A DNA stretch of 64,000 nucleotides, from NCBI GenBank assembly GCA_900320245.1, contig ONRP01000005.1, positions 40,688 to 104,687 on the forward strand, in the 5' to 3' direction. The notes beneath the pieces were generated by a model. That model was not told the origin of the DNA and made no database searches. It saw only the letters and a list, made by a program, of their open reading frames with translations. The DNA is from an uncultured Prevotellaceae bacterium (lineage in GTDB: Bacteria; Bacteroidota; Bacteroidia; Bacteroidales; Muribaculaceae). This document shows, one piece after another, positions 1-64,000 of the stretch. Position numbers and translations under genes: made by a program. Every line of letters starts with the position of its first letter. Position 1 is the stretch's first letter.

Positions 1-553
1 CAAAGGCAACACCATCAACCACATACAGAGGAGCGCTCGAACCGGTGATACTGCCGATACCGCGGATGCGGATGCTGGGAGCAGCACCAGGCTCACCATA
101 GGTGTTGTTCACCTGGATACCGGGGGTGCTACCCTCGAGGGCTGCAGTCACCGACGAACCGATGCGGTCCTTGATCTTCTTCTCGTCAACCACCGAGATT
201 GAACCGGTGATCGACTGACGCTTGGCGCTACCATAGGCCACAACAACCACCTCATCAAGGCTCTGGCCAGAGTCGGACAGCTTGACGAGCATCTCGGGAG
301 CCACCTCTACCTGACGGGTAGCATAGCCCACGTAGGAAACGTTTACAAATCTCACATGATCAGGCAAGGTGAGTGTGAATCGACCTTCAAAGTCTGTGGC
401 GGTGCCTTGATTCACGCCGACGCCCTGTACTGTCGCACCAATGAGGGGATCTCCATTGGTCTCATCTAATACTTGCCCGTGTATGGTGCGGTCGGCATAC
501 GCCGAAAGTGCCACCATACAAGTCGCAATCATTAAAAGAAATAGCTTCTTCAT
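1..553 (-). CDS. SusC/RagA-family TonB-linked outer membrane protein, N-terminal part
   Basis: The first 184 codons of a gene that runs off the left edge; the start ATG is at 553-551. A signal peptide (MKKLFLLMIATCMVALSAYA) is followed by a carboxypeptidase-regulatory-like beta-sandwich (about residues 23-85, starting RTIHGQVLDETNGDPLIGA). Next come the TonB-box region SLDEVVVVAYG and the start of the plug (ALEGSTPGIQV, SIRIRGIGS, PLYVVDGVAF). This order is diagnostic of SusC-type transporters, which import glycans or peptides across the outer membrane with a SusD-like lipoprotein partner. The substrate cannot be told from this fragment, and the barrel and any SusD gene lie outside the window. 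Confidence 0.95.
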   Translation of the reverse strand, partial: MKKLFLLMIATCMVALSAYADRTIHGQVLDETNGDPLIGATVQGVGVNQGTATDFEGRFTLTLPDHVRFVNVSYVGYATRQVEVAPEMLVKLSDSGQSLDEVVVVAYGSAKRQSITGSISVVDEKKIKDRIGSSVTAALEGSTPGIQVNNTYGEPGAAPSIRIRGIGSITGSSAPLYVVDGVAF

Positions 554-1042
554 AAAAGTGATGTTTATTAAATTAATACATTAATTAAATGATGTGTTCT
601 GACTTTCGTATCCATGTTATTGTAAGGTATCGAGACAAAGAAAATGTCGCTCATCTTCGATGGTTTACAATTATGCAAAAATAGTCAACATTTGTGAATT
701 GGGCAAAATAAATAAATGGATTTAACTAAATGCCCGTCTGTTCTATCTTTTTAGCCGTTTTGGAAAATTTTTGATGATAATTGATATCACTATGGCATTT
801 CCCATGATAAAGTACTGATAATCAAAGAAATCATGCTATTGACAACTACTCTTTTAAGAAAAAATACCCTAATTTTTAAAAGTGTTAAAAACAACACCCT
901 TTAACACTTCAATTTTAACAAATTTACACCTTAAAAACAGGCCTCTTTCCTGAAAAAAACCAATATTTAAGGGTATTCACGACCTGTTAATAACTTTTTT
1001 GAAGCCAACCACCACCGTCATTCTATCCCCAAAATTCATCGA
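554..1042. other. 489-bp AT-rich gap between the SusC-like and TrmH genes
   Basis: No convincing gene. It holds the SusC promoter at 676-707 and a 9-bp inverted repeat AAGTGTTAA/TTAACACTT (880-888 and 901-909, 12-nt loop) that could be an operator or hairpin. A CTGTTAATAA decamer at 984-993 resembles the repeated decamers of the next gap. Confidence 0.5.
676..707 (-). promoter_or_regulatory. Promoter for the SusC-like gene
   Basis: Read on the minus strand, TTTG (707-704) and TATTTTTG (683-676) are 20 nt apart, matching the Bacteroidota -33/-7 consensus. Transcription would start near 669, giving a leader of about 115 nt. Confidence 0.55.
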
Positions 1043-1564
1043 CTAGCGACTAAAACACCACATCACGATGGCGGCACAGCACGAGATGTTCAACGAGTGC
1101 TTGGTGCCGTGCTGCGGTATCTCGATGCACACGTCGCTGGCATCGACCACCTCCTGGCTCACGCCCTTCACCTCGTTGCCCAGCACGATGGCGGTCTTGC
1201 GGCCTGGCTCGATGACATACTGATCGAGGCTCACGCTGTCGTGCACCTGCTCAATCGAGCAGATGCGGTAGCCCTCGGCCTTGAGCTGCTCCACGGCGGC
1301 AAGGGTGGTGGGGTAGTATTGCCAGGCGACCGACTCCTCGGCACCCAGCGCAGTCTTGTGGATCTCGGCCTTGGGTGGCTGCGGCGTGATGCCGCACAGG
1401 CAGATGCGCTCGATCAGGAAGGCGTCGGCAGTGCGGAACACCGACCCCACGTTCATCTCGCTGCGCACGTTATCGAGCACCACCGTCACCCGCAGTTTTT
1501 TCACCTCCTTGTATTCTTCCACGCTCACCCGGTGCAGGTCAAGCATCGATTTTTTCTGTCCCAT
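1043..1564 (-). CDS. TrmH-family (SPOUT) RNA 2'-O-methyltransferase
   Basis: A 173-aa protein with the three SpoU/TrmH motifs: motif 1 at residues 31-48 (DNVRSEMNVGSVFRTADA, with the catalytic Asn/Arg region), motif 2 at 126-136 (IVLGNEVKGVS) and motif 3 at 147-161 (IEIPQHGTKHSLNIS). Motifs 2 and 3 form the SAM-binding trefoil knot. The family transfers methyl from SAM to a ribose 2'-OH in tRNA or rRNA; the target nucleotide cannot be told from sequence. It is near the minimal SPOUT size, with no separate RNA-binding domain. The ATG at 1564 is chosen over an in-frame TTG at 1570. It is transcribed away from nadA. Confidence 0.9.
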   Translation of the reverse strand: MGQKKSMLDLHRVSVEEYKEVKKLRVTVVLDNVRSEMNVGSVFRTADAFLIERICLCGITPQPPKAEIHKTALGAEESVAWQYYPTTLAAVEQLKAEGYRICSIEQVHDSVSLDQYVIEPGRKTAIVLGNEVKGVSQEVVDASDVCIEIPQHGTKHSLNISCCAAIVMWCFSR

Positions 1565-2064
1565 AACCAATAAAATGTTGATATCTCACGACAAATGTAC
1601 AATAATTAAATGAAAGGAATGCCGTACATTTGTGGTGAAATGAGATTGCACGTAAAATACGTTGTCAATAAGGCTGTCAATAATTGTTGAAAACTATATG
1701 AAAAAAATCAATAAAAAAATTTGGCAGATTGAAATCGATGCGGCTTATCCATTTTGTTGAAGCGTCCAAAAAAGTTAGCCATTATTTTTTATTGGTATTT
1801 CAACACGGTTTTCATCAGGCAATGGGGTTGAAATCCATGAAAAATTATTAACTTTGCAGTTTGTTAACACCTTGTTAATAATGTGGCTTATCGGCTATCA
1901 CTCAACAATTAGGCTTGTCAATAACCTGACAATAAAGTGGAGCGACAGGTTAATAAGCGTCATCAGGCACCAGAGGCCACAAAAGTTTTCAACACAATTA
2001 ACAGGCATTATTGTTGTAGTTAAATTAATGTTTTTAAAAAATTAAAAATCAAATAATATATAAT
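1565..2064. other. 500-bp divergent AT-rich gap; possible replication origin
   Basis: No credible gene. The consensus YTGWYAATAA occurs at 1662-1671, 1674-1683, 1872-1881, 1915-1924 and 1926-1935, with a weaker copy near 1948-1957. Its complement, TTATTGACA/TTATTAACA, is one or two bases from the DnaA box TTATNCACA. A single TTATCCATT lies near 1745. A very AT-rich tract (about 2013-2064) abuts nadA. Genes on both sides point outward and parAB lies 15 kb to the right. The alternative is a regulatory region for nadA. Confidence 0.3.
1828..1856 (+). promoter_or_regulatory. Promoter upstream of nadA
   Basis: TTG at 1828-1830 and TAACTTTG at 1849-1856 (18-nt spacer). The predicted start near 1863 leaves a long leader of about 200 nt before nadA. 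No known riboswitch is recognised in it. Confidence 0.45.
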
Positions 2065-3051
2065 ATGAATGTTGAAAAAGGCTATGTCGATGAACCCATC
2101 GAGGAGGGTATCGACCTGAGAGAAGAAATCCTGCGCTTGAAGAAGGAGCGCAATGCGGTCATCATGGCCCATTATTATCAACGCAAGGAAATTCAGGATC
2201 TGGCCGACTATATCGGTGATAGTCTTGCGCTGGCCCAGTTGGCGGCCAAGACCGACGCTCCGGTCATCGTCCTGTGCGGTGTCCACTTCATGGGTGAGAC
2301 AGCCAAGATCCTGTGTCCCAACAAGACGGTGATTGTGCCTGACCTGAGTGCCGGCTGCTCGCTGGCCGACAGTTGTCCTGCCGATGAGTTTGGGCGCTTT
2401 GTAGCCGAACATCCCGACCACACGGTCATCAGTTATGTCAACACCAGCGCCGCCGTCAAGGCGGTGACCGATGTGGTGGTGACCTCGGGCAATGCCAAGG
2501 AAATTGTGGGTAGTTTGCCCGAGGACGAGAAAATCATCTTCGGTCCCGACCGCAACCTGGGCAATTACATCAACAGCATCACCGGACGCGAGATGCTGCT
2601 GTGGGACGGCGCTTGCCACGTGCACGAGAAATTCAGTGCCGCCAAGTTGGCCGAACTCAAGCAGGAGCATCCCGGTGCCAAGGTGCTCGTGCACCCCGAG
2701 TGTCCCAAGCCCTTGCGCATCATGGCCGACAAGGTGGGCTCGACCCAGGCCTTGCTCAACTATGCCGTCGACAACGAGAGCCAGGAATTCATCGTGTGCA
2801 CCGAGAGCGGCATCCTGTTCGAGATGCAGCGCCGTTGCCCCGACAAGACGTTCATTCCCGCTCCGCCCGAGGACGGCACCTGTGCCTGCAACGAGTGTGA
2901 ATACATGAAGTTGATCACGCTGGAGAAACTGTACAATTCGCTCAAGTTCATGGCGCCCACCATCGAGGTGGATGAGGAAATTGCCGAGCGCGCCGTGAAG
3001 CCCATCCAGCGTATGCTTGACATCTCGCGCGAATTGGGCATTATCAAGTAA
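2065..3051 (+). CDS. nadA: Quinolinate synthase A
   Basis: A 328-aa quinolinate synthase, which condenses iminoaspartate with dihydroxyacetone phosphate in de novo NAD biosynthesis using a [4Fe-4S] cluster. Visible family signatures are MAHYYQRKEIQDLADYIGDS (34-53), KILCPNKTV (from 81), the W-DG-C-VH segment with Cys184, HPECP (210-214) and the terminal GTCACNECEYM cluster (from 271). Likely cluster ligands are Cys84, Cys184 and one cysteine of the 273/275/278 group. Length is normal. nadB and nadC are not in the window. leuS follows after 27 bp on the same strand, so the two may be co-transcribed. Confidence 0.97.
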   Translation: MNVEKGYVDEPIEEGIDLREEILRLKKERNAVIMAHYYQRKEIQDLADYIGDSLALAQLAAKTDAPVIVLCGVHFMGETAKILCPNKTVIVPDLSAGCSLADSCPADEFGRFVAEHPDHTVISYVNTSAAVKAVTDVVVTSGNAKEIVGSLPEDEKIIFGPDRNLGNYINSITGREMLLWDGACHVHEKFSAAKLAELKQEHPGAKVLVHPECPKPLRIMADKVGSTQALLNYAVDNESQEFIVCTESGILFEMQRRCPDKTFIPAPPEDGTCACNECEYMKLITLEKLYNSLKFMAPTIEVDEEIAERAVKPIQRMLDISRELGIIK

Positions 3052-3078
3052 ATGATATTTATATAATGATTAATAAAA

Positions 3079-5850
3079 ATGGATTACAATTTTAAAGAGA
3101 TAGAGAAAAAGTGGCAACAATACTGGCGTGAGCATCACACCTACAAGTGCGACATCGACAATAACCGTCCCAAGTTCTATGTGCTGGATATGTTCCCTTA
3201 TCCCTCGGGAGCGGGTCTGCACGTGGGACATCCGCTGGGCTACATCGCCAGCGACATCTATGCGCGCTACAAGCGCCAGCGCGGTTTCAACGTGTTGCAT
3301 CCCATGGGCTATGATGCCTACGGCCTGCCCGCCGAGCAATATGCCATCCAGACGGGCCAACACCCTGAAATCACCACCAACAAGAACATCGCACGCTACC
3401 GTGAGCAGTTGGACAAGATTGGTTTCTGCTATGACTGGGATCGTGAGGTGCGCACCTGTGACCCAAAATATTACAAGTGGACACAGTGGGCCTTCCTGCA
3501 GATGTTCAAGAGTTATTACAACACCGAACTCGACAAGGCACGGCCCATCGATAAACTGGTGGCTCATTTTGAGAAGCACGGTACCGAGGGCTGCAATGCG
3601 CACACCAACAGCACCGACACGTTTACCGCCGAGGAATGGAATGCCATGACCCAGGTTCAGCACAATGACGTGCTCATGAACTACCGCATCGCCTATTTGG
3701 GCAACACGATGGTGAACTGGTGTCCCAAGTTGGGCACTGTGCTGGCCAATGACGAGGTGAGCGAGGGTTTGTCGATTCGTGGCGGCTATCCCGTGGAGCA
3801 GAAAATCATGCGCCAGTGGTGCCTGCGCGTGTCGGCCTATGCCGGACGTCTGTTGCGTGACCTGGACACCATCGAGTGGACCGAGTCGATCAAGGAAACA
3901 CAGCGCAACTGGATCGGCTACAGCGAGGGTGCCGAGATGACCTTCCCCATCGCCGACAGTGACAAGAGCCTGCTGATTTTCACCACCAGGGCCGACACCA
4001 TCTTCGGTGTGACCTTCATGGTACTGGCTCCCGAGAGCATCTACGTGGACGAGGTGGTGACGCCCGACCAGCGTGCTGCTGTCGATGCCTATCTCGACGA
4101 GGTGAAGCACAAGACCGAGCGTGAACGCATGATTGAGAAGAAGGTGAGCGGCGTGTTCACTGGCAGTTATGCCGTCAATCCCATCACCGGCAAGAATATA
4201 CCTATATATATTAGTGACTATGTCTTGGCAGGCTATGGCACGGGCGCCATCATGGCAGTGCCGGCCCACGACAGCCGCGACTATGCCTTTGCCAAGCACT
4301 TCGACCTGCCCATCATTCCGCTGATTGAGGGCGCCGACATCAGCGAGGAGAGTTTTGACGCCAAAGATGGCATCATGATGAACTCGTCCAACGAGCGCCT
4401 GCAACTCAACGGCTTGACCGTCAAGGAGGCCATTGCCAAGACCAAGCAGTATATTGAAGAGTCAGGCATCGGCCACGTGAAAGTGAACTACCGCCTGCGC
4501 GACGCCATCTTCAGCCGTCAGCGCTACTGGGGCGAGCCGTTCCCCATCTACTATGACGAGAACAACCAGCCGCAGCCGCTCGACGAGAGCAAATTGCCGC
4601 TCATCTTGCCCGAGGTGGACAAATTCCTGCCCACCGAGACGGGTGAGCCGCCCCTGGGCCGCGCCAAGAACTGGGTGACCGAAAACGGCTATCCGCTGGA
4701 GTTGAACACTATGCCAGGCTTTGCCGGCTCGTCGGCCTACTATCTGCGCTACATGGACCCGCACAACGACGAGGCTCTTGTCTCGCACGAGGCCGATGAT
4801 TACTGGCGTCAGGTAGACCTTTATGTTGGTGGTACCGAGCATGCCACGGGTCACTTGATCTACAGCCGCTTCTGGAACAAGTTCCTCTATGACTACGGCT
4901 ATGTATGCGAGGCTGAGCCTTTCCGCAAACTCGTCAACCAGGGCATGATTCAGGGCCGCAGCAACTTCGTTTATCGCATCAAGGACACCAACAAGTTCGT
5001 ATCCTACAACCTCAAGGACCAGTATGACGTGACGCCCATCCACGTGGATGTCAACATTGTGGAACTTGATGCCCTTGACATCGAGAAATTCCGCAAGTGG
5101 CGCCCCGAGTTCGAGGATGCCGAGTTTATCCTCGAGAACGGCAAGTACATCTGCGGCTGGGCTATCGAGAAGATGTCCAAGTCGATGTTCAACGTCGTTA
5201 ATCCCGATGATATCGTGGAAAAATATGGTGCCGACACGTTGCGCCTGTATGAGATGTTCCTGGGTCCCGTCGAGGCCAGCAAGCCGTGGGACACCAACGG
5301 CATCGAGGGTGTGGGCCGATTCCTGAAGCGCTTGTGGGCACTCTTCTTCAAGGGTGATGACATGATTCTCACCGATGAGAAACCCGACGAGAAAGCGCTC
5401 AAGTCGATTCACAAACTCATCAAGAAGGTGAGCGGCGATATTGAGACGTTCAGTTACAACACGTCGGTGCCCGCTTTCATGATTTGTGTCAATGAGTTGA
5501 CCAGCATGAAGTGCCGCTCCCGCGAGATTTATGAACCGCTGGTAGTGATGTTGGCCCCGTTTGCGCCTCACATTGCCGAGGAATTGTGGCACGTGCTGGG
5601 TCACGACACCACCGTGTGTGATGCCCAATGGCCCACGTGGAATGAGGATTACCTCAAGGAGTCGCTGGTGAAGTATGCTGTTTCATTCAACGGCAAGGCC
5701 CGTTACACCATCGAGGTTCCTGTCGACGCCGATGAAGAAGAGGTGAAGCGCCTTGCCCTGGCCGACGCCGGTGCTGAGCGCTGGCTCGCTGGCAAAGAGC
5801 CCAGGAAGGTTATCTTTGTCAAGGGTAAACTCGTCAACATCGTCGTCTAA
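3079..5850 (+). CDS. leuS: Leucyl-tRNA synthetase
   Basis: A 923-aa class Ia synthetase that charges tRNA-Leu. The HIGH motif is HVGH at residues 48-51 within [16 protein letters not shown], and the KMSKS motif is at 698-702. The CP1 editing domain is recognisable from [17 protein letters not shown] and the downstream [14 protein letters not shown], where misacylated tRNA is hydrolysed. A long segment just before KMSKS (about 620-690) fits the larger LeuS of Bacteroidota. The C-terminal anticodon-binding and tail regions are complete. No truncation or frameshift is seen. Confidence 0.98.
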
Positions 5851-5862
5851 GAATTTAACAAC

Positions 5863-5920
5863 AATAGGACTGATAGGTCCTATAGGTCTTATAAGGCTTA
5901 TTGGTCCTATCAGTCCTATT
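5863..5920. terminator. Long inverted-repeat hairpin between leuS and rdgB
   Basis: AATAGGACTGATAGG (5863-5877) and its exact reverse complement (5906-5920) form a perfect 15-bp stem. The 28-nt interior, made of GGTCCTAT/GGTCTTAT variants, also pairs partly. It is followed by an A/T-rich stretch without a long T run. It could terminate or process the leuS transcript, or belong to a dispersed repeat family. Confidence 0.5.
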
Positions 5921-5937
5921 TAGCATAATAAAGAATA

Positions 5938-6528
5938 ATGAAGAAGATTGTTTTTGCTACCAATAATGTCCACAAGTTGCAGGAACTCCGCCAGATGATT
6001 GGCGACCTGTATGAAGTGCTTGGTCTGGCCGATATAGGCTGCCATGAGGATATCCCCGAAACTGCCGACGTCATCGAGGGCAATGCCCAGATGAAGGCCC
6101 GCTACGTCAAGGAGCATTACGGCTATGACTGCTTCAGCGACGACACGGGACTGGAAATCGATGCCCTGGGCGGCGAACCCGGTGTGCACTCGGCACGCTA
6201 TGCCGGTCCGGGCCATGACAGCGAGGCCAACATTGATAAAGTGCTGAAAAAACTCGATGGAATCGACAACCGCACCGCCCGTTTCCGCACCGCCATTGCT
6301 CTGTTGCAGGGTGACGAGATGCATATGTTTGAGGGTCAAGTCGAGGGCGTTATCCTCACCGAGCGCCACGGCACGGGCGGCTTCGGCTACGACAGCATCT
6401 TCCAGCCGTTGGAGGGTGACGGCAGTACCTTTGCCCAGATGTCGCCCGAGGACAAGAACCGCATCAGCCATCGCGGCCGCGCCGTTGCCCGCCTCGTCGA
6501 GTACCTCTCTAATCTCGAGGTATCTTGA
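5938..6528 (+). CDS. rdgB: XTP/dITP pyrophosphatase (Ham1/RdgB)
   Basis: A 196-aa nucleotide pool sanitiser that hydrolyses ITP, dITP and XTP to monophosphates. It shows the N-terminal ATNN phosphate-binding motif (7-10), SDDTGLEIDALGG (67-79) with metal-binding acidic residues, GVHSARYAG (82-90), GGFGYDSIF (147-155) and SHRGRA (177-182). Length is normal for the family. It sits 87 bp after leuS, separated by a strong hairpin. The start ATGAAGAAG is the only sensible one because the ATNN motif follows directly. Confidence 0.97.
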   Translation: MKKIVFATNNVHKLQELRQMIGDLYEVLGLADIGCHEDIPETADVIEGNAQMKARYVKEHYGYDCFSDDTGLEIDALGGEPGVHSARYAGPGHDSEANIDKVLKKLDGIDNRTARFRTAIALLQGDEMHMFEGQVEGVILTERHGTGGFGYDSIFQPLEGDGSTFAQMSPEDKNRISHRGRAVARLVEYLSNLEVS

Positions 6529-6568
6529 AACTGATAGGTCAAGATAAATATGTTTAACAATAAGTGCT

Positions 6569-7519
6569 ATGAAGAATATATTGACAATGTTGCTGTTTTG
6601 CATCGCAACGATTATCTCATGCAACGGCAAACAGAACCAGGTACAGGCAGTTACTGCCGCCAAGGATGCTCCTGAAGCCACAGTGGAAGAAGAGCCTTAC
6701 AATTTCGAAGCCCTTGCCAAGGCCGTTGAAGGCAGTACTTATATATATATGTTAGACTGTGGTGTATTCTCTGTGGGCAAGGGCGACGAGCAGTTTTATG
6801 TCGACCTGCAGGGAAACATATTGGATAGTCAGCCTGAGGAAGAGGTGGATCCCAATGCATTGATGGCGCGATACAATGATGGATTGTTTGGTTACGTCGA
6901 TGCCGATAAAAACCTGGTTATTCCTTATCAGTATCATTTTGCCTGCGATTTCAGCGATGGCATGGGCCTGGTCATCAACGACTCCCATCTGGTTGGCTAT
7001 GTCAACACGAAGGGCGAATTGGTCATACCTTATCAGTATGAAACCCCATCCGAGAGCAACGGTAATGATTTTCATGAAGGACTTTGTGCCGTTGTCGTGG
7101 ACGGTGACTATGAATGGTTCAGTTATATTGACAAGACTGGCAAACAGGCTTTTCCGGGCATCTTCAGTCAGGCTGGCGATTTCAGCGAAGGTCTGGCTGC
7201 CGTTACGACGGCGGGCGAAGAAATCCAAAGAGGCTATATCGATCATTCAGGCAAGATGGTGATTACATTGCCTGAAGGGTGGTGGGGCCGCAAGTTCCAC
7301 GATGGCGTGGCACAGACGCTGAAGTATGACTCCTGCTTTGTCATCGACAAGACAGGCAATCGGCTCTTCCAGGTGAATAGAGACATTGTGTACACAGGCA
7401 ACGACATCATCTATTCACATGGCCTTGCTGTTGTCATAGGTAAAGGCAAATATGAGCATATATGGGGCCTCATGGACAAGAGAGGCCGCATCACCTTCTG
7501 CCTCGACGAGGATGATTGA
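6569..7519 (+). CDS. WG-repeat lipoprotein
   Basis: A 316-aa secreted lipoprotein: signal MKNILTMLLFCIATIISCNG with a lipobox cysteine at residue 18. About six WG-type beta repeats follow in degenerate form (GLFGYVDADKNLVIPYQY, LVGYVNTKGELVIPYQYE, EWFSYIDKTGKQAFPG, IQRGYIDHSGKMVITLP, IWGLMDKRGRITF). WG repeats form extracytoplasmic scaffolds of largely unknown role in Bacteroidota. It starts 40 bp after rdgB and may share its transcript. No enzymatic motif is seen. Confidence 0.85.
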   Translation: MKNILTMLLFCIATIISCNGKQNQVQAVTAAKDAPEATVEEEPYNFEALAKAVEGSTYIYMLDCGVFSVGKGDEQFYVDLQGNILDSQPEEEVDPNALMARYNDGLFGYVDADKNLVIPYQYHFACDFSDGMGLVINDSHLVGYVNTKGELVIPYQYETPSESNGNDFHEGLCAVVVDGDYEWFSYIDKTGKQAFPGIFSQAGDFSEGLAAVTTAGEEIQRGYIDHSGKMVITLPEGWWGRKFHDGVAQTLKYDSCFVIDKTGNRLFQVNRDIVYTGNDIIYSHGLAVVIGKGKYEHIWGLMDKRGRITFCLDEDD

Positions 7520-7552
7520 AGACTGAATCGCCAGTACGGCGAATTGAAACAT

Positions 7553-7591
7553 CAAGGCAGCCTCTATGCTCATCGCGTGGAGGCTGTCTTG
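7553..7591. terminator. Hairpin after the WG-repeat gene
   Basis: CAAGGCAGCCTC (7553-7564) pairs with GAGGCTGTCTTG (7580-7591) with one mismatch. A short T-containing tail follows. Confidence 0.55.
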
Positions 7592-7668
7592 TCGATTATC
7601 ACCATGAATCTCAGTCCCTCCACTTGTAAAAAACGGATGCAAGGTGGTGTGCAGCAATGAAAAAGTAT

Positions 7669-7676
7669 TACCTTTG
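7669..7676 (+). promoter_or_regulatory. -7 element TACCTTTG just before nadK
   Basis: A perfect TAnnTTTG box ending 7 nt before the ATG at 7684; no TTG is seen at the usual -33 distance. It rules against the upstream in-frame ATG at 7657 and implies a transcript with little or no leader. Confidence 0.5.
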
Positions 7677-7683
7677 CAGCGAG

Positions 7684-8547
7684 ATGAAACAGTTAGTTAT
7701 CTTTGGCAACACATATCAGCGTGGCGAGGTGGACCCGGTGCTGTCGCTGCTGGAACACCTGCAGCAGTCGGGTATCGAAGTCGCTGTTGAACGCGGCTAC
7801 CTGTCATTCCTGTGCCAAGGCAGGGAAATGCCGGTGGCATCGTTTGACGCGGCCAATGTGCCTGATGCCGACATGGCGTTGTCGCTGGGCGGCGATGGCA
7901 CGTTCCTGACGACCGTGATGTGGGTGTCGCGCATGGGGATGCCAATTCTGGGCATCAACACGGGTCATCTGGGTTACCTGACGGCGGGCCATATCGGCGA
8001 TGCCCGTGAACTGGTGGCCGATGTGCTGGCCGGCAACTGCCGCATCGAGGAGCGCACCATGCTGCAGGTGGACTGTGACGCAGTGGAAATCAGCCATCCG
8101 TGGGCGCTCAACGAGATTGCGGTGCTGCGTCACGACACGTCGTCGATGCTTGACATGGAAACGCGGCTGCGGGGCCATGAGTTGACGACCTATCGTGGCG
8201 ACGGCCTGATTGTGAGCACGCCGACGGGTTCCACGGCCTATAACATGAGCGTGGGAGGTCCCATCCTGGAGCCGACTACATCGTGCCTGGTGCTGTCGCC
8301 CATTTCACCGCACTCGTTGACGATGCGTCCGCTGGTCGTGCGTGACGACAGTGCCATCGTGGTGCGTACGCATTCACGCGCGTCACACTACGAGGTGAGT
8401 ATCGACGGCGAGGTGACGTTGTGCCCCACGGGGTCGACACTGACCATCGCCCGTGCTCCCTACTGCGCCCGTGTGGTGCAACTCGAGTCGAACAACTTTG
8501 CCAGCACCCTGCGCAAGAAACTGTTGTGGGGCACCGGTCAGCCTTGA
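7684..8547 (+). CDS. nadK: NAD kinase
   Basis: A 287-aa ATP-NAD kinase that phosphorylates NAD to NADP. It carries the GGDGTFL motif (69-75), INTGHLGYLT (91-100), the NE-containing segment ALNEIAVLRH (141-150) and the TPTGSTAYNMSVGGP region (179-193), all conserved in the family. The start at 7684 (MKQLVIFGN) is preferred to the ATG at 7657, because a promoter -7 box lies between them and MKQLVIFGN is where family homology begins. It has its own promoter and is not obviously part of the rdgB-WG unit. Confidence 0.96.
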   Translation: MKQLVIFGNTYQRGEVDPVLSLLEHLQQSGIEVAVERGYLSFLCQGREMPVASFDAANVPDADMALSLGGDGTFLTTVMWVSRMGMPILGINTGHLGYLTAGHIGDARELVADVLAGNCRIEERTMLQVDCDAVEISHPWALNEIAVLRHDTSSMLDMETRLRGHELTTYRGDGLIVSTPTGSTAYNMSVGGPILEPTTSCLVLSPISPHSLTMRPLVVRDDSAIVVRTHSRASHYEVSIDGEVTLCPTGSTLTIARAPYCARVVQLESNNFASTLRKKLLWGTGQP

Positions 8548-8570
8548 CCGGCGGCATGAGTGATAAAAAG

Positions 8571-8600
8571 CAAGCGGATGGCCATCAGGTCATCCGCTTG
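8571..8600. terminator. Bidirectional terminator between nadK and the glycosyltransferase
   Basis: A perfect 10-bp stem CAAGCGGATG (8571-8580) / CATCCGCTTG (8591-8600), with an A-rich left flank and T-rich right flank, lies between convergent genes. Confidence 0.8.
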
Positions 8601-8623
8601 TTATATATAATGTGGTGTCAGGT

Positions 8624-9766
8624 TTACTCGGTGAAGAGCCTGCGGTGCGTGAGCACCGAGCGATAGATGTGAATCATCTCATCGGCCAGTATTTTGCCGG
8701 TGAATCTCTCGCTGTTGGCGTGGCCGGCCTGGATCATGGCGTTTCTCTTGTTCTCGTCGTCGAGTACTTCGCTGGCCAGTTCGGCACCTTCCCTGAAGTC
8801 ATTGTAATAGATGGCCGCGTCACCGCCAAATTCGCGTGCTTTGGCCGAGTCTTTACAGATGACGAGGGTGCCGGTGCGCTGCGCGTTGATGAGTTTGTAG
8901 TTGTCGCGCATGCGGTCGGTGTTGGGAATGATGACGGCTTGAGCCATCTTGACAACGGCGGTGAGGTCGGCCTGGTGCACCTTGTCGACTTGCTTGAAGC
9001 GGTGGAAGATGTGCAGGTCGTGGGCCTTCTCCTTGAGAACCTTGTCGAAGTAGTCGGTGCGGTATCCGAGCAGGACAATCGAGATTTTGCGGTTGTGCAG
9101 TTCGTGCAGCAGTTTCATCGTCTCGATGAGGTTGTCCTCTTCCTCAAAGCGTCCCTTGTACAGGATGTAGCGCTCGGGCAAATGATACTTCTGGCGCAGG
9201 ATTTCGAACATATTCTCGGGCACGGACTCATCACAGCCCTCAAAGAAGCAGGGATACACGACGTCGACGTTGTCGGGGTTGACGTGATAGTGGTCGATGA
9301 TGGTCTGGCGGTCGACCTCGTTGAGTGCGATGACACGCTTGACAAACTTGCAGGCCTTGCGGGCACGACGTTGCAGCAGCATGCGCGTAATCCATCCGTT
9401 TGCACTCTTGTACAAGGGGTCGGTCATCGTGAAAACGGTGGGGAAGTTGCTGCCGTTGAAGCCAACGGGTACAGCGTCGTCAATACCATGGAAGGTGTTG
9501 ACACCATGGGCCTTGGCGGCCTTGACGATGCCGTTGCCGGTATACCAGCGTTCCTTGCTGTGGATATGGCTGCGCGGGAACTTGATTCTCACGCTGTCCT
9601 CGTTGAACAACGCGGTCATGCGTTTGTTGTGCTCGTTCTGGGGAGAATACAGGATATAATAGTTGTTTGGATAATGTGTAGCGAGTGCCTTGATAAGGAT
9701 GCGTCCGTAATAGGACGTATCGTTATTCTCCATGATAATCTTGCGGCCACTGTAACCTACTACCAT
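8624..9766 (-). CDS. GT4-like glycosyltransferase
   Basis: A 380-aa protein with a GT-B two-domain layout. The N-terminal half begins MVVGYSGRKIIMENNDTSYYG (acceptor side). The C-terminal half has YILYKGRFEEEDNLIETMKL, IVLLGYRTDYFDKVL, the FKQVDKVHQADLTAVVKMA segment and AQRTGTLVICKD, matching the donor-binding half of family 4 enzymes. No signal peptide, so it is a cytoplasmic or membrane-peripheral sugar transferase. Sugar and acceptor are unknown and no polysaccharide cluster surrounds it. A possible minus-strand -7 box (TAATTTTG) lies at 9836-9843. Confidence 0.8.
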   Translation of the reverse strand: MVVGYSGRKIIMENNDTSYYGRILIKALATHYPNNYYILYSPQNEHNKRMTALFNEDSVRIKFPRSHIHSKERWYTGNGIVKAAKAHGVNTFHGIDDAVPVGFNGSNFPTVFTMTDPLYKSANGWITRMLLQRRARKACKFVKRVIALNEVDRQTIIDHYHVNPDNVDVVYPCFFEGCDESVPENMFEILRQKYHLPERYILYKGRFEEEDNLIETMKLLHELHNRKISIVLLGYRTDYFDKVLKEKAHDLHIFHRFKQVDKVHQADLTAVVKMAQAVIIPNTDRMRDNYKLINAQRTGTLVICKDSAKAREFGGDAAIYYNDFREGAELASEVLDDENKRNAMIQAGHANSERFTGKILADEMIHIYRSVLTHRRLFTE

Positions 9767-9870
9767 AATTCAAAAATGTTATTTATTTGTTATTCAGAAT
9801 AACTTGTTAAGTCATATAGGCTTAGTTGAAACGTGCAAAATTACAATTATTTTTTCATTTGAAAGGTTTT

Positions 9871-9904
9871 TTTGTCCTGTTTTTGCCCATTTGGATTAAC
9901 TTTG
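9871..9904 (+). promoter_or_regulatory. Promoter for the DUF4923 lipoprotein gene
   Basis: TTTG (9871-9874) and TAACTTTG (9897-9904), 22-nt spacer, 20 bp before the ATG at 9925. It decides the start against the in-frame ATG at 9826. Confidence 0.55.
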
Positions 9905-9924
9905 CCCCAAAATACTGTATTGAA

Positions 9925-10533
9925 ATGAAACAACTGATATTATTTTTTGCCGTTCTGGGGGTACTGGCGTCCTGCGGTACGGCCAACCAGAATGCCGCGA
10001 CGGTCCAGGACCTGCACCCCGACCAGGTGTTTACGGTGACCGAGGATGACATCGCACTCGAGACGCGCCAAATCAATGAGGCGCTGCGCGGGGAGTGGAC
10101 CTATAAGGGCCCGAGCGTTGATGTGAGTGGCCGCAACGTGCTCTCGGGCCTGGGCAAGCCCATTGCCAAGGGCAAACTCAAGAGCAAACTCAAGAAGGCC
10201 TTCAAGAAGATAGGCTTGTACAAGGCGCGTCCCCAGTTCACGTTCAACGTGGACGGCACCTGCACAATCAGCATGCTGGGTGTGCGTCTCAAGGGGACCT
10301 ACAATTACAACCCGTCGACCGAGAAAATCACGTTCAAGTGGCATGGCGTGCCCTTGTCGGCCAATCTCAAGCGTGACGGCAAGAATAAACTGCATCTCAC
10401 CTTTGACACCGACAAACTGCTGTCGCTGTTCAAGTTGCTGAGCAGTGTGAGCGACAATTCCACGCTGAAGGCTCTGGCCTTTCTCACCGACCACTATGAC
10501 GACGTGATGGTGGGTTTTGAACTCAAGAAGTAG
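9925..10533 (+). CDS. DUF4923 family lipoprotein
   Basis: A 202-aa protein with signal MKQLILFFAVLGVLASCGT and lipobox Cys17. The body (EALRGEWTYKGPSVDVSG, a Lys-rich helix near residue 90, FNVDGTCTISMLGVRLKGTYNY, then alternating beta strands) resembles the lipocalin-like DUF4923 family, which is common in Bacteroidota and of unknown function. It probably sits at the outer or inner membrane facing the periplasm. The repeated KLKSKLKKAFKKIG segment is strongly basic. It is monocistronic; a MITE-like element follows 20 bp downstream. Confidence 0.8.
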   Translation: MKQLILFFAVLGVLASCGTANQNAATVQDLHPDQVFTVTEDDIALETRQINEALRGEWTYKGPSVDVSGRNVLSGLGKPIAKGKLKSKLKKAFKKIGLYKARPQFTFNVDGTCTISMLGVRLKGTYNYNPSTEKITFKWHGVPLSANLKRDGKNKLHLTFDTDKLLSLFKLLSSVSDNSTLKALAFLTDHYDDVMVGFELKK

Positions 10534-10553
10534 CCATCGGCCCTCTTGCGTAT

Positions 10554-10770
10554 GTAACTATTCAGCCAAAACACCCGTCACCAGATATCACGCTAAGTCG
10601 CAAAGACGCTAAGTTTTTTGATTTTCAGACAATTATCATAGTCAAAACAGTGAAACTTTTTGATAGATTGAAGCATTTCATTTCGTCTGGCATATCATAA
10701 ACAAATCATGTAACGTATTAAGTATTAAACTCTTAGCGCCTTAGTGTGAGGAAAATGGCTGAATAGTTAC
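10554..10770. mobile_element. 217-bp MITE-like element
   Basis: It begins and ends with an exact 15-bp inverted repeat: GTAACTATTCAGCCA (10554-10568) and TGGCTGAATAGTTAC (10756-10770). Inside, a second pair of arms is also inverted: TCACGCTAAG...CGCTAAG (about 10589-10615) and CTTAGCGCCTTAGTGTGA (about 10731-10748). The right arm lacks about 9 bp present in the left. There is no coding potential. This looks like a non-autonomous miniature transposable element; no clear target duplication is visible and the parent IS family is not identified. Confidence 0.6.
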
Positions 10771-10803
10771 GGTAAGCGATGGATTATCCTAAAATGCGTT
10801 AAC

Positions 10804-10837
10804 TTTTTGCCTGGTCGGGCAAAAAGACGTAATTTCG
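10804..10837 (+). promoter_or_regulatory. Promoter for dusB
   Basis: TTTTTG (10804-10809) and TAATTTCG (10830-10837; one base off TAnnTTTG), 20-nt spacer, 33 bp before the ATG. Confidence 0.4.
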
Positions 10838-10869
10838 CACGGTAAAACAGATCAACACAACAGAACACG

Positions 10870-11895
10870 ATGAAAATAGGGGATATCGATTTGGGTGACC
10901 GCCCGGTGATGCTTGCCCCGATGGAGGACGTCACCGACCAGTCGTTCAGGCTTATCTGCCGTGAGCAGGGCGCCGACATGGTGTATACCGAGTTTGTCAG
11001 CGCCGATGCCCTGATTCGCAGCATCGAAAGGTCGCTGCAGAAGATGGCCATCGCGCCTGGCGAGCGTCCGGCGGCGATACAGATCTACGGCCGTGATGTG
11101 GACTCGATGGTAGAGGCCGCACGCATCGCTGCGACGGCCCGTCCTGACTTCATCGACATCAATTGGGGCTGCCCTGTCAAGAAGATTGCGGGCAAGGGTA
11201 GCGGTGCCGGCATGCTGCGCAACATTCCGCTCATGCTCGAAATCACGCGTGCCGTGGTGCGCGCCGTCGACGTGCCCGTGACGGTAAAGACCCGCCTGGG
11301 GTGGGACCATAACAGCAAAATCATTGTGGAAATGGCTGAGCAGTTGCAGGACTGCGGCATCGCCGCACTGACCATCCACGGCCGCACGCGTTCCCAAATC
11401 TATACCGGCGAGGCCGACTGGACACTGATCGGCGCCGTGAAGAACAATCCCCGCATGACCATTCCCATCATCGGCAACGGCGATGTCACGACACCGCAGC
11501 GGCTCAAGGAGTGCTACGACCGCTATGGCGTGGACGGCGTGATGGTGGGTCGTGCCAGCATCGGAGCCCCGTGGATTTTCCGCGAGATGAAGCAGTACCT
11601 GCTCACCGGTGAGGTGCCCGTCATCAGCAACGAGGAGAAGATGGCGCTGGTGCGCCGCCAGATTGCCGAGAGCATCGACCGCATCGACGAGTACCGCGGC
11701 ATCCTGCACATCCGCCGCCACCTGGCCGCCACGCCGCTGTTCAAAGGCATCCGCAACTTCAGGCCCACGCGCATCGCCATGCTGCGGGCCGACACGCGTG
11801 CTGAACTCGAAGCCATCCTCGACCACATCGAGAAGGACATTTTGCCAAATATAGAAATCCAAAATACCCAAGACCATGAAGAGAGTGCTGATTAA
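10870..11895 (+). CDS. dusB: tRNA-dihydrouridine synthase (DusB-like)
   Basis: A 341-aa FMN-dependent enzyme that reduces uridines in tRNA D-loops. FMN-binding LAPMEDVTDQSFR starts at residue 15. The catalytic cysteine is Cys101 in INWGCPVKKIAGKGSGAGM, followed by TVKTRLGW, LTIHGRTRSQIYTG and GNGDVTTP. Length is normal and the C-terminal helical tRNA-binding domain is present. The last 20 nt overlap the following gene, so the two are translationally coupled. The choice of DusB over other Dus types rests on overall resemblance. Confidence 0.92.
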   Translation: MKIGDIDLGDRPVMLAPMEDVTDQSFRLICREQGADMVYTEFVSADALIRSIERSLQKMAIAPGERPAAIQIYGRDVDSMVEAARIAATARPDFIDINWGCPVKKIAGKGSGAGMLRNIPLMLEITRAVVRAVDVPVTVKTRLGWDHNSKIIVEMAEQLQDCGIAALTIHGRTRSQIYTGEADWTLIGAVKNNPRMTIPIIGNGDVTTPQRLKECYDRYGVDGVMVGRASIGAPWIFREMKQYLLTGEVPVISNEEKMALVRRQIAESIDRIDEYRGILHIRRHLAATPLFKGIRNFRPTRIAMLRADTRAELEAILDHIEKDILPNIEIQNTQDHEESAD

Positions 11896-12580
11896 TGTAT
11901 TGGTGTTGGCCTGTGCCGTGTTCACGGTAACGGCCCAACCCACCCGCCACGAGGTGAAGGTGGGAAACTTCAGCCGTCTGGTTGTCACCGCCGATGTCAA
12001 TGTTGACTATCGGTGTAACCCCGACTCGGCCGGACTTGCCGTCATGTACTGCGAACAGTCTGTTGCCGACCACTTCATTTTCTCAATCAACAAGAACGGC
12101 CGCCTGAACATCCAACTCGACAACGCTTACCAGCAACTGGAGTATTTACCCAAGGTCACCGTCTACTCGTCGTCGCTCGAGGAGGCCGAGAATGCCTCCG
12201 ACAGCACCTTGCGCATCATTGGGCTGCCGCGCATGGCATCGTTCAAGGTGATGCTGATCGACAACGGCAAGGTGATAGCCCGCGGCATCGATGTGTCGCA
12301 CCTGGACTTGCAGATCCTGAGCGGCAAGGGCAAAATCATTGCCCAGGGACACTGCGACGACTTGGCTGTCAGGCTTGTGGGCACGGGAGAAATCCAGGCC
12401 GACGATGTGAGGGCCGAGAATGTGACGTGCCGCATCATGGGCACCGGCAGGATAGGCTGCCATGTCGACGGCGGTGAACTCAAGGTGAGCGGCAGCGGCA
12501 CCGGTAAGGTCTATTACAAAGGCACGCCCACCAAGGTGAGCGTGCGCAAATTGGGTACCATCAAGGCTATCCCTATGTAA
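11876..12580 (+). CDS. DUF2807 (GIN-domain) exported protein
   Basis: A 234-aa protein with signal MKRVLINVLVLACAVFTVTA. The rest is a repetitive beta-helix typical of the putative auto-transporter adhesin head GIN domain: VGNFSRLVVTADVNVDYR, VKVMLIDNGK-like turns, LQILSGKGKIIAQG, VRLVGTGEIQADDV, CRIMGTGRIGCHV, LKVSGSGTGKVYYKG. Such domains are widespread in Bacteroidota periplasmic proteins of unknown function. It overlaps dusB by 20 nt. Confidence 0.85.
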   Translation: MKRVLINVLVLACAVFTVTAQPTRHEVKVGNFSRLVVTADVNVDYRCNPDSAGLAVMYCEQSVADHFIFSINKNGRLNIQLDNAYQQLEYLPKVTVYSSSLEEAENASDSTLRIIGLPRMASFKVMLIDNGKVIARGIDVSHLDLQILSGKGKIIAQGHCDDLAVRLVGTGEIQADDVRAENVTCRIMGTGRIGCHVDGGELKVSGSGTGKVYYKGTPTKVSVRKLGTIKAIPM

Positions 12581-12665
12581 TTTATCATGCGGGCCAACCG
12601 AGGCCTCAGACATCATTGACAGGCCAATCGGGCCTGGAGTGTTGCGGCGATGCCGCGACGAGTGG

Positions 12666-12689
12666 AATAGCCACGATGCCGTGGTTATT
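12666..12689 (+). terminator. Terminator overlapping the end of the convergent transglycosylase gene
   Basis: AATAGCCACG (12666-12675) / CGTGGTTATT (12680-12689), one mismatch, followed by TCTTTTT. It ends the dusB-DUF2807 transcript while overlapping the stop codon of the minus-strand gene. Confidence 0.65.
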
Positions 12690-14814
12690 TCTTTTTGGAC
12701 TTCTTGCTTGACTTGCTGCCTGAGCCCGACTTGCTGCTTGAACTGGACTTGCTGCCTGACGAAGCCGAGGACTTCTTGCTGCTTGAGCCCGACTTGCTGC
12801 TTGAACCGGATTTGCTCTTGGACTCCGACTTGCTTTTGCTGTTGCTCTTGGATTTTTCCTTGGAGTTGTCGCTGCTGCCCTTGGACTTCTTGGAGTTCTT
12901 GCCGCCTTTTTTCTCGGCTGCCTTGGCCTGACGGGACTCTTCCTTGGTGGGGACTTTGATTTTGTCTCCAGCCTTGATCTTGTTGCCGTCCTCGATATTG
13001 TTGGCACGCTTGAGTTCGCTCACGGGCACGCCGGTCTTCTCAGAGATGCTGGTGAGGGATTCACCCTTCTTGACCGTAACCTCAGAGGGTTGCTTGGGCT
13101 TTGCCTGCTGTTGCTGTTTCTTGTGATTTCTGCTCTTGGAACTGTGAGCAGTCTCGTTGTTCTTGCTGCTGTTCTTCTTGTTGTTCTCAGAATACTTGGC
13201 ATTGCGTGACTTCCAGTTGCTGGAATTGGCCTTCGAGGCGCTGCGGCGTGCCGACTGGTCGGAGTTAGAGGCCTTGCTGCTCTCGTTGCTTGCTGTGGTC
13301 TGGGTATCAGACTTTGCGGTATAGGATCCGGCCTTGTAGGGGGCCTTGCTGGCGGCTTCGCGCTGGATGTTTTTCACCTCGTCGAACTGCTGCTGCTCCT
13401 CCTTTTGGCGTTCATCGTCCATGGCGAGGTCCTCGGAGTTGTCCGTACGGCTCTCGTCAGAGTGGGTGATGTTGATACCGTCGTTGTCGGCGCTGGCGAT
13501 GGTGCTGTTGTGGCTGGGCGCTTTGACCTTGAGGTTGTCGCCGCGGCGCACGCGCTCGCTGCTCATGTTGTTGAGCGCCATGAGTTCGTCGGTGGTCATG
13601 TTATACTTGGCCGCGATGGTCGAGAGGGTTTCGCCCCGTGCCACTTTGTGAGTGGTGGTGCGGATGTCACCGCTGCTGGTGCGTCCCGAGATGTATTCCT
13701 CGGCTGTGGAGACCTGTCCTCCCGGCTCCACCACTTCGCGGTGGGCGTAGAGGTCATCGCGGTAGTTGTCGATGCTGTCCTGGCTCATGATGTAACTGTA
13801 GACCTGCTGTGAGGGCAGCACGAGGGTGTAGGGCCTGCTGTCGCCGGGGATGACGTCGGCGCGGTACTGCGGGTTGAGGCACCTGATTTCCTCGACGGGG
13901 ATGTTGAGCACCTGCGAAATCTGTGAGAAGTGGATGCGACGGTTGATGGTGACGGTGTCGGTGATGAGCGGCTTGCTGGCGAGCGACGGGCTGATGTTGT
14001 GCTGCTTGTAGTAGGTCATCGCATAGTTGGCGGCGATGAAGGCGGGCACATATCCCCTGGTCTCGCGGGGCAGGTACTCATAGATGTCCCAGAAGTCACC
14101 CACGTCGCCGTTGCGGTGCAGGGCCTTGTTGACGTTGCCGGGTCCGCAGTTATAGGCGGCGATGGCCAGCGACCAGTCGTTGTAGATCTGGTACAGGTTC
14201 TTCAGGTACTTGGCTGCCATCTCGCTGGAGCGGTAGGGATCGCGGCGCTCGTCGACGAGCGAGTTGATTTCGAGTCCCAGGCCCTTGCCGGTACCGATCA
14301 TGAACTGCCACAGTCCTGCCGCTCCGGCATGGGAAACGGCATTGGGGTCGAGTGCGCTCTCGACGATGGGCAGGTACTTGAGTTCGAGCGGGAGCCCTTC
14401 TTTCTCGAGTGCCTGCTCAAAGATGGGCATGTAGTAGAGGCTCATACCCAGCATCTCCTCAACGAGGGTGCGGCTGCGGTAGACGTAGCGCTCGATGTGC
14501 TTGCGCACGACCTGGTTGTAGGGCATCTCGATGACCGAGGGGATGGCTGCCAGTCGCTTGATGTAGGTTTCCTCGTTCACCTCGCCGTGGGACTTGTTCT
14601 CGACATCGGCGTCGAGCACGGCATAGTTCTGGAGGTACCAGTTGGTCATCATCTTGTGGACATCGGTGTCGAAACTCTCGGGGAAGACGATGTCCTCGTC
14701 GGTGATGGAGTTCTTGAGCGACAGGATGTTGTTTTTCTCGCGTGGTGCTGCCATGGCTGTTGTCGCCATGATGGCCGCGGTGATGAGTAAAGTGATTAGT
14801 CGATGTTTTGTCAT
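12685..14814 (-). CDS. MltD-like lytic transglycosylase with LysM domains and a Ser/Lys tail
   Basis: A 709-aa exported muramidase. Signal peptide about 1-22. The SLT domain (about 135-270) has catalytic Glu152 in LPIVESALDP, then SHAGAAGLWQFMIGTGKGLG and AIAAYNCGPGNVNKAL. LysM-type peptidoglycan-binding repeats lie near 290-334, 388-432 and 578-622, with a charged linker between the last two. The end (623-709) is almost only Ser, Lys and Gly in (SKSG)-like repeats, far longer than MltD needs. The family cleaves glycan strands to 1,6-anhydro products. It is the last gene of parA-parB-DUF5683-mltD. Confidence 0.92.
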   Translation of the reverse strand: MTKHRLITLLITAAIMATTAMAAPREKNNILSLKNSITDEDIVFPESFDTDVHKMMTNWYLQNYAVLDADVENKSHGEVNEETYIKRLAAIPSVIEMPYNQVVRKHIERYVYRSRTLVEEMLGMSLYYMPIFEQALEKEGLPLELKYLPIVESALDPNAVSHAGAAGLWQFMIGTGKGLGLEINSLVDERRDPYRSSEMAAKYLKNLYQIYNDWSLAIAAYNCGPGNVNKALHRNGDVGDFWDIYEYLPRETRGYVPAFIAANYAMTYYKQHNISPSLASKPLITDTVTINRRIHFSQISQVLNIPVEEIRCLNPQYRADVIPGDSRPYTLVLPSQQVYSYIMSQDSIDNYRDDLYAHREVVEPGGQVSTAEEYISGRTSSGDIRTTTHKVARGETLSTIAAKYNMTTDELMALNNMSSERVRRGDNLKVKAPSHNSTIASADNDGINITHSDESRTDNSEDLAMDDERQKEEQQQFDEVKNIQREAASKAPYKAGSYTAKSDTQTTASNESSKASNSDQSARRSASKANSSNWKSRNAKYSENNKKNSSKNNETAHSSKSRNHKKQQQQAKPKQPSEVTVKKGESLTSISEKTGVPVSELKRANNIEDGNKIKAGDKIKVPTKEESRQAKAAEKKGGKNSKKSKGSSDNSKEKSKSNSKSKSESKSKSGSSSKSGSSSKKSSASSGSKSSSSSKSGSGSKSSKKSKKK

Positions 14815-14838
14815 ATTGTCATGTTGTTAAATGCTCGG

Positions 14839-15663
14839 TTAGAAACTGATGGCGCATTGCAGCCCCAACGACGGCATGCGCGAGCCTATGGCCGAGGCGT
14901 CGATGGCCGTGGGTGAGACGTCAAGCGTCAGGTCGGGCGAGATGTCGAAGTGCGCGAGCGACGCGTCGACATAGGCGTCCACGATGTTGATGAAATAGAC
15001 GCCTACCATAGCGATGATGCATATCTCGCGGTATCGTCGGTAATAGTCGCGCTTGTTCTTCATGACCTTCTGCAGCCATGCGGTGTCGAGGTCGCTCTCC
15101 TTGACCGTTGGCGGGAAGAAGTCCATGTAACTGCGTGTATCCGGGTCGTCGTCCATGACGTCGCGGTAGCCCTTGGAGTAGTCCTTGTACATGCGATTGT
15201 TCCACGTGGCGCCATAGGTGAGTCCGACGAAGGCGCCCACCACAATGGGCAGTTTCCAGTATCGCCGGTTATAGATTTGTCCCAGTCCCGGACACAACGC
15301 CGACAGCCATAGCGCGCGTTGCGGGTCGGGGTTGAAGGTGCGCACCTTTCCCATTGTGGGCGATGCGGTGCTGTCCATGAGAATCTCGACGTTGTCGATG
15401 CCCCTAATGGAGTCCATCGAGGCAAAGGTAATCGTGTCGCCCGCGGCATTGACGACCCTGACGGGCCTTGCACCGGCTATCGTGGCCGTGTCGCTGACGA
15501 GGATGGCGCGCCGCTCGTGGTGTCCCAGGGTGGCCTTGGTGGGGACGGTGTCAGCCGTGGTGACCTCTTGGGCCACAGCGGCAGGGCCGAACCACATCAG
15601 GCACAGCAACAGGGCGACAGCAAGGCTGTGCCATCTTGTGCAATATGTCGTCAAGGGCAGCAC
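14839..15663 (-). CDS. DUF5683 membrane protein of the parAB operon
   Basis: A 274-aa protein with an N-terminal export signal (LAVALLLCLMWFGPAAVA). The DUF5683 core follows: RALWLSALCPGLGQIYNRRYWKLPIVVGAFVGLTYG, DYSKGYRDVM, YRRYREICIIAMVGVYFINIVDAYVDASL. Two or three membrane segments are likely. Function unknown; the family occurs beside parB and a lytic transglycosylase in many Bacteroidota, suggesting a link between envelope and chromosome partition. No ATG opens the frame: the start is GTG at 15663 or TTG at 15654. It lies 12 bp after parB. Confidence 0.85.
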   Translation of the reverse strand: MLPLTTYCTRWHSLAVALLLCLMWFGPAAVAQEVTTADTVPTKATLGHHERRAILVSDTATIAGARPVRVVNAAGDTITFASMDSIRGIDNVEILMDSTASPTMGKVRTFNPDPQRALWLSALCPGLGQIYNRRYWKLPIVVGAFVGLTYGATWNNRMYKDYSKGYRDVMDDDPDTRSYMDFFPPTVKESDLDTAWLQKVMKNKRDYYRRYREICIIAMVGVYFINIVDAYVDASLAHFDISPDLTLDVSPTAIDASAIGSRMPSLGLQCAISF

Positions 15664-15675
15664 GTCGGGAGCGGT

Positions 15676-16557
15676 TCACGCATTTTTCAAATTGTCAAAG
15701 ATACGAATAATTCTCTTCAGTTCGTCCTCGGTAGTGAAGGGGAATGTTATTTTTCCTTTACCGGCCCGGTCACAGGTGAACTTGACGGGAACGCCGAATG
15801 CCGAAGCCAGATGGTTCTGCATAATTTCCAAATCTTTGGTTTTCAGGCGCTTGGTTTCCTCTTGTTGTCCCTTGTTAGCATTGCCGGCATCTTGCTGCAT
15901 CTGCTTGGCGCGCTGCTCGACCTGCCTGACGGATAAACCTTTTTTAATGGTTTCATTATATAATTTTAACTGAAGTTTCGGCTCGTCGAGCGACAGCATG
16001 GCGCGTGCGTGTCCCATATCGAGGGTGTGGTCCTGCAGTCCCAGTTGCACCTCGGCGGGCAGTTTGAGCAGTCGCAGGAAGTTGGCGATGGTGGCGCGTT
16101 TCTTGCCGATGCGCTCGCTGAGGCGTTCCTGCGTGAGGTTGTACTGGTCGATGAGTTTGCGGAACGTGAGTGCAATCTCGATGGCGTTGAGGTCTTCGCG
16201 CTGGATGTTCTCGATAAGCGCCATCTCGGTCATTTCGCTGTCGTTGGCCGTACGGATGTAGGCGGGAACCGACTGCAGTCCGGCGAGCACGGCGGCGCGG
16301 TAACGGCGTTCACCTGAGATGATCTGGTAGTTCCCGTCGCCTGTCGAGCGCAGGGTCAGCGGCTGGATGATGCCCAGTTCCCTGATGCTTGCAGCGAGTT
16401 CCTCGAGTGCTTCCTCGTCAAAGGTCTGTCGCGGTTGTTCAGGGTTGGGCGAGATGTTGTTGATGGCAATCTGGTTGATGGCCGATGAGCCCTCGGTCTG
16501 GATGTCGTCCATCGAGATGAGCGAGCCGATTCCCCGGCCCAGAGACTTACGTTTCAT
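15676..16557 (-). CDS. parB: Chromosome partitioning protein ParB
   Basis: A 293-aa ParB/Spo0J. The N-terminal CTPase/nuclease-like domain has NPEQPRQTF, IISGERRYRAA (CTP-binding GERRYRA) and ENIQREDL. The central HTH recognises parS (NLTQERLSERIGKKRATIANFLRLL), and a C-terminal dimerisation domain follows. It loads on parS near the origin and works with ParA. Length is normal. It sits 9 bp after parA. Confidence 0.96.
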   Translation of the reverse strand: MKRKSLGRGIGSLISMDDIQTEGSSAINQIAINNISPNPEQPRQTFDEEALEELAASIRELGIIQPLTLRSTGDGNYQIISGERRYRAAVLAGLQSVPAYIRTANDSEMTEMALIENIQREDLNAIEIALTFRKLIDQYNLTQERLSERIGKKRATIANFLRLLKLPAEVQLGLQDHTLDMGHARAMLSLDEPKLQLKLYNETIKKGLSVRQVEQRAKQMQQDAGNANKGQQEETKRLKTKDLEIMQNHLASAFGVPVKFTCDRAGKGKITFPFTTEDELKRIIRIFDNLKNA

Positions 16558-16566
16558 GATGTCTTA

Positions 16567-17343
16567 TTATTTATCGTTGTTTTGGTAGCGTTGAATGATT
16601 TCCCGTGCCAGTTGGATATGGCTGGCCGTGCCGCGGCAGTCCGGGTCATAGATGGTGACCGGCACGCCGTGGCTGGGTGCCTCGCTGATGCGGATATTGC
16701 GCGGGATGACGGTGTTGAACACCATGTCGCCGAAGTGACCCTTCAGTTCCTCGAAGATTTCGTTGGCCAGCCTCAGGCGGGCGTCATACATCGTGAGCAG
16801 GAATCCCTCGATGCGCAGTGACGCATTGAGTTTCCCCTTGATGATGCGTATGGTGTTGAGCAGTTTGCTGATGCCTTCGAGGGCGAAGTACTCGGCTTGA
16901 ACGGGTATGATGACACTGTCGGCTGCAGTGAGGGCATTGACGGTAATCAGTCCCAGCGACGGGCTGCAGTCGATAATGATGAAGTCATAGTCGTCGATGA
17001 CGTCCTTGATGGCGTTCTTGAGCACGTGCTCACGCCCCTGGCGTTCAACGAGTTCGAGTTCTGCCCCCACGAGGTCGATGCGCGACCCGAGCAGTTGCAG
17101 CCTGTCGACACAGGTGTCTACCGTGGCGCTGCGCATGGGGTAGTCGTCGACGAGGCATTCATAGATGGTGGACGGCATCTGCTTGGGCTCGATGCCGAGT
17201 CCCGAGGTGGCATTGGCCTGGGGGTCGGCGTCGATGAGCAGCACGCGCTGTCCGCAGTCGGCCAGTGCGGCCGACAGGTTAATCGAGGTGGTGGTTTTGC
17301 CCACGCCCCCCTTTTGATTGGCTATGGCGATGATTTTTCCCAT
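16567..17343 (-). CDS. parA: Chromosome partitioning ATPase ParA (Soj)
   Basis: A 258-aa ParA-family ATPase. Deviant Walker A KGGVGKTTTS (residues 11-20), LLIDADPQANATSGLG (Walker A' and switch), DFIIIDCSPSLGLITVNAL (Walker B) and IPVQAEYFALEG. No N-terminal HTH, so it is a chromosomal Soj type. First gene of the operon; a minus-strand -7 box TACCTTTG lies at 17386-17379, 36 bp upstream. Confidence 0.96.
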   Translation of the reverse strand: MGKIIAIANQKGGVGKTTTSINLSAALADCGQRVLLIDADPQANATSGLGIEPKQMPSTIYECLVDDYPMRSATVDTCVDRLQLLGSRIDLVGAELELVERQGREHVLKNAIKDVIDDYDFIIIDCSPSLGLITVNALTAADSVIIPVQAEYFALEGISKLLNTIRIIKGKLNASLRIEGFLLTMYDARLRLANEIFEELKGHFGDMVFNTVIPRNIRISEAPSHGVPVTIYDPDCRGTASHIQLAREIIQRYQNNDK

Positions 17344-17540
17344 CGTTGCTTTGGATTTTCAAAAATGTTTCACGGCTGCAAAGGTAACACTATTTTGTTC
17401 AATAAATGGTGAAAAAATTCGATAAAATCGTGCAAATGTTGATAAAAACAGATTGATGTCAATCAGTCGTGGAACATTCAATTTTTGAGCGTTTTGTAAG
17501 GTGTTAGAGATGAGCATGCTGGGCGCATTGTCACACGGAA

Positions 17541-17567
17541 GTGGCCCCGTCGTCTCGACGGGGCCAC
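17541..17567. repeat. Perfect 12-bp GC-rich hairpin
   Basis: GTGGCCCCGTCG, a 3-nt loop, then CGACGGGGCCAC. No T run on either side, so it is not a classical terminator. It stands out in an AT-rich gap. Confidence 0.6.
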
Positions 17568-17595
17568 CCATTGTAAACCTTAAAACATCTTTTTT

Positions 17596-17628
17596 AAAGG
17601 GCCGTACCTATTGAACCTCGGCCCCTTT
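17596..17628 (+). terminator. Terminator-like hairpin
   Basis: AAAGGGCCG (17596-17604) and CGGCCCCTTT (17619-17628), followed by ATCTTTTTGG. No gene on the plus strand precedes it closely, so the transcript it would end is unknown. Confidence 0.5.
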
Positions 17629-17764
17629 ATCTTTTTGGTCAGTGTTTTAAATGGAGGAAACAAAGGTACAGTTTTTTTGTCGAAAATCCATCAAAAACGG
17701 CTCAAAATCGGCTGAAAACGGAACATTTAACCATTTTTTTATATGTCAAGCGAAAAATAAGGTG

Positions 17765-17821
17765 TAAATTTGCGGGCTCTAATTGTTAAGGGCTGCCGCA
17801 TCACATGCTGATCTGCGGCAG
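17765..17821 (+). promoter_or_regulatory. Promoter -7 box plus attenuator-like hairpin in the M6 leader
   Basis: TAAATTTG (17765-17772) is followed by CTGCCGCA (17793-17800) / TGCGGCAG (17814-17821) and ATTTTTTG, an intrinsic terminator shape 47 bp before the ATG. No second promoter is seen between hairpin and gene, so read-through would control expression. Confidence 0.45.
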
Positions 17822-17868
17822 ATTTTTTGCGGACCGAAACTTAAAAACTAAATAAACTACAAAAAGTA

Positions 17869-20076
17869 ATGAGGAAATTGACTATTGCGCTGCTGTTGCT
17901 GGCAGCCCTTGTGAGTGTTCAGGCATTTGCTATCCCGGCTCACCGCGGTCAGGCTAAGGTGCCTCAGCCCGATGGCACGTTGCTGACAATTGAACTGGTG
18001 GGTGACGAATTTTACCACTTCAACGTGACGGCCGACGGTTACACGTTGGTACAGACCGAAGACGGCGCCTATGTGTATGCCGAGCGCGACGGCATGTCGT
18101 TGAAGGCGAGCAATGTGCTGGCCCACGATGCCGGCAGGCGTGGCGCTATCGAGCAGGCTTTCCTGCAGGGTATCGACAAGCGTATGGTCGACGAGAATGA
18201 GGTGGGCCATGCCCACGTTCAACGCGTGAAGCGCAATGTGGACCTGTCGAATTTTGACTTCGAGAACTTCCGTGGCCTGGTGATTCTGATTGACTTCACC
18301 GACAGGACGTTCGCCGCCGAGAATCCTAAGGAATTCTATACCGAGATGTTCAGCACGCCTGACCTCACGGGCTATGTAGACCCCGTGACGGGCCGCACCG
18401 TGAACTGCACCGGCAGTGTGCGTGACTACTTCAACGACCAGTCAAACGGTGTGTTTGCTCCCCCGTTCGACGTGTATGGCCCTTACCACTCGTCGCGCAC
18501 GTCGCTGCAGTGCCAGCGCTACTCCGCGTCGATCTTCCGCACGGCGCTTCAGGATGCCAATGCCGATGTGGACTTTACCCGCTATGACAACAACGGCGAC
18601 GGTCGTCTGGATATGGTCTATTTCCTTGTAGCCGGCTATTCGTCGAGTTACAGCGGCAACAACTCGGGCTACCTGTGGCCTCATGCATCCAACCTGTCGG
18701 GATACTATATCTCGTATGACGGCATCTGGATAGACCGCTATGCCAGTTCTACCGAACTCTACGGCTGGGAGAGTTCTCCCTCATCGGTTGTCGTTGAGGC
18801 CATCGGTACCATCAGCCATGAGTTCAGCCACGTGCTGGGTCTGCCCGACTTCTATGACACCGACTATTCACAGAGTGGTGGCGAGAGCCACAATCCCGGC
18901 CAGTGGGACGTGATGGCGGGCGGTGCCGACCATAATTATGGCCGCACACCTGCAGGTTACTCCTTCTATGAGCGTTATGCCCTGGGTTGGGCCCGTCCCA
19001 AGACCATCACCGCTCCCGGCAATTACACGCTGGAGGCTGTGAACACGTCACGCGAGGGCTACATCCTGCGCACTCCCGTGGCCAATGAGTTCTTTGCCAT
19101 TGAGAATCGCCAGAAGACCGGTTGGGATACCTACCTGCCCGGCCACGGTATGCTGGTGACGCGCGTCGACAGCACCAACACGAGCATCTGGTCCCAGAAC
19201 AAGGTGAACTGTAACCCCGACCACATGTATTTCGAGTTGTTGCGTGCAGGCAACACCACTGAGGGCGACCTGGGCAGCGACCCGTTCCCCGGCTCGTCGG
19301 GCAACCCGATGCTGACCAACGACACGCACCCGAGCCTGAAGACGTGGGGCGGCTATGCCAACGCATACAATATCGTGGGCATCAGCGAGGCCGACGGTTT
19401 GATCTCGTTCACCGTAGTAGATGACGGCGACATCGACCGCCTGGTCGAGGACTTCGAGAATATGCCTGTGACCACCACAACCAACGAGGCCAATGTGGAA
19501 GGCGAGTTTGCCAACTGGACGTTTGTCAAGTCGGGTGTTCGTGCTCCCGGCGAGGGCAAGGCCGACGGCGTCAACAGCGTATTGATGAAGGCTCCGAGCC
19601 AGTTCTACTCGACGACTCCTGTGAACAACAACTTCTACATGGCCAGCATCGACGTGTTCAACACGAGCACCAGCGTGGCACGCTTCTCGCTCGAATATTC
19701 GCTTGACGGTGGCCAGAACTGGATTAAGGCAATGACCCCCGCTGGCAATGCTGCGGCCGAGGTGGCCAAGGGCACCGTTTCCACCTGCTACTGGTCGTTG
19801 AACCTGAACGAGCGCCAGAACGCCCAGTTCCGCGTCTACCAGTCGGCAACCAAGGACAAGACCGTCTATGTGGACAACTTCACGCTCTACTACTCTGAGG
19901 GTGGTGGCAGCGTCAAGGGTGACGTGAACGGCGACGGCGAGGTGAACATCGCCGACATCAACGCGCTGATCAGCATGATTCTGTCGGGTCAGCCGACATC
20001 CTCGGGTGACGTGAACGAAGACGATGAGGTGAATATCGCCGACGTCAATGCCGTTATCGACATCATCCTGAGTTGA
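17869..20076 (+). CDS. Secreted M6-family zinc metalloprotease with C-terminal dockerin-like repeats
   Basis: 735 aa. Signal MRKLTIALLLLAALVSVQAFA. The propeptide-like start (KVPQPDGTLLTIELVGDEFYHF) is typical of M6 proteins in Bacteroidota. Catalytic zinc motif HEFSHVLGLPD has ligands His317 and His321 with Glu318 as base. It is followed by YDTDYSQSGGES, WDVMAGG and AIENRQKTGWDTYLPGHGM. A beta-sandwich (about 530-680) precedes two EF-hand-like repeats (KGDVNGDGEVNIADINALI and SGDVNEDDEVNIADVNAVI) at the end. Paralogue of the next gene. Extracellular or surface protein degradation is the likely role. Confidence 0.92.
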   Translation: MRKLTIALLLLAALVSVQAFAIPAHRGQAKVPQPDGTLLTIELVGDEFYHFNVTADGYTLVQTEDGAYVYAERDGMSLKASNVLAHDAGRRGAIEQAFLQGIDKRMVDENEVGHAHVQRVKRNVDLSNFDFENFRGLVILIDFTDRTFAAENPKEFYTEMFSTPDLTGYVDPVTGRTVNCTGSVRDYFNDQSNGVFAPPFDVYGPYHSSRTSLQCQRYSASIFRTALQDANADVDFTRYDNNGDGRLDMVYFLVAGYSSSYSGNNSGYLWPHASNLSGYYISYDGIWIDRYASSTELYGWESSPSSVVVEAIGTISHEFSHVLGLPDFYDTDYSQSGGESHNPGQWDVMAGGADHNYGRTPAGYSFYERYALGWARPKTITAPGNYTLEAVNTSREGYILRTPVANEFFAIENRQKTGWDTYLPGHGMLVTRVDSTNTSIWSQNKVNCNPDHMYFELLRAGNTTEGDLGSDPFPGSSGNPMLTNDTHPSLKTWGGYANAYNIVGISEADGLISFTVVDDGDIDRLVEDFENMPVTTTTNEANVEGEFANWTFVKSGVRAPGEGKADGVNSVLMKAPSQFYSTTPVNNNFYMASIDVFNTSTSVARFSLEYSLDGGQNWIKAMTPAGNAAAEVAKGTVSTCYWSLNLNERQNAQFRVYQSATKDKTVYVDNFTLYYSEGGGSVKGDVNGDGEVNIADINALISMILSGQPTSSGDVNEDDEVNIADVNAVIDIILS

Positions 20077-20135
20077 GGTCTTCAGATATAGAATTTATTA
20101 ACCACCATCTCAAGTATAAAACAAAGTAGAGAGTT

Positions 20136-22349
20136 ATGAGAAAAAGTTTAGTATTGGCAGTGTTGGCCCTGGTGTGCCTGGTGGCACGCGCCGTTCCTGC
20201 CGACCCGACCCCCATCAAGGTGACGCAGCCCGACGGGACGACATTGACGATCAGCCTGCATGGTGACGAGTTTTTCCACTTCACCACCACGGCCGACGGT
20301 TACACCGTGCTCAAGAATGCCGCAGGCTATTACACCTATGCTCGCCTGGACGGTGACCGCTTGGTGCCTGGCGACCGTATCGCCCGTGATGCCGCCCAGC
20401 GCAGTGCCGCCGACAGGTCGGCTCTTGCCGGCATTCCCAAGGGGCTGACCGGTGAAACAATGGCAGCAACCGGCCGCCGCATGATGGCCAGCCGCAACGG
20501 CGCGATGCACCGTGTGGGAGCCGAGGGCATGATGGACTATGACAACTTCCGTGGCTTGATCATCCTGATCAATTACACCAACAAGCGTTTCTCGATGAAC
20601 AATGCCAATGAATTTTATGACGATATGGTCAACACCCACAACTACACGGGTTACACCCTGAACGGTCGCCATGTGAATATGACCGGCAGCGTGCGTGATT
20701 ACTTCTATGATAACTCCAACCAGATTTTTGACCCCGTGTTTGACGTGGTAGGCCCCGTGAACGTGAACTTCCCGTGCACCTACCCCCAGGGTACCTCCAA
20801 CGCCGAGGCCGTGTTCAATGCCGCCCTTGCCGCTGTCGACGATGAGGTGGATTTCAGCCAGTATGACAGCGATGGCGACGGCGAGGTTGACATGGTGTTC
20901 TTCCTGGTGGCAGGCTTTTCGGCCAACTACAGCGGCAATAACCAGGAGTACCTGTGGCCCCACATGTATTACCTGTGGCGCTCGCCTGCCCATGACGGCG
21001 TGGGCTTCGGCCTGTATGCCTGCTCGACCGAGATTGCCGGTTGGGAAGGGTATTACTCTGACGTGAACGGCATCGGCACCTTCTGCCATGAGTTCGGTCA
21101 TGTGCTGGGTCTGCCTGACCTGTACGACACCGATTACAGCGGCAGCGGCGGCGAGAGCCGCAATCCCGGCGCCTGGTCGGTGATGGCTGGCGGCAGCGGC
21201 AACAACTTCGGCCGCAACCCCGTGGGCTACAGCACCTATGAGCGCTATGCCCTGGGCTTCACCGATCCCGTGCTGCTTGATGCTGGTGGTGACTATGTTC
21301 TGGAGCCGCTGGACATCAGCAATGTGGGCTATCGCCTGAATACGCCTAACCAAGACGAGTTCTTCCTCATCGAGAACCGCCAGGCCGGTAAATGGGACCG
21401 CTATCTGCCGGGCCACGGCATGATGGTTGCCCGTGTCGACTCCACCGATGCCCGCGTGTGGTGGAGCAATGAGGTGAACTGTAACCCCAACCGCATGTAT
21501 TATGAACTGCTGCGCGCCTACTATTCAGGCGATGACAGTGCCAGTGACCCCTTCCCCGGCACCTCCGGCGTGACGTCGATCACCAACTTCACCAACCCCA
21601 GCCTGCTAACGTGGGATCACAACTTCAACGAGTTCAGCATCATGGACATTGCCGAGGAGAACGGCTTGATTAAGTTCAACCTGGTTGCCGACACCTCGAT
21701 TGTCACCATCATCGAGGGCTTTGAGCAGATGCCCGTCACCGAAGACCAGAGTGCCCAGGGTGTCCAGGGAATCTATTGTGATTGGGACTTTGTGAAGTGC
21801 GCGGTGGCTTCTCCTGAGGAAGGCCAGTGCAACGGCAGCCTTGCCGTAGCCATGAAGAAGCCGAGCCAGATCACCTCGTCGGCCCCGCTGAAGATCATCC
21901 CCTATATGGTCAACTATCAGGTATTCAACCCCACGAACACCGAAGCCAGGTTCAAGTTCTCCTACTCGGTGGATGGCGGCGCAACCTGGGTTGCACCTGC
22001 CGAGGGCACAATTACCATTGCCGCAGGCGCCAAGGGAACGGCGGCGGTTGCCCTGCCCATCGACAAGCCCATCATGCTGCGATTCAACCAGACGGGTGGC
22101 CACGCCAAGCAGCCTTGCTACCTTGATGACATCAAGTTGTACTACAAGGACATGTGGCCCGAGCCCGTGAAGGGTGACGTGAACAACGACGGCGAAGTGA
22201 GCATCAGCGACGTGAACGTGATTATTGCTGTCATCCAGGGCAATAATACCGATAGCGGTACTCTGGGCCGTGCCGATGTGAACGGCGACGGCGAGATTGG
22301 CTTGAGCGACATCAATGCACTTATCGACATGATCTTGTCGGCCCAATAA
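20136..22349 (+). CDS. Second secreted M6-family zinc metalloprotease with dockerin-like repeats
   Basis: 737 aa, same architecture as the preceding gene, 59 bp downstream. Signal MRKSLVLAVLALVCLVARA; VTQPDGTTLTISLHGDEFFHF; zinc motif HEFGHVLGLPD with His318, Glu319 and His322; WSVMAGGSG; LIENRQAGKWDRYLPGHGM. A beta-sandwich leads to terminal repeats KGDVNNDGEVSISDVNVII and RADVNGDGEIGLSDINALI, whose spaced Asp/Asn residues fit calcium-binding dockerin loops. Clearly a tandem duplicate that has diverged in its propeptide and C-terminal regions. It is probably on the same transcript as the first. Confidence 0.92.
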   Translation: MRKSLVLAVLALVCLVARAVPADPTPIKVTQPDGTTLTISLHGDEFFHFTTTADGYTVLKNAAGYYTYARLDGDRLVPGDRIARDAAQRSAADRSALAGIPKGLTGETMAATGRRMMASRNGAMHRVGAEGMMDYDNFRGLIILINYTNKRFSMNNANEFYDDMVNTHNYTGYTLNGRHVNMTGSVRDYFYDNSNQIFDPVFDVVGPVNVNFPCTYPQGTSNAEAVFNAALAAVDDEVDFSQYDSDGDGEVDMVFFLVAGFSANYSGNNQEYLWPHMYYLWRSPAHDGVGFGLYACSTEIAGWEGYYSDVNGIGTFCHEFGHVLGLPDLYDTDYSGSGGESRNPGAWSVMAGGSGNNFGRNPVGYSTYERYALGFTDPVLLDAGGDYVLEPLDISNVGYRLNTPNQDEFFLIENRQAGKWDRYLPGHGMMVARVDSTDARVWWSNEVNCNPNRMYYELLRAYYSGDDSASDPFPGTSGVTSITNFTNPSLLTWDHNFNEFSIMDIAEENGLIKFNLVADTSIVTIIEGFEQMPVTEDQSAQGVQGIYCDWDFVKCAVASPEEGQCNGSLAVAMKKPSQITSSAPLKIIPYMVNYQVFNPTNTEARFKFSYSVDGGATWVAPAEGTITIAAGAKGTAAVALPIDKPIMLRFNQTGGHAKQPCYLDDIKLYYKDMWPEPVKGDVNNDGEVSISDVNVIIAVIQGNNTDSGTLGRADVNGDGEIGLSDINALIDMILSAQ

Positions 22350-22371
22350 CCGATAGCAGATTTCATACGGT

Positions 22372-22401
22372 ACAGGGCACTCCAATTTTGGGGTGCCCTG
22401 T
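22372..22401 (+). terminator. Terminator after the M6 protease pair
   Basis: ACAGGGCACTCC (22372-22383) / GGGGTGCCCTGT (22390-22401), near-perfect stem, then CTGATTTAG. Confidence 0.7.
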
Positions 22402-22458
22402 CTGATTTAGCCCTACCGAAATCAATTAACTTAATATAACAATTTTTGACAGTTAAGA

Positions 22459-22490
22459 TTTGCTCAGTATGCAGAATAGCCGTAACTTTG
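22459..22490 (+). promoter_or_regulatory. Strong promoter of a short transcription unit
   Basis: TTTG (22459-22462), 20 nt, TAACTTTG (22483-22490): exact Bacteroidota consensus and spacing. Predicted start near 22497. Confidence 0.65.
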
Positions 22491-22496
22491 CAGCAA

Positions 22497-22562
22497 AGTT
22501 GGAAATATTAATACTATTCATCCTAAATGGACACCGCGTTGTGAAACGGGGTGTTTATTTTT
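22497..22562 (+). ncRNA. Candidate small RNA of about 65 nt
   Basis: A consensus promoter leads to about 35 nt of unstructured A/T-rich sequence, then hairpin ACACCGCG (22531-22538) / CGGGGTGT (22547-22554) and a run of T. No reading frame fits. The next gene has its own separate promoter at 22604-22635, so this unit is not needed as its leader. No known RNA family is recognised. Confidence 0.4.
22531..22562 (+). terminator. Terminator of the short transcription unit
   Basis: 8-bp stem with one mismatch and loop TTGTGAAA, followed by TTTATTTTTTT. Confidence 0.7.
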
Positions 22563-22603
22563 TTATAATATGTGGAAATCAGCAGGTAAAAATGCACTGC
22601 CTC

Positions 22604-22635
22604 TTGGCTATTATCTTTTTTTTTCACTAACTTTG
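22604..22635 (+). promoter_or_regulatory. Promoter for the polyferredoxin gene
   Basis: TTG (22604-22606), 21 nt, TAACTTTG (22628-22635), 33 bp before the ATG. Confidence 0.6.
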
Positions 22636-22668
22636 CGCAATCAACTAATAATCATTCACTGAATCATT

Positions 22669-24162
22669 ATGCTAAGAAAAATCCGCATAGCATTGGCCGC
22701 CATCATGATGGTCATGGTGACGCTGCTGTTTCTTGATGTGAGCGGTACGCTTCACCGTTTCCTGGGGTGGACGGCCCAAATCCAGTTTCTGCCGGCGCTG
22801 CTGGCGCTCAACGTGGTGGTCATCGTGGCCCTCGTGCTGCTGACGCTCGTGTGCGGCCGCATCTACTGCTCGGTGATTTGCCCGCTGGGCATCTTCCAGG
22901 ACATCGTGTCGTGGATTCACGGTAAGCGCAAGAAGAACCGCTTCACGTCGAGTCCCGAGAAGCGCTGGCTGCGCTACGGCGTGCTGGTGGTGTTCATCGC
23001 CGCATTTGTCGCCGGGATTCATGCGCTGGTGGCCCTGTTGGCGCCCTACAGCAGTTATGGCCGCATGGTGACCAACCTGCTGCTGCCCGTCTACCAGTGG
23101 TGCAACAACCTGCTGGCCGCGGTGGCCGAGCGCATGGACAGTTACACCTTCTACGGTGTTGACGTGTGGATCAAGAGCCTGCCCACCTTCCTCATCGCCC
23201 TGGCGACGTTTATCATCATCGTGGTGCTGGCATGGCGTGGTGGACGCACCTACTGCAACACCATCTGCCCCGTGGGCACCATCCTCGCCCAGTTGGCCCG
23301 CTTCTCGTGGTTCAAGGTCTACTTTGAGGCCGACAAGTGCAAGTCGTGCGGCCTGTGCACCAAGAACTGCAAGGCTTCGTGCATCGACTTCAAGACGCGC
23401 AAGGTGGATTACACGCGCTGCGTGACCTGTGGCAACTGTCTGGAGAAATGTAACTTCGGCGCCCTGCACTATGGGCACCCCAAGGCTTCGGCCCAGCCCG
23501 TTGAGCCCGCCACCGACGACAAGCCTGCCACCGACAATGCCCGCCGTGCGTTCCTCGTGGGTGCCGCCATCGTGGGCGCCGACGTCGCACTGGCCCAGGC
23601 GGCCAAGAAGGTGGACGGCGGTCTTGCCGTGATCGAGGACAAGAAACCCTATAAGCGCTCGACGCCCATCAACCCTCCCGGCTCGGTGAGCGCCAAGCAT
23701 TTCGCTCAGCACTGCACCGCCTGCCAGTTGTGCGTGGCCAAGTGCCCCAACGGCGTGCTGCGTCCCTCGAGCGACCCGTCGAGACTCATGCAGCCCGAAC
23801 TCAGTTTTGAGCGCGGTGCATGCCGTCCCGAGTGTGTGGTGTGCTCCAGCGTGTGTCCCACGGGCGCCATCAAGCCCATTACCGTCGACGAGAAGTCGTC
23901 GACGATGATCGGCCATGCCGTGTGGGTCAAGGAAAATTGCTTGATTCTCAAGGACGGCGTTAATTGCGGCAACTGTGCCCGTCACTGTCCCACCGGTGCC
24001 ATTATGATGGTTCCCAGCAATCCTGACGACGACACCTCGCCCATGGTGCCCGCCGTGAACAGTGCCATGTGCATCGGCTGCGGCACGTGCGAGTATGTGT
24101 GCCCGTCGCGCCCGTTCAGTGCCATCTATGTCGAAGGCCACGAGATGCAGAGGGAGATTTAG
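22669..24162 (+). CDS. NapH/NapG-like polyferredoxin membrane protein
   Basis: 497 aa. The N-terminal half has four or five membrane helices and two CxxxCP sites facing the cytoplasm (GRIYCSVICPLGIFQD near 65 and GRTYCNTICPVGTILAQ near 205), as in NapH/NosR/RdxA-type quinol dehydrogenases. Ferredoxin motifs follow (CKSCGLCTKNC, CVTCGNCLEKC). A Tat-like NARRAFLVGAAIVGADVALA near 290 starts a NapG-like domain with further CxxCxxCxxxC clusters (CTACQLCVAKCP, CVVCSSVCP, CGNCARHCP, CIGCGTCEYVCP). It looks like a NapH-NapG fusion moving electrons from quinol. It is followed directly by a Tat-exported reductase. Confidence 0.85.
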   Translation: MLRKIRIALAAIMMVMVTLLFLDVSGTLHRFLGWTAQIQFLPALLALNVVVIVALVLLTLVCGRIYCSVICPLGIFQDIVSWIHGKRKKNRFTSSPEKRWLRYGVLVVFIAAFVAGIHALVALLAPYSSYGRMVTNLLLPVYQWCNNLLAAVAERMDSYTFYGVDVWIKSLPTFLIALATFIIIVVLAWRGGRTYCNTICPVGTILAQLARFSWFKVYFEADKCKSCGLCTKNCKASCIDFKTRKVDYTRCVTCGNCLEKCNFGALHYGHPKASAQPVEPATDDKPATDNARRAFLVGAAIVGADVALAQAAKKVDGGLAVIEDKKPYKRSTPINPPGSVSAKHFAQHCTACQLCVAKCPNGVLRPSSDPSRLMQPELSFERGACRPECVVCSSVCPTGAIKPITVDEKSSTMIGHAVWVKENCLILKDGVNCGNCARHCPTGAIMMVPSNPDDDTSPMVPAVNSAMCIGCGTCEYVCPSRPFSAIYVEGHEMQREI

Positions 24163-24216
24163 CCTTCACCGATTAGCCTTTAGCGGTTAGTTTATTCCAC
24201 TCAGATTGACAATGAT

Positions 24217-25665
24217 ATGAACGACAACAAGCATAACGACAACAAGGGCGGCAAGTCGCTGAGCCGCCGCACATTCCTCAAGGCGTTGGGCCTGGGCACC
24301 GCCACCATTGCGGCGCCGACTATCGTGGGATGCTCGAGAGGGAACGGCCCCGGCGCCGCCAACCAGGAGCCTCCTGTGGGCAAGATGACCTATCGCGAGA
24401 ATCCCAAGACCAAGGAGAAAGTCTCTATCCTGGGCTACGGCATGATGCGCTTGCCGGCCACCAACGGTAAGCCCTTCGGCCGTGACAACGATACTGAGAT
24501 CGACCAGGAAATGGTCAACAAGCAGGTGGACTATGCCATCGAGCACGGCGTGAACTACTTTGACACGTCGCCAGCCTATTGCAAGGGCCTGAGCGAGCAT
24601 GCCACGGGCATCGCCCTGAGCCGCCACAAGCGCGATGAGTACTTCATTGCCACCAAACTGTCCAACTTCGCCCCCGAGACCCAGACCCGTGAGGCCAGCA
24701 TCCAGATGTTCCAGAACTCGCTCAAGGAACTGCAGGTCGACTATATCGACTACATGCTGCTGCACTCCATCGGTGGCGGCACCGGTGAGGAGGCCATGGA
24801 ACTGTTCAGGCAGCGCTACATCTACAATGGCATCCTGGACTACCTCATGGAGCAGCGCGAGAAGGGCGTTATCCGCAACCTGGGATTCTCCTATCATGGC
24901 GAAATCGCCGTGTTCGACCATCTGCTGGCCAACCACGACAAATACAAGTGGGACTTTGTGCAGATCGAGTTGAATTACCTCGACTGGAAGCATGCCAAGG
25001 AAATCAACGAGGAGAACACCAATGCCGAGTACCTGTATGCCGAACTTGACAAGCGCGGCATCCCCGCCGTCATCATGGAGCCGCTGCTGGGCGGCCGCCT
25101 GGCCTCGCTGCCGCAGCCGTTGGCCCGCAAAATTCTTGCCCGTGACCCCGGGCGCACGCTGGCCTCGTGGGCGTTCCGCTTTGCTGGCTCCTTCCCCCGC
25201 GTGCTCACCGTGCTGAGCGGCATGACCTATATGGAGCACCTCAAGGAGAACCTGTGCACCTATTGCCCGCTGGAGGAACTCACCGACGAGGACAAGGAGT
25301 TCCTCTATGGTGTGGCCGAGGAGATTGTCGGCTACAACACCATCCCGTGCAACGACTGCAAGTACTGCATGCCGTGTCCCTACGGCATCGACATCCCCGG
25401 TGTGCTCACCCACTACAACAAGTGCATCGCCGAGGGCAACCTCACGCGCGACCGCAAGGATCCCGACTACGCCCGTGCCCGCCGTGCCTTCCTCATCGGC
25501 TATGACCGCAGCGTGCCCAGGTTGCGACAGGCCGATCACTGCATCGGGTGCGGCCAGTGTGTGGAACATTGCCCGCAGCGCATCCAGATTCCCAAGGAGA
25601 TGGAACGCATCAACAACTATGTCGAGGCTCTGAAGCGCGGCATCGACCAGGGACTGGAAAGTTAA
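24217..25665 (+). CDS. Tat-exported aldo/keto reductase with ferredoxin domain
   Basis: 482 aa. Twin-arginine signal SRRTFLKALGLGTATIAAP, then VGCSR (possible lipobox). An aldo/keto reductase barrel follows: ILGYGMMRLPA, YFDTSPAYCKGLSEHATG (catalytic-type Asp/Tyr region), DYIDYMLLHSIGG, GVIRNLGFSYHG, VQIELNYLDW, VIMEPLLGGRLA. The C-terminal domain has clusters CNDCKYCMPCPYGIDIP and CIGCGQCVEHCPQRIQIP. It begins 54 bp after the polyferredoxin gene, suggesting that protein supplies electrons across the membrane. Substrate unknown. Confidence 0.88.
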   Translation: MNDNKHNDNKGGKSLSRRTFLKALGLGTATIAAPTIVGCSRGNGPGAANQEPPVGKMTYRENPKTKEKVSILGYGMMRLPATNGKPFGRDNDTEIDQEMVNKQVDYAIEHGVNYFDTSPAYCKGLSEHATGIALSRHKRDEYFIATKLSNFAPETQTREASIQMFQNSLKELQVDYIDYMLLHSIGGGTGEEAMELFRQRYIYNGILDYLMEQREKGVIRNLGFSYHGEIAVFDHLLANHDKYKWDFVQIELNYLDWKHAKEINEENTNAEYLYAELDKRGIPAVIMEPLLGGRLASLPQPLARKILARDPGRTLASWAFRFAGSFPRVLTVLSGMTYMEHLKENLCTYCPLEELTDEDKEFLYGVAEEIVGYNTIPCNDCKYCMPCPYGIDIPGVLTHYNKCIAEGNLTRDRKDPDYARARRAFLIGYDRSVPRLRQADHCIGCGQCVEHCPQRIQIPKEMERINNYVEALKRGIDQGLES

Positions 25666-25696
25666 AACGAACACTGAAAAAAAGTAATTTAGCGAT

Positions 25697-25727
25697 GTGG
25701 CGGAGAACAAGGTTTTGACTCCGCCAC
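25697..25727 (+). terminator. Terminator after the polyferredoxin-reductase operon
   Basis: Perfect 9-bp stem GTGGCGGAG (25697-25705) / CTCCGCCAC (25719-25727), then TTGTCGTGTCTTTG. Confidence 0.7.
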
Positions 25728-25927
25728 TTGTCGTGTCTTTGAGGCAGAATGCCTGTTTTGGGTAGAAAATCAGGCTAAAAACGGCTTATTTGCCTTAAAA
25801 TAAATAAGGTGGGAACGAAAATCTTATTTTTTTTATGCCTCACTTGAAGAAAATGATGTATATTTGCAGGCTGAAAAAGTCAAATGAAACGAAAATTAAC
25901 AAATTTTAATTAAATAATTAACACAAA

Positions 25928-28900
25928 ATGCAAACTAAAGGTTTTATCAGAATCCTTACCATTGCACTGTTGGTTATTTGTGCCTTCTACCTGGGCTTCA
26001 CGTTTGTGAGCAACCATTACCAGGACAAGGCCGAGAAGAAGGCTCTCGCCGTTGCCGGCATCAAGAGTCCTGACACCAGCAACAAACTGTACATGACCGC
26101 ACTCAATGGTTATCTGGATTCTATCGCCGACAAGAAGGTTTACCCTCTCTTGTTATCACATTTCTTTAACAAAGGTTACACTTTCCAGCAAGTTCGTGAG
26201 AAAGAGTTGGGCCTCGGCCTTGACTTGAAGGGTGGTATGAACGTCATCCTGCAGATTTCGGTCCCCGATATCCTGCGCGCTCTGTCGAACAACAATGAAG
26301 ATCCCAAATTCAACCAGGCCATCGACAACGTGTCGAAGAACCAGGTTTCGCAAAGCGACTTCGTAGGCTCCTTCTGCAAGGAGTACAAGAAGTTGGACCC
26401 CAAGGGCAATTTGGCTCAGATTTTCCGTAGCATGGAGAGTATCAAGGAGAAACCCAATGCTACCGAGGCTGAGGTTGAGACACTCCTCAAGAAGGAGGTT
26501 GAAGCCATGGTGGACAACTCCTACAATGTGTTGCGTAACCGTATCGACCGTTTCGGTGTAGTTCAACCCAATATCCAGAAAATGCCGAACAACACCGGCC
26601 GCATCCTGCTTGAGTTGCCCGGTGTGAAGGAACCCGAGCGTGTTGAGAAACTGTTGCAGGGAACCGCCAACCTGGAGTTCTATCAGACCTACACTTTGAG
26701 TGATGTGCTTGATGGATTGCGTCGACTCAGTGACCAGGCTCGCGCCAACACCGTGACCAGCACCGCCGACCAGGCTGCCGAGCAGACTGCCGACCAGGCC
26801 ACTGCCGCTAAGCCCGACAGCACCAATAAGGCCGCTGAGCAGACTGCTGCTAAGCCCGACAGTGCCAACAAGGCTACTGCCGATGCCGCCAAGAAGGCTC
26901 CTGTCAAGAATGGTGAACTGACCCTTGCTCAGATGGCCAACTTTGACATGCTGGCAGCCAATGGCGCCGGCCGCTCACCTGTTGTGGGCAATGTTAGGGC
27001 TATCGATACCGCTGCAGTCAACAAGATCATCCACTCGCAGGTGGCTAAGACCGTCCTGCCTCAGGATCTGAAGTTGGCTTGGACAGTGAAGCCCATTCAG
27101 GGTACTACCGATGTGTTCGGTCTGGTTGCACTGCAGACCGTTAAGAATCAGCCTGTGCTGACCGGTGAGGTCGTAACCCGCGCCGAGAGCGAGTTTGACA
27201 ACATGCAGGGTCAGGTCGTATCGATGACCATGAATGACCATGGTGCACACGAGTGGGCCCGTATCACCGGTGCCAACGTCGGTAAGGCAATCGCCATCGT
27301 GCTCGATGACCAGGTTTACTCTTATCCTAATGTTAACGACAGGATCACTGGTGGCCGTTCGCAGATCAGTGGTCAGTTCACCCTCGAGGAGGCTAACGAC
27401 CTTGCCAACGTGCTCCAGTCCGGTAAGATGGTGGCACGTGTCGACATCGCCAGTGAGAACGTGATTGGCCCGTCGCTGGGTAAGGAATCCATCGAGAAGG
27501 GTCTCTGGTCGTTCGTCGTAGCCCTCGTGCTGCTGATGATCTTCATGGTTTGCACCTACGGCTGGCAGGCTGGTATGATTGCCAACTTGGGTCTGATCCT
27601 GAACCTGTTCTTCACCATCGGTATCCTCGCCTCGTTCCAGAGCGTGCTGACGCTGCCCGGTATCGCCGGTATCGTACTGACGCTGGGTATGGCGGTGGAC
27701 GCCAACGTGCTTATCTTCGAGCGTTGTAAGGAGGAGTTGCGTGCCGGTAAGGGCCTGAAGGCCGCCGTCAGCGATGGTTACAAGAATGCATTCTCGGCCA
27801 TCTTCGACTCTAACTTGACAACCATCATCACCGGTGCCATTCTGATTGTGCTCGGTTCTGGTCCCATCCGCGGTTTTGCCGTTACCCTGGTAATCGGTAT
27901 TTGCTGCTCGTTCTTCACCGCCGTGTTCGCAACCCGTCTGGTGATGGAGCACTTCGTGAACAAGGGCACCTTCGACAAGATGACCTTCACCACCCCGATC
28001 ACCCGCAACCTGATGCAGAACATCTCGTTCGACTTCATGGGTGCTGCCAAGAAGACCGCCTTCATCGTGCTGGGTCTCATCGTCCTCATGGCTGCTCTGT
28101 TCGGCCTGCGTGGTCTGAATCCCGGTATCGACTTCTCGGGTGGCCGCAACTATGTGGTACAATTTGACCATCCCGTTGTCACCCAGGATCTGGAGGCTAA
28201 GTTGAATGACGTGCTCAAGGGCACCGGCAACGAGTCCTATATCACCAAGGTCATCACGATTGACAACAACACCAAGGTGCGCATCTCGACCAACTACAAG
28301 GCTGATCAGGGCGGCGAGGGTGTCAGCGATGAGATCCTTGACAAACTCTACACTGGCCTGAAGAGCGAACTTGGCTCGATGAGCAAGGAAGACTTCAGCA
28401 TGTCCAACGAGGATATGGGCGTTATCTCGAGTGAGGTTGTCGGCCCGAGCATCGCTAGCGATATGACCCGCGAGGCCGTATGGGCTGTGCTCATCTCGCT
28501 GCTGGCTATGGCACTGTACATTCTGCTCCGTTTCCGCAACGTTGCGTTCTCGATCGGTGCTTTGGCTGCCGTAGCATTCACCGCATTCATGGTAATCGGC
28601 TTCTACAACCTGCATGGCCTGCTGCCCTTCTCGATGGAGATTGACCAGACCTTTATCGCCGCTATCCTGACCGTTATCGGTTATCAGGTGAACGATACCG
28701 TGGTTGTATTTGACCGTGTGCGTGAGTACCGCAAACTCTATCCCAAGCAGGACCTCTACACCACCTTCAACAAGGCATTGTGCAGCACCCTGTCACGTAC
28801 GATGATGACCTCTATCACGACCTTGCTCGTGCTGTTCATCATGTTGTTCCTGGGCGGTGCTTCAATCCGCAGTTTCATCTTCGCGATGATCCTCGGTGTT

Positions 28901-29005
28901 ATCTTCGGTACCTGCTCGTCTCTGTTCATCGCTTCGCCCGTGGCTTACTGGATTGCCCGTCGCAGCGACAAGAAGGAGGCTGCTCTCGCAAGCACCAAGA
29001 AGTAA
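25928..29005 (+). CDS. secDF: Fused protein translocase subunit SecDF
   Basis: A 1025-aa SecD-SecF fusion that uses the proton gradient to aid protein export at the inner membrane. TM1 is at 9-28. SecD's KGLDLKGGMNVILQI is represented by GLGLDLKGGMNVILQI near 96. The conserved TM region has GIAGIVLTLGMAVDANVLIFER. The SecF half begins near 690 (TAFIVLGLIVLMAALFGLRG, GIDFSGG) and contains AAILTVIGYQVNDTVVVFDR. Residues about 270-330 are an Ala/Thr/Lys/Asp-rich low-complexity insert with TAAKPDS-type repeats. A -7 box TATATTTG lies at 25859-25866. Confidence 0.96.
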   Translation: MQTKGFIRILTIALLVICAFYLGFTFVSNHYQDKAEKKALAVAGIKSPDTSNKLYMTALNGYLDSIADKKVYPLLLSHFFNKGYTFQQVREKELGLGLDLKGGMNVILQISVPDILRALSNNNEDPKFNQAIDNVSKNQVSQSDFVGSFCKEYKKLDPKGNLAQIFRSMESIKEKPNATEAEVETLLKKEVEAMVDNSYNVLRNRIDRFGVVQPNIQKMPNNTGRILLELPGVKEPERVEKLLQGTANLEFYQTYTLSDVLDGLRRLSDQARANTVTSTADQAAEQTADQATAAKPDSTNKAAEQTAAKPDSANKATADAAKKAPVKNGELTLAQMANFDMLAANGAGRSPVVGNVRAIDTAAVNKIIHSQVAKTVLPQDLKLAWTVKPIQGTTDVFGLVALQTVKNQPVLTGEVVTRAESEFDNMQGQVVSMTMNDHGAHEWARITGANVGKAIAIVLDDQVYSYPNVNDRITGGRSQISGQFTLEEANDLANVLQSGKMVARVDIASENVIGPSLGKESIEKGLWSFVVALVLLMIFMVCTYGWQAGMIANLGLILNLFFTIGILASFQSVLTLPGIAGIVLTLGMAVDANVLIFERCKEELRAGKGLKAAVSDGYKNAFSAIFDSNLTTIITGAILIVLGSGPIRGFAVTLVIGICCSFFTAVFATRLVMEHFVNKGTFDKMTFTTPITRNLMQNISFDFMGAAKKTAFIVLGLIVLMAALFGLRGLNPGIDFSGGRNYVVQFDHPVVTQDLEAKLNDVLKGTGNESYITKVITIDNNTKVRISTNYKADQGGEGVSDEILDKLYTGLKSELGSMSKEDFSMSNEDMGVISSEVVGPSIASDMTREAVWAVLISLLAMALYILLRFRNVAFSIGALAAVAFTAFMVIGFYNLHGLLPFSMEIDQTFIAAILTVIGYQVNDTVVVFDRVREYRKLYPKQDLYTTFNKALCSTLSRTMMTSITTLLVLFIMLFLGGASIRSFIFAMILGVIFGTCSSLFIASPVAYWIARRSDKKEAALASTKK

Positions 29006-29060
29006 TTAGTACAATGCATCGGCTGGCGACAGCCATTGCCGTCAGCCGATAGCATTTGAT

Positions 29061-29132
29061 GCTCCTGTAGTTCAATGGATAGAATGGAGGTTTCCTAAAC
29101 CTTAGATTTGGGTTCGATTCCCAGCGGGAGTA
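29061..29132 (+). tRNA. tRNA-Arg (anticodon CCU)
   Basis: A cloverleaf can be drawn: acceptor GCTCCTG pairing with CGGGAGT (with G-U pairs), anticodon stem GAGGT/ACCTT with loop TTCCTAA (anticodon CCT), T arm TTGGG-TTCGATT-CCCAG, discriminator A at 29132. CCA is not encoded. It reads AGG. Its 3' end is the integration site of the element to the right. Confidence 0.93.
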
Positions 29133-29135
29133 CAA
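29122..29135 (+). repeat. attL core repeat
   Basis: CAGCGGGAGTACAA, overlapping the last 11 nt of tRNA-Arg; identical to 36549-36562. Confidence 0.85.
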
Positions 29136-29166
29136 AATACTGTTGATTATCAGCATTTTACATCAC

Positions 29167-29194
29167 TCGGGGTGTAAAAAGGGGAATTAAATAA
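29167..29194 (+). repeat. Left terminal repeat of the element
   Basis: TCGGGGTGTAAAAAGGGGA at the left end recurs with one extra A at 36387-36406, and in part (TTGGGGTGTAAAA) at 36240-36252, all in the same orientation. Candidate arm-type binding sites for the integrase or excisionase. Confidence 0.55.
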
Positions 29195-29195
29195 C

Positions 29196-29224
29196 AAAAA
29201 AGGGGACTTTTGCCCCCTTTTTTT
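29196..29224. terminator. Bidirectional terminator at the left end of the element
   Basis: AAAAAAGGGG (29196-29205) / CCCCCTTTTTTT (29213-29224). Ends the minus-strand operon of the element and shields it from tRNA transcription. Confidence 0.75.
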
Positions 29225-29246
29225 GCATTCTATACCCGTCTGCAGG

Positions 29247-29519
29247 TTATGCCCCCGTTTCAGCATCTCCCCCGCAGGGGTTCATATACTGACCTGCCAT
29301 TATTCTGATGTGCTCCCGGCAGTCCTGGTAGGCATTGCCCCGGTAGCGACTGCAGAACGACTTGAACTGCCACAGTAAACCATTAGACAAAATGAAATAG
29401 TAAGCCACATTCTTGCAGTCCTTTTCGATTTCAAACGCTGCTTGCAATTCATTGACTTGTTTCTGCAACTTATGTACTTTGGCTGCATTCTCGTTGGGTG
29501 TTGTTTGTTCCTTGCTCAT
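29247..29519 (-). CDS. Small hypothetical protein with N-terminal coiled coil
   Basis: 90 aa, last gene of the element. Residues about 14-38 (VHKLQKQVNELQAAFEIEKD) form a coiled coil, followed by a hydrophobic stretch CKNVAYYFILSNGLLWQFKSF and a short Cys-containing tail. I do not recognise a family. It lies 141 bp downstream of the large terminase on the same strand, so it may be a late accessory of packaging, but that is inference from position only. Confidence 0.55.
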   Translation of the reverse strand: MSKEQTTPNENAAKVHKLQKQVNELQAAFEIEKDCKNVAYYFILSNGLLWQFKSFCSRYRGNAYQDCREHIRIMAGQYMNPCGGDAETGA

Positions 29520-29660
29520 ATCTATAATATTTAATCAGTTAGACGTTATCAGCCGCAAAGATAAAACTAAATGTCTTGTTTTTCCAAATAATATCGCATT
29601 TAATTATCTGATTACCAACAAATTACAAACAAGTATGTAAAACTGCAAACAATTATTCCC

Positions 29661-30854
29661 TCAATACAAACGTATAACGCTGGTGCGTACCCTACCTGGT
29701 TGCTGCCGTTCATGCCCTTTCATGTATGTTATAGCATAGCGGCAACTGTCGATGCCGTGATTATATCGGTCTATGGGCTGGTTGGTGGGGTTCCCGTCGC
29801 GGTCTACCTGCCATTTATACTGTTTCAGTTCATTGATGATGCCCGTTGACCGCCTGGTAACATTGATTGTGTACCGTTTCATCAAATCAATGCCAAATGT
29901 TATACTGTCCCGCCCTTTGGTGCACGGGAGCACCCATAACCCCGCGTTTTTTAATTCTTGTATGCTCTTCGGTTCTGCCTGGTCCGCGATGATCAGGTCG
30001 CGACGCGTGATGCCCCGCCGTCTGCACTCTTCCACTATGTCGGTGTTGGTGTAACCCCGGCTATAGATGTGCTCATCTATCCACAACTGCCCGTGTGCCA
30101 GCCGCACCTCTTCCAGCGCGCAGTAGTCCTGGGAGAACCCAAAGTCTAAACCCAATGCCCGCATTTTTGTAGCCGCGTCGGTGGGGTACTGTGCCGCGTC
30201 GATGATGTTAAATGTCGGGAAAACAAGCCCGGTTAACTTGCCCGTCATGCCGCGGGCATAGACTTTCCACAACTCGGGGTCGCTGATGCCCTCTATTTCG
30301 CGGTGCATATCTTCCGGCAAGAATTGGTTGCCGCGGTGGTCGCTAATAACCAGCGCACAGTCGCTGCCACCGATGATGTTGTCATGCACCCAAAACCGCG
30401 CACTCGGGTTGTAGTCTATGAAGATCTGGTCACGGGTTCTTATCTGCAACTGCCAAAAGACTGAGAACTGCATGCCGTTTGCTTCATTCACGAAAAGATA
30501 ATCACGCTTGCCGCTCTTCGCGTCTTGTTCATCAGCGTATGATTTGAACTCAATAATTGAACCGTTTTTGCCCGTGAATGTGTTGTCGCTCTTGTTATGC
30601 TCAAACCAGCCCGATAGATAACGGTTGCCACCGATGATGTGCAGCGTGTCGCGGATAGCACCTACTTTTAGATTCGGCAGGTCTTGCCCGGCAACAGTGA
30701 TGATGATGCCGTCTTGTTCCATGCTCAGCGCAATTAGCCGCTGCATGATGCAGTAGGTCTTACCGCTCCCGGTGCCGCCCTGGTTCACGATATAGCGCAC
30801 GTCGCGGTTACAGTTAGCCATGAACAACTCTTTGTTGACCTTGAACAACTCCAT
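29661..30854 (-). CDS. Terminase large subunit (PBSX-like)
   Basis: A 397-aa packaging motor that appears complete. ATPase domain: Walker A GGTGSGKT (26-33), Walker B YLFVNEAN (119-126, catalytic Glu124). RNase-H-like nuclease domain: GLDFGFSQD (Asp237), LIIADQAEPKSIQEL (Asp291) and the terminal IDRYNHGIDSCRYAI (Asp369), the three acidic sites expected for metal binding. Length is near the PBSX-type norm of about 400-430. It starts in the stop of the upstream gene (TAATG, 1-nt overlap). No portal gene follows, which is abnormal for a prophage. Confidence 0.9.
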   Translation of the reverse strand: MELFKVNKELFMANCNRDVRYIVNQGGTGSGKTYCIMQRLIALSMEQDGIIITVAGQDLPNLKVGAIRDTLHIIGGNRYLSGWFEHNKSDNTFTGKNGSIIEFKSYADEQDAKSGKRDYLFVNEANGMQFSVFWQLQIRTRDQIFIDYNPSARFWVHDNIIGGSDCALVISDHRGNQFLPEDMHREIEGISDPELWKVYARGMTGKLTGLVFPTFNIIDAAQYPTDAATKMRALGLDFGFSQDYCALEEVRLAHGQLWIDEHIYSRGYTNTDIVEECRRRGITRRDLIIADQAEPKSIQELKNAGLWVLPCTKGRDSITFGIDLMKRYTINVTRRSTGIINELKQYKWQVDRDGNPTNQPIDRYNHGIDSCRYAITYMKGHERQQPGRVRTSVIRLY

Positions 30855-31297
30855 TAAAAACCCTCCCGTTTTCTGATTTCATCTTCACTTGTTGCAGGGG
30901 CAAAACCCGTGCTGATCATCTTTATTTCAAGTGCTGGTTGTGTGCCCTGCCTGGGTAACTTGCTGAACTCAGCCCGCAGGTACTCGATGCGCTGGGCTAA
31001 CTCAGCCGTCATGCCCTCGGGGTCTATCTGCAGCAACTGCTCCATGCGCTGGTATTCGTATTCGATAGACTGTTCGACGCTTACCGCTTGACGCTTTGGG
31101 AGCACATAACCCGCGACGCTGCCCATCACTTTTGCCCGCTCGCTGGGCTCCATTGCGTCTAAATCATCTGCAAACTGTCCGCTATAGTAACCCTCGACAA
31201 TGTTTGCCAGCACCTCTGCAGCCCGCAGTGTGACTTTGTCTTTTGCACCTTTGGGTCTTCCGTTGGGGTTCCCCGATGTACCTTTCTTAAATCCCAT
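30854..31297 (-). CDS. Putative small terminase / DUF5681-like DNA-binding protein
   Basis: 147 aa. It begins MGFKKGTSGNPNGRPKGAKDK, the basic GNPNGRPKG motif typical of DUF5681 and of several phage terminase-associated proteins, then a helical body (VTLRAAEVLANIVEGYYSGQ; VEQSIEYEYQRMEQLLQID). The stop overlaps the start of the large terminase by 1 nt. Role inferred from position: the small subunit would recognise the pac or cos site of the element. The alternative is a generic DNA-binding cofactor. Confidence 0.6.
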   Translation of the reverse strand: MGFKKGTSGNPNGRPKGAKDKVTLRAAEVLANIVEGYYSGQFADDLDAMEPSERAKVMGSVAGYVLPKRQAVSVEQSIEYEYQRMEQLLQIDPEGMTAELAQRIEYLRAEFSKLPRQGTQPALEIKMISTGFAPATSEDEIRKREGF

Positions 31298-31329
31298 GTT
31301 GAAAATCTCCTATTGTTATTGTGTTGTTC

Positions 31330-32208
31330 TTACAATGATTTGCGCCCGATAATCACACCGTGCCCCTGGGCTACATGAAACAGTGTGCCGATGCCGATGC
31401 GCCCGCAGGTCTTCAGCAGGTTGTCGAACTTGCGGTCACATTCTGCAGTCTTATAACCAGCATTCAATGCTGATAGACGGTGGTAGAACTCCCGCCCCGG
31501 TTCCCCCAATGATGCCAGCGCAGCACCGATGTTGAACCAATTATCGTAGCCGTCGGTTATGTCGATGTGCTGCAGTTCGCAGGTCTTGACCAAATCTTCA
31601 ACCCGTCGCATTGTATCATCAGCACCCCGGTAGGGGACAAATGCCCGTCGCGGCTCTCGGTAGGTCGCACTGTATGGCTCTGCCGCCTGGTTCTCGTACG
31701 GTTCGGGATCATAACTGAGCACCCGCAGCCGGGTCACATCTTTGCATGCTTTGTCTATCGTGATGCCTATTTTGGAAAAGTCACGCTGCAGTGCTCTGAC
31801 GTGGTCCCCGTGATGCGCTGGGCATGTGATAGGGACAATACAGTACAAGCCACCCCCGCTGACCGACAGTGCCATGTAGGCTATGTTTCTACACCTCGAT
31901 AACCTGGTCTTCATCTCCATGATGCCCTGCCCGGGGTTGTCTTTGCCGTCGATGTCAACACACACCAGCCCGCTATGTTCAATCAGATTTGATGCAGACC
32001 GCGACGGGCAGAACCTGCCGCTAAGCGTCGCGGCTGGTAGGCTGGACTTGATGCGCTGCCGTTCCCCGGGGTCGGTGGTTTGTCGCAGCCGCATGACCTC
32101 GTCAATGTGTTTGGTACTATTCAAGAATTGCCGAATTGTGGCAACTGTGCCGACGTTATCATGCAGACCGTTGTACACCGATATTCTGATGTTAAAAATA
32201 TCTTCCAT
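31330..32208 (-). CDS. VirE_N/BT4734-like primase protein
   Basis: 292 aa. The BT4734-like (VirE N-terminal) domain, of the archaeo-eukaryotic primase fold, has the acidic pair VCVDIDGKD (Asp85, Asp87), SVSGGGLYCIVPI and the RLRVLSYDP strand. The C-terminal about 85 residues (YDNWFNIGAALASLGEPGRE, FDNLLKTCGRIGIGTLFHVA) resemble a PriCT_2 primase C-terminal domain. Probably makes primers for replication of the element together with the neighbouring DUF3987 protein. It starts 82 bp after that gene. Confidence 0.75.
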   Translation of the reverse strand: MEDIFNIRISVYNGLHDNVGTVATIRQFLNSTKHIDEVMRLRQTTDPGERQRIKSSLPAATLSGRFCPSRSASNLIEHSGLVCVDIDGKDNPGQGIMEMKTRLSRCRNIAYMALSVSGGGLYCIVPITCPAHHGDHVRALQRDFSKIGITIDKACKDVTRLRVLSYDPEPYENQAAEPYSATYREPRRAFVPYRGADDTMRRVEDLVKTCELQHIDITDGYDNWFNIGAALASLGEPGREFYHRLSALNAGYKTAECDRKFDNLLKTCGRIGIGTLFHVAQGHGVIIGRKSL

Positions 32209-32290
32209 TTTTCGTTTTTATTGTGGTCATAGGTCATAGGCTATAAGTGTCACAAATGCCCATAAAATGGGAGAATTGCAGTAAAATGAC

Positions 32291-33640
32291 CTATGACTTA
32301 TTACCTGCATTTTTGTATTTATAAAGTGCTCTACTAATCACTGATTGATTGATGTGCAAAACATCTGCAAGTGCATTTTGGCTCTGAACGTCATATCGGC
32401 TGAATATTTCCCCGATTAACTCTTCATTGCCAATGGCGCGGGTCGGCTGGTCGCATGTTATGTCTTCGTGGACAGCCCGTGCACACTCGATAAAGTAGTC
32501 GCATAGACGCTCACAGTAACTCATGGTTTCGCCCGATATGTCCCCGCCACCGTACATGACCTGGACCGTTGCCGCCAGCCGTAGAATATGGATTTTGAAC
32601 TTAGACAACATGCCGCGTCGGTAATCATCATCAGATGCGTTGATTTTGTCGATGATCAGGTCGCAGTAGTGGTCATAGACCTGCCATGCAGCATCAGATA
32701 ACGTGCATTTCTCCGGCACTGCAGAATAGGATTGCACCCAATTGTTAACCATGCGGTGCCATGCGTCATGCACCCGTGGGCTCATCTCCCTGGGTTTTCG
32801 TTTGCTGATTTTGTCTAACTCGGGGTAGACATACAAAAATCGGTGGTTCCAGCCGTTGCCCATTAGCAACTGTTTGCCGAATGTTGACGGGAGCACCGAC
32901 GGCTGAATGCCGCCAATTATATTCATATAGGGGTCAGTGATGCACAGTGGTATGTCTTTCTTTCGGTTCACGGGGTAGCCCGCATTACTCCATATCGACA
33001 GTAATTGCTCCACCTCGCCACTCTTATTGTACCTGCAAAAATTGTTCATCATGCCCTGCAGTTCATCACAGTAAGATAGCAACCGCACCGGGTTGTGCAT
33101 TAGTGCCTGGTTCCTTGCCTCGGGGGTTATGTCACTGATGATGATTTGTTCCCAATGTACCGCGTCGCGGTTGTCCCCGTCTTCCAACTGTGTCAACTCT
33201 TCCCGGTACCTCAGATAATTGCCGCGGTCCAATTCGGTAAACGGGAGCAACACCTGCTTGACGGGCTCAGACTTGTTAAACCCGCTGGGAGCAACAAGCG
33301 CATACCAGCCGCTCGGGTGATTAGTATAGATGCCCGTCTTTACCTGGCAGTTCTTGCCCGCAGCCGTCGCTGTTGCCACCAGCACCGCAGCCGCCACAAA
33401 ATCGACGGGAGCCACCAATGCCGCGGCATATTCTCTGATGATTTGTTGCACATGGGCTGGTAGCCCGTCTATCGGCATTTTTCGCGGCTGATGTAGCGAG
33501 AACATGCCGTCATCATTCTGCCGCACCTCTTGCTCGTTTACGGGGTTTTGTGTATCTTTGCACTGTGCGCTGCCGCCCGCACAGTCATCACTCATAGAAC
33601 CCGCCACAGTGCGGGTTTTCTTCTCTTGTGTCATGGTCAT
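32291..33640 (-). CDS. DUF3987 helicase-like replication protein
   Basis: 449 aa. The DUF3987 core has a P-loop-like APSGFNKSEP (117-126; Asn replaces the usual Gly before Lys-Ser) and a Walker-B-like LLSYCDELQGM (Asp192, Glu193). The region VEQLLSIWSNAGYPVNRKKD, IIGGIQPSVLPSTFG follows. The last about 50 residues (EIFSRYDVQSQNALADVLHINQSVISRAL) form a helix-turn-helix. DUF3987 proteins pair with AEP primases in mobile elements and are thought to act as replicative helicases. It overlaps the upstream small gene by 4 nt. Confidence 0.8.
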   Translation of the reverse strand: MTMTQEKKTRTVAGSMSDDCAGGSAQCKDTQNPVNEQEVRQNDDGMFSLHQPRKMPIDGLPAHVQQIIREYAAALVAPVDFVAAAVLVATATAAGKNCQVKTGIYTNHPSGWYALVAPSGFNKSEPVKQVLLPFTELDRGNYLRYREELTQLEDGDNRDAVHWEQIIISDITPEARNQALMHNPVRLLSYCDELQGMMNNFCRYNKSGEVEQLLSIWSNAGYPVNRKKDIPLCITDPYMNIIGGIQPSVLPSTFGKQLLMGNGWNHRFLYVYPELDKISKRKPREMSPRVHDAWHRMVNNWVQSYSAVPEKCTLSDAAWQVYDHYCDLIIDKINASDDDYRRGMLSKFKIHILRLAATVQVMYGGGDISGETMSYCERLCDYFIECARAVHEDITCDQPTRAIGNEELIGEIFSRYDVQSQNALADVLHINQSVISRALYKYKNAGNKS

Positions 33641-33837
33641 CTCTCCTTTTCTTTAGTCCATAGATAGCGCAGAAAACACATGGTGTCGCGGTTCCAGCCG
33701 AAACGGCATAGCACAGTGACGCTGAACCATGCCAGCCGCAGTGTCATGCGCCCTGCTACCAGCCGCATGTGTGCCCGGTGCTCGGGGTAGTGCCAATAGC
33801 GCAGAACCTCTTCCATGTTAGCAGGTGTGTCTTTCAT
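33637..33837 (-). CDS. Small hypothetical protein in the replication operon
   Basis: 66 aa, Arg- and Trp-rich (MEEVLRYWHYPEHRAHMRLV, RLAWFSVTVLCRFGWNRD). It overlaps both neighbours by 4 nt, which supports it being real and translated. Function unknown. Confidence 0.6.
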   Translation of the reverse strand: MKDTPANMEEVLRYWHYPEHRAHMRLVAGRMTLRLAWFSVTVLCRFGWNRDTMCFLRYLWTKEKER

Positions 33838-34121
33838 CTTGCACCACTCCCCGCACGTTTAGTCATCTGCAGTGCCGTGTCTGCAATCTCTTCTGCCGAT
33901 GCGTAGCGGTTCGACAGTAGCCAACTGATCACGTCTTCACGCTTGAAGAAAATAACCTTGCCGCTGGGCTTGCTATACGGGAGCACATGCGCCTGGGCTA
34001 ATTTGTACAACTGTGACTTGCTCAGCCCGGTGTACGTCGCGGTGTCTTCAATGGTCCAAACCTCTTTAGTGTTGATAGCCACCCTATCTGCTATCACTGT
34101 CATTAAATCTTTGTCGCACAT
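33834..34121 (-). CDS. MerR-type helix-turn-helix protein, likely excisionase or repressor
   Basis: 95 aa from the ATG at 34121. The HTH_17/excisionase-type winged helix is EVWTIEDTATYTGLSKSQLY, then KLAQAHVLPYSKPSGKVIFF and KREDVISWL. An in-frame upstream ATG at 34265 would add 48 residues encoded by the iteron array and is rejected. Likely role: excision with the integrase or control of the replication operon whose upstream DNA carries repeats. It is the first gene of a tight four-to-six-gene operon. Confidence 0.75.
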   Translation of the reverse strand: MCDKDLMTVIADRVAINTKEVWTIEDTATYTGLSKSQLYKLAQAHVLPYSKPSGKVIFFKREDVISWLLSNRYASAEEIADTALQMTKRAGSGAR

Positions 34122-34218
34122 TTTAAATATATTATTATTGCCCTCTAAAACCTTTGGGCATTGGTATCTGCTTTTGCAAATGCAGGTGTGCAAAATAAGC
34201 CCGAATCTGACATTAAAA

Positions 34219-34263
34219 GGGGTGATAAAAGGGTGACAAAAAAGGTGACAAAAATTGTCACCC
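34219..34263. repeat. Iteron-like array before the HTH-replication operon
   Basis: Direct copies GGGGTGATAAAA (34219-34230), GGGTGACAAAAA (34231-34242) and GGTGACAAAAAT (34244-34255), then an inverted TTGTCACCC (34255-34263). Twelve-to-thirteen-nt spacing puts the copies on about one face of the helix. Candidate origin of the element or operator for its HTH protein. Confidence 0.6.
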
Positions 34264-34274
34264 ATAACAAATGC

Positions 34275-35000
34275 CTAATTACTGAATATCTTATCTATCA
34301 TTTCATGCCCTGGTGGAGCACCGCCTGTATAAATGGATAGCAGTTTATTAATCACAGTACCGATGCGTTTTTCATTGAATAGTTTATCTACTGCAGTGCC
34401 GGGAAAAATACCTCGCTGGGTAGGTAGATAAACCCGCATTAGAAAATATGCTAATAATCGTTTGGTTACTCCATTCTTTTCATTTCTTCGGTAACCCTTA
34501 CGGTCATTATTAATTGAAATGATGCCGTGGTCTATTGCAATAGGGAAATACTTTTGTGCCCGTTCGCTATTCAATTTGCCGCGGTATTGTTCCATGCCAG
34601 CCGGGAGCCATAGACCATCAGATGCACTGCCGGCACCGTAGGTCTGCCACCGCTCCATGTACACAGTAACATAGTGCTCAGCCCGCGCCCGCTGGTCCGC
34701 GTCGCGTATCTTCTTTTTAATCTCATGCCGCACTGCAATCTCCAATTGTGGGAACAGTAACCCCTCATCAGCGGTGTTGAATAATTCTTTAGTGTCATCT
34801 AATGAATAATCCGTCGCTGATTTTTCGCCCTGGAAATAGTCACCTATCAGCCGCAGTGCCGTGATAGCATCATCAGTCCCGGCTAACTTGTGAACCAGCA
34901 GCGCACATTTGAGATGATCTAAGCACCGGGCACTCTCAGTCTTCACGCGCTGCACCTCTTCTGCAGGTGTCCCAACTTGTTTGTTCTCGTTATCTTCCAT
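34275..35000 (-). CDS. Hypothetical protein next to the integrase
   Basis: 241 aa, all predicted helical, highly charged. The middle has KKKIRDADQRARAEHYVTVYMERW; the C-terminal third (NNDRKGYRRNEKNGVTKRLL, VYLPTQRGIFPGTAVDKLF) could be a winged-helix DNA-binding region. I do not recognise a family. It follows the integrase by 4 bp and precedes the iteron array, positions typical of regulators or excision cofactors. Confidence 0.55.
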   Translation of the reverse strand: MEDNENKQVGTPAEEVQRVKTESARCLDHLKCALLVHKLAGTDDAITALRLIGDYFQGEKSATDYSLDDTKELFNTADEGLLFPQLEIAVRHEIKKKIRDADQRARAEHYVTVYMERWQTYGAGSASDGLWLPAGMEQYRGKLNSERAQKYFPIAIDHGIISINNDRKGYRRNEKNGVTKRLLAYFLMRVYLPTQRGIFPGTAVDKLFNEKRIGTVINKLLSIYTGGAPPGHEMIDKIFSN

Positions 35001-35004
35001 GATA

Positions 35005-36198
35005 TCAGATGTTGTTGATGTCTATTGCTTGAAGACTGTCTAATGCTCTCTTCTTTTCCTGGTCCAATGCCCGTGCATACACCTGGGTATAGGTTATAGT
35101 AGAATGCCCCATCAGTTCTGCCACTACTTTGATGTTAGCACCGTTTGTCAGAATGTTTGTGGCAAAACTGTGCCGCCCGCAGTGCCATGTGATGTGCTTA
35201 TCGATGCCAGCCCGTTTGGTCCAATTCCGCAGTGCTTTTAAACACATGGTTGATGACGGCAGGTGGAAAATATAATCATCTTCTGCACCCTGGGGTTTAA
35301 TACCTATTATATATAATGTGGTATCGTTTAACTGAATTGTGACCCCCTTGCCCGTCTTGGACTGTCTGAACTGCAGCAAACGGTTGCTATAGTCAATGTC
35401 AGAAAACCGCAGGTTGTTGATGTCGCAGAACCGAATACCGCAGAAACATGTCAGCGCAAATGCCCGCCTAATTTCGGGGTTCTCCCTGGGGTAGTGCGTT
35501 GCAAATAATTGTGCAATCTCTTCTTGTGTCAGTACGTCTTTTAGCAGCATGTCCTCGTTGCGCTCGACGCTAACACCGCGGCATGGGCTCTTAGTGAAGA
35601 TGCCGTCTTCTACACCTTGATTGATAATTTTCTTAAACCGCTGGTAAACGCTATGCACACCCGTACCCCGGTGGGTGTCTTTGAGATATTCAGCAAATTG
35701 TTTCATCATGTCGGTTGTCATGCGCTTGGGCTCAATCTTATTGGCATGGCGGGGGTAGTGCTCAGTTATGAATTTTCTAAAATCGCGCATTGCCATCTCC
35801 ACAACTCTGATGTCGGCTTTATTGTAAGCGTTGATGTAGTCTTGGGCATACGCGAAAAAATCTACCTTGTTGTTCGGCTTTACCCGGTACCCCTCTTTGT
35901 CTTCCAGCACCTGCTGCCCGCGCTCGTTCTTTATCTGAATAGCCAATTTAATGACCTCTTCATTTTGTTTTTTCTCAAAAGGGGTGCTGGGCTTGCTGAT
36001 CAGATACAAACGCAGAAACTCTTTTTTTCTATCTACTTTGGTAACTACTTTGCCCGTGCCGTCGATGTCCTGGGTGTAGCCATAGACGTAGTACAAATAG
36101 ATGCTCTCGGTACCGTTCTTTAACGGCTTGGTCATCAACTTGGGGTTGTCGGTTCGGTTGTTCTTGAACCACTCTTTGTTTAATCTTGCTCTACTCAT
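35005..36198 (-). CDS. Tyrosine recombinase (integrase)
   Basis: A 397-aa integrase from the ATG at 36198 (MSRARLNKEWFK). It has an N-terminal arm-binding region, a SAM-like core-binding domain (FFAYAQDYINAYNKADIRVV) and a catalytic domain with all residues: Arg256 (CGIRFCDINNL), Lys281 (SKTGK), His339-x-x-Arg342 (HCGRHSF), His365 (MGHSTI) and Tyr374 (YTQVYAR). It resembles Bacteroidota phage_int_SAM_5 integrases of mobile elements. A -7 box TATATTTG (36231-36224) precedes it, so the upstream in-frame ATG at 36267 is rejected. Confidence 0.93.
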   Translation of the reverse strand: MSRARLNKEWFKNNRTDNPKLMTKPLKNGTESIYLYYVYGYTQDIDGTGKVVTKVDRKKEFLRLYLISKPSTPFEKKQNEEVIKLAIQIKNERGQQVLEDKEGYRVKPNNKVDFFAYAQDYINAYNKADIRVVEMAMRDFRKFITEHYPRHANKIEPKRMTTDMMKQFAEYLKDTHRGTGVHSVYQRFKKIINQGVEDGIFTKSPCRGVSVERNEDMLLKDVLTQEEIAQLFATHYPRENPEIRRAFALTCFCGIRFCDINNLRFSDIDYSNRLLQFRQSKTGKGVTIQLNDTTLYIIGIKPQGAEDDYIFHLPSSTMCLKALRNWTKRAGIDKHITWHCGRHSFATNILTNGANIKVVAELMGHSTITYTQVYARALDQEKKRALDSLQAIDINNI

Positions 36199-36548
36199 AA
36201 TGTCAGTTATTATTATTTGTTGGCAAATATAGTCATTTATTGGGGTGTAAAATAGAGAACACAACATTTTTTATTGAAAAAATGCTATATAGGACAAAAA
36301 AAGCGACATTTTGAACACTTTGCACTGTCATGTGCCGCACAGTAGACCATAGAAATCATATAAACTTATTTATTTACAATTAGTTATCGGGGTGTAAAAA
36401 AGGGGATAAAATTTGATGACAACATGCTATTGCTTGATAATATATGGAAAATAGCCGATGACAATAGATATTGTAAAATCTTGTTTTTTAGTCATTTTAT
36501 GGCTTTTCATGTCTTTTGTTGTCACATTGAAAAGGTGGGTTTTGTACT
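36199..36548. other. 350-bp right-end control region of the element
   Basis: No convincing gene. It holds the integrase -7 box (36224-36231), two copies of the GGGGTGTAAAA terminal repeat (36240-36252 and 36387-36406), and AT-rich sequence up to attR. Confidence 0.6.
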
Positions 36549-36562
36549 CAGCGGGAGTACAA
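36549..36562 (+). repeat. attR core repeat
   Basis: CAGCGGGAGTACAA, identical to 29122-29135. Upstream bases (GTACT) differ from the tRNA. Confidence 0.85.
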
Positions 36563-36596
36563 GAATCGCCCGAGCAATTGCGCTCGGGCGATTCTT
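36561..36596 (+). terminator. Displaced tRNA-Arg terminator
   Basis: Perfect 15-bp stem AAGAATCGCCCGAGC (36561-36575) / GCTCGGGCGATTCTT (36582-36596), then TATATTAT. It begins inside attR, so before integration it lay directly after tRNA-Arg. Confidence 0.75.
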
Positions 36597-36615
36597 ATAT
36601 TATAATGTGTGGCTC

Positions 36616-36630
36616 TACTCCCGCTGGGAA
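36616..36630 (-). repeat. Inverted tRNA-Arg 3'-end relic
   Basis: On the minus strand TTCCCAGCGGGAGTA, identical to tRNA-Arg 29118-29132. No cloverleaf can be completed around it. Confidence 0.5.
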
Positions 36631-36663
36631 CCTAACCCGGTGGATGGGTTAACCGCAGACGCG

Positions 36664-36699
36664 AAAACGGCCGCTTGGGATGTCCCGGGCGGCCGTTTT
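36664..36699 (-). terminator. Terminator of the rubrerythrin gene
   Basis: AAAACGGCCGC (36664-36674) / GCGGCCGTTTT (36689-36699), perfect, with further pairing TTGGGA/TCCC inside. Confidence 0.8.
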
Positions 36700-36721
36700 A
36701 CGGTTGATGCGGTGGCGTGCC

Positions 36722-37273
36722 TTACTTCTTGAAGAAGCGGTTATACAGGCCGGTGAAGCCCTGTCCGTGGCGTGCCTCGTCGCGTGCCATCTCGTGAACG
36801 GTGTCGTGGATGGCGTCGAGGTTCTGGGCCTTGGCGAGTTTGGCGATGCGGAACTTGTCCTCGCATGCGCCGGCCTCGGCTGCCATGCGCTTCTCGAGGT
36901 TGGTCTTGGTGTCCCAAACCACCTCGCCGAGCAACTCGGCGAACTTGGCGGCGTGCTCAGCCTCCTCAAAGGCATAGCGCTTGAATGCCTCGGCTACCTC
37001 GGGATAGCCCTCGCGGTCGGCCTGGCGCGACATGGCCAGATACATACCCACCTCGGAGCATTCGCCCTCGAAGTGCGCCTTGAGTCCGGCAAGGATTTCG
37101 GGGTCAACACCCTTGGCAACACCGATAACGTGCTCGGCGGCATAGGTTACTTCCTCGTCTTCCTTGAGTTCTTTGAACTTCTCGGCGGGTTGTTTACACT
37201 GCGGACATTTCTCGGGAGGGGTGTCACCCTCGTGTACGTAACCGCACACGGTGCAGATCCATTTTTTAGCCAT
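36722..37273 (-). CDS. Reverse rubrerythrin (rubredoxin domain at the N-terminus)
   Basis: 183 aa. N-terminal rubredoxin with [10 protein letters not shown] and CPQCKQP (Cys7, Cys10, Cys23, Cys26), then a ferritin-like four-helix bundle with di-iron ligands in [22 protein letters not shown] and [13 protein letters not shown]. Reverse rubrerythrins reduce hydrogen peroxide with NAD(P)H-derived electrons in anaerobes. The 37-aa rubredoxin encoded just upstream may be an electron donor. Cytoplasmic. Confidence 0.93.
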
Positions 37274-37364
37274 AATTGATCAGATGATAGTCGTTATAGA
37301 AAAAGAATTAAGTTAAACAGATGCTTGTTGATTAAAAAAAGGTTGAGTGAAGTGGCGGTGTGTC

Positions 37365-37478
37365 TTACTCGGTGACTTCCTCAAAGTCCTCGGGTCCTAC
37401 TCCGCACAGCGGGCACTCGTCGGGAGGTGTGTCACCCTCGTGGATGTAACCACACACATTGCATTTCCATTTCTTCAT
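37365..37478 (-). CDS. Very small rubredoxin-type protein (37 aa)
   Basis: Translates as MKKWKCNVCGYIHEGDTPPD, then ECPLCGVGPEDFEEVTE and stop. Two CxxC knuckles (Cys6, Cys9, Cys22, Cys25) would bind one iron. At 37 residues it is shorter than a normal rubredoxin (about 52) and matches only the N-terminal domain of rubrerythrin. It lies 91 bp upstream of the rubrerythrin gene, same strand. It may feed electrons to rubrerythrin or act as a redox or metal module alone. Confidence 0.75.
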   Translation of the reverse strand: MKKWKCNVCGYIHEGDTPPDECPLCGVGPEDFEEVTE

Positions 37479-37588
37479 TGTCGTGATTTGATTTAATTAA
37501 ATGGTTAATAATAATAGTATTGTTGGTTACAAAGTTAAGCCATAGCAAACCGATATTCCAAATTTTTTATCATTTTTTTATGAAAAAA

Positions 37589-37620
37589 TCCCCACAATGG
37601 CCTGCTGGCCGTTGCGGGGA
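37589..37620 (-). terminator. Terminator of gapA
   Basis: TCCCCACAATGGCC (37589-37602) pairs with GGCCGTTGCGGGGA (37607-37620); the minus strand ends in TTTTTT (37588-37583). Confidence 0.85.
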
Positions 37621-37646
37621 CTTTAGCGTTGCAACAGATGGGCTGA

Positions 37647-38928
<1,282 letters not shown>

Positions 38929-39321
38929 ATGGGTTTTATTAAAGAGTTTAAGGAGTTTGCCATGAAGGGCAACGTGATGGACATGGCTGTCGGTGTTATC
39001 ATCGGTGGTGCTTTCGGCAAAATCGTCACCTCGCTGGTTGATGATGTGCTGATGCCTGTTATCAGTAAATTGACTGGAGGTCTGGATTTCGCCAACGGTC
39101 TGGCTCTCAAGATTGGTGAAGGTGATAGCGCTGCAGTTCTTAAGTATGGCAATTTCATCCAGAATGTCGTGGACTTCTTGATTGTTGCCTTCTGTATCTT
39201 CTTGATGGTTAAGGCTATGAACAAACTCATGCCCAAGAAGGAAGAGCCCGAGGCACCCGCTGGCCCCACTCAGGAAGAACTGCTTACCGATATCCGCGAC
39301 CTGCTCAAGGAGAAGAAGTAA
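38929..39321 (+). CDS. mscL: Large-conductance mechanosensitive channel
   Basis: A 130-aa inner-membrane channel that opens under osmotic downshock. N-terminal amphipathic helix [22 protein letters not shown]1 [23 protein letters not shown] (Gly-rich pore), periplasmic loop, TM2 [18 protein letters not shown], then the cytoplasmic helix with [14 protein letters not shown]. Normal length. Confidence 0.96.
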
Positions 39322-39377
39322 GCCACTCCTGCCACTGGCCATCGTGTTTTGACACCTTGGCTGTGATGAGAAGAACG

Positions 39378-39420
39378 ATGTGGACCCTGAAGAGTTGGAA
39401 CAAACTCTTGGGGTCCATAT
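39378..39420 (+). terminator. Terminator of mscL
   Basis: ATGTGGACCC (39378-39387) / GGGTCCATAT (39411-39420), with inner AAGAGTT/AACTCTT, then CATTTTGTTC. Confidence 0.75.
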
Positions 39421-39475
39421 CATTTTGTTCAGTTCTCAAAATATGTCCTCGGGTTGGCAATAGGACAAAATAATA

Positions 39476-39498
39476 GGCTACACCCCGGGGGCATAGCC
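39476..39498 (-). terminator. Terminator-like hairpin after the LuxR-type gene
   Basis: GGCTA (39476-39480) / TAGCC (39494-39498) around CCCC/GGGG; the minus strand then reads TATTATTTTG. Confidence 0.55.
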
Positions 39499-39524
39499 TT
39501 GTTTCTTACGATAGGGTATTGATG

Positions 39525-39743
39525 TCAGTCGTTGATTTTTAACAATCCTGTTCGGTATGCTTTACCAATCAGTTCAGCCACGTTGCGTGAATTGGTCTTG
39601 CGCAGTAACTGCTTGCGGTGATACTCCACAGTGTTTGATGAAATAAAGATTTTTTCACCAATTTCCTTGCTGTTATACCCTGTTGACAGCAATTCGAGTA
39701 CTTCCTTTTCTCTGGAAGTCAGTTCAATTTTGGGGGCACTCAT
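39525..39743 (-). CDS. Stand-alone LuxR/GerE helix-turn-helix protein
   Basis: 72 aa, nothing but a GerE-type DNA-binding domain: LTSREKEVLELLSTGYNSKE, then IGEKIFISSNTVEYHRKQLL. There is no receiver or sensor domain. The start at 39743 (MSAPKIEL) is supported by a -7 box TATTTTTG at 39791-39784; the longer frame to 39818 would begin upstream of the promoter. Single-domain LuxR proteins can act as regulators that bind constitutively or need a partner; target unknown. It may be the remnant of a longer response regulator. Confidence 0.75.
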   Translation of the reverse strand: MSAPKIELTSREKEVLELLSTGYNSKEIGEKIFISSNTVEYHRKQLLRKTNSRNVAELIGKAYRTGLLKIND

Positions 39744-39950
39744 AATATCTTGTTTTGGTAAGTTGCTTATTTTAACATAGTTGCAAAAATAAAAAGTAAA
39801 ACCTATCACACCAAACAAAATTGCAATAAAATAGGCAAAATGATATCAAAACTATGTATTTCAGTAGAAAAAAATGATTATTTGCAAACAAATGCCATAA
39901 TTTCAGGGAGAGAATAGCCCTTGATACCGGTAAGACAGTTGCAGTGTGAA

Positions 39951-41366
39951 CTATAGGTTGATGATGGCCGTGTGGTCGTTGATGATGGCCTCGTTGGCGG
40001 TGCCGATGTCGTTGCGATCCTCGAGGATGCTCTGCATGACGAGCCTGAAGGTGCCGAAGATGCGCAGCCGCAGGGCGGCTTTGGCCAGGGGCTTGAGAAT
40101 GCCCCTGACGGTCTGGTTCACCAGTTGGTCAATCCCCTTGATGAGCCTGTCGGTGGTCTCGTGGTTGTCGGTGCCGCCCTCGTTGCCCTCGGCAAACGCG
40201 ATATAGGCGTCGGTAACTGGCTCCTGCAGGTGCTTGAGCAGCAGGTGGGCGAGTGCCTCGGGGGTATCGGGCAGGTCGACGAAGCGCATCATGAAGGAGT
40301 GCTTGGCCGAGTAGGAGTCGATGGCTTGACGGATTTCGGGCCAGTAGCGTTTGATGACACCATGCGTCATGGTGGGTATGCATTTCTGGAACACTTCGCG
40401 CGCATGTTCCCCGAATTCGCTGTCCGATGGCAGGCTGTGCAGGGTGATGCTGCGCAACTGCATCTTGCCAGATGTGGTGTTACAGGTGGCGAGTCTCCAT
40501 TGGCAGGGGTAGCCGACGGCCGCTGCAGTGGCGATTTCGACCATCTGGTGGCCGTTGTGTGTCGTCTGGCACACATCGCTGATGTGCAGGTGGCCGGTGA
40601 AGATGGCGTGCACCCCGGCATCGATGAGGCGGTGGCACAGTTGCTGCGCTTTGCCGACCATGTAGGGTGCCGCCAGGGTTTCCTCCATGTGGAAGTGGGG
40701 CACCAGGTGGTGGTGCATCATGGCGATGACATATCGGCCGGCGGCCGTTGCCGCTGTCGCCTGGTCAACGAGCCATTGCTGGGTGGATACCTCCAGCGCT
40801 CCGCTGGTCTTGCAGTGGTCGCGGGCATCGCCTAGAGAGACGAAGGTGTTGAGGCGGTCCATGCAGGCATCGATAGCGAGTATGGTGAGTCTATCGTTGA
40901 TGTCGCGGCAGTAACTGAGCGTGTCGGGATCCCTGCGCGACTGCTGGTCATAGCCCATGTGACGGTAGATGTCGGCAAACTCGGTGCGGCTGATCGTGGC
41001 GGCTTGGGTAGTGTTGTCGCCGTCATAGACCTTGGCGTCGGGGTTGTTGATATCATGGTTGCCGGGCACGACGAGGACCTGGATGCCGGCATCGACGAGG
41101 CGCTGTAGCCGCGAGGCGACCAGATGGTGGCTCACGCGCTCGCCGTCCTTGGTCAAGTCGCCGGTGACGAGCACCATGTGGGGTTTCAGGTCGATGATGT
41201 CGCCGACGAGCGTGTCGAGGATTTCGGCGCTCTCGCGCAGCATTTTGCGGTCTTGGGCCAGGTATTCCTCAATGGCAGGGCCTTCGTTGACCAGCAGTTC
41301 GGGCGCCATCACGTGCAGGTCGCTGATGACGGCGATTCTCAGGATGTTGTCTGTCGTGTTGCTCAT
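39951..41366 (-). CDS. Calcineurin-like metallophosphoesterase without signal peptide
   Basis: 471 aa. Dimetal motifs in order: ISDLHV, VTGDLTKDG, VPGNHDINN, AMMHHHLVPH, TGHLHISD. A helical C-terminal region of about 200 residues has no known motif. Paralogue of the gene at 41679-43181, which has an export signal; this one begins MSNTTDNILRIAVISDLH directly, so it would be cytoplasmic unless its 5' end was lost. Just upstream lies a truncated alpha-galactosidase start. Substrate unknown. Confidence 0.85.
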   Translation of the reverse strand: MSNTTDNILRIAVISDLHVMAPELLVNEGPAIEEYLAQDRKMLRESAEILDTLVGDIIDLKPHMVLVTGDLTKDGERVSHHLVASRLQRLVDAGIQVLVVPGNHDINNPDAKVYDGDNTTQAATISRTEFADIYRHMGYDQQSRRDPDTLSYCRDINDRLTILAIDACMDRLNTFVSLGDARDHCKTSGALEVSTQQWLVDQATAATAAGRYVIAMMHHHLVPHFHMEETLAAPYMVGKAQQLCHRLIDAGVHAIFTGHLHISDVCQTTHNGHQMVEIATAAAVGYPCQWRLATCNTTSGKMQLRSITLHSLPSDSEFGEHAREVFQKCIPTMTHGVIKRYWPEIRQAIDSYSAKHSFMMRFVDLPDTPEALAHLLLKHLQEPVTDAYIAFAEGNEGGTDNHETTDRLIKGIDQLVNQTVRGILKPLAKAALRLRIFGTFRLVMQSILEDRNDIGTANEAIINDHTAIINL

Positions 41367-41382
41367 AGGGAGAAAAGCATGT

Positions 41383-41580
41383 TTAGTTGAGTTCCAAACT
41401 GTCGCCGACATCCTGTAGCCCGCTGTTGTGCATAGCATCAGCCTGCTGGCGTATGAGTTGCTTGTTGATGTCGAGTGCAAAGGTGTTCCATGAACTCCAG
41501 CCCATGGTCGGTGCGCATTGCGCCGTTGCCGGCAGGGCCAGCACCAGCAGCAAGTGCATTGCAGACAGTTTTTTCATCAT
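41383..41580 (-). pseudogene. N-terminal remnant of a GH27 alpha-galactosidase
   Basis: A 65-aa open frame: signal MKKLSAMHLLLVLALPATAQ, then APTMGWSSWNTFALDINKQL and IRQQADAMHNSGLQDVG, the unmistakable start of a GH27 enzyme (PPMGWNSWN...). The similarity stops after about 60 residues, and 9 unrelated codons lead to a stop. About 85% of the enzyme is missing. A -7 box TATATTTG (41626-41619) remains. Probably deleted by recombination between the gene and the following phosphoesterase. Confidence 0.8.
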
Positions 41581-41678
41581 AGTGGTCACGTTGTCGTCGG
41601 TGAAAGATTCAGTGACCACAAATATAGCGATTTTTTTCTGGAACGATACCCGATGGGCGCAAAAATAGTGGTTTTCTA

Positions 41679-43181
41679 TTATAAGGTGATGGTGAGGTGC
41701 AGGTCGTCGGTGTGGGATTCGGCATCCGTACCCACGGCGTTGCGGTCCTCGAGGATGCTGCGCACGAGGGGATCGAGTTTGGGATAGACCTCACCGAGGA
41801 AGAATTCCCACAGGTTGTCGGCCTGTTCGGGCGCCACTTCCTGGATGATGGCGCGGATGCCCTGTTTACCCTCGTTGATGATGCTTTCCACGTCTTGGTC
41901 CTGCTCACCCGCCTCGACCACGGCGAGCATCGTGCGTGAGAGCACTTCTCTCAGGTGGCGCAACACGAGTTGTGATGCCTGTTGCGGATTTTCGGGCAGG
42001 TTGGCCTTGACGCCTCCCATCTCAAGCATCGCTTTCAGTTGGTCCATGCGTCCGCCCAATCTGCTCCATGCCTTGTCCGACAGCATCGAGGCAAGGCCGG
42101 GTGTGGCATTGATGATGCGCTGGCGGCCCAGTTCGCGCAGGTTGGGGCAGGTGGGTGTGCTGGTGAGCCAACGGGTGTCGATGGTGATGGAACGGATGTC
42201 GTTGGAACGGTCCTCGCGGCCAAAGGTCGCCACCCTCAGGGCGAAGGGGTAGCAGATGGCCGAGCCGGTGGCCACCTCCACGATGCTGTCGGTGCGGTCC
42301 ACATTATATAATGTGACGGCATCGGTCACGTGCAGGTGTCCCGTGAAGATGGTGTGGATGCCTGCCTGCATCAGTTGCCGGGCGATATTGCCGTGGTCCT
42401 GGACGATGTAGTTGGCCAGCAGACGTTCCTGCTGGTCGAAGTGGGGCACCAGGTGGTGGTGCATCATGGCGATGACGTGTTTGCCCTGGTCGCGGGCCTC
42501 CTGGGCTTGTACGATGACCCATTGCAGGGTCTCGGGCTTGATGTGTCCGCCGTTGTAGTAGGTATCGGCTTTGTCGCCTCGGCTGGTGAGGGTGTTGCGC
42601 TCGTCCATATTGCTGTCGATGCCGATGACAACCAAGCCGGGAACGGGTTCACAGCAATAACTGAGCGAGGCAGGGTCGCGCCGCGAGGCGGTTCCGTAGC
42701 CGTAGTTGCTGTAAATCTCCGCAAACTCGTTGCGGGTGACAGTGGCCGTGGGGGTGGTCCTGTCGCCGTCGTAGCGGCGGGCATAGGGGTTGTTGCAGTC
42801 ATGGTTGCCGGGAATGACCAGCGGCTGGATGCCGTGTGAGGCCATCTGGTCCAGATATTGTGCCATGCGCTCGTGGCTCAGCCGCTCGCCGTTGCAGGTG
42901 AGGTCACCGGTGAGCAATACGAGTGATGGCTTGATGCTGATGATGCTGTCGGTGATGGCAGCCATGATATCGTCGCTCATCGCCATCATCTTGGTGTCGC
43001 CGGCATCGGCCTGGTCAATGGCACTGCCCGGTGCCACCAGTTCGGGGCTGAGCAAGTGGATATCGCTGAGGATCACTATGCTGCCATTGGCATCACGCGC
43101 CATTGCCTTGAATGCAAACAATGTGGATAATATCATTATTACTATAAACCTAGTTTTCATCATTTCAAGCGTGTATTGCAT
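41679..43181 (-). CDS. Exported calcineurin-like metallophosphoesterase
   Basis: 500 aa (494 if the ATG at 43163 is used). Signal MKTRFIVIMILSTLFAFKAMA. Motifs LSDIHLLS, LTGDLTCNG, IPGNHDCNN, AMMHHHLVPH and TGHLHVTD supply the dimetal site. A helical C-terminal region of about 180 residues is shared with the paralogue at 39951-41366. Periplasmic phosphodiesterase or phosphatase of unknown substrate. The ATG abuts the stop codon of aroA, so it is the last gene of the GH25-GH25-cvpA-aroA operon. Confidence 0.87.
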   Translation of the reverse strand: MQYTLEMMKTRFIVIMILSTLFAFKAMARDANGSIVILSDIHLLSPELVAPGSAIDQADAGDTKMMAMSDDIMAAITDSIISIKPSLVLLTGDLTCNGERLSHERMAQYLDQMASHGIQPLVIPGNHDCNNPYARRYDGDRTTPTATVTRNEFAEIYSNYGYGTASRRDPASLSYCCEPVPGLVVIGIDSNMDERNTLTSRGDKADTYYNGGHIKPETLQWVIVQAQEARDQGKHVIAMMHHHLVPHFDQQERLLANYIVQDHGNIARQLMQAGIHTIFTGHLHVTDAVTLYNVDRTDSIVEVATGSAICYPFALRVATFGREDRSNDIRSITIDTRWLTSTPTCPNLRELGRQRIINATPGLASMLSDKAWSRLGGRMDQLKAMLEMGGVKANLPENPQQASQLVLRHLREVLSRTMLAVVEAGEQDQDVESIINEGKQGIRAIIQEVAPEQADNLWEFFLGEVYPKLDPLVRSILEDRNAVGTDAESHTDDLHLTITL

Positions 43182-44420
43182 TTATTGTGCCAATTCGTTG
43201 ATGGTGAACCCTGCATCGCGCAGGTGCCGCCAGAAGCCGGGGTAGGATTTGTCGACTACCGCGGCATCGGTGATGACCAGTCCCGGGAATCTCGCCGCGG
43301 CAGGGGCGAATGCCATAGCCATGCGGTGGTCGCCGTGCGGGTCGATGACGGGTGGATTGCAGGTGACGGCAACGCGCTCGCCGTACCATGAGATGGCGTC
43401 CTCGCCCTCAATCTTCAGGACGTAACCCAGTTTCAGCAACTCGTCGCGCAGGACCTCGATGCGGTTGCTCTCTTTGTGCTTGAGGTTGCGCACGCCCGTC
43501 ATGCGGAACGACCGCTCGAGCAGGCACATCAGCACCGTCCACGAGGGGACCAGGTCGGGCGTGGCTGCCATGTCGGCAAAGCAGGAACAGCAGCAGCCGA
43601 TGAAGTGGCTCGTATCGAGGGTCGCTCCCTGGGCATCAAAACGGGTGTCGATGCCCAGCCGCCTGCCCAGTTCCACCAGTCGGGCGTCGCCCTGGATGCT
43701 GTCGGCCACGAGTCCCTTGAGGGTGAGGGTGGAGCCGGGAAGCACCGCCCCGAGGGCATACCACGGCGCGGCAGCGCTCCAGTCGCCCTCAACGATGTAG
43801 TCGTTGCCCGCATATCCCGCGCCGATGGTGATGCAGTTGCCCGTGATGTCGACGCTGGCGCCCATGTCGCGCATGACCGAAGCGGTCATGTGGATGTAGG
43901 GTGCCGACACGATGTCGCCCTCGAGGCCGATGGAGCCGCCCCCGATGACGGGCATAATCATCATCACGGCCGAAATGAACTGTGAACTCACGCCGCCGTC
44001 CATCACTACCTCGCCGCCGTGCAGTGCCTTACCCGTGATGAGCAATGGCGGGAAACCGTCCTCGCCCCGGTTACTGATGTCGGCCCCCAGCGACCTTAAC
44101 GCATCGACGAGCACGCCGATGGGGCGCTGGCGCATGCGCTGGTTGCCGTCGAGGGTGACGGTGAGGCCTTGTCGCGTGGCGAAGTAGGCCGTGAGAAACC
44201 GCATAGCCGTTCCCGAACCTTCGATATTGATGGGTGTGTTGGTGTTGTGTGCCAGAGCCTTGACCATCACGGCAGTGTCGTCGCACAAGGCGGGATGGAG
44301 CACCTGGGGCCGGTCGTCGCACAGGGCTTGGATGAGCAGCGCGCGGTTGGTGATGCTCTTGGAGAAGGGTAGGGCGATAGTCGCGCTTGCCCGTTGCGGT
44401 GCCGTCAGTTGCAGGTTCAT
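43182..44420 (-). CDS. aroA: 3-phosphoshikimate 1-carboxyvinyltransferase (EPSP synthase)
   Basis: A 412-aa shikimate-pathway enzyme joining PEP to shikimate 3-phosphate. LPFSKSITNRALLIQAL (from 18), IEGSGTAMRF, QRMRQRPIGVLVDALRSLGA, GGVSSQFISAVMM, TPDLVPSW, LKHKESNRIEVL and PHGDHRMAMAF are family signatures. The usual KETDR is KESNR, a conservative variant, and a CCCSC run precedes the acidic active-site loop. It overlaps cvpA by 4 nt. Confidence 0.95.
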   Translation of the reverse strand: MNLQLTAPQRASATIALPFSKSITNRALLIQALCDDRPQVLHPALCDDTAVMVKALAHNTNTPINIEGSGTAMRFLTAYFATRQGLTVTLDGNQRMRQRPIGVLVDALRSLGADISNRGEDGFPPLLITGKALHGGEVVMDGGVSSQFISAVMMIMPVIGGGSIGLEGDIVSAPYIHMTASVMRDMGASVDITGNCITIGAGYAGNDYIVEGDWSAAAPWYALGAVLPGSTLTLKGLVADSIQGDARLVELGRRLGIDTRFDAQGATLDTSHFIGCCCSCFADMAATPDLVPSWTVLMCLLERSFRMTGVRNLKHKESNRIEVLRDELLKLGYVLKIEGEDAISWYGERVAVTCNPPVIDPHGDHRMAMAFAPAAARFPGLVITDAAVVDKSYPGFWRHLRDAGFTINELAQ

Positions 44421-44971
44421 GGCTGGGGAGTGGTGATTTCGATGCTGTCGCGGTACAGTTTCAACGAGTCGCTGGGCATCTTGTCGCTGCCCAGCACACG
44501 CGGCATCAGGTCGAGAGTGAACTCGTAGGGCTTGTTGTTGAACATGTGCTTGGTGCCGAAGGTGTCCATGTCGGGATTGATGGCGAAGAGCAGGTTGAGC
44601 ACGATGCTCACGATGAACGCATACTTGAACAGGAACAGCAGCGCGCCGCCCAAGTGGTCGACAAAGCCCAGTTTGGTAGCCTTCAGGATTTTCTTGGAGA
44701 GTCGCATGGCGAGCCTGATGACCAGCATCACAATCAGGAATGCAAAGGCCAGTGACACCGTCTTGACGGTAACGCTCGACAGTGGCCAGTCGGCTGCGCT
44801 GGGCACGATGGCAAGGAAGATATCCTGCACCAGGTCACCGAACTTGTAGCACAGCAGGATGGCAGCGACCCACGACACGAGCGATGCCAACTGCTTGACA
44901 AGTCCCTTGCTGTAGCCCACGACGATGGCACCCAGCAGAATCAGTATCAATAGAATGTCGACAAACGTCAT
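44417..44971 (-). CDS. CvpA family membrane protein
   Basis: 184 aa. Four hydrophobic helices: VDILLILILLGAIVVGYSKG, LASLVSWVAAILLCYKFG, VSLAFAFLIVMLVIRLAM, LLFLFKYAFIVSIVLNLLFA. GYSKGLVKQLASL and the following pattern are the CvpA signature (colicin V production family, role in envelope homeostasis not settled). Sits between aroA and two cell-wall hydrolases. Confidence 0.88.
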   Translation of the reverse strand: MTFVDILLILILLGAIVVGYSKGLVKQLASLVSWVAAILLCYKFGDLVQDIFLAIVPSAADWPLSSVTVKTVSLAFAFLIVMLVIRLAMRLSKKILKATKLGFVDHLGGALLFLFKYAFIVSIVLNLLFAINPDMDTFGTKHMFNNKPYEFTLDLMPRVLGSDKMPSDSLKLYRDSIEITTPQP

Positions 44972-44985
44972 GGTTTCGGTGTCAG

Positions 44986-45750
44986 TTAATCGTTGATGGA
45001 ATCGTTCTTGGGGAGCATGATTTCGTCAATCCATCCGTCCTTGCGGTACCGGCACAGGTCCACATAGGCGTCGATGCCGGGAATGATGCCCGTCTCGCTG
45101 TATTGCCAGATGGTGTAATGGCCCTCCCAGTTGATTTCGGGCTCGCTGTTGGAGTAGCGGCCGATGTAGAGGTGGCGGTTGTTGAAGTGGGGCGTGAGGT
45201 TCTTGTTGTAGAATCCCATCGTGCTGTAGATCATCGGCTGCACGCCGTAGAGCCTCTCAGTGAGATGGCAGAATTTCTCCACGCTGTCGATGAGTTGGCT
45301 GCGCGACCACTCGCCGCGGGTCTCGACGTCGAGCATGGGCACGAGGTCCTGAATGCGCGGCAGCGCGAACTTGCTGAAGTTGTCGAACTGCTCGTCGATC
45401 GACGAGGTGGGGCTCAGGTAGTGGTAACTGCCCACCAGCAGGCCGTGGCGATGGGCCTGCGTCAGGTTGTGGGCGTAGTGGGGTGATCGGTAGGTAGCAC
45501 CCTCGGTGGCCTTGATGTAGACAAAGCGGATGTTCTTGTCGCTGCTCACCTTGGCCCAGTCGATGAATCCCTGGTGGCTGGAGATGTCGATGCCGTCATA
45601 GGGCGCCTGCTCGTTGCGTGGGGCCACTTGCGGCTTGTTGCCGATGGCCTTGGGCTGCTGCCCTTGTCCGCAGGAACACAACACAAGCATCACTGCCAAC
45701 GCCGTTGAAAGCATTGGTGCAGATTGCCTGATGTTGGACGACTTAATCAT
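44986..45750 (-). CDS. GH25 muramidase lipoprotein
   Basis: 254 aa. Signal with lipobox MLVLCSCGQG. The GH25 lysozyme domain (about 50-245) has YDGIDISSHQGFIDW with the first catalytic Asp, FVYIKATEGATY, GSYHYLSP, VPMLDVETRGEW (Asp and Glu pair) and IGRYSNSEPEINW. Cleaves the peptidoglycan glycan backbone. The start (ATG at 45750) overlaps the end of the preceding GH25 gene by 8 nt. Paralogue of that gene but without its long tails. Confidence 0.9.
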   Translation of the reverse strand: MIKSSNIRQSAPMLSTALAVMLVLCSCGQGQQPKAIGNKPQVAPRNEQAPYDGIDISSHQGFIDWAKVSSDKNIRFVYIKATEGATYRSPHYAHNLTQAHRHGLLVGSYHYLSPTSSIDEQFDNFSKFALPRIQDLVPMLDVETRGEWSRSQLIDSVEKFCHLTERLYGVQPMIYSTMGFYNKNLTPHFNNRHLYIGRYSNSEPEINWEGHYTIWQYSETGIIPGIDAYVDLCRYRKDGWIDEIMLPKNDSIND

Positions 45751-47230
45751 TGTCGGCCGAACTTTTATTGGTTTTACGGCCTTGTTGTTGAGCGTTGCGG
45801 ATGCTGTCGTTGCGTTGTGACTGCGACAGTTTGGAATTGTTGTTTTGAGTGAAACTGGCCGACTTTTTGGGCTTGCTGGCTTTGTTCTGGGCCTTCTGCT
45901 GCTTGGCCTGCTTGGCCTTTTGTGCCTCGGCTTTGCGTTTTGCCTTGGCGTCGGCTTCTTTCTTGGCAGCATCTTCGCGGGCCTTCTGCCGCTGCTGCTC
46001 CTTCTTTATGCGTTCTTTCTTCTCGGCCTCTTTCTTCTCGGCTTCGGCCTTCTTCTTGGCCTCATCCTCCTTCATTTTCTTGTTGCGCTCCTTGTCCTTT
46101 TTCTCTTTTTCGGCCTTTTTCTTGGCTTCTTCTTGCTGTTTCTTGGACTGGGTGGGAGTGGGCTTGGGCTTTTCTTCCTTCATGTTGACCTGTGAGGGTT
46201 TCTCCTTGTGGTCAACAGCGTCCCTGACGCTGCTCTTGGGTTTGGCCTTGCTGGGATTGTACATGATGTCCTTGATGGTGCATCCCTTGTTGAAGCGGCT
46301 CAGGTCCACCTCGCCGTAGTTGCCCTTCACGGCCTTGAAGTATCCGCAGTCCGAGAACTGCCACAGAATCCACTTGTAGCCGATGTTGGGCTGGTTGGAG
46401 TTGTACTTGGCGATGAACAGGGGATACTCGGCAAATGCGCGTCCCAGGTGCTTGGTGAAGAACCTCTCGCTGGTATAGATCATGGGCTTGCAGCCGTAGT
46501 AGTCTTCGAGCAGGTCGGCAAACACCTTGAGGCTGTCGCGCAGTTGCTGCGACGACCACTGCTTGCACACCTCCACATCGATGATGGGCAGCAGGTCCTG
46601 CTCGTCGCGGTTGGCATTGCGCACGAAGTTCTGGAATTGTGCCCTGGCGCTCGACCTGTTGGTCAGGAAGTGGTAACTGCCCACCTTGAAACCATACTTG
46701 CGGGCATTGCGGATGTTCTCCTTGTAGCGGGGGTCGACATAGTCGCTGCCCTCGGTAGCCTTGATGTAGACGTACTTGATGTGGGGATTCTTCTTGAGTT
46801 CCTCCCAGTTGATGGTGCCCTGGTGCTTGGACACGTCGATACCGTCAAACTGGGTATTGTCGGTATTGACCTTGTTGCGGGGCTTGGGTTTGGGAGCCTC
46901 GGCTTTTTTGGTGGTGTCGTTGGTCGGGACATTGGACTGCTGGGGGGCCGGTTTGGTGGCCTCCGGCTTTTTCTCGGCCGGCTTTGCAGCAGGAGTCTCG
47001 GCTTTTTGAGTGGTATTCTTGTTGTCAGTCTTCTTAGTGTCCTTGTTGTCGGCCTTCTTGTTGTCCTTGGTATTGTCGGCTTTTTTATTATCGTTGCCTT
47101 TTTGGCCTTTTTCCTGCACACGGGTGCGGGTAGGCTTATTGACGTCACCGTTCTTCTGTGCCATCGCCGGCAGCGGCAATGACAACATCAGGACCATAAT
47201 AAGAATGCTATATATCGTACTTTTGCGCAT
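45743..47230 (-). CDS. GH25 muramidase with Lys-rich flanks
   Basis: 495 aa from the ATG at 47230. Signal MRKSTIYSILIMVLMLSLPLPAMA. Residues 26-125 are a Lys/Asp/Asn/Thr/Pro-rich linker with repeated DNKKADNKD. The GH25 domain at 128-318 has FDGIDVSKHQGTINW, YVYIKATEGSDY and PIIDVEVCKQW (Asp218, Glu220). Residues 350-455 are Lys/Glu/Ala-rich and strongly helical, then a polar tail. The flanks resemble wall-binding or TolA-like spacers. First gene of a five-gene operon ending in the exported phosphoesterase. Confidence 0.9.
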   Translation of the reverse strand: MRKSTIYSILIMVLMLSLPLPAMAQKNGDVNKPTRTRVQEKGQKGNDNKKADNTKDNKKADNKDTKKTDNKNTTQKAETPAAKPAEKKPEATKPAPQQSNVPTNDTTKKAEAPKPKPRNKVNTDNTQFDGIDVSKHQGTINWEELKKNPHIKYVYIKATEGSDYVDPRYKENIRNARKYGFKVGSYHFLTNRSSARAQFQNFVRNANRDEQDLLPIIDVEVCKQWSSQQLRDSLKVFADLLEDYYGCKPMIYTSERFFTKHLGRAFAEYPLFIAKYNSNQPNIGYKWILWQFSDCGYFKAVKGNYGEVDLSRFNKGCTIKDIMYNPSKAKPKSSVRDAVDHKEKPSQVNMKEEKPKPTPTQSKKQQEEAKKKAEKEKKDKERNKKMKEDEAKKKAEAEKKEAEKKERIKKEQQRQKAREDAAKKEADAKAKRKAEAQKAKQAKQQKAQNKASKPKKSASFTQNNNSKLSQSQRNDSIRNAQQQGRKTNKSSADND

Positions 47231-47273
47231 ATCAGATATTCGTTCAGGGTATTCTTTGGAAAAATTGTGGGTG

Positions 47274-47306
47274 CAAAGATACAAATAAAACCCGTAATCC
47301 GGTCAA
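47274..47306 (-). promoter_or_regulatory. Promoter of the GH25-cvpA-aroA operon
   Basis: On the minus strand TTG (47306-47304), 22 nt, TATCTTTG (47281-47274). Supports the start at 47230. Confidence 0.5.
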
Positions 47307-47552
47307 GATATAAGTGAAAAGATGTTTTTTCAGGTTTGGCCCAAAGTGTACGTGGGTGCTGCAGTGTGTAGAATAAACAAAAACTTTGTTTTTCGTTTTG
47401 TTCTTCGCTCGCCCGAACCATCGTTCCCCTGCGGCGCTATGCGCCTCTGGCAAGATAGGCTGCGGCTCGGAAATGCTCAAATAAATTTAGATAATGTTGG
47501 CTGCGCCTCAGTTATTAAAAACAAGTTTTTATGGCGTTTGGCTTGCACAAAA
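47307..47552. other. Non-coding repeat-like stretch before rnr
   Basis: Holds the segments GGCTGCGGCTCGGAAATGCT, GGCTGCGCCTCAG and GGCATTTCGCTCGCCTTGCA, which resemble intergenic sequence commonly seen before promoters in Bacteroidales genomes. No gene. Confidence 0.4.
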
Positions 47553-47584
47553 TTTGGCATTTCGCTCGCCTTGCACTATCTTTG
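47553..47584 (+). promoter_or_regulatory. Promoter of the rnr-mtaB-GT2-reductase operon
   Basis: TTTG (47553-47556), 20 nt, TATCTTTG (47577-47584): exact consensus. Start near 47591, 34-nt leader. Confidence 0.75.
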
Positions 47585-47624
47585 TAGGTTAAACAAAAAA
47601 CAGAAAAGAAAAAGAATCCGAGAT

Positions 47625-50027
47625 ATGGCAAAAAAGAGAGGATTAGAATCATTGAAACAGGAGCGTCGTGAGTTCCACGACAGAGTCATCAATTTCTTCA
47701 ACGAGCAGGGCGAGGCACCGTTCAACTACAAGCAGGTGTCATCGGCAGTGGGTGCCAACACGCCCAAGCGCCGCACGCTCATCGTCGAGATTCTGGAGCA
47801 GTTGGCCGTGGACGGCTTCCTGGTTCAGGTGGGGCCTGGCCGCTACAAGGCTGTCGGCCGCTCGTCGGTGGCCGAGGGTATCTTCATCCGCCGCAGCAAC
47901 GGCAAGAACAGTGTCGATACCGCCAGCGATGACGGGCAGCCCATCATGGTAGCCGAGCGCAACTCGATGCACGCCCTGAACGGCGACCGCGTGCTGGTAC
48001 ACATCAGCGCTGCACGTGCCGGTCTGGAACCCGAGGCCGAGGTGGTGAAGATTCTGGAGCGCAAGGAGCAGGTGTTTGTCGGAACGCTGCAGGTGCTGAA
48101 GTACTTCGCCCAGTTGGCCACCGACAGCAAGTTCCTGGCCACCGACATCTTCATCCCGCTGGACAAACTCGCGGGCGGCAAGACCGGCGACAAGGTCGTT
48201 GTCAAGATTGTGGACTGGCCCGAGGATGCCAACACGCCCATCGGCGAGGTGGTTGATGTGCTGGGTGTCGCCGGCGAGAACAATGCCGAGATTCACGCTA
48301 TCCTTGCCGAGTTCGGCCTGCCCTACAAGTATCCCGAGAATGTCACCGAGGCCGCCGAGGCCCTCGACGACGGCATCACGCCCGAGGAGATTGCCCGCCG
48401 CCGCGATATGCGCGACGTGACCACCTTCACCATCGACCCTGCCGACGCCAAGGATTTTGACGATGCCCTGTCAATCCAGAAACTGAAAAACGGCAACTGG
48501 GAAGTTGGCGTCCACATCGCCGACGTGAGCCACTATGTGACGCCTGGTTCCATCATCGACAAGGAGGCCTATGAGCGCGCCACGTCGGTCTATCTGGTGG
48601 ACCGCACTATCCCCATGCTGCCCGAGAAACTGTGTAACAACATCTGCTCGTTGCGCCCCGACGAGGATAAACTCACCCACTCGGTGGTTATGGAGATGGA
48701 TGCCGAGGCCAACGTGAAGAAGTACAAAATCTGCCACACGGTGACCCGCAGCGACAGGCGCTTCTCCTATGAGGAGGCCCAGCAGATTCTGGAGACCGGC
48801 AAGGGTGACCTGGCCGACGAACTCGCCGTGCTCAACGAGATGGCCAAGCAACTGCGCCGCCGCCGGTTTGACGAGGGCGGTTCGGTGTCGTTCAACCGCG
48901 AGGAAATCAAGTTTGACATCGACGAGACGGGCAAGCCCACCGCAGTACACGTCCACGTGGCGCAGGACGCCAACAAACTCATCGAGGAGTTTATGCTGTT
49001 GGCCAACTGCAAAGTGGCCGAGCACATCGGCAAGGTGCCCAAGAACAAGACCGCCAAGGCCATGGTCTACCGCGTGCATGACCAGCCCGACCTGGACAAG
49101 TTGCAGAACTTTGCCGACATCGCCGCCCACTTCGGCTACAAGGTGCGCACCAAGGGCTCCGGCCGTGATATCAACAAGTCGATCAACAAGATGCTCGAGC
49201 AGGCCAAGGGCAAACCCGAGGAGGAGATGCTCGCCATCCTGGCCATCCGCTCGATGGCCAAGGCCGTCTACAGCGCCACCAACATCGGACACTACGGCTT
49301 GGCCTTTGACTACTACACCCACTTCACCTCTCCCATCCGCCGCTATCCCGACCTGACGGTACACCGCCTGCTCGACAAGTATGCTGCCGGCGAGAAGAGC
49401 GTCGACCCCGTGAAACTCGAGGACCAGTGCAAGCACATGAGTGCCCAGGAGCAACTCGCTGCCAATGCCGAGCGCGCCTCGATCAAGTACAAGGAGGTTG
49501 AGTTCATGGGTCAGCGACTGGGCGGCGTGTTCACCGGCCACATCTCGGGAGTTACCGAGTGGGGACTGTATGTGGAACTCGACGAGACCCATTGCGAGGG
49601 TCTGGTCGGCATCCGTGGCCTGGACGACGACTTCTATGAGTTTGACGAGAAGAACTACTGTATCCGTGGCCGCCGTCGCGGCAAGGTCTATCGGCTGGGC
49701 GATACCATCACCATCCAGGTGGCCCGGGCTGACCTGATCAAGAAGCAACTCGACTTTGTACTCGTCGACAAGGAGAATCCCGCCGGCACCCACCGCATCG
49801 ACACCGAGCCCATTACCGAACAGAACAGCCGCAGCACCAGCGGGCGCCTGTCGCGTGACGAGCGCCAGCGCCAGCAGTATGAGGGCGGCAGCGCATCGCG
49901 CCGCCAGCAACGCGGTGCCCGTGGCAACAGCACCCGCCGCCAGGCCCGTGAGGCCCGCGACAGTAAACCCGGCAAACCCGGCCGCAAGTCAGGCCGTTCA
50001 GGCAAACCCCGTGGCCGCAAGAGATAA
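47625..50027 (+). CDS. rnr: Ribonuclease R
   Basis: An 800-aa 3'-5' exoribonuclease. N-terminal winged-helix (FNYKQVSSAVGANTPKRRTL), cold-shock domains, and the RNB catalytic domain with DPADAKDFDDALS (metal-binding aspartates) and TVHRLLDKY. The S1 domain (GVFTGHISGVTEWGLYVELD) is followed by a 70-residue Arg/Lys/Gly-rich tail. The start is set at 47625 (MAKKRGLESLKQ), just after a consensus promoter; the upstream in-frame extension to 47322 is non-coding. Confidence 0.95.
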   Translation: MAKKRGLESLKQERREFHDRVINFFNEQGEAPFNYKQVSSAVGANTPKRRTLIVEILEQLAVDGFLVQVGPGRYKAVGRSSVAEGIFIRRSNGKNSVDTASDDGQPIMVAERNSMHALNGDRVLVHISAARAGLEPEAEVVKILERKEQVFVGTLQVLKYFAQLATDSKFLATDIFIPLDKLAGGKTGDKVVVKIVDWPEDANTPIGEVVDVLGVAGENNAEIHAILAEFGLPYKYPENVTEAAEALDDGITPEEIARRRDMRDVTTFTIDPADAKDFDDALSIQKLKNGNWEVGVHIADVSHYVTPGSIIDKEAYERATSVYLVDRTIPMLPEKLCNNICSLRPDEDKLTHSVVMEMDAEANVKKYKICHTVTRSDRRFSYEEAQQILETGKGDLADELAVLNEMAKQLRRRRFDEGGSVSFNREEIKFDIDETGKPTAVHVHVAQDANKLIEEFMLLANCKVAEHIGKVPKNKTAKAMVYRVHDQPDLDKLQNFADIAAHFGYKVRTKGSGRDINKSINKMLEQAKGKPEEEMLAILAIRSMAKAVYSATNIGHYGLAFDYYTHFTSPIRRYPDLTVHRLLDKYAAGEKSVDPVKLEDQCKHMSAQEQLAANAERASIKYKEVEFMGQRLGGVFTGHISGVTEWGLYVELDETHCEGLVGIRGLDDDFYEFDEKNYCIRGRRRGKVYRLGDTITIQVARADLIKKQLDFVLVDKENPAGTHRIDTEPITEQNSRSTSGRLSRDERQRQQYEGGSASRRQQRGARGNSTRRQAREARDSKPGKPGRKSGRSGKPRGRKR

Positions 50028-51338
50028 ATGAACGACGTGCCAGTACATAAGGTAAAACTCGAGACGTTGGGCTGCAAACTCAACTTCTCGGAAACCGCTA
50101 CCATGCAGTCGCTGCTCGCCGAACACGGCATCGAGCCGGTAGGCAAGGGCGAGGTGCCCGACGTGTGCGTGGTCAACACCTGCAGTGTGACCGCACTGGC
50201 CGACAGCAAGTGCCGCCAGCACATCCGCCACCTCATCCGTCAGTATCCTGACGCCCTGATTGTGGTCACCGGCTGCTATGCCCAACTCAAGGGCAAGGAA
50301 ATATCAGAAATTCCCGGTGTGGATATCGTATTGGGCAGCGAGCACAAGACCGATATCGCCAGGTATGTGCTGCAGTGGTTCGACGACCGGCAGCAACGGC
50401 TGGAGGTGACTCCCGCGTTGGATATCCGCTCGTTCTCGCCCTCGTGTGACCGCGGTGACCGCACCCGCTATTGGCTCAAGGTGCAGGACGGCTGTGACTA
50501 CTGGTGCAGTTACTGTACCATCCCTGCCGCCCGCGGGCGCAGCCGCAGCGGCACCATTGCCGCCCTCACCGCCCAGGCCCGTGAGGTGGCCGCCGAGGGT
50601 GGCAAGGAAATCGTCATCACTGGTGTGAACATCGGCGACTTCGGCAAGAACACGGGCGAGTCGTTCCTCGACCTGCTGAAGGCCCTTGACGGTATCGAGG
50701 GCATTGAGCGTTACCGCATTTCGTCGATCGAGCCCGACCTGTTGACCGACGATATCATCGACTGGTGCGCCCGGTCGCGCGCCTTCATGCCGCACTTCCA
50801 CATCCCGCTGCAGAGCGGAAGCGACCCCGTGTTGCAGTTGATGCGTCGCCACTACGACCGCCAGTTGTTTGCCGACAAGGTGATGCGGTGCCGAGAGAAG
50901 ATGCCCGACTGCTTTATCGGGGTAGACGTGATGGTGGGCACCCGTGGCGAGACACCCGACTTGTTTGAGGACAGTTACAACTTCATCGCCGGCCTCGACG
51001 TGCAGCACCTGCACGTGTTCCCCTACAGTGAACGGCCCGGCACGATGGCCTTGCGCATCCCCTACATCGTCACCCAACAGGACAAGCAGGAGCGCGCCGC
51101 GCGCATGATTGCCCTGAGCGACACCAAGCAGGCCGATTTCACTCGCCGCTACCTGGGCACTGTGCGTCCCGTGCTGCTCGAGCATGGCCGCGGCAAGGGC
51201 AAGATGCACGGCTTCACCGACAACTACATCCGCGTGAACGTGGAGCCCGACATGAGCCTCGCCAACCAGGTCGTGAACGTGAAACTGCTGGCCTTGAACG
51301 ACGATTTGAGCGTTGATGCCGAAGTAATTAGGGATTAA
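50028..51338 (+). CDS. mtaB: tRNA t6A37 methylthiotransferase MtaB
   Basis: 436 aa. Radical-SAM methylthiotransferase converting t6A to ms2t6A at tRNA position 37. The N-terminal cluster cysteines are Cys16, Cys52 and Cys83 (LGCKLNFSE, VNTCSVT, VTGCYAQ). The radical-SAM triad is Cys156, Cys160, Cys163 (QDGCDYWCSYCTIP), then ARGRSRSG. The C-terminal TRAM domain ends the protein. LGCKLN rather than LGCPKN favours MtaB over RimO/MiaB. The ATG directly abuts the rnr stop. Confidence 0.93.
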   Translation: MNDVPVHKVKLETLGCKLNFSETATMQSLLAEHGIEPVGKGEVPDVCVVNTCSVTALADSKCRQHIRHLIRQYPDALIVVTGCYAQLKGKEISEIPGVDIVLGSEHKTDIARYVLQWFDDRQQRLEVTPALDIRSFSPSCDRGDRTRYWLKVQDGCDYWCSYCTIPAARGRSRSGTIAALTAQAREVAAEGGKEIVITGVNIGDFGKNTGESFLDLLKALDGIEGIERYRISSIEPDLLTDDIIDWCARSRAFMPHFHIPLQSGSDPVLQLMRRHYDRQLFADKVMRCREKMPDCFIGVDVMVGTRGETPDLFEDSYNFIAGLDVQHLHVFPYSERPGTMALRIPYIVTQQDKQERAARMIALSDTKQADFTRRYLGTVRPVLLEHGRGKGKMHGFTDNYIRVNVEPDMSLANQVVNVKLLALNDDLSVDAEVIRD

Positions 51339-51361
51339 AAACCAAAAACTTAGAAATAATA

Positions 51362-52390
51362 GTGAAACGAGTCGCTGTCATCATATTGAACTGGAACGGA
51401 GCCGGACTGCTGAGGCGCTACCTGCCCACAGTGCTTGAGGGTACCGATGCCGCCATTGCCGACGTCATCGTCGCCGACAACGGCAGCACCGACGAGAGTC
51501 TGCAGGTGCTGAAGGAAGAATTTCCCCAGGTGCGGGTGCTGAAATTTGACAAGAACTACGGTTTTTCCGAGGGGTATAACCTGGCCATCAAGCAGACGAT
51601 GTATCCCTACACCGTGTTGCTCAACAGCGACGTGCGCACGCCGCGGGGCTGGCTCAATCCGCTGCTGGACCACATGGAGCGCTATCCCGATGTGGGAGCC
51701 GTGATGCCTAAAATGCTGCACGACCGCGACGACGGCAAGCAGATGTTTGAATATGCCGGCGCGGCAGGCGGCTACATCGACTGCCACGGCTATCCCTATT
51801 GCCGCGGCCGCATTTTTGAGTTTCTGGAAGAGGACAAGGGCCAGTATGACAATGGTCCCAAGACCGTCTTCTGGGGCTCCGGGGCATGTCTGATGGTTCG
51901 CAGCCAGGTCTACCAGGACCTGGGCGGGCTGGACAAGGATTTCTTTGCCCACATGGAGGAGATTGATCTGTGCTGGCGCATCCGTCTGGCGGGCTACGAG
52001 TTGATGATGGTGCCGTCGAGCCACGTCTATCACCTGGGTGGCGGCAGCCTGCCCCAGGGCAATCCCCGCAAGACCTACCTCAACTTCCGCAACAACCTGT
52101 TGCTGCTGCACAAGAATCTGCCCGCCGGCGAGGGCAAGAAGTTGCTCTTGGTGCGGCGCCTGATGGACACGCTGGCCTTCGGCATGGCGTTGGCCAAGTT
52201 CCACTTCGGTGACGCGTGGGCCATCATTCGTGCCCACCGCGACTTCCGCAAAATGCGCAAGAACTACACCTCGCAGCCCTCGGTCAACCTGCTCAAGACC
52301 TTGCCCGAGGAGCGCGTCAACATCATCACAGCCCACTACCTGAGGGGCGTGAAGCGTTTTTCCCAACTGAAGATACAATCAACACAGTAA
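51362..52390 (+). CDS. Family 2 glycosyltransferase
   Basis: 342 aa, GTG start. GT-A fold: [29 protein letters not shown], the LLNSDVRTP metal site, [20 protein letters not shown] and [16 protein letters not shown] (ED-type catalytic region), which match rhamnosyl/N-acetylglucosaminyl transferases of cell-surface glycan synthesis. The C-terminal helices (about 250-330) probably bind the membrane. It lies 23 bp after mtaB. Sugar unknown. Confidence 0.88.
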
Positions 52391-52401
52391 TCAAGCAGGA
52401 T

Positions 52402-53514
52402 ATGAGAAAACTTGGATTTGGGCTGATGCGCCTGCCGCTCACCGACCCCAATGACCAGGCGAGCATCGACATCGAGAAGTTCAAGGCGATGGCCGACCGC
52501 TTCATCGAGCAAGGATTCACCTATTTTGACACAGCCTATCCCTACCACGGCGGCAAGAGCGAGGAGGCCCTGCGCGAGGTGGTGGTTAAGCGCTACCCGC
52601 GCGAGGCGTTCACCGTCACCAGCAAGATGCCCGTGTGGGCCATCAAGGAGGAAGGCGACCTGGAGCGCATTTTCAACGAACAACTGGAAAAATGCGGGGT
52701 GGACTACTTTGACTACTACTGGCTCCATGCCCTCAACCGCGAGCGTGTCAAGGTGATGGAGCAGATGGACGGCTGGGGCTTTATCGCCCGCAAGAAGGCC
52801 GAGGGCCGCATCCGTCACATCGGTTTCTCGTTCCACGACAGTTCTGACCTGCTGGCCGAGATACTGGAACGCCATCCCGAGGTCGATTATGTGCAGTTGC
52901 AGATCAACTACCTGGACTGGGACAGCCCTGCCATCGAGGCGCACACCTGCTATGACCTGTGCACACAGCATGGCAAACCCGTCATCGTCATGGAGCCCGT
53001 CAAGGGCGGTTCGCTGGCCCGTGTGCCCGAGGTGGTGGAGCGTCTGTTCAAGGACTATAACCCTGATGCCAGCGTGGCCTCGTGGGCCATCCGCTTCTGT
53101 GCCTCATTACCCAACGTGTTGACCGTATTGAGCGGCATGAGCAATATGGAGCAACTGGAGGATAACACCGGTTATATGCAGGACTTCCAACCCCTCAACG
53201 ACGAGGAACAGGCCATCATCGCCCGTGCGACCGAGGTCATCCGCGACTCGATTGCAGTGCCCTGCACCGCCTGCCACTACTGCACCGACGGCTGCCCGCA
53301 GGAGATTGCCATCCCCGAGTACTTCAACCTGTACAACATGATGCAGCAGTTCCCGGACCAGAAAAGCAACAGCAAACTCTACTATGACCTGCTGTCTAAA
53401 AACCACGGCAAGGCGAGTGAGTGTATCGAGTGCGGCCAGTGCGAGGCTCAATGCCCCCAGCACATCGACATCATCGACAACCTCAAATCGGTTGCCGAAG
53501 CCTTCGAAAACTGA
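52402..53514 (+). CDS. Cytoplasmic aldo/keto reductase with ferredoxin clusters
   Basis: 370 aa. The barrel begins at once with [30 protein letters not shown] (catalytic Asp/Tyr), [52 protein letters not shown]. The C-terminus has [15 protein letters not shown] and [15 protein letters not shown] [4Fe-4S] motifs. Paralogue of the Tat-exported enzyme at 24217 but without a signal peptide. Oxidises or reduces an unknown substrate using iron-sulfur electron transfer. Last gene of the rnr operon, 11 bp after GT2. Confidence 0.88.
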
Positions 53515-53518
53515 TTGA

Positions 53519-53535
53519 TGCTCGCGTTGCGAGCA
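53519..53535. terminator. Short hairpin after the reductase gene
   Basis: Perfect TGCTCGC GTT GCGAGCA, no T run. Confidence 0.35.
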
Positions 53536-53536
53536 G

Positions 53537-53578
53537 GTTAGAGGTTAGAGGTTAGAGGTTAAAGGTTAGTGGTTAGAG
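53537..53578 (+). repeat. Heptanucleotide tandem repeat (GTTAGAG)x6
   Basis: Six 7-nt units: three exact GTTAGAG, then GTTAAAG, GTTAGTG, GTTAGAG. Immediately after the hairpin. Confidence 0.8.
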
Positions 53579-53816
53579 AATCAGGCTCTGGCCACTTGTT
53601 TTTCCATTTCGCCTGTCTCTGTCACGATGAACGAAGTATCGTGCTTTACACTAGAAATCAACTCCTTACAGCCGCTAATATTTTTCTTTGATTTCTTGCA
53701 GGCAGATGCGAGCAATCCCTATCTCGCCTGAAGGGTGTTGGGTGATTTTTGCCGGGTTTTCGCGCTATGCGCGCGTGAATAAAATGGTGGAGATTGCAAA
53801 AAATGGGTTAAAACTA
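53579..53816. other. Non-coding remainder of the 432-bp gap
   Basis: No gene or strong structure recognised; a short palindromic GCGCTATGCGCGC lies at about 53762-53774. Confidence 0.4.
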
Positions 53817-53847
53817 TTGACAAGGGCCATCTGATGTTGTACTTTTG
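53817..53847 (+). promoter_or_regulatory. Promoter of DUF3098-uppP (and probably truB-queA)
   Basis: TTG (53817-53819), 20 nt, TACTTTTG (53840-53847). Start near 53854; leader of about 93 nt. Confidence 0.65.
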
Positions 53848-53946
53848 CACCAAATTGGAGGTCTATGCGCTGTTGTATACCACCAACCAACACAAGAACA
53901 ATCAATGGGATGCAAAATGGTTGTATCTCGACAAAACAACTAAAAT

Positions 53947-54252
53947 ATGGCTAAACAAGAAAAGAAAACGCAAGTCGAAAACAAGTCAAACGTGAAAGTC
54001 AATTACCCGCTGGGCAAAATCAACTTTATCTTGATGGGCGTGTGCCTCGTTCTCATCATCATCGGTTTCTGGCTGATGACGGGCAGCGCCAACGTGGGTG
54101 ACAAGTTCAACAAGGACCTGTTTGAGACCAGCCGCGTGACCACGGGCCCGATTATCGCTTTCCTGGGCTTTGTGCTCATGGCATTTGCGATTATTTACCG
54201 CAAGAAGGACAACAAACCCGTTGACGAAAACAACGACGAAGAAAAAGCATAA
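53947..54252 (+). CDS. DUF3098 membrane protein
   Basis: 101 aa, two membrane helices (INFILMGVCLVLIIIGFWLM and GPIIAFLGFVLMAFAIIY) with charged ends, GKINFILMG and DKFNKDLFETSRVT between. Matches the short DUF3098 family of Bacteroidota, typically next to uppP. Function unknown. It precedes uppP by 6 bp. Confidence 0.85.
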   Translation: MAKQEKKTQVENKSNVKVNYPLGKINFILMGVCLVLIIIGFWLMTGSANVGDKFNKDLFETSRVTTGPIIAFLGFVLMAFAIIYRKKDNKPVDENNDEEKA

Positions 54253-54258
54253 TACAGC

Positions 54259-55074
54259 ATGAGTTGGCTTGAAGCGCTGATTCTGGGCATTGTCCAGGGT
54301 CTGACCGAATATCTTCCCGTCAGCAGCAGCGGCCATCTGGCCATCGGGAGTTACCTGTTCGGCATCGATGGTGCCGACAACCTGACGTTCACCGTACTGG
54401 TGCATGTGGCAACGGTGTTGAGCACCTTTGTCGTGCTGTGGAGCGAGATTGACTGGATTCTGAAAGGTCTGTTCAAGTTCAAGATGAACGACGAGACCAA
54501 GTATTTCCTGAATATCCTGGTGTCGATGATTCCCATCGGCATCGTGGGTGTCTTCTTCAAGGACAAGGTAGAGGAAATCTTCGGCAGTGGCCTGCTGATT
54601 GTGGGCTGCATGTTGTTGCTCACGGCGGCCCTGCTCATCTTCTCCTATTACGCCAAGCCGCGACAGAAGGAGAAAATCTCGTGGAAGGACGCTCTTGTCA
54701 TCGGCATCGCCCAGGCGTGTGCCGTGATGCCGGGACTGTCGCGCTCGGGCAGCACCATCGCCACGGGTCTGCTGCTGGGCAACAAGAAGGAGTCGCTGGC
54801 GCAGTTCTCGTTCCTGATGGTCATCCCGCCCATCCTGGGCGAGGCCTTGCTCGACGTGCTCAAGGCGGTCAAGGGCGAAGAAGCCTTTGGCGGCATCGAC
54901 ACGTTGCCGCTGGTCGTGGGCTTTGTTGCCGCCTTTGTCGCTGGCTGCCTTGCCTGCAAGTGGATGATCAGCATCGTCAAGAAGGGCAAACTGGTGTGGT
55001 TCGGCGTTTATTGTGTGCTCGCAGGCCTGTTGGCCATCGCGTTGTCGCAGTTGATGCCTGCCCCGGCCATGTAA
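54259..55074 (+). CDS. uppP: Undecaprenyl-diphosphatase
   Basis: 271 aa, about 8 membrane helices. Recycles undecaprenyl pyrophosphate to the lipid carrier for peptidoglycan synthesis. Active-site motifs [13 protein letters not shown] (15-27) and [10 protein letters not shown] (155-164). Normal BacA/UppP length. Confidence 0.96.
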
Positions 55075-55083
55075 ACAAGACTA

Positions 55084-55126
55084 AAAACTAGGGACTAGAA
55101 ACTAGAAACTAGGGACTAAAAACTTA
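55084..55126 (+). repeat. Heptanucleotide tandem repeat (ACTAGAA/ACTAGGG)
   Basis: About six 7-nt units ACTAGGG, ACTAGAA, ACTAGAA, ACTAGGG, ACTAAAA between uppP and truB. Confidence 0.7.
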
Positions 55127-55136
55127 AACTGAAACA

Positions 55137-55991
55137 ATGCTTAACCCGATAGAAGGCGAAATATTCTGCATCGACAAGCCGCTGAGGATGACCTCGTTTG
55201 CCGCGGTCAAGAAAGTGCGTGCCGTGTTGCGCACCCACCTGAAGACGCGTCAGGTCAAGGTGGGCCATGCCGGCACCCTCGACCCGCTGGCGACAGGCGT
55301 GCTGCTGCTGTGCACCGGCCATGCCACCAAGCGCATCGACGAGTTGCAGGCAGGGGTGAAGGAGTATATTGCCGACCTCAGGTTAGGAGCCACAACGCCC
55401 AGTTATGACCTGGAGACCGAGGTGGACGCCACATTTGAGTGGCGCCACATCGACCGTGCCCTCGTCGACAGGGTGCTGCAGGAGCAGTTCACGGGAAGCA
55501 TCGAGCAGGTGCCCCCGTCATTCTCGGCCTGCAAAATCGACGGCAAGCCGGCCTACAAACTGGCGCGCAAGGGCCAGGATGTGGAAATCCGCCCCAAGAC
55601 CCTGGTCATCGACGAAATCGAGGTGCTGCAATGCGGCTTGCCCGACGAACCCACGCTGCAGATCCGTGTGGTGTGCAGCAAGGGCACCTACATCCGCGCC
55701 TTGGCACGCGATATCGGTGTGGCCCTGGGCAGCGGCGCCCACCTGACGGCCTTGCGCCGCACGCGTGTGGGCGACGTGAGGGTGGAGGACTGCCTGACGC
55801 TTGAGGCCCTGGTCGAGAAACTCGACAACGAGACCTATGTCTCGCCCGAGCAAGCGGCAGCCGAGCGCCTGGAGCGTGAGCGCATCGAGAACCGAGAGCG
55901 CGCCGCCCAGCAGAAGGCCGAGCGCGAGGCGCGCCAACAAGCCCGGCAACGCTGTGACGCTCCGCCCAAGCGCACGTCGCAGATCAAGTGA
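55137..55991 (+). CDS. truB: tRNA pseudouridine-55 synthase
   Basis: 284 aa. Catalytic Asp49 in KVGHAGTLDPLATGVL; RIDELQAGVKEYIADLRLG; KIDGKPAYKLARKG; GTYIRALARDIG. Makes the T-loop pseudouridine. The end (about 235-284) is a charged Glu/Arg/Ala helix (AAAERLERERIENRERAAQQ) beyond the usual domain. Confidence 0.96.
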   Translation: MLNPIEGEIFCIDKPLRMTSFAAVKKVRAVLRTHLKTRQVKVGHAGTLDPLATGVLLLCTGHATKRIDELQAGVKEYIADLRLGATTPSYDLETEVDATFEWRHIDRALVDRVLQEQFTGSIEQVPPSFSACKIDGKPAYKLARKGQDVEIRPKTLVIDEIEVLQCGLPDEPTLQIRVVCSKGTYIRALARDIGVALGSGAHLTALRRTRVGDVRVEDCLTLEALVEKLDNETYVSPEQAAAERLERERIENRERAAQQKAEREARQQARQRCDAPPKRTSQIK

Positions 55992-56124
55992 GCCTTTAGC
56001 GATAGGCTTTTTGGATAAGACTGAAAAGAAAGGATATAAGAATAACCACTCAGCGCCTTGGCGGCTCAGCAAGTGAGGTCAACAAGGCACTGATAAAAAG
56101 ACAATTTAATAATACTGATAGCGT
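55992..56124. other. truB-queA gap with repeat fragment
   Basis: Holds CTCAGCGCCTTGGCGGCTCAG (56048-56068), similar to the inner arms of the MITE-like element at 10554-10770 (TTAGCGCCTTAGTG). No gene. Confidence 0.4.
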
Positions 56125-57180
56125 ATGAAACTTTCAGAGTTCAATACCAGGATGCCCGAGGAACTGATTGCCTCCCACCCGGTTCCCGTGCGTGACGAGT
56201 CCCGACTGATGGTGCTGCACAAGCAAAGCAACCAGATTGAGCACCGCGTGTTCAAGGAGATTCTGGAGTATTTTAATCCCCATGACCTGTTCGTGTTCAA
56301 CGACACGCAGGTGTTCCCCGCCAAGTTGTTCGGCAACAAGGAGAAGACGGGGGCGCGCATCGAGGTCTTCCTGCTGCGCGAACTGAACCCCAACAACAAA
56401 CTGTGGGATGTGCTGGTGGAGCCTGCCCGCAAAATCCGCATCGGCAACAAACTCTACTTTGGCCTTGACGACTCGATGGTGGCCGAGGTCATCGACAACA
56501 CCACCTCGCGCGGCCGCACGCTGCGTTTCCTCTACGACGGCGACCACGACCAGTTCAAGCGCGACCTGTATAACCTGGGCAACACGCCCTTGCCCTATTA
56601 CATCGCCCGTGATGCCGAGCCCGAGGACGCCGAGCGCTACCAGACCATCTATGCCAGCAAGGAGGGTGCCGTGGTGGCTCCCGCTGCCGGTCTGCACTTC
56701 TCGCGCGAACTGATGCGCCGCATGGAAATCCGCGACATCGACAGCGACTTCCTGACGATGCACATCAGCCTGGGCAGTTACCGTGACATCGACGTCGAGG
56801 ACCTGACCAAGCACCGTATGGACAGCGAGGAGATGGACGTCAGCGTCGAACTCGCCGAGCGTGTCAACACGTTGCGCGACAACGGCAACAAGGTGTGTGC
56901 CATCGGCACGTCGGTGCTCAGGGCCTTCGAGACCTGTGTGGGCATGAACGGCCACATCAAGCCCTTTGGCGGCTGGTCCAACAAGTTCTTGTTCCCGCCC
57001 TATCAGTGCACCACCTGCGACGCCCTGGTGACCAATTTCCACATGCCGTATTCCATCATGCTGATGGCCCAGGCGGCCTTCGGCGGCTATGAGCAGACCA
57101 TGAATGCCTACCAGGTAGCCATCGAAGAGAAGTACCGCTTCGGAGCCTACGGCGACGCAATGCTGATTCTAAACGACTGA
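56125..57180 (+). CDS. queA: S-adenosylmethionine:tRNA ribosyltransferase-isomerase
   Basis: 351 aa. Adds the epoxyqueuosine ring from SAM's ribose to preQ1-tRNA. Family features: MKLSEFNTRMPEELIASHPV, DLFVFNDTQVFPAKLFG, GARIEVFLLREL, YASKEGAVVAPAAGLHFS, HISLGSYRDI, CAIGTSVLRAFET, NFHMPYSIMLM. Normal length. Likely in the uppP-truB unit. Confidence 0.96.
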   Translation: MKLSEFNTRMPEELIASHPVPVRDESRLMVLHKQSNQIEHRVFKEILEYFNPHDLFVFNDTQVFPAKLFGNKEKTGARIEVFLLRELNPNNKLWDVLVEPARKIRIGNKLYFGLDDSMVAEVIDNTTSRGRTLRFLYDGDHDQFKRDLYNLGNTPLPYYIARDAEPEDAERYQTIYASKEGAVVAPAAGLHFSRELMRRMEIRDIDSDFLTMHISLGSYRDIDVEDLTKHRMDSEEMDVSVELAERVNTLRDNGNKVCAIGTSVLRAFETCVGMNGHIKPFGGWSNKFLFPPYQCTTCDALVTNFHMPYSIMLMAQAAFGGYEQTMNAYQVAIEEKYRFGAYGDAMLILND

Positions 57181-57276
57181 AAAAGATAAAGAATTGAAAA
57201 TTTTTATTATCTTTGCGGGATATTAGAGAAAATACCAAAACAACAATCAATTAATAACTAAAAATCATCAAATTTT

Positions 57277-57951
57277 ATGTGGTTAACTAATTCATCTGTC
57301 GGACGCAAGGTGGTGATGTCGGTAACCGGCCTCTTCCTTGTCTTGTTCGTCACATTCCATGCGCTGATGAATGCAGTGGCCCTCATCTCGTTTGAGGCCT
57401 ATGACAAAATCTGCGAATTCCTCGGTGCCAATTGGTATGCCGTGGCCGGAACGTTGGTACTGGCCGCCGGTTTTGCGATTCACATCATCTTTGCGTTCTG
57501 GCTCACATTCCAGAACCGCAAGGCACGCGGCAACAACCGTTATGCTGTGAATTCCCGTCCCAAGAACGTAGAATGGGCATCGCAGAACATGCTCGTTCTG
57601 GGTATCATCGTGTGCTGCTTCATGATTCTTCACCTCGTGCAGTTCTGGGCCGAGATGCAGTTGCCCGAACTCATGGGTGAACATGTACAGAACGGTACGT
57701 TCTACCTGAAGGCTACCTTCAGCCAGTGGTGGGTACTGCCCATCTACCTGATTGGCTTTGCAGCCCTGTGGTTCCACATCAGCCACGGTTTCTGGAGCGC
57801 TTTCCAGACGCTGGGTACGGCTAACGACAAGTGGATTGAGCGCTGGCAGCGCATCTCCAAGTGGTGGGCCAGCATCGTGTTTATCCTGTTTGCTGTAGAG
57901 GCTCTGTATTTTACCGGCTACTTTACCGGCAAATGTGTTATCGCACTCTAA
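57277..57951 (+). CDS. sdhC: Succinate dehydrogenase/fumarate reductase cytochrome b subunit
   Basis: 224 aa, five membrane helices with conserved histidines (FHALMNAVALI, GFAIHIIFAFWL, FMILHLVQFWAEM, FHISHGFWSAFQT), matching the di-haem cytochrome b558 of B. succinogenes/Wolinella-type quinol:fumarate reductase. It anchors the complex and exchanges electrons with menaquinone. -7 box TATCTTTG at 57208-57215. First gene of sdhCAB. Confidence 0.93.
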   Translation: MWLTNSSVGRKVVMSVTGLFLVLFVTFHALMNAVALISFEAYDKICEFLGANWYAVAGTLVLAAGFAIHIIFAFWLTFQNRKARGNNRYAVNSRPKNVEWASQNMLVLGIIVCCFMILHLVQFWAEMQLPELMGEHVQNGTFYLKATFSQWWVLPIYLIGFAALWFHISHGFWSAFQTLGTANDKWIERWQRISKWWASIVFILFAVEALYFTGYFTGKCVIAL

Positions 57952-57987
57952 CGGCTGAGTATTAACCTATTAAATTCATTAACAACA

Positions 57988-59988
<2,001 letters not shown>

Positions 59989-60016
59989 TCAACCACATTA
60001 AAATTCATCGAATACA

Positions 60017-60772
60017 ATGGATACGAATATAAGTTTCAAACTTAAGGTTTGGCGTCAGGCCAACGCTCATGACGAGGGCCGCTTTGAGACCTACGAGATG
60101 AACGATATCCCCACCGACACCTCCTTCCTGGAGATGCTGGATATCCTTAACGAGCAACTCATCGAGAAGGGCCAGGAGCCCGTCACCTTTGACCACGACT
60201 GCCGCGAGGGTATCTGCGGTATGTGCTCGCTCTATGTCAACGGCCATCCCCACGGCCCCGCCACTGGTGCCACGACGTGCCAGTTGTACATGCGCCGCTT
60301 CCACGACGGTGACACCATCACCGTTGAGCCCTGGCGCTCGGCTGCCTTCCCCGTAATCAAGGACCTGATGGTTAACCGCAATGCCTTTGACCAGATTCAG
60401 CAGGCTGGTGGTTACGTTAGTTTCCAGACGGGTGGTGCACAGGATGCCAATGCCATCCCCATCAGCAAGGAAGCCGCCGACGAGGCTATGGACAGCGCTA
60501 CCTGCATCGGCTGCGGTGCCTGTGTTGCCGCTTGCAAGAACGGCTCGGCTATGCTGTTCCTCAGCGCCAAGGTGAGCCAGTTCGCCCTGCTGCCCCAGGG
60601 CCGTGCCGAGGCCAAGCGCCGCGTGAAGGCCATGCTCGCCAAGATGGACGAACTCGGTTTCGGTAACTGCACCAACACCGGTGCCTGCGCCGCCGAGTGC
60701 CCCAAGAACATCAAGTTGAGCAACATCGCCCGCCTGAACCGCGAGTTCATCTGCGCCAAGTGCAAAGACTAA
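60017..60772 (+). CDS. sdhB: Fumarate reductase/succinate dehydrogenase iron-sulfur subunit
   Basis: 251 aa. [2Fe-2S] region [16 protein letters not shown] and CQLYMRRF; cluster motifs [19 protein letters not shown] and [15 protein letters not shown] for [4Fe-4S] and [3Fe-4S]. Links FAD in SdhA to haem in SdhC. Confidence 0.96.
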
Positions 60773-60800
60773 ACCACGCTGATTAAATCCTTTATCATAT

Positions 60801-60834
60801 CATGCCGCATGGCTCACAATAGCCGTGCGGCATG
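60801..60834 (+). terminator. Terminator of sdhCAB
   Basis: CATGCCGCATGGCT (60801-60814) / AGCCGTGCGGCATG (60821-60834), one wobble, then TTATTTTTTC. Confidence 0.9.
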
Positions 60835-60871
60835 TTATTTTTTCTTAGAGGGCAGATGACAAATTGATTGG

Positions 60872-60909
60872 CAAAACGTCCGTTTTGTCAGGCATTTATA
60901 TTAACTTTG
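60872..60909 (+). promoter_or_regulatory. Promoter and palindromic operator of the macro-TIR gene
   Basis: CAAAACG-TC-CGTTTTG (60872-60887) is a perfect palindrome 14 nt before TAACTTTG (60902-60909). It overlaps where RNA polymerase would bind, and no correctly spaced TTG is present. Suggests a repressor or activator site. Confidence 0.5.
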
Positions 60910-60939
60910 CAATGAATAACAACTCTAAAACATAATCTT

Positions 60940-62022
60940 ATGAGTCCACAACAAAGGGAGTATAGTTTTAATAATTCGCTGTTGATAGTCAAGTTTAGTG
61001 ATATCGTTGAGGCTAAAACCGATGTGCTGGTGAATTCTGATGACTACGGAATTCCTATGCAGGACGGGCTGTCGGGCTACATCCTTGAAAAGGGTGGCCA
61101 GGATGTTCTTAACGATATTGAGAAAAAACGTGATGCTGAGTTGGGCGATGTTGTTGTGACTACAGCAGGAAAACTGCCCCATAAGTGTATTTTCCATTGC
61201 GTCACGGTCTCGCCCGAAACACGTTTCAAGAGCGTTAGTGAAGAAGGGCAGCAAAGTATGCAGGCCGAAATGGAAGAATCCGTCATACGGCATTCACTGA
61301 CAAAATGTTTCAGACTGTTGTCGGCGATGGACTACAACTCCATTGCTCTTCCCTGCATCGGGTCGCGTCGTTCAGGTTTCACGTTTCAGCGGATAGGGGC
61401 AATCATGTCGGAGGTAATTTCGGCCTTTCTATTGAGGACAAACAAGAGTTATCGTGTTGAGTTGTGTCTTCATAAACTGCCTGAAAACCTTGGCTTGATG
61501 GATTACATCTGTTTTTTTGAGCAGTTTTCTTTGAAAGTGCCATCTGATGCAAACGTCCCTATTGTGAGCAAGAACACAGCACCCACTGTGGACGAGGAGG
61601 GGAACCAGCCTGAATTTGATGTTTTCATTAGTTATTCTCATCAGGATTATGAAATAGCCGAAAAGATTTGCTCTCTGCTCGACAGTTACTGTATTTCCTA
61701 TTGGATTGATCATGGATCAGAAAGGCACAGCGATGATTTCAAGGAAGAAATTGTCAGTGCCATTCTGAGATCAAAGATTCTACTGTATATATCTTCGGTC
61801 AATTCCAATAAGTCCCGCAATACGGTCAAGGAAGTGAGTGTGGCCGAAAACAATAACAAGGTGATTTTGCCCGTGAAAGTGGATGGGGCTGCTTATAATA
61901 AGAGTCTGGAATATGACCTCTGCAACAGGCATTGGTTGCAGTTGAAGAATTTGGATTATGAAGCATTAGGCCGGGAAATAAACGATAATGTCAGGTTCTT
62001 TCTCAATAGGACGGAAGTATAG
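60940..62022 (+). CDS. Macro-domain/TIR-domain fusion protein, probable NAD-linked defence protein
   Basis: 360 aa. N-terminal macro domain (about 12-190): VKFSDIVEAKTDVLVNSDDY, GYILEKGGQDV, GDVVVTTAGKLPHKCIFHCV and IALPCIGSRRSGFTFQRIG follow the ADP-ribose-binding fold order. An acidic linker (about 200-224) leads to a TIR domain (225-355): FDVFISYSHQDYEIAEKICS, BB-loop region SYWIDHGS, LYISSVNSNKSRNT, and Glu298 in TVKEVSVAE, at the place of the NADase catalytic glutamate. No membrane segment or signal. TIRs cleave NAD and macro domains bind ADP-ribose products. Stand-alone gene with its own promoter. Confidence 0.85.
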   Translation: MSPQQREYSFNNSLLIVKFSDIVEAKTDVLVNSDDYGIPMQDGLSGYILEKGGQDVLNDIEKKRDAELGDVVVTTAGKLPHKCIFHCVTVSPETRFKSVSEEGQQSMQAEMEESVIRHSLTKCFRLLSAMDYNSIALPCIGSRRSGFTFQRIGAIMSEVISAFLLRTNKSYRVELCLHKLPENLGLMDYICFFEQFSLKVPSDANVPIVSKNTAPTVDEEGNQPEFDVFISYSHQDYEIAEKICSLLDSYCISYWIDHGSERHSDDFKEEIVSAILRSKILLYISSVNSNKSRNTVKEVSVAENNNKVILPVKVDGAAYNKSLEYDLCNRHWLQLKNLDYEALGREINDNVRFFLNRTEV

Positions 62023-62140
62023 GCGGCAACAGATTTCAGTCTGTGCTAAAGGATTGAAAAAGGCTTGATATTTTTCGCTTTTTTATGAAATTTGTGCTAA
62101 ATTTGCGACAGATATGTTTTAAAAATAAATCGTTGAGCCT

Positions 62141-62866
62141 ATGAGATACTACATTGCAGAAAACGGCCAGCCGGTAGGGCCTTTTGAGGCCAAAGAACTG
62201 CTGGCACGCGGCTTGACCGCCAACTCACTGGTGTGGGGCGAGGGAATGTCCGGGTGGACCTCGGCCAGCCTGGTGCCTGAACTCGCTGCATTGCTGTCGG
62301 GAGGATCCATCGGTGCTCCTGGCGGCGTTGATGTGCAACTGCCTCAAATGCCGCCCATGGGTGGTAACGTGTCGGTGCCACCGCTTCCCGAGATTCCGCA
62401 GGTGGGCGGTGAGGTGTCCCTGCCTCAAGTTCCCCCGATTACCAATCCCGCGCCTACGGGCCAGGGAGGCACGACGTTACCCAACAATCCGCTGCCATTC
62501 CCGCAGGACGGTCCCACAACGACCAATCCGAAACAGGCGGCCACCACCAAGACCTGGCTCGTCGAGTCGATTGCTGCCACCGTGGCGTGCAGCCTGTGCT
62601 GCAGTATTCCCTTTATCGGGCTGATTCCCGGTTTTGTAGCGATTTACAATGCTTTCATGGCCAAGACCAGATTGAAGGCCGGCGATATCGAGGGCGCCAA
62701 CAAGAAAGCGGCGTCGGCCAAGAAGTGGTTCTTCATCACGGTTGCTGTCGGCTTGGCAGCGGCTGCCTACGGTGCATTCAATACCCTGCAGAATTCCAAT
62801 ATCAGCAAAGTGATTCAAGATGCCCAGAATGGGGATATTCCCTTCTTCTACGGATTACCCGAATAA
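62141..62866 (+). CDS. GYF_2 (DUF4339) - CD225/dispanin-like membrane protein
   Basis: 241 aa. Residues 1-50 are a GYF_2 domain (RYYIAENGQPVGPFEAKELL, LVWGEGMSGWTSA). A Pro/Gly-rich linker follows (55-135). Residues 138-212 are CD225-like: TWLVESIAATVACSLCCSIP, FIGLIPGFVAIYNAF, GDIEGANKKAASAKKWFFI, two membrane helices with a conserved double cysteine. Such proteins are common in Bacteroidota; role unknown. A -7 box TAAATTTG lies at 62097-62104. Not clearly coupled to the macro-TIR gene. Confidence 0.82.
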   Translation: MRYYIAENGQPVGPFEAKELLARGLTANSLVWGEGMSGWTSASLVPELAALLSGGSIGAPGGVDVQLPQMPPMGGNVSVPPLPEIPQVGGEVSLPQVPPITNPAPTGQGGTTLPNNPLPFPQDGPTTTNPKQAATTKTWLVESIAATVACSLCCSIPFIGLIPGFVAIYNAFMAKTRLKAGDIEGANKKAASAKKWFFITVAVGLAAAAYGAFNTLQNSNISKVIQDAQNGDIPFFYGLPE

Positions 62867-62889
62867 CAGTAAACCTTATTGATTTGTTT

Positions 62890-62916
62890 GAGAGTGTGCA
62901 ACAATTGCATGCTCTC
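62890..62916 (+). terminator. Terminator between convergent genes
   Basis: GAGAGTGTGCAA (62890-62901) / TTGCATGCTCTC (62905-62916), two wobble pairs, then ATTTTT. Confidence 0.75.
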
Positions 62917-63001
62917 ATTTTTACTACCACCCTGCGGGCGGGAAATGTATCCAATTTGAATAATTTCCCGTACGTAACACAGTCACGTTACAGATGCTGA
63001 A

Positions 63002-63928
63002 TTATGTCTCCCGCTCTTGTGTGTTTTGGCGGGCATTGACGACGAGCCACACGCCAGTGAAGATGAGGGCTGCGGCCACGGCGTGCATCCATTGCGGCAC
63101 GGCCAAGCCCATCGCCATGCTGGCGACGACGGCCACAAAGGGCTGGACGTAGTTGTAGACGCTCACCGTCGTGGGCAGCAGGCGGCGCTGGGCGAACACT
63201 ACCAGCAGGAATGTGAAGAAGGTGGCTGCGGCCACGATATAAATCAACTCGCTGGCGGTGCGGGCGCTGATGGCAGCCCAATCAATCTGCACGATGTGGG
63301 GCAGGGTGAACGGCAGAATCATCAGGCTGGCAAAGGTGAACGTCCACTTGTTGAACGTGAATGCATCATATTTGCGGAACAGGGCCGCGTAATGCGTCAG
63401 GTAGAAGGCGTAACCCACCTGTGCGGCCAGGATGAGCAGGTCACCGCGAAAATCACCAGCCTTGCCTGGAGCGCCCGACGTGGTACGGGTAATCAGCAGC
63501 ACGGCGCCCGCGAAGCCCAGGATGATGCCCAGTGCCCGTCGTGGGGTGATGCGCTCGTGCAGGATGAAGGCCGACAGGATAAGCGTGAAAATCGGCATCG
63601 TCGTCAACTCGATGGTCGCGTTGATGGGCGAGGTGTAACTCAAACCCACGATGTAGCCGCCCTGGGCCATGACGAAACCGAAGAAACTCGCCCCCACAAT
63701 CTTCAAGAGGTCGCGGCGTTCGACCCGCTGCTGCGGCACGATGAGCGAACCCGCCCAGAACAGGATGGCCGCCCCGCAGATGCGGAACGCCACCAGTTGC
63801 GGCCCCGTGATGCCGCCATGGGTGAGCACGTCCTTGGAGAACGTCGCCATCAGCCCAAACAGCACCATGGCCAGCAACATCGCCCCATGCGCCTTATAAT
63901 CCCTATGATTAGTATTTTCAATAGCCAT
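63002..63928 (-). CDS. EamA/DMT-family transporter
   Basis: 308 aa, ten membrane helices in two EamA repeats (HGAMLLAMVLFGLMATFSKD, ITPRRALGIILGFAGAVLLI; second half AAQVGYAFYLTHYAAL, ARTASELIYIVAAATFFTFLL, VSVYNYVQPFVAVVASMAMG). Inner-membrane metabolite exporter of unknown substrate. A minus-strand -7 box TAATTTTG (63946-63939) ends 10 nt before the ATG, so the mRNA has almost no leader. Confidence 0.9.
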   Translation of the reverse strand: MAIENTNHRDYKAHGAMLLAMVLFGLMATFSKDVLTHGGITGPQLVAFRICGAAILFWAGSLIVPQQRVERRDLLKIVGASFFGFVMAQGGYIVGLSYTSPINATIELTTMPIFTLILSAFILHERITPRRALGIILGFAGAVLLITRTTSGAPGKAGDFRGDLLILAAQVGYAFYLTHYAALFRKYDAFTFNKWTFTFASLMILPFTLPHIVQIDWAAISARTASELIYIVAAATFFTFLLVVFAQRRLLPTTVSVYNYVQPFVAVVASMAMGLAVPQWMHAVAAALIFTGVWLVVNARQNTQERET

Positions 63929-64000
63929 TTTCAGCCCGCAAAATTACCACGTTTTGCTGACATTAGGCTTCCCGTTTGTTTATTTTTTCCTGGAAGGGGG
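63929..64000. other. Right window edge
   Basis: Only the EamA promoter -7 box is recognised here. Confidence 0.4.

Follow-up and report, generated by a model that had tools for sequence, protein, structure and literature searches.

A tRNA-Arg-borne element in Bacteroidales with the gene plan of a phage satellite and a large terminase gene of its own

Introduction

The closest described systems are the PICIs, which the passages of PMC6092414 used here characterize by a specific att site that is never occupied by prophages, a lack of structural and lytic genes, the gene order int, regulator, pri/rep and optionally terS, a size around 15 kb, phage-dependent induction and packaging, and the possession of PICI-unique and phage interference genes. 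Many PICI att sites lie in tRNA genes, according to the portion of PMC10111431 consulted. A second type of satellite, PICMI, is described in the main text of PMC10803314 as being packaged as a concatemer.

We analyzed a 64,000-nucleotide stretch of DNA from an uncultured Prevotellaceae bacterium (the window), in which an original prediction made from the letters alone had placed an undescribed-looking phage satellite. Bacteroidota are a dominant gut phylum, and the word "undescribed" holds as far as the literature searched goes, where we came across no satellite family from this phylum. To our knowledge, known satellites either borrow the TerL of their helper (PICI, P4, PICMI) or carry a terminase together with capsid genes (capsid-forming PICI, MulchRoom/MiniFlayer). 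A satellite that has a terminase and no other virion part would be an intermediate for testing how satellites gain packaging independence.

Results and Discussion

A discrete element at the 3' end of a tRNA-Arg gene

The element comprises 7,427 bp, which is also the length of the predicted excised circle, and is bounded by exact copies of the 14-bp repeat CAGCGGGAGTACAA (Table 1). The direct repeat around a block of about 7.4 kb was predicted correctly: its two copies are the only exact ones in the whole 3,022,080-base assembly, and a reversed-pattern control gave none. A third similar site, with two mismatches, lies outside the element on the minus strand (36613-36626); 0.38 matches with up to two mismatches are expected by chance in the window. 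ARAGORN confirmed the tRNA-Arg as the target. Because its tRNA call ends at 29133, the left repeat consists of the tRNA 3' end and two further bases, and the tRNA lies whole on the left. Arm-like repeats occur near both ends, and the only exact copies of CGGGGTGTAAAAA in the 64 kb start at 29168 and 36388.

An empty tRNA-Arg site, which the prediction had proposed to look for, was found in the sister genome G016 (L062), where the left flank is followed by a single 14-mer and then by a near-match to the window's right flank. The genes just beyond the att sites are flanking genes that are present at the empty site too. Among 29 other loci listed for the genus, eight have about 70-230 bp between the tRNA and the downstream flanking gene, six of these eight with the exact 14-mer, and 7 of 19 longer loci at the tRNA-Arg site hold another integrase.

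Table 1. Features of the element and its integration site (positions in the window; strand "." where the feature has no orientation)
Feature	Position	Strand	Evidence
tRNA-Arg (anticodon CCT), integration target, intact	29061..29133	+	ARAGORN
attL core CAGCGGGAGTACAA	29122..29135	.	Repeat search; empty site in L062
Arm-like repeat CGGGGTGTAAAAA near attL	29168..29180	+	Exact copy
Terminator-like hairpin 3' of last gene	29196..29223	-	Weak: 8 such sites found, 8.7 expected
90-aa ORF	29247..29519	-	34% relative in another tRNA-Arg insert (L104)
Large terminase subunit TerL, 397 aa, full length	29661..30854	-	Terminase_3C 1.7e-16
DUF5681 protein, putative small terminase subunit, 147 aa	30854..31297	-	Pfam 6.2e-8
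Primase, BT4734-like N-terminal and PriCT-2, 292 aa	31330..32208	-	BT4734-like_N 2.1e-15, PriCT_2 3.6e-13
DUF3987 protein, 449 aa, best PHROG DNA helicase	32291..33640	-	Pfam 1.1e-40
66-aa ORF without family	33637..33837	-	ORF list, Pfam, PHROGs
HTH_17 protein (excisionase/regulator type), 143 aa	33834..34265	-	Pfam 7.5e-10
241-aa ORF between integrase and HTH	34275..35000	-	31% relative, same position in L361
Tyrosine integrase with arm-binding domain, 420 aa	35005..36267	-	Pfam 1.4e-23
Arm-like repeat, 2 mismatches to CGGGGTGTAAAAA	36241..36253	+	Repeat search
Arm-like repeat CGGGGTGTAAAAA near attR	36388..36400	+	Exact copy
attR core CAGCGGGAGTACAA	36549..36562	.	Repeat search; empty site in L062

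Gene content and proposed life cycle

The one-direction block is real, with all nine ORFs on the minus strand in the order integrase, 241-aa ORF, HTH_17, 66-aa ORF, DUF3987, BT4734/PriCT-2 primase, DUF5681, TerL and 90-aa ORF. Pfam agreed with the predicted integrase, HTH, DUF3987, primase and terL; the gene that had been called terS encodes a DUF5681 protein, a family to which Pfam assigns no function. Three of the nine ORFs have no significant family, and a structure model of the 241-aa protein was uninformative (pLDDT 41). Searches of the nine proteins against Pfam and PHROGs (E up to 1) found no relaxase, capsid, portal, tail or lysis family, nor did either database point to a capsid-size or interference gene in the element.

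The att repeats, the empty site, the one-direction block, the full-length TerL and the lack of any recognised structural gene together support a satellite, and judging from the sequence we consider it probable that the element is an integrated PICI-like phage satellite with its own terminase. In the proposed life cycle, a helper phage would trigger satellite expression. The 7.4-kb circle would be excised by Int, assisted by the HTH_17 protein in the role of excisionase, and replicated by the DUF3987 and BT4734/PriCT-2 proteins. The DUF5681 protein would act as TerS and select satellite DNA, while the satellite TerL, from a phage lineage, would dock on the helper portal and fill helper heads; heads, tails and lysis would all come from the helper. 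A prophage in the host genome, G000:C44, which has matches to tape measure, portal, TerL and integrase, could be a candidate helper; it is one of at least one such prophage there. What stands of the predicted Bacteroidota satellite is a discrete tRNA-integrated element of satellite plan, with an empty site and no structural genes. The predicted circular junction did not appear in viral contigs, where none of three attP patterns had a match.

Related elements in other genomes

The same plan, with att repeats, recurs in two other Prevotellaceae elements, from the metagenome-assembled genomes of contigs CAMHNO010000002 and ONIY01000004. L058 (6.66 kb, tRNA-Met, 16-bp att) has the order int-258aa-HTH-AAA helicase-DUF6371-DUF5681-TerL, and L059 (7.63 kb, tRNA-Leu, 13-bp att) has int-128aa-219aa-HTH-DUF3987-DUF6371-78aa-DUF5681-TerL; their integrases are different from that of the window element, and their replication genes partly so. 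Both elements keep the 7-kb layout, so a continuation into capsid and tail genes, which the prediction had named as contrary evidence, is not universal among relatives. Of 101 genomes of the genus, three yielded a satellite-type full-length TerL, and the same three were recovered among 397 genomes of the family. A gene-order search (393 genomes, 18 places) gave no extra satellite in the other 17 places examined.

Seven more tRNA elements of 5.8-6.7 kb with att repeats, one of them (L360) in the window's own genome, have integrase, HTH and TerS-like genes in common, and no TerL match was found in these seven. PADLOC, run on the 88 proteins of 12 elements, reported six families, most of them HTH (mad1) or primase models. 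Two other sets of candidates were set aside. The DUF3987-plus-primase loci L041-L057 were dropped as satellite relatives. The genes of ten were inspected one by one (L041-L043, L045, L051-L053, L055-L057), and many of these ten are an HTH-DUF3987-primase trio near tRNAs that has no integrase or terminase nearby, while L055 has both an integrase and a DUF5681-like gene. In L174 (IMG/VR), considered as a TerL satellite, the 865 bases read hold a DUF5681-like gene and, from there up to the end of the contig, small genes, with no TerL.

Other loci bear on whether the element is an integrative element that moves otherwise, by conjugative mobilization in trans or by natural uptake, with the terminase as acquired cargo. 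The int-HTH-DUF3987-BT4734 core is also present near a tRNA-Cys in L354 of Parabacteroides distasonis, which has no annotated terminase, and three inserts at the same tRNA-Arg (L092, L095, L102) have integrase, HTH and DUF3987 and no terminase matches. However, the window element has no relaxase match in Pfam or PHROGs, and relaxases in close relatives, which the prediction had named as contrary evidence, were likewise absent among the families listed for the 88 proteins of the 12 elements (25 of 38 Pfam, 25 of 28 NCBIfam). We also know of no use of terminase genes outside DNA packaging, and we regard this explanation as unlikely.

Ancestry and conservation of the terminase genes

Relatives of TerL and the primase were taken from 26 genome-contig loci, the best 80 of 104 matches and the best 80 of 340; 13 loci were examined gene by gene and the others by tblastn with the element proteins. 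The best TerL match is a human faecal phage record (60.5%), a fragment with more phage-like genes after terL. In a tree of 122 rows, the window TerL nests among phage rows (L148, L009, L254-L260), and L058 and L059 are placed elsewhere; its starred branches force two changes of satellite label, the tree being from a quick method with some long branches that meet. Together with the loci read, it indicates that the window terL descends from phages whose loci run on into further phage genes. As the TerLs of L058 and L059 belong to another phage lineage, satellites probably took up a terminase at least twice, to judge by these sequences.

The 60.5% match was what first suggested a decayed prophage, meaning a larger temperate phage that lost its structural genes and retained integrase, replication and terminase. 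The phage ancestry of the window TerL fits that history, and terminase remnants do exist: in L131-L133 a chromosomal TerL gene has no more than one large neighbour, itself without an assigned family, and there is no match to the three satellite integrases. The same-plan elements L058 and L059 weakened the idea, because decay would have to account for a compact gene order shared by three elements that have att repeats at three different tRNAs, with TerL frames free of stops in each and with TerLs of two lineages. Moreover, the nine phage loci closest to the window TerL gave no DUF5681-like ORF (profile, E 0.01; four also by Pfam), so the pairing of DUF5681 with TerL was not simply left over from these phages. 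We judge decay to be improbable and retain the satellite reading.

We assign the DUF5681 protein as a putative TerS from its position only; the stop codon of its gene shares a single base with the start of terL (TAATG). Its structure model (pLDDT 68.5, pTM 0.31) matched no solved terminase, with one Foldseek match at E 9.8, and a DUF5681 profile matched no terminase among PDB sequences. DUF5681-like genes also occur at places where no terminase was seen.

The window TerL keeps Walker A (26-33), E124, D237, D291 and D369. The L058 and L059 TerLs are 79% identical, and their divergence (dN 0.18, dS saturated) fits constraint. These features matter for the proposal that the TerS-TerL pair serves to compete with or poison the helper terminase, protecting host and element, and is not the packaging motor of the element. 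Some satellites disturb helper packaging, as reported in the part of PMC10690885 consulted, and a TerL of phage origin could compete for portals. Yet it is not obvious why a poison should require a functional nuclease, and this TerL is full length with the conserved positions of both domains kept, and those of L058 and L059 are apparently under constraint; we think interference a rather remote explanation compared with a satellite that packages its own DNA.

Taken more broadly, and as a tentative reading that we would not yet call probable, Bacteroidota may harbor a class of 6-8 kb tRNA-borne satellites with freely swapped modules around a constant DUF5681-type TerS. Some, the window element among them, would have captured a complete TerL from local phages, at least twice independently, and would be terminase-autonomous, using helper heads only. 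The swapped modules would be integrases and replication genes (DUF3987 with BT4734, DUF3987 with DUF6371, AAA helicase with DUF6371, or a rolling-circle Phage_CRI Rep). Because such satellites would depend on the helper for nothing but empty heads, they could use helpers whose packaging signals are quite different. If real, they would be a channel of gene flow and of phage parasitism that has gone unseen, and tRNA sites together with the DUF5681 gene would be easy markers for finding them.

Comparison with known systems

The window element resembles PICIs (SaPI, EcCI, PmCI) in its terminal integrase, HTH/AlpA-type regulator, replication genes and, putatively, the optional terS, as these are set out in the passages of PMC6092414 used here, and in having no phage structural or lytic genes. 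Its int, HTH_17, DUF3987, primase and DUF5681 genes match the PICI order, with a putative TerS, and terL is added. It differs in size (7.43 kb, with relatives of 5.8-7.6 kb, against about 15 kb), in its DUF3987/BT4734 replication genes, in having terL next to a TerS-like gene, and in its phylum. Neither PICI-unique nor interference genes were recognised among its ORFs, three of which have no significant family.

PICMI is similar in its 6.1 kb, its core of integrase, HTH_17/AlpA and DUF3987, and its lack of capsid remodelling genes, but it lies at fis instead of tRNA-Arg, and the main text of its description (PMC10803314) does not contain the word terminase, whereas the window element has TerS-like, TerL and separate primase genes. 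Capsid-forming PICIs and the Streptomyces satellites MulchRoom/MiniFlayer encode both terminase subunits, according to the part of PMC10690885 consulted; in the window element TerL is certain and TerS is assigned from position only. Beyond the terminase, those satellites code for portal, capsid and further head genes, with protease and connectors in the capsid-forming PICIs; none of these was recognised here. Likewise, the head, tail and lysis genes of a prophage were not recognised in the window element, nor was a relaxase family, as expected of a mobilizable element (IME). Unlike the window element, the Bacteroidales integrative elements of the int-HTH-DUF3987-BT4734 type, such as L354 of P. 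distasonis, have no annotated terminase, but they share its replication core and gene order; the BT4734 protein is 50% identical.

Results and Discussion

Ends, genes, and movement of the element

The window element is 7,427 bp long and is seated in the 3′ end of tRNA-Arg(CCT). As originally predicted, a direct repeat bounds it; this 14-mer is exact and occurs only twice in the whole 3.02-Mb assembly, both times at the element's ends, while its reversed control has 0 copies. All nine ORFs lie on the − strand, and their family matches agree with the proposed one-direction block of integrase, HTH, DUF3987, primase, and TerL genes. The proposed terminase pair held in part: TerL is full length, and the "terS" gene encodes a DUF5681 protein whose TerS identity is suggested by its position before terL, with a one-base overlap between its stop and the terL start. 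No element protein matched portal, capsid, tail, lysis, or relaxase families. Features are collected in the table.

Close to each end is a short repeat, CGGGGTGTAAAAA, of which the window holds no further exact copy. Near either end, the same-plan element L058 has two comparable repeats spaced by 11 bp. Its counterpart L059 has a single one on the left side and two, again 11 bp apart, on the right. We read these repeats as putative integrase arm sites.

We queried 101 same-genus genomes with the DNA ending at the left att, and 100 matched. The 30 loci listed among these matches comprise the window's own and 29 others, which were compared. The gene flanking the right att, presumably rubrerythrin, lies ~70-230 bp past the tRNA in eight of the 29, and six of these short-gap loci hold the exact 14-mer. 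An exact empty tRNA-Arg site, which the prediction had anticipated, was found in genome G016 (L062), where left flank, 14-mer, and right flank equal the window without its element. To judge from the sequence, the window element has moved.

Longer flanks were taken for 19 of the 21 remaining tRNA-Arg(CCT) loci (L091-L109). In 16 of them the flanking gene lies at a distance of 1.7-7.3 kb, and in three it was not found. Different integrases occur in seven of the 19 (L092, L093, L095, L096, L102, L104, and L109), so small elements of several kinds use this tRNA; host genes may account for the shorter gaps. HTH and DUF3987 genes, with no terminase match, are present in L092, L095, and L102, and the DUF5681 score of a 169-aa TerS-like gene in L109 falls below the cut-off. 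The att repeats measure 18 bp in L092 and 19 bp in L109; a search of L095 found none.

Features of the window element and of related tRNA elements
Feature or element	tRNA	Coordinates	att repeats	Length	Genes or remarks
Integration target	tRNA-Arg(CCT)	29061-29133
Window element ends		starts 29122 and 36549	exact 14 bp
Window element genes					right to left: tyrosine integrase, 241-aa unknown, HTH_17, 66-aa ORF, DUF3987, BT4734-like_N + PriCT_2 primase, DUF5681 protein, TerL, 90-aa ORF
L058	tRNA-Met		16 bp	6.66 kb	integrase, 258-aa gene, HTH_17, AAA helicase, DUF6371 protein, DUF5681, TerL
L059	tRNA-Leu		13 bp	7.63 kb	integrase, 128-aa and 219-aa genes, HTH, DUF3987, zinc-ribbon/DUF6371 protein, 78-aa ORF, DUF5681, TerL
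L356, L357, L359, L361	tRNA-Leu				integrases 44-47%, HTH 40-49% identical to window's
L360	tRNA-Lys	G000:C38:60158-66381 (L360 7159-13382)	14 bp
L362	tRNA-Leu
L365	tRNA-Arg(CCT)

Terminase genes and their origin

A TerL search of 101 relatives yielded two further strong same-genus matches, in genomes G029 and G049, and the elements L058 and L059 surround these TerL genes. Across the window element, L058, and L059, integrases are 21-29% identical and replication genes differ; TerL (40-79%) and DUF5681 (40-58%) both persist. The 241-, 258-, and 219-aa genes occupy the same place, and as the first is only 16-23% identical to the other two in forced alignments, common descent is not shown; a gene of L361 is 31% identical to the 241-aa protein.

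The window TerL keeps a GGTGSGKT loop, E124, and acidic residues 237, 291, and 369, which we take to be the catalytic positions; all are invariant across five aligned TerLs, apart from slight variation at loop letters 1 and 6. Its C-terminal half matches 2wbn, a solved large-terminase domain, at 1.4e-7. In a quick-method tree of 122 rows, in which some long branches meet, it nests in a starred phage clade with L148 (Prevotella corporis), L009 (human faecal phage), and IMG/VR contigs L254-L260. The L058 and L059 TerLs group as a 99% pair next to phages of Bacteroides, Parabacteroides, and Phocaeicola; given the starred branches of this tree, the satellite label must have changed two or more times. 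Between L058 and L059, TerL has a dN of 0.18 and saturated dS, which fits constraint.

Using a profile of the three satellite DUF5681 proteins, we found no DUF5681-like ORF at E 0.01 in nine phage loci of the window TerL clade, several of them short contigs. Directly 5′ of terL in four clade phages, the gene has no family (L009, L254), an Sf6-type TerS match below cut-off (L256), or a KGG motif (L148). The satellites thus appear to combine their own type of TerS-like protein with a locally acquired TerL. In other TerL loci (L151, L152, L155-L160, L162, L272, L309, L311, and L329), a DUF5681-type gene directly precedes terL, and we therefore infer that the DUF5681 protein is a TerS. Counting against this, its predicted structure was poor and matched no terminase structure. 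In addition, no terminase was seen with the DUF5681-like genes of L364 and L366-L368, and some of the elements with TerS alone may therefore not be packaging satellites. In those four loci, the gene adjoins a 165-178-aa protein that looks like a microvirus pilot protein; PHROGs did not confirm this, returning unknowns and one weak structural match.

Several other terminase loci were observed. At tRNA-Ser, L159 (1348-11146) has a ~10-kb compact prophage-like block with integrase, portal, virion protein, DUF5681-type gene, and TerL. L156 (7467-11173) has tRNA-Ser followed only by integrase, a 78-aa ORF, a DUF5681-type gene, and TerL; it may be a still smaller element with a terminase, or else an L159-type block after a deletion. 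In L131, L132, and L060 (family f20 genomes), TerL has one neighbour of 862-870 aa, beyond which no phage gene is obvious; their tree neighbours are Dysgonomonas. In L147 (7019-9139), the TerL halves lie apart within a single 706-aa open frame, perhaps due to an intein.

A wider group and the rarity of TerL

At a cut-off of 1e-5, the three-protein DUF5681 profile matched 24 of 397 family genomes at 25 places, and 14 neighbourhoods were read. Seven (L356, L357, L359-L362, and L365) are tRNA elements of 5.8-6.7 kb with integrase, HTH, TerS-like gene, and 13-32 bp att repeats, and none has a TerL match. One of them, L360, carries integrase, HTH, and DUF5681 genes and shares a genome with the window element, making it the second satellite-like element there. 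The end of L357 is unsure, as a longer and more distant repeat is also present. L358 resembles the seven and is cut by a contig end; L355 has an integrase, and no att repeat was found. L363, L364, L366, L367, and L368 look different. Pfam DUF5681 at 0.001 recovered four of 88 scanned proteins, most TerS-like genes being seen by the satellite profile only. Replication genes of the wider group include a rolling-circle Phage_CRI protein (4/88), AAA_25, DUF6371, and RusA.

The TerL-bearing form is rare among the sampled genomes, given high-scoring TerL in three of 397 family genomes and no satellite layout at any of the 17 other places order-wide. At 1e-30, the TerL profile matched nine family genomes, with high scores in G000 (the window's own), G029, and G049 and six weaker; among the latter, G328 was examined and has a 706-aa TerL in a run of other genes. 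The order-wide search at 1e-40 matched 16 of 393 genomes at 18 places.

Proposed mechanism and candidate helper

Based on the protein families, the integrase and HTH protein would excise the element, the DUF3987 protein and primase would replicate it, the DUF5681 protein would select DNA for packaging, and the element's own TerL would pack it into helper heads. The host genome has three further TerL-like places by profile; the one on contig 44 lies in a prophage where integrase, tape measure, and portal genes were matched besides TerL, and this prophage is a candidate helper, no more. The circular junction predicted for viromes did not appear: attP junctions of the window element, L058, and L059 were absent from viral contigs, which counts against the satellite reading. 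So does an element of P. distasonis close to tRNA-Cys, which has the same replication core and no annotated terminase.

Two 5.7-kb IMG/VR contigs, L218 and L220, have 123- and 127-base terminal repeats and are circular. They carry an 831-aa primase-helicase, a 133-aa protein with a weak DUF5681-profile match, and a further gene that is presumably serine-recombinase-like. They are possibly free mini-satellites.

Comparison with known satellites

A 2024 review of satellite families, in its available text, regards terminase genes or cos/pac sites as suggesting mobilisation by phages (PMC11389934). In the available texts, the stem "bacteroid" is absent from PMC10803314, PMC6092414, and PMC10111431, and among open-licence papers just two contain both "phage satellites" and "Bacteroidota", one of them in passing (PMC12324425). 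AH14b is described without a terminase (PMC4936722). PICIs combine int, a regulator, pri/rep, and sometimes terS in ~15 kb (PMC6092414). The PICMI, 6.1 kb in size, has integrase, HTH_17/AlpA, and DUF3987 (PMC10803314), all of which the window element shares; however, it sits at fis rather than tRNA-Arg(CCT), and "terminase" is absent from that paper's main text, whereas the window element has TerS-like and TerL genes. The cf-PICIs and MulchRoom/MiniFlayer, as described, have both terminase genes plus capsid genes (PMC10690885), unlike the window element with no capsid family match. We therefore file the window element outside PICI, PICMI, and cf-PICI, as a variant of phage satellites.
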